Virus record (IMG/VR): IMGVR_UViG_3300031227_000545 | Coordinates: 1 to 20,484 of that record | Length of the DNA stretch: 20,484 nucleotides | Reading direction: 5' to 3' (one strand) | Source of the DNA: a virus | Shown: one piece after another, positions 1-20,484 of the stretch | Layout of the letters: every line of letters begins with the position of its first letter | Position numbering within the stretch: the stretch's first letter is position 1 | Notes under the pieces: generated by a model | Databases searched by the model: none | Seen by the model: the letters and a program-made list of their open reading frames with translations, nothing else | Told to the model about the DNA's origin: nothing | Made by a program: the position numbers and the translations under genes

Positions 1-23
1 TATATGACTGTAAGGGGGTATAA
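1..23 (+). CDS. 3' end of an upstream gene (partial)
   Basis: A reading frame with codons starting at position 3 stays open from the window edge and stops with TAA at 21-23, directly abutting the next start codon at 24. Only about seven residues (ending YDCKGV) are visible, so no function can be given. It is suggested only by the tight spacing typical of the rest of the operon. Confidence 0.3.
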
Positions 24-455
24 GTGGCACTTCTTAATTATTCAACAAGCATTGAAGCAGTCAAGACTGTAGGCGAAATTCAGGGCATACTAGCTGGCCA
101 CGGTGCCCGGTCAATCCTTATAGATTATGCTAAGGATGGGAGCGTTGAGGCGCTAGCGTTTAAAATTGAAACCCAGCAGGGGACGAGAGGCTTCAAGCTA
201 CCTATTGACCCTGACTCGGTGTTAAAGGTATTGACCAAGCAGAATGTTCCTAAAGTCTATCAGAATAAAGCGCAAGCCATAAGAGTTGCCTGGCGTATCG
301 TAAAGACATGGGTGGCGGCACAGTTAGCCTTTCAAGAGACAGAGATGGTGAATATGGAGCAGGTATTCCTAGGATATATGATTAACCGGAGTGGTAAAAG
401 TTTATACGAAGCAATGGTCGACCAGAACTTCCAGATTACTCAGGGGAAGGAATAA
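24..455 (+). CDS. Conserved-looking small phage protein, 143 aa, unknown function
   Basis: The GTG start at 24 is preceded by AAGGGGG at 12-18 with a 5-base gap, and the next gene starts immediately after the stop. The protein is soluble, with no signal peptide or membrane segment. It looks alpha/beta: a short N-terminal strand-helix part (residues about 1-80, with the string SILIDYAKDGSVEALAFKIE) and a helical C-terminal half. I recall similar small proteins placed next to replication genes in metagenomic phages, but know no activity for them. Its position just before the initiator and helicase loader suggests an early, DNA-metabolism-related job; this is inferred from context only. Confidence 0.8.
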   Translation: MALLNYSTSIEAVKTVGEIQGILAGHGARSILIDYAKDGSVEALAFKIETQQGTRGFKLPIDPDSVLKVLTKQNVPKVYQNKAQAIRVAWRIVKTWVAAQLAFQETEMVNMEQVFLGYMINRSGKSLYEAMVDQNFQITQGKE

Positions 456-1211
456 GTGGCTAACCCTCAACCGACAGATGCTCATTTAAGAATAGCTCAC
501 CAGATAAGTGAACAGCTTATGGTAAGCCATTTTACCGAGCAACAGCGCCGGATATTAGATTTAATTCTCCGTCTATCCTGGGGATGTGGTAAAAAAGAAG
601 CTACCATACCGCACCAAAATAACTTTGAGATTGTTGGTGTCCTTGAAGGTCATATTAAAACACACCTTGACTGGCTCCAAGAAGCAAAAGTCATCTTCAG
701 GGATGGCAATACTTATTCCTTCAACAAGAACTTTGACCAGTGGAGAGTATCAAGAGCTTTAGCGTATACCCCTAGTAAACTTACGGAATTGGTAAGGTTA
801 AATCTCAATGGTTCTCAACAAAACTTACCGAATAGGGAAGAAACACCTTACCGAATAGGGAAGAAACACCTTACCGAAAAGGGAAGTCCCTCAGATACAA
901 ACTCAGATACGCCTAAAGAAAGATTAAAGAAAGTATTAAAGAAAGATACTACTAGTAGTAGGGAAACTCTTGATGATTATATTATCACTCTACGGGAACG
1001 ATTTAAGGATATAGATTTTGATACTGAATTAGAGAAGTTTTGGATTTACTGGAAAGAAGGCGACCGAAAACTCAAGATACCCAAATTGGCTTTAATCAAC
1101 TGGATGACCAAAGCTAGAGAGCACAAGAAGGAGGCTGGCAATGGAACGACTCGGCGAAATCCTCGGTCAATCCCGGGACCCGGAGACTACACCAAACCTG
1201 AAAACGCCTGA
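456..1211 (+). CDS. Phage replication initiator, O-protein-like, 251 aa, carrying an internal origin-like array
   Basis: The GTG start at 456 abuts the previous stop, with CAGGGGAAGGA just upstream as ribosome binding site. Residues about 8-110 look like the winged-helix N-terminal domain of phage replication protein O: a HLRIAHQISEQL opening, FTEQQRRILDLILRLSWGCGKK, then a helix pair ending in FDQW. Such proteins bind iterons at the phage origin and recruit the helicase loader. The middle (about residues 120-165) is a charged, low-complexity linker written through DNA repeats at 824-886 and AT-rich 12-mers at 914-945. The C-terminal part (about 170-235, DDYIITLRERFKDIDFDTELEKFWIYWK) is a helical segment of the kind found at the end of DnaD/O-like replication proteins, likely contacting the loader. 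The following loader gene overlaps it by 71 bp. The family call rests on the overall pattern and on the partner gene. Confidence 0.75.
   Translation: MANPQPTDAHLRIAHQISEQLMVSHFTEQQRRILDLILRLSWGCGKKEATIPHQNNFEIVGVLEGHIKTHLDWLQEAKVIFRDGNTYSFNKNFDQWRVSRALAYTPSKLTELVRLNLNGSQQNLPNREETPYRIGKKHLTEKGSPSDTNSDTPKERLKKVLKKDTTSSRETLDDYIITLRERFKDIDFDTELEKFWIYWKEGDRKLKIPKLALINWMTKAREHKKEAGNGTTRRNPRSIPGPGDYTKPENA
824..886 (+). repeat. Three 23-bp direct repeats (iterons) inside the initiator gene
   Basis: The core cttaccgaatagggaag starts at 824, 847 and 870, exactly 23 bp apart. Copies one and two match over the full 23 bp; copy three differs at one base of the 17-bp core and then diverges. A weaker match (cttacggaatt) starts at 780, 44 bp upstream, and an inverted cttacc lies at 791-796. 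Because 23 is not a multiple of three, each copy is read in a different frame, giving the unrelated peptides LPNREE, PYRIGK and LTEKGS. Selection on the DNA rather than the protein is therefore likely, as expected for initiator-binding sites. Confidence 0.75.
914..960 (+). other. AT-rich 12-mers and 14-bp palindrome: probable unwinding region of the replication origin
   Basis: Downstream of the iterons the sequence taaagaaag recurs at 914, 925 and 937, the last two within 12-bp units attaaagaaag(t/a) at 923 and 935. It is followed by the perfect palindrome tactactagtagta at 947-960. Iterons, then an AT-rich tract, then a palindrome is the order known in the lambda origin within gene O. Function as a duplex-unwinding element is inferred. 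Confidence 0.55.
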
Positions 1212-1836
1212 CAAACCTACTTACTACCATAAAAAAGATGACCTTGATTATCATGAGCCTACTCCAGAAGAGAGGAAAGAGGCGTTGCGCCGGCGGCTGA
1301 ACCTGACTTCGTGGGATAATACCTTTGAGAATTTTAAGCCGGTTAAGGGAGTTGAGGAATCGCTTACCGCCTTCAAGGAACTGGCTTCAGGCAATGCGAC
1401 CTGGTCTATGTTGTTGTGTTACGGATCGGATGGCTGTGGTAAGACTCATTTATGCGAGGCGCTGTCAATTGAGATGGCAAAGAGGGAAGTTCTGTGCCGG
1501 GTAAATGAGTGGGCAGAAGTGGTAAGAGACCTAAAGCGTAGGATGCACTCCGAGGTAACGGATGATTATGATATGCAGTTCCGAAGCTTCCAGAAAAGAG
1601 ATTATCTGATGCTTGATGATGTTGGCATGGGGAGCACCGGGTCATCCTGGGAGTGGGGAGAGCTTGAAGAGATTATTAACTACAGGTACCGAGAAGGACT
1701 GTTCACAGTAGTAACAACTAATCTTGATATTAAGGATGTCCCGCGGCGGATAGTATCAAGGTTCACTGATGCGGTTCAGAGCCGGCTGGTCCTGAATAGT
1801 GGTGGTAACTATCGTCCAAAGAAGGTGATTAAATGA
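1141..1836 (+). CDS. AAA+ helicase loader, DnaC/IstB-like, 231 aa
   Basis: This is a DnaC/IstB-type ATPase, expected to load the replicative helicase at the phage origin (role of lambda P or E. coli DnaC). Visible motifs are Walker A GSDGCGKT (residues 95-102), Walker B YLMLDDVG (155-162), sensor-1 VVTTN (190-194) and a conserved SRFTDAVQSRLV segment (206-217) that includes the arginine-finger region. The N-terminal 60 residues are charged and disordered-looking, the usual helicase-contact part. The ATG at 1141 has an excellent AAGGAGG at 1128-1134 with a 6-base gap, so the 71-bp out-of-frame overlap with the initiator gene is probably genuine. It follows the O-like initiator directly, the classical phage replication pair. 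IstB transposition helpers share the fold, but no transposase is present. Confidence 0.9.
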   Translation: MERLGEILGQSRDPETTPNLKTPDKPTYYHKKDDLDYHEPTPEERKEALRRRLNLTSWDNTFENFKPVKGVEESLTAFKELASGNATWSMLLCYGSDGCGKTHLCEALSIEMAKREVLCRVNEWAEVVRDLKRRMHSEVTDDYDMQFRSFQKRDYLMLDDVGMGSTGSSWEWGELEEIINYRYREGLFTVVTTNLDIKDVPRRIVSRFTDAVQSRLVLNSGGNYRPKKVIK

Positions 1837-2018
1837 CTTGTCCACTAAATAAAAAGACCTGCCAGGGATGTCCTTATAGTAAGGGGTTATGCGACTATCC
1901 TTATAGGATAGGGATGACACTAGAGCAGATAAAGGCAATAACAAGAGGTAGCAAACTGCCTGAAAGAGGGTTAAGGGGGCTAGAATTGGAGTACAGAGGG
2001 GCGAAGGAGAAGATTTAA
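1833..2018 (+). CDS. Small Cys-rich protein, 61 aa
   Basis: It starts at ATG 1833 in an ATGA overlap with the helicase loader. The first 20 residues hold four cysteines (C3, C10, C13, C20) in a C-x6-C-x2-C-x6-C pattern, which could hold a zinc ion or an iron-sulfur cluster. The rest is a basic helix (MTLEQIKAITRGSKLPERGL). It belongs by coupling to the replication operon. Family not recognised; metal binding is inferred from the cysteine spacing. Confidence 0.7.
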   Translation: MTCPLNKKTCQGCPYSKGLCDYPYRIGMTLEQIKAITRGSKLPERGLRGLELEYRGAKEKI

Positions 2019-2194
2019 TGGATATAAAAAAGGGGACTATTGTCAGGGTAACGGAGCTTTGTCTTACACCAAACTTGCGAGGGTTGGTTGGCAAAGTAGT
2101 GCGAAAACCTAGAAACAACCATTTTATCGTTAAGTTTCCAAGAGATAGCCAGCTTTATATCTTTGGGGAAAATGAAGTTGAGCGTGAATTATGA
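2018..2194 (+). CDS. Small SH3/KOW-like beta-barrel protein, 58 aa
   Basis: ATG 2018 overlaps the preceding stop (TAATG) and its own stop overlaps the next ATG at 2191, so it sits in a chain of coupled genes. The sequence begins MDIKKGTIVRVTE, has LRGLVGKVVRK in the middle and ends YIFGENEVEREL. Alternating strands around a G-x-V/G-K-V turn are typical of small SH3-like barrels in phage genomes, which often bind nucleic acid or protein. The fold call is a guess from the pattern; the existence of the gene is supported by the overlaps at both ends. Confidence 0.65.
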   Translation: MDIKKGTIVRVTELCLTPNLRGLVGKVVRKPRNNHFIVKFPRDSQLYIFGENEVEREL

Positions 2195-2454
2195 AAACCT
2201 TTCCCTTGACAGCCCTACAGACTGATGAATGTCCGCCGCATCTAATCAAGATAAAACTGGAGAATATCAGTAATAACGGGAAGCCTGTATGGCACCAGAT
2301 AGGGCGCTGTAGCAAAAATGGGTGTAAGGTTGTCAAGGATTATGGGCAAATGGGAGATGGTGACGGGAAGATAGCAACAGTCAGGAGCCGGGCGGTCTGT
2401 GCTAAGGGTGGGAAGAAACGTAAGAAGGAGGTAAAGGATGGGTTGGAGACCTGA
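2191..2454 (+). CDS. Small basic protein with scattered cysteines, 87 aa, unknown
   Basis: It starts at ATG 2191 in an ATGA overlap with the previous gene and overlaps the next by 17 bp. Cysteines at about 14, 40, 45 and 70 could form a loose metal site (CPPH and CSKNGC segments). The C-terminus is strongly basic (KGGKKRKKEVK), suggesting nucleic-acid contact. I do not recognise the family. The nucleotides of its 3' end also carry the AAGGAGG of the next gene. Confidence 0.6.
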   Translation: MKTFPLTALQTDECPPHLIKIKLENISNNGKPVWHQIGRCSKNGCKVVKDYGQMGDGDGKIATVRSRAVCAKGGKKRKKEVKDGLET

Positions 2455-2827
2455 TAAGAGAGAATGGGACAAGATGCTTTTGGCTGAGATTAAAAAGATA
2501 CCTGACCTCGAACTTATGAAGGGGGATGTTTCGAAAGCATTTTTACTCTTTGCTGAAGCTGGTGCTGACGCTTTATGGGATGCACTTTGGGAGGCAGCAG
2601 AAGAATCACCTACTAAGACATTTACAATAGACACAAGAGATATCAATGTCTTTACAGAGGAGGTAAAAAGAAACTTTTTAGTTTGTCCTATATGCGGTAA
2701 AGAGGTACTTATTTATACAGATGGGAACGGAACTGTTTTCTCTCTTTGCCCTGATGATGGAACGAATGTAGCTCTAGCTTCCCCCCTTGAGGTAGATGAC
2801 AATAAAAAAGAGGTAGAAAATGAGTGA
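2438..2827 (+). CDS. Zinc-ribbon-like protein, 129 aa, unknown
   Basis: ATG 2438 has AAGGAGG just upstream inside the previous gene. The N-terminal 60 residues are helical and acidic. The C-terminal half has CPICGKEVLIY (about residues 83-93) followed by a single cysteine in SLCPDDG about 20 residues later, resembling a half zinc ribbon. The final part is acidic (EVDDNKKEVENE). No enzyme motif is seen. It overlaps the next gene by 8 bp, so it is part of the coupled early operon. Function not known; zinc binding is possible but the second Cys pair is incomplete. Confidence 0.7.
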   Translation: MGWRPDKREWDKMLLAEIKKIPDLELMKGDVSKAFLLFAEAGADALWDALWEAAEESPTKTFTIDTRDINVFTEEVKRNFLVCPICGKEVLIYTDGNGTVFSLCPDDGTNVALASPLEVDDNKKEVENE

Positions 2828-3074
2828 GATAAGGGATAAGGTAATAGCAGAAATGGATAGTATCCTACATCCATATATACCCAAGAATGTTAATCCTGAT
2901 AATTGGCAACATGATATTGAGTGTCAAATTCTCTCTAATGAACATATAGCCATAGTAGACCGTGATGCCCCGTTGCCTGAGAGAACATTTACCTTGCTTG
3001 GAGGGGATAATAACGCTATGCAGATAATAGATTTTATGATTAATGCCGTCTATGTTAAAGAGATTAAAGAGTGA
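2820..3074 (+). CDS. Small acidic protein, 84 aa, unknown
   Basis: ATG 2820 overlaps the previous gene by 8 bp and the next by 4 bp (GTGA). The protein is mixed alpha/beta, with no cysteine pair, signal or membrane segment; two notable parts are HDIECQILSNEHIAIVDRD and MQIIDFMINAVYVKEIKE. I do not recognise it. Its only assignment is by position between a zinc-ribbon protein and a VRR-NUC nuclease in the early region. Confidence 0.65.
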   Translation: MSEIRDKVIAEMDSILHPYIPKNVNPDNWQHDIECQILSNEHIAIVDRDAPLPERTFTLLGGDNNAMQIIDFMINAVYVKEIKE

Positions 3075-3373
3075 AAGTTAAACTTGACCTAACTGAGGCA
3101 CAGTGGCAATCTCAGATAGCTGACTTGGCTAAAATGTTCGGCTGGTTGTTTTATCACACTTGGCGTAGCTTTCACTCGCCGGCGGGGTTCCCTGACTGTG
3201 TATTGACCAGGGCCGGCAGGACTATAATCGCCGAGCTGAAGACTAATAAGCGGAAGTCAAAACTATCACCGGCTCAGGCTAGGTGGCTCTGGGAATTGAG
3301 GAAGACACCGGGGCTTGAGGTCTTCGTATGGAGGCCCCGTCAGTTCGACAAGGTTGTGGAGATTCTCAAATGA
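3071..3373 (+). CDS. VRR-NUC domain nuclease, 100 aa
   Basis: This is a stand-alone VRR-NUC domain of the PD-(D/E)xK nuclease superfamily, common in phages and probably acting as a junction or structure-specific DNA nuclease in replication or recombination. The core motifs are complete: GFPDCVL (residues 39-45, Asp42), AELK (54-57, Glu55 and Lys57) and a downstream helix SPAQARWLWEL with the conserved Gln69. Length fits the usual stand-alone form of about 90-110 residues. The GTG start at 3071 overlaps the previous stop as GTGA. The next gene, an HNH nuclease, is coupled by ATGA. Confidence 0.9.
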   Translation: MKVKLDLTEAQWQSQIADLAKMFGWLFYHTWRSFHSPAGFPDCVLTRAGRTIIAELKTNKRKSKLSPAQARWLWELRKTPGLEVFVWRPRQFDKVVEILK

Positions 3374-3618
3374 AGAAAGTAAGCGGAAAGCAGGCAAGGG
3401 AACTAGCTCTCAGGAGAAAGGTTAAGCTGGAGCTAATTGGAAAGTTTGGCAATAAGTGTATGATATGTGGTAAGTCGCCTGACTTCAAAGATGGTAGGGG
3501 TGAGTTACATTTGAGTCACACCATATCTCTAGCACAAGGTGGGAAGACTACCGAGGGAAACTGCCAGCTTTTATGTAGAATTTGCCACAACAAACACCAC
3601 AGGATATTGGAGGTCTAA
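3370..3618 (+). CDS. HNH endonuclease, 82 aa
   Basis: This is a small HNH (beta-beta-alpha-metal) nuclease. CMICG (C30, C33) and CRICHNKHH (C69, C72) form the structural zinc site. HLSH (H47-H50) and N64 supply the first H and the N, and H73 or H76 the last H. A start at 3370 in ATGA overlap with the VRR-NUC gene is preferred over the in-frame ATG at 3328, which would overlap by 46 bp without a clear ribosome site. Phage HNH proteins near terminase genes can assist packaging-linked DNA cutting; here terminase lies 2.3 kb downstream, so this role is only possible. Free-standing homing activity is the alternative, but no intron is evident. Confidence 0.88.
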   Translation: MKKVSGKQARELALRRKVKLELIGKFGNKCMICGKSPDFKDGRGELHLSHTISLAQGGKTTEGNCQLLCRICHNKHHRILEV

Positions 3619-4022
3619 TGGATACATCAGAAACTCGTATCAAGATGTCGGATTGCCCAGAGATACAGGGAGATAGTTCGTGGTGTATTAACCCAGATTC
3701 GCTTGTCGCACAGCGTCATATCATACCAGAACTGGGGGTTTATACAGTTACTACGATTTGGCGATGGGAGACAGGCGGTATTTCCAACGAGGATTACCAC
3801 GACAGATTTATCTGGCTACCTGACCAGTCCCAGTTACAGGAGATGGTGAGTAAAAATATACAGCTATTGTGTGGTTCAATATACACTTTTTCAAAAACAC
3901 CATATGGTTATGGATTTTGTACAGGATATGGTGGGTCAATGGGGCAATTGTGGCTTGCCTTTGTGATGAAGGAGAAGTTCGGAAAAGTTTGGGCAGGAAC
4001 CGAGTGGAAGCACCTTGAATAA
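3618..4022 (+). CDS. Hypothetical protein, 134 aa
   Basis: The start at ATG 3618 (TAATG overlap with the HNH stop) has TGGAGG at 3608-3613; an in-frame ATG at 3582 lacks this and would overlap the HNH gene by 37 bp. The protein has aromatic-rich segments (TTIWRWETGG, DYHDRFIWLPDQSQLQEMV, YTFSKTPYGYGFCTGYGG) and a C-terminal helix rich in W and K. No catalytic motif, signal peptide or membrane segment stands out. I do not recognise a named family. It is coupled to a small gene that starts 8 bp before its end. Confidence 0.75.
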   Translation: MDTSETRIKMSDCPEIQGDSSWCINPDSLVAQRHIIPELGVYTVTTIWRWETGGISNEDYHDRFIWLPDQSQLQEMVSKNIQLLCGSIYTFSKTPYGYGFCTGYGGSMGQLWLAFVMKEKFGKVWAGTEWKHLE

Positions 4023-4254
4023 GCGAAGGGCGCTGCCGATATTCTGGTGTGTGGATGCTGAGGCTAAAGGGCTGCTCGCCTCAATGGTGACTGGTCTTCC
4101 TGCTATACCGGCGCCTGACTGGGCTGATTGGGCTACTGGTGAACCGCCCCAGGGCTACCGGCCCAGCCAAAGCAAAGAAAAAGAGTTTGCTGATTATAAT
4201 GACCTGTTCAACTATATGTCAAAGCCACCCCGTCACCCGAAGAGGGTGTTATGA
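4015..4254 (+). CDS. Small hypothetical protein, 79 aa
   Basis: The likely start is TTG 4015, overlapping the previous gene by 8 bp with GTGGAAG upstream. The sequence has a hydrophobic N-terminal stretch (LPIFWCVDAEAKGLLASMV) that is too weak to call a membrane segment, then a Pro/Trp-rich middle (AIPAPDWADWATGEPPQGYRP) and a basic tail. No family is recognised. It ends in an ATGA overlap with a 12-codon mini-ORF. A later start is possible because TTG is uncommon. Confidence 0.5.
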   Translation: MNKRRALPIFWCVDAEAKGLLASMVTGLPAIPAPDWADWATGEPPQGYRPSQSKEKEFADYNDLFNYMSKPPRHPKRVL

Positions 4255-4289
4255 AAAAGTATCAGATAATCTATGCTGAGGGATTATGA
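4251..4289 (+). CDS. 12-codon mini-ORF bridging to the radical SAM gene
   Basis: ATG 4251 overlaps the preceding stop (ATGA) and encodes MKKYQIIYAEGL; its TGA at 4287-4289 overlaps the ATG (4286) of the radical SAM gene. The double ATGA arrangement means ribosomes ending one gene can step through this peptide to the next. It may be a translational coupling device or leader peptide rather than a functional protein. Confidence 0.45.
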   Translation: MKKYQIIYAEGL

Positions 4290-5137
4290 GAATATTGAGA
4301 GTATTCCCAAGAAAGACAAATATGCAACCGCAAGATGATTATGCCTTTGTAGGTGATCCCCCGATGATGAGACCTGAAGCTGATGAGGTTCATATATCGG
4401 TTATCTTTACTTGGGACATAGCAAAGGCAGAGAAATTAAGATTAGCTTGGCAACAATATTATCCAGTTGTAAAGATTGGGGGGCCAGCCTACGCTAGCCC
4501 TTGTGATGAATTTACTCCTGGGATGTATATAGCTTCGGGTATTATCTTTACAAGTCGAGGATGTAACAATAATTGTTCTTTTTGTTTAGTGCATCAACGA
4601 GAAGGGAATATTAAACTCCTTCCTGTTACCAATGGATACATGATTAACGATAATAATCTTCTCCAGACAGGCAAAAAGCACATGGAAGAAGTATTCAATA
4701 TGCTGAAAAGCCAACGCAAGGCAGCTATATTCGCTGGAGGGTTTCAAACATCTTTGGTTGATGATTGGGTTGCAGAACAATTAAGGGGAACTAGAATCAA
4801 AATGGTGTTCGTAGCTTCTGACACGATAGAGTCTCTAAAACCCTTGCAAAAAGCAACAAGTAAGTTGTCCTTCCTACCCCGTAGGAAATTACGTTGCTAT
4901 ATGTTACTTGCCTATAAAGGGGAATCAATAGATACTGCAAAGGGGCGATTAGAAGAAGCATGGGGGATGGGCTGTATGCCCTTTGCTCAATTATACCAGC
5001 CTCCAGGGAAATACATTGATTATTCAAAGGAATGGAGGGATTTAGCTAGGAAGTGGTCAAGGCCAGCAGCTATGGTGTCTTCTCACAAACAATCGGGTAA
5101 TGAAGTAGATAATGATATAGATTCGAGGATTACTTAA
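4286..5137 (+). CDS. Radical SAM protein with a shortened B12-domain-like N-terminus, 283 aa
   Basis: The cluster motif is SRGCNNNCSFC, with C93, C97 and C100 in the canonical CxxxCxxC spacing that binds the [4Fe-4S] cluster used to cleave S-adenosylmethionine. Other features fit the fold: DNNLL at about 122-126, AGGFQTSLVDDWVAEQL at about 150-166 and a late YQPPGKY. Before the cluster, residues about 34-70 (DEVHISVIFTWDIAKAE ... VVKIGGPAYA) resemble the last strands of the Rossmann-like domain of B12-binding radical SAM enzymes, but the cobalamin-ligating DxHxxG motif is absent and the domain is too short. The substrate is unknown; methylthiotransferase-like, modified-base or peptide chemistry cannot be told apart. 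It lies between nucleases and a helix-turn-helix protein, reached through a 12-codon mini-ORF at 4251. No maturation partner is nearby. Confidence 0.85.
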   Translation: MRILRVFPRKTNMQPQDDYAFVGDPPMMRPEADEVHISVIFTWDIAKAEKLRLAWQQYYPVVKIGGPAYASPCDEFTPGMYIASGIIFTSRGCNNNCSFCLVHQREGNIKLLPVTNGYMINDNNLLQTGKKHMEEVFNMLKSQRKAAIFAGGFQTSLVDDWVAEQLRGTRIKMVFVASDTIESLKPLQKATSKLSFLPRRKLRCYMLLAYKGESIDTAKGRLEEAWGMGCMPFAQLYQPPGKYIDYSKEWRDLARKWSRPAAMVSSHKQSGNEVDNDIDSRIT

Positions 5138-5661
5138 TGAAGGAGTTTTATTCTCCAGGCGAAGTTCACTTTACTAAGCAAACGGTCTTATGGCTACTCC
5201 AGAATCTAGGATGTCTCGGGGCTGGTGAATGGCCGACTGATGCTTCGAATTACATTGATATACCAGGGAAGAAGGTAGGTAACAAGGCTTACTATCAAAC
5301 TCCGATAGAATATGCGGCAGAAATTGAGGAAAGGTTGGAGCGGTGTGGGATAGACGGCCTTATTCTGGAAGCGATAGAATCTTGGGGGAAGACTGATGAA
5401 TCCCTGGCCAGATACTTTAAGATGCCGGTATGGTCAATCAGGAAAAGGAGGAAGAAGGCGTTAATTTATGTGTCCAGTGGGCAGGACCGGAGATGGCACG
5501 ATACTAAGAAACGTAAAGGGGTGAGTTATGACAGTTTTAGGGGTGTTAATCGGGTTAGCTGTTCTGATAACCATGCCAGAAAAACACTTGATGAGTTAGG
5601 TAAATGGCGGGTAACTCCAGACCATAGAATTATCATAGAACTTGAAGGAGTAAAAAGATGA
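5137..5661 (+). CDS. Helix-turn-helix-like protein before the late genes, 174 aa
   Basis: ATG 5137 overlaps the radical SAM stop (TAATG). Residues about 72-115 (GLILEAIESWGKTDESLARYFKMPVWSIRKRRKKALIYVSSG) look like a sigma-region-4 or antiterminator-type helix-turn-helix: helix, TDESLARYF, turn KMP, VWSIRKRRKKAL recognition helix, then YVSSG. The C-terminal part is basic (RRWHDTKKRKG). Small proteins of this shape just before terminase are often late-gene activators (ArpU/RinA/Q position), and a promoter candidate for the late genes lies just downstream. The regulatory role is inferred from domain pattern and place; no specific family is recognised. Confidence 0.65.
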   Translation: MKEFYSPGEVHFTKQTVLWLLQNLGCLGAGEWPTDASNYIDIPGKKVGNKAYYQTPIEYAAEIEERLERCGIDGLILEAIESWGKTDESLARYFKMPVWSIRKRRKKALIYVSSGQDRRWHDTKKRKGVSYDSFRGVNRVSCSDNHARKTLDELGKWRVTPDHRIIIELEGVKR

Positions 5662-5777
5662 AATTAAAACTATATAGCAATCCGGTGGGAGCTGGTTGGT
5701 TAGGCTGGTTGGAAAACTGCAGGGAACAGGTTATTGGCTTTATACGCTTAGATGGTTCTATCGTTTGGGAGTGGTGA
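5658..5777 (+). CDS. Small orphan protein, 39 aa
   Basis: ATG 5658 overlaps the preceding stop (ATGA) and has AAGGAG at 5645-5650. The peptide begins MKLKLYSNPVGAGWLGWLEN and ends IGFIRLDGSIVWEW. It looks like a compact beta-strand protein, rich in Trp and Gly. No function known. It closes the early coupled operon before the 174-bp gene-free gap. Confidence 0.55.
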   Translation: MKLKLYSNPVGAGWLGWLENCREQVIGFIRLDGSIVWEW

Positions 5778-5951
5778 GACTAAGTCCACTGACTAGCTTG
5801 GAAGATTGTTTTGAAGCTAAAAAAGGGGGTGATAAACCATGAAGTAGATACGGGCTTGACAAAGTTACTCAATTACGTTAGGATTACAATCAGGTAGAAA
5901 TTGTGAATAGGCTCGGTTGAAATATATCGGGCTTATTTCTATTTGAGGAAT
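5778..5951 (+). promoter_or_regulatory. Largest gene-free gap, upstream of terminase; probable late control region
   Basis: This 174-bp stretch separates the early operon from the packaging and structural genes. It holds a promoter candidate (5856-5884), a weak stem tagctt/aagcta (5794-5799 with 5814-5819) and a ribosome-site-like AAAGGGGG followed by the two-codon frame ATG-AAG-TAG at 5839-5847. No conserved gene is seen. A control region for late transcription is inferred from position. Confidence 0.45.
5856..5884 (+). promoter_or_regulatory. Sigma-70-type promoter candidate for the late genes
   Basis: A perfect TTGACA at 5856-5861 is followed after 17 bases by TAGGAT at 5879-5884 (four of six to TATAAT). 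An alternative TACAAT at 5885-5890 has a 23-base spacer and is less likely. It points toward the terminase genes about 70 bp downstream and is the best promoter-like site noticed in the window. Confidence 0.5.
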
Positions 5952-6539
5952 ATGAAGCTGACACAGAAACAAGAAACATTCTGCATTAACTACTTCCAAT
6001 CAGGGAACGCTACTGAGGCTGCGATTATAGCAGGTTACTCAAAGAAGACGGCAGTAGTTATTGCTTCCCAAAACTTGCTTAAACTTAATGTTATTGAGCG
6101 GCTCCAGGAATTGAGGGATAAGGCTGCTTCTGCCAAGATAATGGATGTAGTGGAGCGAAAGGAACGGCTGTCTGAAATAGCCAGGGCCAGGCTGACTGAT
6201 TATGTTACCTGCGGGCCTGATAGAGACTTAGTGGATGTTGGCCCTGACTCACCTAACACAGCAGCTCTATCGGAGATAACTGCTCACACAGAGTTTGACA
6301 AAGACGGCGCTGGCGCTGCGGTGATAACTAAAGTTAAACTCCACAACCCTATGCAGGCTATTGCTGAACTAAACAAGATGGAGAGGATTTACGAAGAGGG
6401 CACTACAGTCAACATAGACAACAGGAAGGCAGAGATTATAGTTACCTCAGAGAATGCCAGGAAGCTACTGACTGAAATAGCAGACGGGGTGGAACCACAC
6501 AAGGAGTCTATTGAGGGTAAAGACAACTCGAATCTTTGA
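5952..6539 (+). CDS. terS: Terminase small subunit, 195 aa
   Basis: It recognises phage DNA and loads it onto the large terminase motor. The N-terminus KLTQKQETFCINYFQSGNATEAAIIAGYS followed by a helix (TAVVIASQNLLKLNVIERLQELR) is the classical helix-turn-helix of the Terminase_2 / XtmA family; the C-terminal part contains the oligomerisation helices and the contact with the large subunit. ATG 5952 is preferred because the protein then starts at the conserved KLTQKQ; TTG at 5943 in the same frame would add three residues. The ribosome site GAGGA at 5945-5949 is unusually close to ATG 5952, so the TTG start cannot be excluded. The large subunit overlaps it by 29 bp. Confidence 0.9.
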   Translation: MKLTQKQETFCINYFQSGNATEAAIIAGYSKKTAVVIASQNLLKLNVIERLQELRDKAASAKIMDVVERKERLSEIARARLTDYVTCGPDRDLVDVGPDSPNTAALSEITAHTEFDKDGAGAAVITKVKLHNPMQAIAELNKMERIYEEGTTVNIDNRKAEIIVTSENARKLLTEIADGVEPHKESIEGKDNSNL

Positions 6540-7713
6540 TGACAATTTAACTGCATATCAGAGGGGCAAGCGCCGTGCACTCAATGAAGGCGGAACCTCC
6601 TCTAGCAAGACCTATTCAATACTTCAATTACTTATCCTGATAGCACAGCACGCCAAGTCAAACTTCCTCATATCCATAGTAAGTGAGTCCTTACCGCATC
6701 TCAAAAGAGGATGTATCAGGGACTTTATGAACATAATGGGGGATGAGTTTGATGGGGAGCGATATAACCGCACTGAGCACATTTACACTTTCGGGAAGGG
6801 TGTGATGGAATTCTTCCCTGCTGATGAACCCTCCAAGATGAGAGGTGGTCGGCGCAAAATACTCTTCCTGAATGAATCAAACAACAACCCATATAATGCC
6901 TATCGGGAACTAGACATAAGGACAGAACTATTTACCTTTCTTGACTGGAATCCTGTAAGTGAATTCTGGGCGCACGAAAATCTGATAGGGAAGCCAGAAA
7001 ACGCTTATATACATTCAACCTATATGGATGCCCTGGATGTGCTTCCTCAAGAGGTAATTAGTAACATAGAGTCCAACCGGGACACTGACCTGAATTGGTG
7101 GAATATATACGGCCTGGGGAAGATAGGGAAAGTTGAAGGTTTGGTTTATCCTCACTTCGGTCAGGTTGATGCTTTGCCCAGTGGTGAGGTATTCTATGGA
7201 TTAGACTTCGGATACAGTAATGACCCGACTGTCCTGATACGCTGTAGGGTCCAAGATGAGGGGCTTTACTGCCAAGAGTTGATATATGAGGCGGGGCTGA
7301 CTAATGATGCCATCGCTTACCGGATGGATGAGCTGGGTGTTAAAAGAAACTATGATGAGATATTTGCTGACTCTGCTGAACCGAAGTCGATTGAGGAGAT
7401 TCACAAGTTCGGATTCAATATCAAGCCTTGCCCGAAGGGCGCAGGCTCGGTAGAATACGGTCATCAGAAAATCAGGCAGTATAAACAGTTCTGGACAAAG
7501 GACTCGTTAAACTGTATCAAGGAGCAGAGGAACTTCAGATACATACAGGACAAGAATGGCAAATACACCGACAAGACGACACACATATTCTCTCACGGAA
7601 TGGATGCCCGAAGATATGGTGTCGTGGGGTTTATTGATAAAGAACCTGAGCCAGTGGAACGGACTATAATTTACGACACAATGCAAGCAGTAAGAGGGCT
7701 GGAGTTAGGATAA
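6511..7713 (+). CDS. terL: Terminase large subunit, PBSX/Terminase_3-like, 400 aa
   Basis: This is the packaging ATPase and nuclease. The N-terminal ATPase shows a Walker-A variant GGTSSSKT (residues 27-34) and Walker B KILFLNE (117-123), with the catalytic Glu at 123. The C-terminal RNase H-like nuclease starts at FYGLDFGYSNDP (229-240, Asp233), continues with IFADSAEPKSI (second acidic site near 297) and GMDARRYGVVG (near 362-372, third Asp). Length of about 400 is normal for the PBSX type. The TTG start at 6511 follows AAGGAG at 6501-6506 by four bases, within the end of the small-subunit gene; no ATG lies nearby in frame. Pairing with the preceding small subunit confirms the call. Confidence 0.95.
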   Translation: MRVKTTRIFDDNLTAYQRGKRRALNEGGTSSSKTYSILQLLILIAQHAKSNFLISIVSESLPHLKRGCIRDFMNIMGDEFDGERYNRTEHIYTFGKGVMEFFPADEPSKMRGGRRKILFLNESNNNPYNAYRELDIRTELFTFLDWNPVSEFWAHENLIGKPENAYIHSTYMDALDVLPQEVISNIESNRDTDLNWWNIYGLGKIGKVEGLVYPHFGQVDALPSGEVFYGLDFGYSNDPTVLIRCRVQDEGLYCQELIYEAGLTNDAIAYRMDELGVKRNYDEIFADSAEPKSIEEIHKFGFNIKPCPKGAGSVEYGHQKIRQYKQFWTKDSLNCIKEQRNFRYIQDKNGKYTDKTTHIFSHGMDARRYGVVGFIDKEPEPVERTIIYDTMQAVRGLELG

Positions 7714-7724
7714 AAGGAGCAGGA

Positions 7725-8027
7725 ATGATAAGACAACAAGAGATAAGGGAACAGATAGCTAAAATCGTTGCTAATAACCCCAAGCCAAAGGAAATAGATT
7801 ACGAGACAGTAGATATAGTTCTAGCCTATGAAAGTTCTAAAGGTGCGGTTCTAAAGGTAGACAAGGATATAGTCCACTGGTGCCAGCTTTGTGAGTTTTA
7901 TGAAGAAGGTACTGATTTGGTTAGGGGTGATTGGGCTGCTTGTAATAACAGCGGTTGTAGCCCTAATGCGAGAAAGTGGAAGCTCAAGGCTGGATTTGGA
8001 GCATATGAGCCACTGATAGAGGGATAA
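7725..8027 (+). CDS. Small Cys-containing protein between terminase and portal, 100 aa
   Basis: ATG 7725 has AAAAGGAG upstream, and the portal gene starts on the base after its stop. The C-terminal half has CQLCEFYEEG and CNNSGCSPNAR (about residues 53-56 and 73-78), a CxxC plus CxxxxC arrangement that could bind zinc. The first half is helical, then beta (ETVDIVLAYESSKGAVLKV). Family not recognised; a small packaging-linked or structural zinc protein is the most that can be said. Confidence 0.75.
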   Translation: MIRQQEIREQIAKIVANNPKPKEIDYETVDIVLAYESSKGAVLKVDKDIVHWCQLCEFYEEGTDLVRGDWAACNNSGCSPNARKWKLKAGFGAYEPLIEG

Positions 8028-9413
8028 ATGAGTAAACTCAGAGAAATAACATCGCCATCAGATGAATTAGAAACTATATTAAAAGAAGCTACACAGGCAG
8101 TTGAAGATGATCTTGCCCTTGAAGATGCCGGCTATATAAATATAAGCGCTGGAACAAGGGATGTAATAACCGCCTCGGAGCGTGAGACTAATTTACTAAC
8201 CTCCCGTTTATATTACACTAAGGACCCGATGGCGCGGCAGGCTATTCGTCTGTGGACTGATTATACTTTCGGCCCGGGGATGGCGTGGGACACCGAGGAC
8301 AAGCCAGCAAAGAAAGCGCTCGAAGGGTTTTGGAACGCTCCCACTAACCAGACTACACTATCAGCCCGGGGGCAGAGGAAGTCATCTGATAAACTCTTGG
8401 TTGATGGTGAGATATTCTTCGCTATCTTCTTGGGATACCGCGGAGGTGTTACCACTATCCGGCGCATTGACCCGCTCGAAATAACCGAGATTATAACCAA
8501 TCCTGAAGATATAGAAGATGTTAAATTCTATGTAAGGGATTGGACTGATAGCCAGGGGAGTTCGCACCAAACTATCTACAGAAGCACAACTAACCCGAAA
8601 GGCGAACTAGCTAAGAGTGCCATAGGAGCCACTGTAAGGCACAATGACGATGCCTTAGTCTATCACCTGACATATAACACTATTACACAAAGGGGCAACC
8701 CCCTGTTACTGCCGGCGCTACCCTGGCTGAAGTATTACACCAAGTTCCTAGGGTCCAGAATAGCGATTATGCTGGCGCTAGCGACATTCGCCTGGAGCCA
8801 GAAGATCAAGGGCGGGCAGGCGGCGGTAAATGCGATTAAGGCGAAGACAGACGGGGTGAAAATACCTGCCGGGTCTACTAAAATTGAAAACGAAGGAGTG
8901 GAGACTCTTCCGATTAAGACAGATACGGGTGCTATGAATGCCTACCAAGATGGCAGGCAGATTAAACTACAAATATGCGCAGCGACAGGTCTCTATGAGC
9001 AGTATTTTGGAGATGTATCTGCTGGTAGTCTAGCTACCGCCCAGACAGTTGAACTCCCGATGCAAAAGCAGTTCCAGTCTTATCAGAAAGTATGGGCTGA
9101 CACATATCAGGATATTAACGAGCTTATCTTAGCCCAGAACGACCTCAAGACTGATATACATATTGACATGGACTTCCCTGCGATTGCCCCTGCTGATGTG
9201 GCTAAGATAGGGCAGACACTTTCATTGATGGTACAAGCCTTCCCCGAGTTTGCCTACTCGGATGATGTCAGACAGACGGCATTGATGGCGCTGGGGATAA
9301 ACGATCCTGCGGAGGTATTAGATCAGTTGACACAGGAAGCAAAGGGCAATCCCGATGTCAGGCTGGTTAAGGCATTAAAACAATTTCAAGAGGTATTAAA
9401 GAAAAAGGAGTAA
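8028..9413 (+). CDS. Phage portal protein, 461 aa
   Basis: It forms the ring at the capsid vertex through which DNA enters and leaves. The position straight after terminase and before a gpF-like minor head protein is diagnostic. The sequence shows portal traits: an N-terminal wing (YYTKDPMARQAIRLWTDYTFGPGM), a stretch describing the clip and stem (LLVDGEIFFAIFLGYRGG, IRRIDPLEITEI), a hydrophobic alpha segment (SRIAIMLALATFAW) and the late motif EQYFGDVSAGSLATAQTVELP followed by a helical crown. Length is close to the usual 430-500. ATG 8028 immediately follows the previous TAA, with AGAGGG as ribosome site. The C-terminal about 60 residues are helical and charged. Exact subfamily not decided. 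Confidence 0.9.
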   Translation: MSKLREITSPSDELETILKEATQAVEDDLALEDAGYINISAGTRDVITASERETNLLTSRLYYTKDPMARQAIRLWTDYTFGPGMAWDTEDKPAKKALEGFWNAPTNQTTLSARGQRKSSDKLLVDGEIFFAIFLGYRGGVTTIRRIDPLEITEIITNPEDIEDVKFYVRDWTDSQGSSHQTIYRSTTNPKGELAKSAIGATVRHNDDALVYHLTYNTITQRGNPLLLPALPWLKYYTKFLGSRIAIMLALATFAWSQKIKGGQAAVNAIKAKTDGVKIPAGSTKIENEGVETLPIKTDTGAMNAYQDGRQIKLQICAATGLYEQYFGDVSAGSLATAQTVELPMQKQFQSYQKVWADTYQDINELILAQNDLKTDIHIDMDFPAIAPADVAKIGQTLSLMVQAFPEFAYSDDVRQTALMALGINDPAEVLDQLTQEAKGNPDVRLVKALKQFQEVLKKKE

Positions 9414-9416
9414 GGT

Positions 9417-9503
9417 ATGAGAGTAGCAATGGGGATCGTGTGTCTGGTGGTGGGGGTGATGCTCATAGCATTAGTTTGTCTGGCAACCTGCGTGCTGTTA
9501 TAA
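9417..9503 (+). CDS. 28-residue single-span membrane peptide
   Basis: ATG 9417 lies four bases after the portal stop, with AAAAAGGAG at 9402-9410. The peptide (MRVAMGIVCLVVGVMLIALV then eight more hydrophobic residues ending CVLL) is almost wholly one membrane helix with a single positive charge at the N-terminus. The following gene has its own AAAAGGAG directly after the stop. Role unknown; a small membrane or lysis-related peptide is possible but holins are rarely so short. Confidence 0.5.
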   Translation: MRVAMGIVCLVVGVMLIALVCLATCVLL

Positions 9504-9514
9504 AAAGGAGTAAT

Positions 9515-9757
9515 GTGGTAGACGATACTAAATTACAAGAACTTCACGGAAAGTTGGTTGAGTGTCTGAATGGTGTTAAGTTAGGAGTAGCAGGGCGATT
9601 GCTTTACTTTGACTCAGGGATGTTTATTCTAGGTATGCACTCAGGAAGCCCTGAAAAGACACTAGAGGCTTCAAGTAAAGTGTGGGAAAGTATCCCAGAT
9701 GAACTAAAGCAGGAATTAACCGAAGCAGGAATAGGCTTTGCTGGTAAGCAGATATAA
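9515..9757 (+). CDS. Small hypothetical protein, 80 aa
   Basis: GTG 9515 is chosen because AAAAAGGAG ends at 9510, four bases upstream; the frame stays open to 9440 but that region belongs to the membrane peptide in another frame. The protein starts MVDDTKLQELHGKLVECLNG, has a beta part GVAGRLLYFDSGMFILGM and ends in a helix. No known motif. The next gene has its own AAAAGGAG 13 bp later. Function not recognised. Confidence 0.6.
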   Translation: MVDDTKLQELHGKLVECLNGVKLGVAGRLLYFDSGMFILGMHSGSPEKTLEASSKVWESIPDELKQELTEAGIGFAGKQI

Positions 9758-9770
9758 AAGGAGTAAATAA

Positions 9771-10094
9771 ATGCAGTGCTCAAATTGTGAAGGCAAGGGG
9801 TTCAAGGAATTTAACCACGGGTTACTACAGGTAACGTGTGCTGAGTGTAAAGGCACAGGGGAAGTAGATGAGAATTCTACAAGGAATAGGTTGCACGATA
9901 TGCTACCAAAGGCTGGAGAACATCCAGAAGAGGATTTAAGAAACATTCCTAAGAAGTTTGCTAATGGGGGGATAGATGACAGTCTTACAGGAACTGGAAG
10001 CGACAATTCAACTATTGGAAGCGGAGATACCGGCAAATCCAAACAGCCCCGCAAATCTAAGGCTAAGGCTAAGCTTTCAAAGAGAGCTGGCTAA
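9771..10094 (+). CDS. DnaJ-zinc-finger-like protein with basic tail, 107 aa
   Basis: ATG 9771 has AAAAGGAG at about 9757-9764. The first 32 residues carry two CxxCxGxG motifs, CSNCEGKG (3-10) and CAECKGTG (23-30), the repeat that makes one zinc site in the central domain of DnaJ; only half of the usual four motifs are present. The rest is low complexity: acidic, then Gly/Ser/Asp-rich (about 65-88), ending in a Lys/Ser-rich tail (GKSKQPRKSKAKAKLSKRAG). The last 119 bp overlap the start of the minor head gene in another frame, so the tail composition may be shaped by the other gene. Possibly a small chaperone-like or nucleic-acid-binding protein used in head assembly; that is inference. Confidence 0.7.
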   Translation: MQCSNCEGKGFKEFNHGLLQVTCAECKGTGEVDENSTRNRLHDMLPKAGEHPEEDLRNIPKKFANGGIDDSLTGTGSDNSTIGSGDTGKSKQPRKSKAKAKLSKRAG

Positions 10095-10767
10095 ATACTT
10101 CAAGTCGTTATCTGATGCCTTTCCGTATGGCAGGATAGACGAGATTTATAACCAGTATGTCAAAGAGTCATTAGGTAGTGAAACAGGCGACATACTCGAC
10201 CCCCTGCTGGCTAGTTTTGATGATTCATTGACAACCAGAATAAACGGGCAATTGGTAAAGATTTATTCTCAAGGTCAAGCCGAGATGATTACCTGGGGGA
10301 AGACTAAAGGCGGTGTGCCGATAGCCTTTGAGGGGCCACCAGTTCAGGGGGCGATTGATTGGGCTAGCAAGCACGGGGCTACTTTAGTCACACAGATGGA
10401 TGATGAGACCAAGAAGTTACTGGCAAAGACTATTGCAGATGGTATTCAAAGTAAGAGAGGTATCCCGGGATTAGCAAGGGATATTAAAACACAATTTACC
10501 GATATGAGCCGGTTTCGTTCACAGATGATAGCACGTACCGAGACGGCATCCGCTCTATCACAGGCTTCGCTGGATAACATGGAGGGCATGGGGATAGACG
10601 GCAAGGAATGGGTGACCTCCGGTGATGATAGGGTGAGCGATGAGTGTTTAGCCAACGAAGCTGATGGAGTTATACCTACCAATCAGGCTTTTACCAGTGG
10701 GGCTATGGCACCTCCTCAACATCCAAGCTGCAGGTGTGCGTTAGCTCCAGCGATATTGAGTAAGTAA
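9976..10767 (+). CDS. Minor head protein, Mu gpF / SPP1 gp7-like, 263 aa
   Basis: This family is a portal-associated minor capsid component that helps capsid assembly and DNA ejection. The C-terminal signature is clear: FRSQMIARTETASALSQASL (about 180-199), then WVTSGDDRVSDECLANEADG and finally APPQHPSCRCALAPAI (about 243-258), the conserved HPxCRC of the PF04233 family. The N-terminal 170 residues are helical. ATG 9976 is preceded by GGGGGG at 9966-9971. It overlaps the preceding zinc-finger-like gene by 119 bp out of frame, and the tRNA gene begins three bases after its stop. Order portal then gpF-like is standard. Confidence 0.92.
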   Translation: MTVLQELEATIQLLEAEIPANPNSPANLRLRLSFQRELAKYFKSLSDAFPYGRIDEIYNQYVKESLGSETGDILDPLLASFDDSLTTRINGQLVKIYSQGQAEMITWGKTKGGVPIAFEGPPVQGAIDWASKHGATLVTQMDDETKKLLAKTIADGIQSKRGIPGLARDIKTQFTDMSRFRSQMIARTETASALSQASLDNMEGMGIDGKEWVTSGDDRVSDECLANEADGVIPTNQAFTSGAMAPPQHPSCRCALAPAILSK

Positions 10768-10770
10768 ATA

Positions 10771-10845
10771 TGCAGGGAGGCTGTTGGTTGCCCGTCTTGT
10801 CTCATAAGCAAGACTACGAGGGTTCGATTCCCTCCCCTGCTACCA
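10771..10845 (+). tRNA. tRNA with CAT anticodon (Met, or Ile2 if lysidine-modified)
   Basis: A 75-base tRNA-like gene. The acceptor (gcaggg 10772-10777 with ccctgc 10835-10840), anticodon stem cttgt/gcaag with loop ctcataa and anticodon CAT at 10803-10805, five-base variable loop, T arm gaggg-ttcgatt-ccctc (10818-10834) and encoded CCA (10843-10845) all fit. Odd points: the first acceptor pair is T-T, and the D arm is short (ggc/gcc) with position 8 as A. It sits three bases after the minor head gene, within the structural operon. Amino acid identity is uncertain. Confidence 0.75.
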
Positions 10846-10873
10846 AGTTTGTTGATATTGAGGAAAGGATAGT

Positions 10874-11026
10874 ATGGATAGAACGGAAGACCTCAAAGAC
10901 CTAGAACTCAAGAAGGAACTTGATAAGATAGACTGGGGCAAATATCTTGATTATGGTAGTGTCAAGATACAGGTAAGGCAGGGAAAGAAGACGCTATTGG
11001 TTATTGAACGAACATATCCAGATTAA
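10874..11026 (+). CDS. Small DUF2292-like protein, 50 aa
   Basis: ATG 10874 follows AGGAAAGG at 10861-10868. After a charged helix (DRTEDLKDLELKKELDKID) it has YGSVKIQVRQGKKTLLVIER (about 27-46), which matches the pattern I know from DUF2292 proteins: IxxGxVxIxxxDGKxVxIER. These are very small proteins of unknown function in Firmicutes, Chloroflexota and phages. The next gene starts after AAAGGAGG at 11027-11034. Resemblance is by eye only. Confidence 0.65.
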   Translation: MDRTEDLKDLELKKELDKIDWGKYLDYGSVKIQVRQGKKTLLVIERTYPD

Positions 11027-11041
11027 AAAGGAGGAACCTTG

Positions 11042-11296
11042 ATGTTATATGTCTTGACATTAGAAGAGTTATTGGGAAAGCGTAAATTGAGGGGGATTAA
11101 AGCTAAACATACTCCCTATGAACTCACTGATGGCCCTGGCTGGGAAATGAATCCCGAACATGAAGAGGAAGTGACTTTACTGGAATATGAATATAATCTC
11201 AATAGGGGAATCCCCATGGAATGTATAGTATTTATGCGTTCAGATTCAACATTAGGCAGAGATAGATTGGATTCCTTTACTATTATACCTGAATGA
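11042..11296 (+). CDS. Small acidic protein, 84 aa, unknown
   Basis: ATG 11042 lies seven bases after AAAGGAGG (11027-11034); a TTG at 11039 in frame is less likely. The protein is mixed alpha/beta, begins MLYVLTLEELLGKRKLRG and has an acidic middle (NPEHEEEVTLLEYEYNL). No motif recognised. It is the last gene before the strong terminator at 11333-11381, so it ends the packaging and portal transcription unit. Confidence 0.65.
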   Translation: MLYVLTLEELLGKRKLRGIKAKHTPYELTDGPGWEMNPEHEEEVTLLEYEYNLNRGIPMECIVFMRSDSTLGRDRLDSFTIIPE

Positions 11297-11332
11297 ACCT
11301 AATTAATTAAACAATAGAATTAAGCTAGACGG

Positions 11333-11381
11333 AAGAACCGCAGGCTTTGAGTGAAGAACTCAGGTTTGCGGCTCTTTTTTT
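11333..11381 (+). terminator. Rho-independent terminator
   Basis: The segment agaaccgca...tttgagt (5' arm) pairs with actcaggtttgcggctct (3' arm) around a small gaaga loop, giving an imperfect stem of about 17 pairs including the clean blocks gagt/actc and ccgca/tgcgg. It is followed by eight or nine T residues at 11374-11381. It separates the portal block from the capsid block. Confidence 0.85.
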
Positions 11382-11404
11382 ATTGCCATTTTTAGGAGGT
11401 AACT

Positions 11405-11581
11405 ATGGGTTATGTAATACCCAGTGGGAAGGAGTTACGAGATTGGTTTCCAACACTCAAGGAATTTAAGGCTAACCCCGGTTACTACTGGAAGAAGTTA
11501 AGAGAAGATGAGTCAACACCTTATTGGTGTCGTCACTTTGGAATTCCTAAATGTATATCAAAGTTATTTAGGAGGGGATGA
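11405..11581 (+). CDS. Small hypothetical protein, 58 aa
   Basis: ATG 11405 has a strong TTAGGAGG at 11392-11399, right after the terminator. The protein (MGYVIPSGKELRDWFPTLKE ... YYWKKLRED ... WCRHFGIPKC ... FRRG) has two cysteines eight residues apart and a basic end. No family is recognised. Its last codons (TTT AGG AGG GGA) serve as the ribosome site for the protease-scaffold gene, so the two are translationally linked. Confidence 0.6.
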   Translation: MGYVIPSGKELRDWFPTLKEFKANPGYYWKKLREDESTPYWCRHFGIPKCISKLFRRG

Positions 11582-11582
11582 T

Positions 11583-13553
11583 ATGCCGTATTCTACCATA
11601 GGTGAATTACCCGAAGGCACAAAGGGACTACCTGCTCATGGTAAAGAAATCTACATGAAGGCGTTTAATGCAGCCTTTGAGCAATACAAAGACAGAGACA
11701 ACAGGGAAGCCCTGTCTCATGCGACTGCCTGGGCTGCTGTTGAAAAGGTCTATAAGAAAGTAGGAGACAAGTGGGTAGCCAAGGAGGGCAAGGTGAAAGA
11801 ATCTATAAGTGATGAGGATAGGAAGCAGCTATTACAATCAGCCCTGATTGCTTCTTATCAGATAAACCAGGAGGCAAAGCCTGAGCCAAGCGGGATAGTG
11901 ATTGAGGAGGTATTTGATAATGAAGTTATCTATAGTGTGGATGGGCAAGCCTATAAAATGGGGTACCAGTTTGAAGAAGATGGGCAGGTAATACTTGAAG
12001 ACCCCGAGAAGGTTGTTAAACAGATAATCTATAATCCCATGGAATCCTTACAGGCTAAATTCAACGACATTATACAGGAAGCCGGTAGGCGTAACGCTAC
12101 CTTAGATTCAGGCAGGATAAAGAAGATTATGACACTGTGCCAGGAGCTTTTATCATCCGAAGCACCCGACAAAGAGAAGGCTAATGAAGCAATTAAGGAA
12201 GCAGATAAGACCCTGGCGTGGTTAAAGGAACAGGCAATTATAAAGACCGAGGAAGGGGTTAAGTTTCCGGCTGAGGCGTTTGCCTATGTGCCGGACTCCG
12301 AGAAGCCCTCAGGGTGGCAGTTAAGAACATGGGAAGACTTGGATAAGAAGATGACCAAGGCACAGTTAAATAAGGTTTCAGCCTCTCTCAGCCCGGGTGG
12401 GTACAAGGGGCTAAAGGCTACGGTGCCAACCTCCGAATTAGCTGCTGCTAAAAGAAAGATACGGGCCGGATACCGCAAGCTGGGTATCGAGGAAGACGAG
12501 ATGCCCCGGTGGGTTAGGGAAGCCGAGACCAGGGAGGTTGTGAGTAATTACGTACCCCTAACGGAAGCTACATTCGACAAAGGTAGAGCTACTGTAATCG
12601 TTATCAAGGCTGGATTCAACGCTGATAAGTCCAGATATTATCCTTCCGATATGCTCCAGAGAGATTATGGGATATTTGAAGGCATGAAGATGTATGCCGA
12701 CCATCCGACAGAAACAGAAGAAAGAGAACTCCCCGAGAGGTCAATTAAGAATACGGGATGGGTTGCTGTATTAAAAGATGTAACCTGTGATGACAAAGGA
12801 ACTGTTACTGGAGTTGCTGAAATCATCGAATCTTGGTTGATGACGAAGCTGGCTACGCTGCGAGATAAGGAGTTGCTATCAGAAATGGGCATCTCTATCA
12901 ATGCTGCGGGCAAAGCTACTGAAGCTACCATTGAAGGTGAAAGAACTCTGGTTATAGAGAAACTCACAGCTTGCAGGTCGGTTGATTTTGTTACTGAACC
13001 TGGAGCTAGTGGGATTGTCACACTCTATGAATCTGATAGAAATCGGGATGTAGATTTGGTCGGACTATCAGCACTTAAAGAAAGACGACCTGACTTAATA
13101 AAGGCTATTACAGCCGAGGTCAGGGAGGTAACTATCAAGGAGGCTAAGAAAGCTATGGAGCTTGAAGAGCAAATCAAGGACAAGGACACGCAAATAGAAT
13201 CTCTAACCAAGGAAAGAGACGGACTCAAGGAAGCTGCTGATTTAGCAATCAAGGAGAAGGCAAAAGCCGATGCACAAGCTATCGTAAAAGAGGCTGTAGA
13301 CAAGGCCGAGCTACCCCAGGCTGCTAAAGAGCGACTTATTGAAAGGTTCAAGGACACCGAGTCTGCTGATGGAATAGTGGAAGCGATAAAATCAGAAGTT
13401 GACTATATCGCCAAACTATCCGAGGCAGGTAAGGTGAAGGGGTTAGGGGAAACTCATACTGACCCTGAGAAAGACCACAAAGCCCTCGTTGAGTCCTTCA
13501 AGGGAATGGGGATGAGTGACGGGGAAGCCGAAATTGCCGCCAATGGGCGCTAA
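11583..13553 (+). CDS. ChaB / prohead protease / scaffold fusion protein, 656 aa
   Basis: Several modules are joined. Residues 1-70 match a ChaB domain (ELPEGTKGLPAHGKEIYMKA, then FEQYKDR and HATAWAAVEKVYKK). Residues about 105-150 hold the beta segment EEVFDNEVIYSVDGQAYKMG seen in other phage head proteins. Residues about 228-300 form a second small domain (FPAEAFAYVPDSEKPSGWQL ... AAKRKIRAGYRKL). Residues about 325-490 resemble a prohead maturation protease of the T4 gp21/U35-like group: YADHPT with the probable catalytic His374, MGISINA with Ser438, and the closing SVDFVTEPGAS. Residues about 510-600 form a coiled coil (KKAMELEEQIKDKDTQIESL) typical of scaffolds, followed by a helical tail. 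Start at ATG 11583 (AGGAGGGG at 11570-11577) is preferred over an in-frame ATG at 11508. Expected role: scaffold for the capsid, cutting itself and capsid proteins. Confidence 0.82.
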   Translation: MPYSTIGELPEGTKGLPAHGKEIYMKAFNAAFEQYKDRDNREALSHATAWAAVEKVYKKVGDKWVAKEGKVKESISDEDRKQLLQSALIASYQINQEAKPEPSGIVIEEVFDNEVIYSVDGQAYKMGYQFEEDGQVILEDPEKVVKQIIYNPMESLQAKFNDIIQEAGRRNATLDSGRIKKIMTLCQELLSSEAPDKEKANEAIKEADKTLAWLKEQAIIKTEEGVKFPAEAFAYVPDSEKPSGWQLRTWEDLDKKMTKAQLNKVSASLSPGGYKGLKATVPTSELAAAKRKIRAGYRKLGIEEDEMPRWVREAETREVVSNYVPLTEATFDKGRATVIVIKAGFNADKSRYYPSDMLQRDYGIFEGMKMYADHPTETEERELPERSIKNTGWVAVLKDVTCDDKGTVTGVAEIIESWLMTKLATLRDKELLSEMGISINAAGKATEATIEGERTLVIEKLTACRSVDFVTEPGASGIVTLYESDRNRDVDLVGLSALKERRPDLIKAITAEVREVTIKEAKKAMELEEQIKDKDTQIESLTKERDGLKEAADLAIKEKAKADAQAIVKEAVDKAELPQAAKERLIERFKDTESADGIVEAIKSEVDYIAKLSEAGKVKGLGETHTDPEKDHKALVESFKGMGMSDGEAEIAANGR

Positions 13554-13599
13554 ACTGTCCTAGTATGACAGAGAACAAAATAAAGTGAGGTAAAACAAA

Positions 13600-14601
13600 A
13601 TGCCAGGAGAAACAGTTGGTGTTTACACCGGCCAATTAGATGCCGGTACAGAAGTCTCGTCTACCTATGAAGGTAGGCATATAACAGTTTTTGAGAGGGA
13701 ACTAATCCACATTTACCATGCTGCTGATGGGTTTGTGGATAAGGGTGACCCGGTTATCGTATGTCTTAGTGCTACCCCAGGGACTTATGGGAATTTAGTT
13801 GGAGTAGCTTTCAAGAGTGCCACGGCTATAACTGATTTGATTGCCGTTGATACTGAAGGAATCTGGAATCTGAAAGTTGATGCCTATAATGATTTAGGTG
13901 GTGTTGCCGTTGAAATAGGTGACCCCCTCTACATTCGTGCTGGAACTCTATTAGGCAATGTAGGTGTTATAGGTACAGGCGATGCTGAACTCAGTAAAAG
14001 AAATGACAGCGCCACTCAGGTTTTCTTTGGGTATGCACTGGGTCATTTGGATTCCACAGCTACAGGGCGGATTGCTGTCAAGGTTCATGCTGCACCATGG
14101 CCGGAGCAAGAGGAACGAAGATGGCATACAGTTGCTACTGGTGCTTATGGCGACCACCGCACAGCCGTATTTGCAGGCGGAACATCTGAAGGTCTGTTTT
14201 ATCGAGATCAGAGAATAACTGGTGTGCAGACTGGGTCTATCTATGGTTGGGCTACTTGGATGGAACTGGCGGTTGCCTTCACACCTACTGACGATTTGTT
14301 AGTAGCACACGAAATCGGTATCTACGATGTCGGTTGTGGCCTTGCCGCTAATGGTAGGGTTGTTATGCAACAGATACAAGCAATACTGGCTGAAACTCCA
14401 GCGACTTCTTTCCATTGGTTCAGAGTTAATCTGGCTGCAGCAGGTGGAACTGCCACGGCAGTCATAGCGGCGGCCAATCCTACTTCAGTCGGCTATGTGG
14501 CTGCTATAACTGAAGCTGATACCCCAGTAGGTTATGTCCCTCTGTTTGACATTGTTGGACATGGTATTCGCTATGTCCGATTATATGCAGATACAGACTA
14601 A
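13600..14601 (+). CDS. Capsid decoration protein, DUF2190-like with an extra C-terminal domain, 333 aa
   Basis: The N-terminal half (about residues 25-165) has the beta-rich pattern of DUF2190 decoration proteins: HAADGFVDKGDPVIV, LVGVAFKSATAITDLIAVDT, EIGDPLYIRAG, VFFGYALGHLDSTATGRIAV. Stand-alone DUF2190 proteins are about 110 residues, so this copy carries additional sequence. The C-terminal half (about 172-333) is also beta-rich and hydrophobic, with no motif I can name (ATWMELAVAFTPTDDLLVAH, GIRYVRLYADTD). It lies between the protease-scaffold and the major capsid protein, where decoration proteins are usually found. ATG 13600 follows GTGAGG; a small hairpin ctgtc/gacag (13555-13571) lies in the gap before it. 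It probably trims the outside of the capsid. Confidence 0.75.
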   Translation: MPGETVGVYTGQLDAGTEVSSTYEGRHITVFERELIHIYHAADGFVDKGDPVIVCLSATPGTYGNLVGVAFKSATAITDLIAVDTEGIWNLKVDAYNDLGGVAVEIGDPLYIRAGTLLGNVGVIGTGDAELSKRNDSATQVFFGYALGHLDSTATGRIAVKVHAAPWPEQEERRWHTVATGAYGDHRTAVFAGGTSEGLFYRDQRITGVQTGSIYGWATWMELAVAFTPTDDLLVAHEIGIYDVGCGLAANGRVVMQQIQAILAETPATSFHWFRVNLAAAGGTATAVIAAANPTSVGYVAAITEADTPVGYVPLFDIVGHGIRYVRLYADTD

Positions 14602-14625
14602 ACCAGAACAAAAAGGAGTAAAGAG

Positions 14626-14967
14626 ATGCGTAAACTAAACCTAAAAGACTACACGGTCATAGTGAGAACCCCAGACCAGATGAAACTGGGTAAGTTCATT
14701 GATGCCGAGTTTCCCTATCCTGTTAAGGATTCTATTCTTAATCTACTGTTTGTCCCAGCTTTGCAGTTGAACGGTGCTGAATTAGTCAAGCAGAATGTGC
14801 TGGCTATGAAGCTAGAACAATGCAAAGAGGATAATATTCTGTTGGAAGATGAAGAATACAACAGAATTAAAAAGGCAATAGATACCTTCAAGGGGTTTGG
14901 TAAAAACGATGTAGAACTTGTTGAACGCATTAACGAGGCGGAAAAGGTGGAGGTGGAACAAAAATAA
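14626..14967 (+). CDS. Hypothetical protein between decoration and major capsid genes, 113 aa
   Basis: ATG 14626 has AAAAAGGAG at about 14610-14618. The N-terminus is beta (LKDYTVIVRTPDQMKLGKFI), the middle helical (VKDSILNLLFVPALQLNGAE), and the C-terminus a charged helix (DEEYNRIKKAIDTFKGFGK, VELVERINEAEKVEVEQK). Small proteins in this position can be assembly helpers or tail-assembly-chaperone-like, but I do not recognise this one. The strong ribosome site and location suggest a virion or assembly role. Confidence 0.7.
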   Translation: MRKLNLKDYTVIVRTPDQMKLGKFIDAEFPYPVKDSILNLLFVPALQLNGAELVKQNVLAMKLEQCKEDNILLEDEEYNRIKKAIDTFKGFGKNDVELVERINEAEKVEVEQK

Positions 14968-14984
14968 ACTATGGAGGATACATC

Positions 14985-16133
14985 ATGGAGATGATGAAAC
15001 TAATGGAGGACTGGAATGGCTTTACAGCCCTTTCAGAAGTCCAGCGCGGTGAGGGCTATGAGCAGAAGCTGAAGGAAACTATCGACCTGCTCAGTAACGC
15101 CCAGGGTTTACCCTCACACAAACACGAATATCTTTTGAAGGAAGCGCTGACTACTTCAGACTTCCCCTATCTGTTCGGTGATGTCCTGGATAGGCAGGTT
15201 CTGGCTCAGTATAAAGCCACTGAATCTACCTGGAAGAAATATATCAAGACATCTACCGTTCCCCGTGTCTTCCCGCAGATTGGCGGGTATAGATTCGCCG
15301 TAACTGGTGGAGACCAGCGCCTGGCAGAAGTCGCTGAGAAGGGCGAATACCTTGCCAGCGACCGTAATGAGACCAAATATACCCTTTATGTCAAAAAGTA
15401 TGGTCGGCAGTTCGACATCTCCCTGGAAACCATGATAAATGATGACCTGGGAGCGTTAAAGAACACACCGATGTTGTTTGCCAAGGCTGCATTACGAACA
15501 GAGCAATATTTGGCTATCAACCAGTATGCAAGCGACACCGGGACTCATGCGGCTGGTAATCTATACGATGATGCTACCGCAGGAGAAATCAACGGCTCTG
15601 TTGCCTTACTAACCATTGCTAATCTTGAAGCAGGGCTTGAGGCGATGGCCAGTTGGACGGATGCTGGTGGAAGCCCGATAATGAACAGGGCAAAATACCT
15701 TGTTGTCCCTCCGGCACTTGAGATGACTGCTCGTCAAATCTTGACCTCAGCGACTAAGCAGTGGATGGAACTTGGTGGTGCTGGTGGCCCACTCCCCTAT
15801 CCTACGACTAACGTTGTGGCACAGATGGGATTAGAGTTAATCGTGGAACCCTGGCTGCCAATATGCGATGACAATACCGATGGTGATACTTCGTGGTATC
15901 TGTTCGCTGACCCCAATGACATTGCGGCTCTTGAGGCTGGATTCCTTCGAGGCCATGAACGCCCTGAGATTTGCATGAAGGCTTCTGACAAGGTAACTAT
16001 TGGTGGTGGAGCAATCGGCCCGATGTCCGGGGACTTTGCTACTGATAACATCTTCTATCGAGTTCGGCACTTCTTTGGTATAACCGAGCTTGACTGGAGA
16101 GCTACCTATGCAGGTGGACAAGTCAACGCTTAA
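14985..16133 (+). CDS. Major capsid protein, Mu gpT-like HK97 fold, 382 aa
   Basis: This is the shell-forming protein. Visible parts include an N-terminal helix region (residues 1-70), STVPRVFPQIGGYRF, KKYGRQFDISLETMINDDLG (about 138-157, strongly typical of the Mu-type major head subunit), a large A-domain with NRAKYLVVPPALEMTARQIL, and a C-terminal FADPNDIAALEAGFLRGHER followed by FFGITELDWRATYAGG. Length of 382 is in the normal range for HK97-fold capsids. ATG 14985 follows GGAGG at 14973-14977. Its neighbours (protease-scaffold, decoration protein) fit. A GC-rich hairpin lies 30 bp after the stop, possibly stabilising this abundant mRNA. Confidence 0.92.
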   Translation: MEMMKLMEDWNGFTALSEVQRGEGYEQKLKETIDLLSNAQGLPSHKHEYLLKEALTTSDFPYLFGDVLDRQVLAQYKATESTWKKYIKTSTVPRVFPQIGGYRFAVTGGDQRLAEVAEKGEYLASDRNETKYTLYVKKYGRQFDISLETMINDDLGALKNTPMLFAKAALRTEQYLAINQYASDTGTHAAGNLYDDATAGEINGSVALLTIANLEAGLEAMASWTDAGGSPIMNRAKYLVVPPALEMTARQILTSATKQWMELGGAGGPLPYPTTNVVAQMGLELIVEPWLPICDDNTDGDTSWYLFADPNDIAALEAGFLRGHERPEICMKASDKVTIGGGAIGPMSGDFATDNIFYRVRHFFGITELDWRATYAGGQVNA

Positions 16134-16162
16134 ATAAGGAGTAAAACAATTCAAATCTCGCT

Positions 16163-16200
16163 TGCCGGGGCTGGGGTTACTCCTTTCCTTGGCCCCGGCA
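16163..16200 (+). promoter_or_regulatory. GC-rich hairpin after the major capsid gene
   Basis: The nine-base inverted repeat tgccggggc / gccccggca (16163-16171 and 16192-16200) is perfect and can extend inward through tgggg/ccttg with wobble pairs. No T-run follows, so it is not a standard terminator; the ribosome site of the next gene lies 11 bases after it. It may block exonucleases or pause transcription, giving high capsid and lower downstream expression. Confidence 0.6.
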
Positions 16201-16220
16201 GGATTCTACAGGAGGAAAAT

Positions 16221-16433
16221 ATGAATAATAGAAAAGTTATGCCAGTAGAACTAAAGCAGGAAATAGCTGATGTATTCGCTGTAATGAAGGAAATCCCAGA
16301 AGCAAAGGACTTCGGGACAAGGCTAATATCTACACTGAAGTCTGAGTTTGAAGGGCGGGGCGTTCAATCAGACGGCAGGCTTGATAAACTCCGCAAGGCT
16401 TTTGACGCAATGGTAACTGCATTCAGGGAATAG
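16221..16433 (+). CDS. Small helical protein, 70 aa
   Basis: ATG 16221 has CAGGAGG at 16210-16216. The protein is helical and charged (MPVELKQEIADVFAVMKEIP, then LDKLRKAFDAMVTAFRE), with no cysteine or membrane segment. No family recognised. It may be a small head-assembly or structural helper, judging only by its place after the capsid gene. Confidence 0.65.
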   Translation: MNNRKVMPVELKQEIADVFAVMKEIPEAKDFGTRLISTLKSEFEGRGVQSDGRLDKLRKAFDAMVTAFRE

Positions 16434-16456
16434 GGAATAAATAAAAGGAGAGAAAA

Positions 16457-16945
16457 TTGGATAACATAGAGAAAACAACAGGCAGAAAGCGGATAAGGAC
16501 AACAGTCAATGCCAGCCACAGGAACGGTATCTGTATAGAGTGCAATACACAAATGGTGATAAAGGATATTGATATTGGTGGAGGCCGGATACGGAAACGT
16601 GCTATTTGCCCGAACTGTGCAGGCATGGTTGGGCAGTTAATCGCCACACCGATAAGTATACAGCCTCCAGACCCTCCTTCATGTATTAGCCCTAAGTGCC
16701 TGGGTAAGTTTGTTATAGACTCACTATTCGTAGCATATCTATCATCTTATCACAGGCGAAGGGTAGCTTATGCAGAGGCTAACAGGCCGGAGAAGGGTAA
16801 GAAAATATTAGAAAGATATAGAACTGGCATACCTGCGCCTGAGACTCTATGGCAAGCTATCCACGCAAATATCAAACTAACTTGTCCAGTGTGCAGGAAA
16901 TACAATGTAGACCCATTGTTATTCAAAGGAGGGAAAGATGTTTAA
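16457..16945 (+). CDS. Zinc-binding protein with several CxxC pairs, 162 aa
   Basis: The start is TTG 16457 with AAAGGAG at 16444-16450. It contains CIECNTQM (26-33) with CPNCAG (about 51-56), which together look like one zinc ribbon, then CISPKC (about 76-81) and CPVCRKYN (about 144-151), which may form a second site. The basic N-terminus (GRKRIRTTVNASHR) and the helix RRRVAYAEANRPEKGKKILE suggest nucleic-acid binding. The family is not recognised. Finding a two-ribbon protein in the structural region is unusual; a late regulator or an assembly factor are possible. The next gene overlaps by 8 bp. Confidence 0.7.
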   Translation: MDNIEKTTGRKRIRTTVNASHRNGICIECNTQMVIKDIDIGGGRIRKRAICPNCAGMVGQLIATPISIQPPDPPSCISPKCLGKFVIDSLFVAYLSSYHRRRVAYAEANRPEKGKKILERYRTGIPAPETLWQAIHANIKLTCPVCRKYNVDPLLFKGGKDV

Positions 16946-17090
16946 CTGGCAGTTATATACAGCGGGTTGGGAAATTGCTCTAATTATTATCTGTAGTATA
17001 CTTTTTATCGTTTACGGTATACCTACAATAATTATGTATCTAGGAAGGAAAATACAACGTAGACCCTATACTTTTTCGTATTTTAAGTAA
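16938..17090 (+). CDS. Single-span membrane protein, 50 aa
   Basis: ATG 16938 overlaps the preceding gene by 8 bp, with AAAGGAGGG at 16925-16933. A membrane helix spans about residues 12-34 (EIALIIICSILFIVYGIPTI), followed by a strongly basic end (GRKIQRRPYTF), so the C-terminus should face the cytoplasm. Size and topology would allow a very small holin, but no endolysin is near and its place among head genes argues for another role. Function unknown. Confidence 0.6.
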   Translation: MFNWQLYTAGWEIALIIICSILFIVYGIPTIIMYLGRKIQRRPYTFSYFK

Positions 17091-17099
17091 GGAGATTAA

Positions 17100-17228
17100 A
17101 TGAAGGTGGTATGGAAACTTAAAAGTAGCAGTGAGGAACAACGTGGTGAGGGCCACGTTAGAGTGACAGAAACATACGACATAGATATTTGGGGAACAAT
17201 CAAGGCACTATTCAAAGGAGAGAAATGA
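17100..17228 (+). CDS. Small hypothetical protein, 42 aa
   Basis: ATG 17100 has AAGGAG at 17089-17094. The peptide (MKVVWKLKSSSEEQRGEGHV ... TETYDIDIWGTIKALFKGEK) looks like a beta hairpin plus an amphipathic helix. No family known. It is supported only by the ribosome site and by snug fit with its neighbours. Confidence 0.45.
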   Translation: MKVVWKLKSSSEEQRGEGHVRVTETYDIDIWGTIKALFKGEK

Positions 17229-17272
17229 TTTTATTTTTCAAAAGGCTCAAATTGGAAAACCCACGCTTGTAA
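17225..17272 (+). CDS. Possible 15-codon peptide
   Basis: ATG 17225 overlaps the previous stop (ATGA) with AAAGGAG at 17214-17220, encoding MILFFKRLKLENPRL. It is short, basic and amphipathic. It may be a chance frame; only the good ribosome site and the stop-start overlap argue for it. Confidence 0.25.
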   Translation: MILFFKRLKLENPRL

Positions 17273-17300
17273 CACAAATAAATAACGGAGGTACAATACA

Positions 17301-17717
17301 ATGGCTCAAACACAAGTAGTCACAGATTCTGGAATTTCTGAACTAATTTTACTTTGGAGAGAAGAACTCGCAACAGGCATGGAGAGCATAGTTGCCTTAA
17401 ACATGGCCACACCATGCACGGCAGTAGTAGGCTCAACTTATGCTGACCCTGCTGATACTGCTACACATCACACGGATGGCGGACTGGCAATCCAAGCAAT
17501 AGATACTGTTGGCGGTGCTACGGTCAATACTGCTGGTGATACAATTACATTTGACCATGTACTAACAGTAACAGCCACTAAGAACGTAGCAGGTATTCAC
17601 GTTTGCAATAACGATGATGACGTGGCTTTCATAGAGTGCTGCTTCAATGCGGTACTAGCTATGGAAAACACGGACACCCTGACCATTGACGGACAGAGCA
17701 CTATAAACCAGGCATAG
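17301..17717 (+). CDS. Small beta-sandwich structural protein, 138 aa
   Basis: ATG 17301 has CGGAGG at about 17286-17291. After an N-terminal helix (SGISELILLWREE) the protein is beta-rich, with Ala/Thr repeats and a closing AVLAMENTDTLTIDGQSTI. The pattern of DTITFDHVLTVTATKNVAGI, a hypervariable-looking loop, then a NTDTLTI ending, is one I know from phage virion proteins of the decoration or tail-fibre type. I cannot name the family. A weak terminator follows at 17726, so it is the last gene of this block. It probably sits on the surface of the particle. Confidence 0.7.
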   Translation: MAQTQVVTDSGISELILLWREELATGMESIVALNMATPCTAVVGSTYADPADTATHHTDGGLAIQAIDTVGGATVNTAGDTITFDHVLTVTATKNVAGIHVCNNDDDVAFIECCFNAVLAMENTDTLTIDGQSTINQA

Positions 17718-17725
17718 AGTATTGT

Positions 17726-17755
17726 GGGGCAGGGTTGAATCTCTGCCCCTATTTT
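17726..17755 (+). terminator. Probable Rho-independent terminator
   Basis: A perfect seven-base stem ggggcag / ctgcccc (17726-17732 and 17743-17749) with a ten-base loop is followed by tatttt. The T-run is short (four), so termination may be partial. It lies between the small beta-sandwich protein and the next gene. Confidence 0.6.
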
Positions 17756-17786
17756 GAGGGGTAAGCATGCCTGAAAGGAGGCAATT

Positions 17787-18104
17787 ATGAAAGCTAAAAT
17801 CAGAGACATAGGCTTCAGTCCAGATAAAATTGTTGTTGGGGCGGATATGTTCTTTGAAGAAGGCGAGGCTGGTTATGACCAGTGCTGGGTAGATGTGCCC
17901 GATAGACCAGCAACCTATGAAGGTGAAATAGTTCCTACTCATAAGGAGCTTGTGCCTTTCAGAAGCATATCTATTAGTCTGCCGATTGATGCTACCAAGC
18001 AACAGGCTATAGATGTAGTCAAGGCAAAGCTAGAGGCTTTTAAGAGGGCGCACGACAAAGTAGCTGCTGCACAGCAGTGGGTAGGGACAGAACTAAAGCT
18101 GTGA
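17787..18104 (+). CDS. Hypothetical protein before the repeat protein, 105 aa
   Basis: ATG 17787 has AAAGGAGG at about 17773-17780. The protein starts with a beta segment (KAKIRDIGFSPDKIVVGADM), has a polar middle, and ends in a helix (KQQAIDVVKAKLEAFKRAHDK) with AAAQQWVGTELKL. I do not know the family. The closing helix could be part of an oligomerisation or chaperone role for the long protein coded just after it (8-bp gap), which is a guess from proximity. Confidence 0.7.
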   Translation: MKAKIRDIGFSPDKIVVGADMFFEEGEAGYDQCWVDVPDRPATYEGEIVPTHKELVPFRSISISLPIDATKQQAIDVVKAKLEAFKRAHDKVAAAQQWVGTELKL

Positions 18105-18112
18105 GGAACTAA

Positions 18113-19792
18113 ATGTCAACTCTATACGAATACTATAACACTGGTGATAGTAGTTATAGAATAATACGTGGAAGTAACTGGCGAGCACAAACCTTTACGC
18201 CAGCAAATGCTCATACGATTACCAGTGTTAAACTGTTACTGTATCGTGCAGGCTCACCAGGAACAGTTACGGTAAGCATTAGAGATACTGATGGTAGTAG
18301 TCATCCTAACGGCGAGGATTTATGCTCTGGCACTACTAACGGCAATCTTCTTACCGAAGACACTGGTGGACTCTGGTATGAAATAACTTTAGGTGCTGGC
18401 TCTAACCTTAATGCCGATACCAAATATGCCATTGTAATAAGAGCACCATCTGGGGACGTCTCTAATAGCGTTAGGTGTAGATTTGATAGCAGTTCTCCAA
18501 CTTACGATGGGGGCTCTGAAGAATACAGCAGCAACTCAGGCTCAAGCTGGACTACTTACTTGGGGGGCGACCTTATGTTTGAAGAGTGGGGAGACCGAGC
18601 ACCAGTAAACTACCCCATATCTTTATTACCAGGATTAACGGCATCATCTACAATCGCATATAAGGCGGCTTGGGATAGGGGGACCTCCCCAGGACTGACT
18701 ATAGCGGCTACTGTACTTAAAGGCTGGGGTAGAGCAATCGCTACATCTTGCGGTTTAGCTATCTCTGCTACACTAGATAGAGTATTGACTTTCACAAGGG
18801 CTTCTTCAGCAGGACTAACGATATCGTCAGTAATAGATAGGGTTCTTACTTTCACAAGGGCTATTTCTGCTGGCTTAACGGCCTCCGCTACTATAGATAG
18901 AGATGTGGCTTGGGACAGGGGAACGAGTGCAGGATTATCAATAGCCGTATCTATAGCAAGGTCTATGGGTAGAACGATAGCTACTGCAACTGGTCTGACG
19001 GCTGCTGTCTCTATAGTTAGGGCTACGGGTAAGAAGTTCACAGTCACTACAGCATTGGCAGTAAGTACAGCAATAACTAAACAGATAGCAATAACCAGAG
19101 CCACAACCACTGCTTTGAGGGTGTCTGCCACTATATCAAGGGCCGTGACTTATACTAGGGCTTCAATTGCCAATCTTACTATTGCCATTAGTATAGTGAA
19201 ATTGTGGAGTAAGACAATTGCCACGTCTCCTGGTTTAACAGCGAGTGCTACCGTTCTAAAGGGCTATGGCAGGGCAATTGCAACATCTACAGCACTGACT
19301 ATAAATACCGTTATAACTAAGCAAGTGGCGTTTAGTAGGGCAATTCAGACAGGACTGACAATCTCAGTTAGTTTGGTAAGGTCTTGGACTAAGATAATCA
19401 CTACCTCCACAGCACTGACGGTAAATAGTATTATAGCGAAGCAGGCGGCTTTCATAAGGGATGTTAGCACAGGCTTAACCGTAGCCGTATCCGTAGCGAG
19501 AACTGTTAGCAGGACAGTAATAACATCTACTGGGCTGGCAGTTAGTGTGACTCTTGCCAGAACAATTGGCCGGTTGAGAACCATGTCAACCAGTCTAGCG
19601 GTTTCCGTGTCTATAGTAAAAAGGTTTAACAGACTGGTAACTATCTCTACAGGATTAACTATATCCGTGATTGTTGATATCTGTATAGTTTTACGTGACC
19701 TGCTCAGGCTGCCCATATCACGATTAAACCAGACAAGGCTTTTACCGTCACGGATGAGTATTTACAGGCGGATAAGGAGATGTTTTAAATGA
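18113..19792 (+). CDS. Repeat-rich surface protein with a lectin-like N-terminal domain, 559 aa
   Basis: ATG 18113 follows GTGAGG. Residues about 1-160 form a jelly-roll-like domain (NWRAQTFTPANAHTITSVKL, GTVTVSIRDTDGS, WYEITLGAGSNLNADTKYAI, SWTTYLGGDLMFEEWG) that I recall from cell-surface and fibre proteins of uncultured Chloroflexota; carbohydrate binding is likely but not shown. Residues about 171-530 are 18 tandem repeats of exactly 20 residues (see the repeat entry). The last 29 residues are strongly basic (RLPISRLNQTR ... YRRIRRCFK) with eight or more Arg. It lies between the capsid block and the head-tail connector, so a head fibre is as plausible as a tail fibre. It is acid-poor and basic in the repeats. 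Antisense frames here are open only because of the repeat composition. The next gene overlaps by 4 bp. Confidence 0.75.
   Translation: MSTLYEYYNTGDSSYRIIRGSNWRAQTFTPANAHTITSVKLLLYRAGSPGTVTVSIRDTDGSSHPNGEDLCSGTTNGNLLTEDTGGLWYEITLGAGSNLNADTKYAIVIRAPSGDVSNSVRCRFDSSSPTYDGGSEEYSSNSGSSWTTYLGGDLMFEEWGDRAPVNYPISLLPGLTASSTIAYKAAWDRGTSPGLTIAATVLKGWGRAIATSCGLAISATLDRVLTFTRASSAGLTISSVIDRVLTFTRAISAGLTASATIDRDVAWDRGTSAGLSIAVSIARSMGRTIATATGLTAAVSIVRATGKKFTVTTALAVSTAITKQIAITRATTTALRVSATISRAVTYTRASIANLTIAISIVKLWSKTIATSPGLTASATVLKGYGRAIATSTALTINTVITKQVAFSRAIQTGLTISVSLVRSWTKIITTSTALTVNSIIAKQAAFIRDVSTGLTVAVSVARTVSRTVITSTGLAVSVTLARTIGRLRTMSTSLAVSVSIVKRFNRLVTISTGLTISVIVDICIVLRDLLRLPISRLNQTRLLPSRMSIYRRIRRCFK
18623..19702 (+). 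repeat. 18 tandem 60-bp units coding 20-residue repeats
   Basis: Units start every 60 bp from 18623 with no insertion or deletion. The typical unit is (T/S)S(T/P/A)GLT(I/A/V)(S/A)x(T/S)(I/V)x(R/K)xxxxxR(A/T/I)(A/T). Units 2 and 11 are nearly identical (TSPGLT..ATVLKG.GRAIA), and units 3 and 4 share DRVLTFTRA. The second half shows two flavours: aromatic-basic (such as WGRAIA) and Q/V-aromatic-R-A (such as TFTRA). Strict length suggests a beta-solenoid in which each unit is one turn. Confidence 0.9.
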
Positions 19793-20118
19793 GCGCAACA
19801 TACGATATTACTACTAATGTCGGCAAGGTTCGCCTGTTAATTGGCGATACTATCTTAGCTGATTATAAATTCACCGATGAGGAAATAGGAGTCTTCCTGT
19901 CTAATAATTCAAATAACATAAATCAGGCTGCTGCCGAGGCTTTAGAAGCATGGGCTGCTTCTTATGCCACCAATGCTGATAGTGAGCACATCGGCGACTA
20001 TTCCTATACCCAAAAAGTAGTTGCGAATATGCTTTCATTGGCTGCGAAACTTAGGGAGAAGGATGTTTCAACTCCTGTGTTTGAGTGGTCTGAACCTGAT
20101 TATGCTGATACAGAATGA
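19789..20118 (+). CDS. Head-tail connector (gp6/adaptor-like), 109 aa
   Basis: ATG 19789 overlaps the previous stop (ATGA). The sequence fits small phage head-tail adaptors of the HK97 gp6 / SPP1 gp15 type: VGKVRLLIGDTILADYKFTDEEI, a short turn, then two helices (INQAAAEALEAWAASYATNA and YTQKVVANMLSLAAKLRE). Such proteins form a ring below the portal. Its order before a head-closure-like protein and a gp10-like start supports the call. The length is normal for the family. Confidence 0.85.
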   Translation: MSATYDITTNVGKVRLLIGDTILADYKFTDEEIGVFLSNNSNNINQAAAEALEAWAASYATNADSEHIGDYSYTQKVVANMLSLAAKLREKDVSTPVFEWSEPDYADTE

Positions 20119-20441
20119 GCTACGATAGTTTATTGATACATACTTGTACTGTCCAGAGATATACTGAAGGTGTTGCTGATGGATATGGCAATCCTGTTCT
20201 CGCATGGGCTGACCATTTAACCAATGAACCGTGTAGATTGACTTCAAGTAGTGGCAGGGAAATCAAGGTCGGTGCTGAGTTGGTTATTGCTGACTATAAA
20301 CTCTTTATCGGGGATGAAGATATTACTGAACAGGATAGAGTTGTTATATCAGGAATCACTTATGAGGTTCTTTTAATTCAGGAGTATGCAGATGATTCCA
20401 CCAGTCATCACAAACAATGCTGGATGAGGGTGAGCCGTTGA
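20115..20441 (+). CDS. Head closure / head-tail joining protein, 108 aa
   Basis: ATG 20115 overlaps the connector stop (ATGA). The beta-rich pattern is that of SPP1 gp16 / HK97 gp7-like head-tail stoppers: SLLIHTCTVQRYTEGVADGYGN at the start, EPCRLTSSSGRE in the middle, ADYKLFIGDEDITEQDRVVI and then YEVLLIQEYADDSTSHHKQC near the end. The protein would seal the head after packaging. Size is typical. The next gene starts within its stop. Confidence 0.85.
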   Translation: MSYDSLLIHTCTVQRYTEGVADGYGNPVLAWADHLTNEPCRLTSSSGREIKVGAELVIADYKLFIGDEDITEQDRVVISGITYEVLLIQEYADDSTSHHKQCWMRVSR

Positions 20442-20484
20442 AACTAACAGTCAATATGATAACCAACCTCAAAACAAAAGAGGT
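20438..20484 (+). CDS. Start of a probable gp10-like head-tail or tail completion protein (partial)
   Basis: A TTG at 20438 overlaps the previous TGA (TTGA), with GAGGGTGAG upstream. The visible residues are MKLTVNMITNLKTKE and the frame runs off the window. The opening resembles HK97 gp10-family proteins, which start with a short strand and a lysine-rich helix and normally follow the head closure gene. Only 15 codons are available. Confidence 0.5.
   Translation, partial: MKLTVNMITNLKTKE

Follow-up and report, generated by a model that had tools for sequence, protein, structure and literature searches.

The DNA analysed here (the window) is the whole of the 20,484-base virus record IMGVR_UViG_3300031227_000545, whose source is environmental DNA alone and which belongs to a tailed virus of microbes. 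It contains a gene for a 559-residue protein in which a head, a junction, a repeat stalk and a basic tail follow one another. The product is probably an exposed accessory fibre or decoration protein on a siphovirus-like virion: a modular adhesin in which exchangeable heads of a glycan-binding-like type sit on a beta-rich stalk of 20-residue repeats. Virion adhesins with modular heads are a known kind of object. As far as the searched libraries show, the repeat family is undescribed, and so is the pairing of heads with stalks in both directions, and a limited literature search found no paper describing such arrays.

The gene, its neighbours and its repeat array

Analysis of the window with Pfam and PHROGs identified genes for a terminase, a portal, a protease and an HK97-type capsid protein. 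The features relevant to the array gene are the following (L numbers denote other viral loci or contigs):

14985-16133, plus strand: major capsid protein (Pfam PF25209, 7.7e-42; PHROG head matches)
17301-17717, plus strand: small conserved gene 5' of a variable slot (18 loci; slot contents compared)
17787-18104, plus strand: small conserved gene immediately 5' of the array gene
18113-19792, plus strand: head-stalk protein gene, 559 aa (ORF; identical in L002, L003 and L004)
18113-18598, plus strand: N-terminal head, choice-of-anchor R domain; beta-sandwich with lectin/CBM-like fold
18608-18622, plus strand: junction motif NYPIS, conserved start of the stalk module
18623-19702, plus strand: stalk, 18 units of 20 residues (the end of unit 18 overlaps the C-terminal tail)
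19679-19789, plus strand: C-terminal basic tail, pI about 11.7 (alike in L077, L078, L087, L090 and L097)
19789-20118, plus strand: probable head-tail adaptor, immediately 3' of the array gene
20115-20441, plus strand: head completion protein/Hc1 (PF05521, 5.3e-07; PHROG Hc1/head-tail adaptor families)

The array gene is placed after the capsid genes and before the probable adaptor/Hc1 pair, inside the capsid-neck module, as is expected of a phage head decoration protein gene. The preliminary description had spoken of a surface protein; if that is read as a protein of a cell, it is corrected here to the product of a structural gene of a tailed virus, in all likelihood exposed at the virion surface. 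The gene at 19789-20118 matched PHROG 1732 (2.8e-11), where function is unassigned, and weakly a head-tail adaptor family (phrog_4931, E=0.017); its counterpart adjoins the array gene in L077, L078, L087, L090 and L097. A homologue of the gene at 17787-18104 adjoins the array gene in L027 and L030 (70% and 79% identity). L004 is a longer contig with the same sequence as the window across the overlap compared. Downstream of its Hc1 gene lie genes of gp10-like, terminator-like, tail-tube-like and tape-measure-like type (these names are our reading of the ORFs), and the genome is therefore siphovirus-like.

Three further observations were made in the window. Among named viruses, the archaeal Methanoculleus virus Blf4 has the capsid protein closest to the window's (14985-16133), with 39% identity; the product of 4286-5137 carries a CNNNCSFC motif and is possibly a radical SAM protein; and the gene at 456-1211 contains, at 824-947, two short tandem repeats in its DNA, of 23 bp x 2.7 and 11 bp x 3.

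The array itself was found as first described: 18 in-frame units at 18623-19702, each exactly 60 bp, without a single indel. Self-comparison of the protein gave an identity of 0.326 at lag 20, against 0.099 +/- 0.015 in shuffled sequences (2000 shuffles, maximum 0.159), and self-comparison of the DNA gave 0.437 at lag 60. Identity between neighbouring units is 33% in amino acids and 44% in DNA. The 18-unit array was missed by Tandem Repeats Finder because its copies are too diverged. The number and order of the units could have been an assembly artefact; this was discarded, since the array is base-for-base the same in the three further public contigs L002, L003 and L004. The minus strand has long antisense ORFs inside the array, at 18610-19131 (173 aa) and 19345-19716 (123 aa), which probably arise from the codon pattern of the repeats.

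The units are basic, as had been noted: beyond unit 5, units 14 and 18 alone contain acidic residues, and the pI of the array is 11.9. Leucine is found at position 5 and isoleucine, valine or leucine at position 11 in all 18 units, and arginine or lysine at position 13 in 16 of them; basic residues keep to set positions in the repeat (13, 17, 19) and are not clustered. Two proposals on a higher order did not hold. The half-unit flavours, in the order ABAAABBAABBABABBBA, are no more alternating than chance (p=0.40), and a nine-unit super-period, compared with permuted unit order, gave p=0.07 for lag 9 alone and 0.31 across all lags; no unit lag of the window array, lag 9 included, exceeded permuted order. 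Units 2 and 11, described as near-copies, are 85% identical in protein and only 61% in DNA, and are therefore not the result of a recent copy.

Where two units share a residue, its codon is also the same in 34% of cases, against 30% expected from codon usage, a saturation that excludes a recent DNA expansion in the window array. As the units are diverged and their synonymous codons near random, the 20-residue register is kept by selection at the protein level and not by recent DNA duplication. The array is old, and its protein pattern has been maintained.

Relatives of the stalk were located with a repeat query and with the small upstream gene (17301-17717), which served as the query for locating the slot in other viruses. 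Related viruses carry the same stalk in the same gene slot. A junction query added hardly any further relatives, so the family is small in the collection searched. The number of units varies across the 12 proteins, the main arrays having about 2 (L095) or 5 to 19 units, and the repeat spacing is 20 nearly everywhere, with few exceptions of 21, 22 or 23. L082 and L098 show recent two-unit duplications of about 120 bp. L098 and L099, from two samples, are collinear (98.5% over 3 kb), so that these two strains show no difference in unit number. Short two-unit chains produced by segmentation inside LamG-type inserts and tails were set aside as chance.

The head domain and its probable exchange

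Residues 12-150 pass the NCBIfam model NF041539 (46.9 bits against a cut-off of 30, E 2.8e-12), and a search with this domain yielded 53 viral loci. The name choice-of-anchor R derives from cellular proteins with sorting anchors; the cellular members often carry a C-terminal cell-surface sorting signal, which the domain call does not require. The window head belongs instead to a virus structural gene with a repeat stalk, and inspection of its C-terminus by eye revealed a basic tail and no evident cell-wall anchor or sorting signal.

PDB sequence searches gave nothing usable for the head or the array. An AlphaFold2 model of the head (alignment of 42 sequences) reached a pLDDT of 96.8 and was compared with solved structures by VIA-align. 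The best matches were a phi812 baseplate domain (Z 19.6), a PBCV-1 capsid protein (Z 15.9), the lectin-like domain of Cwp84 (Z 15.5), the tail tips of mycobacteriophages Douge and Bxb1 (Z about 14) and a cyanophage A4 capsid chain (Z 12.3). "Lectin-headed", the term of the preliminary description, is fair at the level of fold. By its fold the head may bind carbohydrate, a fold that is also that of many domains that are not lectins. The description's wider proposal of an N-terminal binding-type domain on a regular repeat stalk agrees with a choice-of-anchor R head above cut-off followed by the array.

The junction motif, [DN]YPI[SN], is present in all 12 stalk proteins. The mean pairwise DNA identity is 0.29-0.35 upstream of the motif and 0.69 from the motif onward, a sharp module boundary. 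The heads on this one stalk in the 12 viruses fall into at least eight groups without BLAST similarity between groups at 1e-3: anchor R (window), L077/L097, L078/L090, L079/L087, L083/L089, L091, L093 and L095. L090 has a capsid protein 85% identical to that of the window (part compared), an unrelated head, and 5 units against 18. In L077 and L079, related inserts (44%) are located between array segments and were matched by DUF2341 and LamG models, respectively.

The converse was observed as well. Over 469 residues the heads of L091 and L036 are 44% identical, and the L036 stalk belongs to a different repeat class. In 21 of the 47 loci tested, a significant repeat array lies beside the anchor R domain; the periods run from 14 to 24, most commonly 20, and the sequences are mostly unrelated. 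In L007 the head is in the same position and the array is absent. By hhalign, the L027 repeats showed a weak link to the window's (probability 32-57%) and the other stalk classes none; one common fold for all stalks is therefore not claimed. In several of these classes beta periodicity is absent or mixed. Their spacing deviations are mostly of 2 (19/28), which is suggestive of beta parity and ambiguous. A full-length alignment of the different architectures was left out, as it misplaced repeats.

These loci have other contents of their own. In L049 (4705-7695) an anchor R domain lies between long poly-serine stretches, which are not ordered repeats. In L007 (37-1988), genes for an FkbM methyltransferase and a family 2 glycosyltransferase are located immediately 5' of the array-less anchor R gene, and their products possibly modify host or virion glycans. 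In the variable slot of L093 (4802-5416), a 204-aa product shows a below-cut-off resemblance to a caspase domain (Peptidase_C14, E 0.005), which is unusual in viruses.

We tentatively propose that this undescribed stalk could serve one lineage of uncultured tailed viruses as a universal socket. Beta-rich heads would join it at [DN]YPIS or slot between its units, heads would also move onto unrelated stalks of similar period, and host-binding range would evolve by module exchange with the virion-attachment end untouched. The locus offers a clear natural case of what is probably a combinatorial viral adhesin: a single stalk family bears at least eight heads within one gene slot, one head occurs on a variety of stalks, and the boundary in the sequence is sharp. 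The question of how tailed viruses swap host-contact modules thus becomes testable at a single locus.

Probable fold of the stalk and proposed placement on the virion

As the preliminary description had supposed, the 20-residue repeat belongs to no named family among those searched: the array was unmatched in Pfam, PHROGs and PDB sequences. In NCBIfam the one hit to the array was NF033849, a serine-rich protein model; it gave 34.6 bits against a cut-off of 650 and was rejected as a compositional match.

An AlphaFold2 model of nine units as a monomer was all-beta, with about two strands per unit, at low confidence (pLDDT 41). Hydrophobic residues alternate along the array, with a 180-degree z of 7.5 for the window and 4.2 for L078 when the hydrophobic-only pattern was used. 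A moment computed with the Eisenberg scale, in which arginine carries a strong weight, showed an alpha-like z of 3.8 and lacked a beta signal; the beta assignment therefore rests on the hydrophobic-only pattern. The stalk is likely to have beta structure and may be a beta-solenoid or another beta stalk. A trimeric shaft of the triple beta-spiral type, in place of a monomeric beta-solenoid, is a possibility of some weight, though we consider it doubtful; it would also fit an accessory virion fibre. The small residue or glycine before the conserved leucine, the alternating hydrophobics and the two predicted strands per unit are compatible with such a shaft, whereas the array has no sequence match in the PDB and the period of classical trimeric shafts is shorter than 20.

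The basic C-terminal tail is conserved only among the relatives whose array gene precedes the head-tail adaptor, as expected if the tail is the docking end. A C-terminal frameshift was considered and rejected: the -1 frame gives AQAAHITIKPDKAFTVTDEYLQADKEMF, whereas the basic tail of frame 0 is conserved in L077, L087, L090 and L097, and frame 0 is therefore real.

The main rival to a position at capsid or neck is the same head-stalk protein on the tail tip or baseplate, as a receptor-binding or minor tail protein. It is the main rival because anchor R proteins of other lineages adjoin tail genes and one repeat class is of the mycobacteriophage minor tail type: an anchor R and repeat gene precedes tail-like genes in L027 and L030, and the L030 repeats hit PHROG 13352 (2e-62), a family of mycobacteriophage minor tail proteins. 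The best fold matches of the head are to baseplate and tail-tip proteins, and in the L078 contig a second gene (L015), 3' of the tape-measure region, encodes an anchor R domain. Against this, in the window and in L077, L078, L087, L090 and L097 the array gene is immediately 5' of the adaptor/Hc1 pair and away from tail-tip genes, and we regard a tail position as unlikely for the window protein. Given the anchor R domains beside tail genes in relatives, some lineages may carry the protein on the head and others on the tail.

An internal head protein, associated with DNA or scaffold and using the array as a DNA-binding element, could account for the pI of the array, the basic tail and the location among head genes. 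Lectin-like and LamG-type domains are, however, unexpected inside a capsid, the heads vary as exposed adhesins do, and the basic residues follow repeat position rather than clusters, which makes this reading very improbable. That the array is low-complexity or decaying sequence without constant structure is scarcely credible, in spite of the diverged units and the uncertain structure model, given the strict positions 5, 11 and 13, the near-random codons under a strict protein pattern and the few indels across the family.

We favour the exposed accessory fibre or decoration protein. Its basic tail, constant in the lineage, would anchor the protein to the particle at capsid or neck, and the repeats would form a regular beta-rich stalk pointing outward, with a length set by unit number. 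The N-terminal beta-sandwich would be a glycan-binding-like tip that may aid attachment of the virion to its host or to polysaccharide at a surface. As a standard holder, the stalk would have its heads swapped at the [DN]YPIS junction, and some relatives have a further lectin-like domain inserted between array segments.

Accessory virion proteins with glycan-binding domains have precedents in T4 Hoc, SPP1 gp12 and the HFTV1 turrets (PMC7602432, PMC12494034); the head of the HFTV1 turret has a galactose-binding-like domain for which adhesion to host glycans was proposed (PMC12494034, PMC7602432). The head decoration and head-fibre proteins T4 Hoc, phi29 gp8.5, SPP1 gp12 and the HFTV1 turrets are likewise accessory proteins with binding domains. 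Their stalks are Ig-like, coiled-coil or collagen-like, and they have neither a 20-residue array of the window type nor head exchange; their likeness to the window protein implies no homology. The Cwp84 and phi812 domains share the fold of the window head over 148-155 residues, at 10-21% sequence identity. The mycobacteriophage minor tail proteins of PHROG 13352 carry SAEAFG-type repeats about 20 residues long (20-23 in L030, where they follow an anchor R head); in L030 (2755-3717) these repeats are common to 52 mycobacteriophage records and Virus Rctr197k (DAMO enrichment). Their sequence is unrelated to that of the window repeats (hhalign probability 0 for L030 against the window, whose array has no PHROG match).
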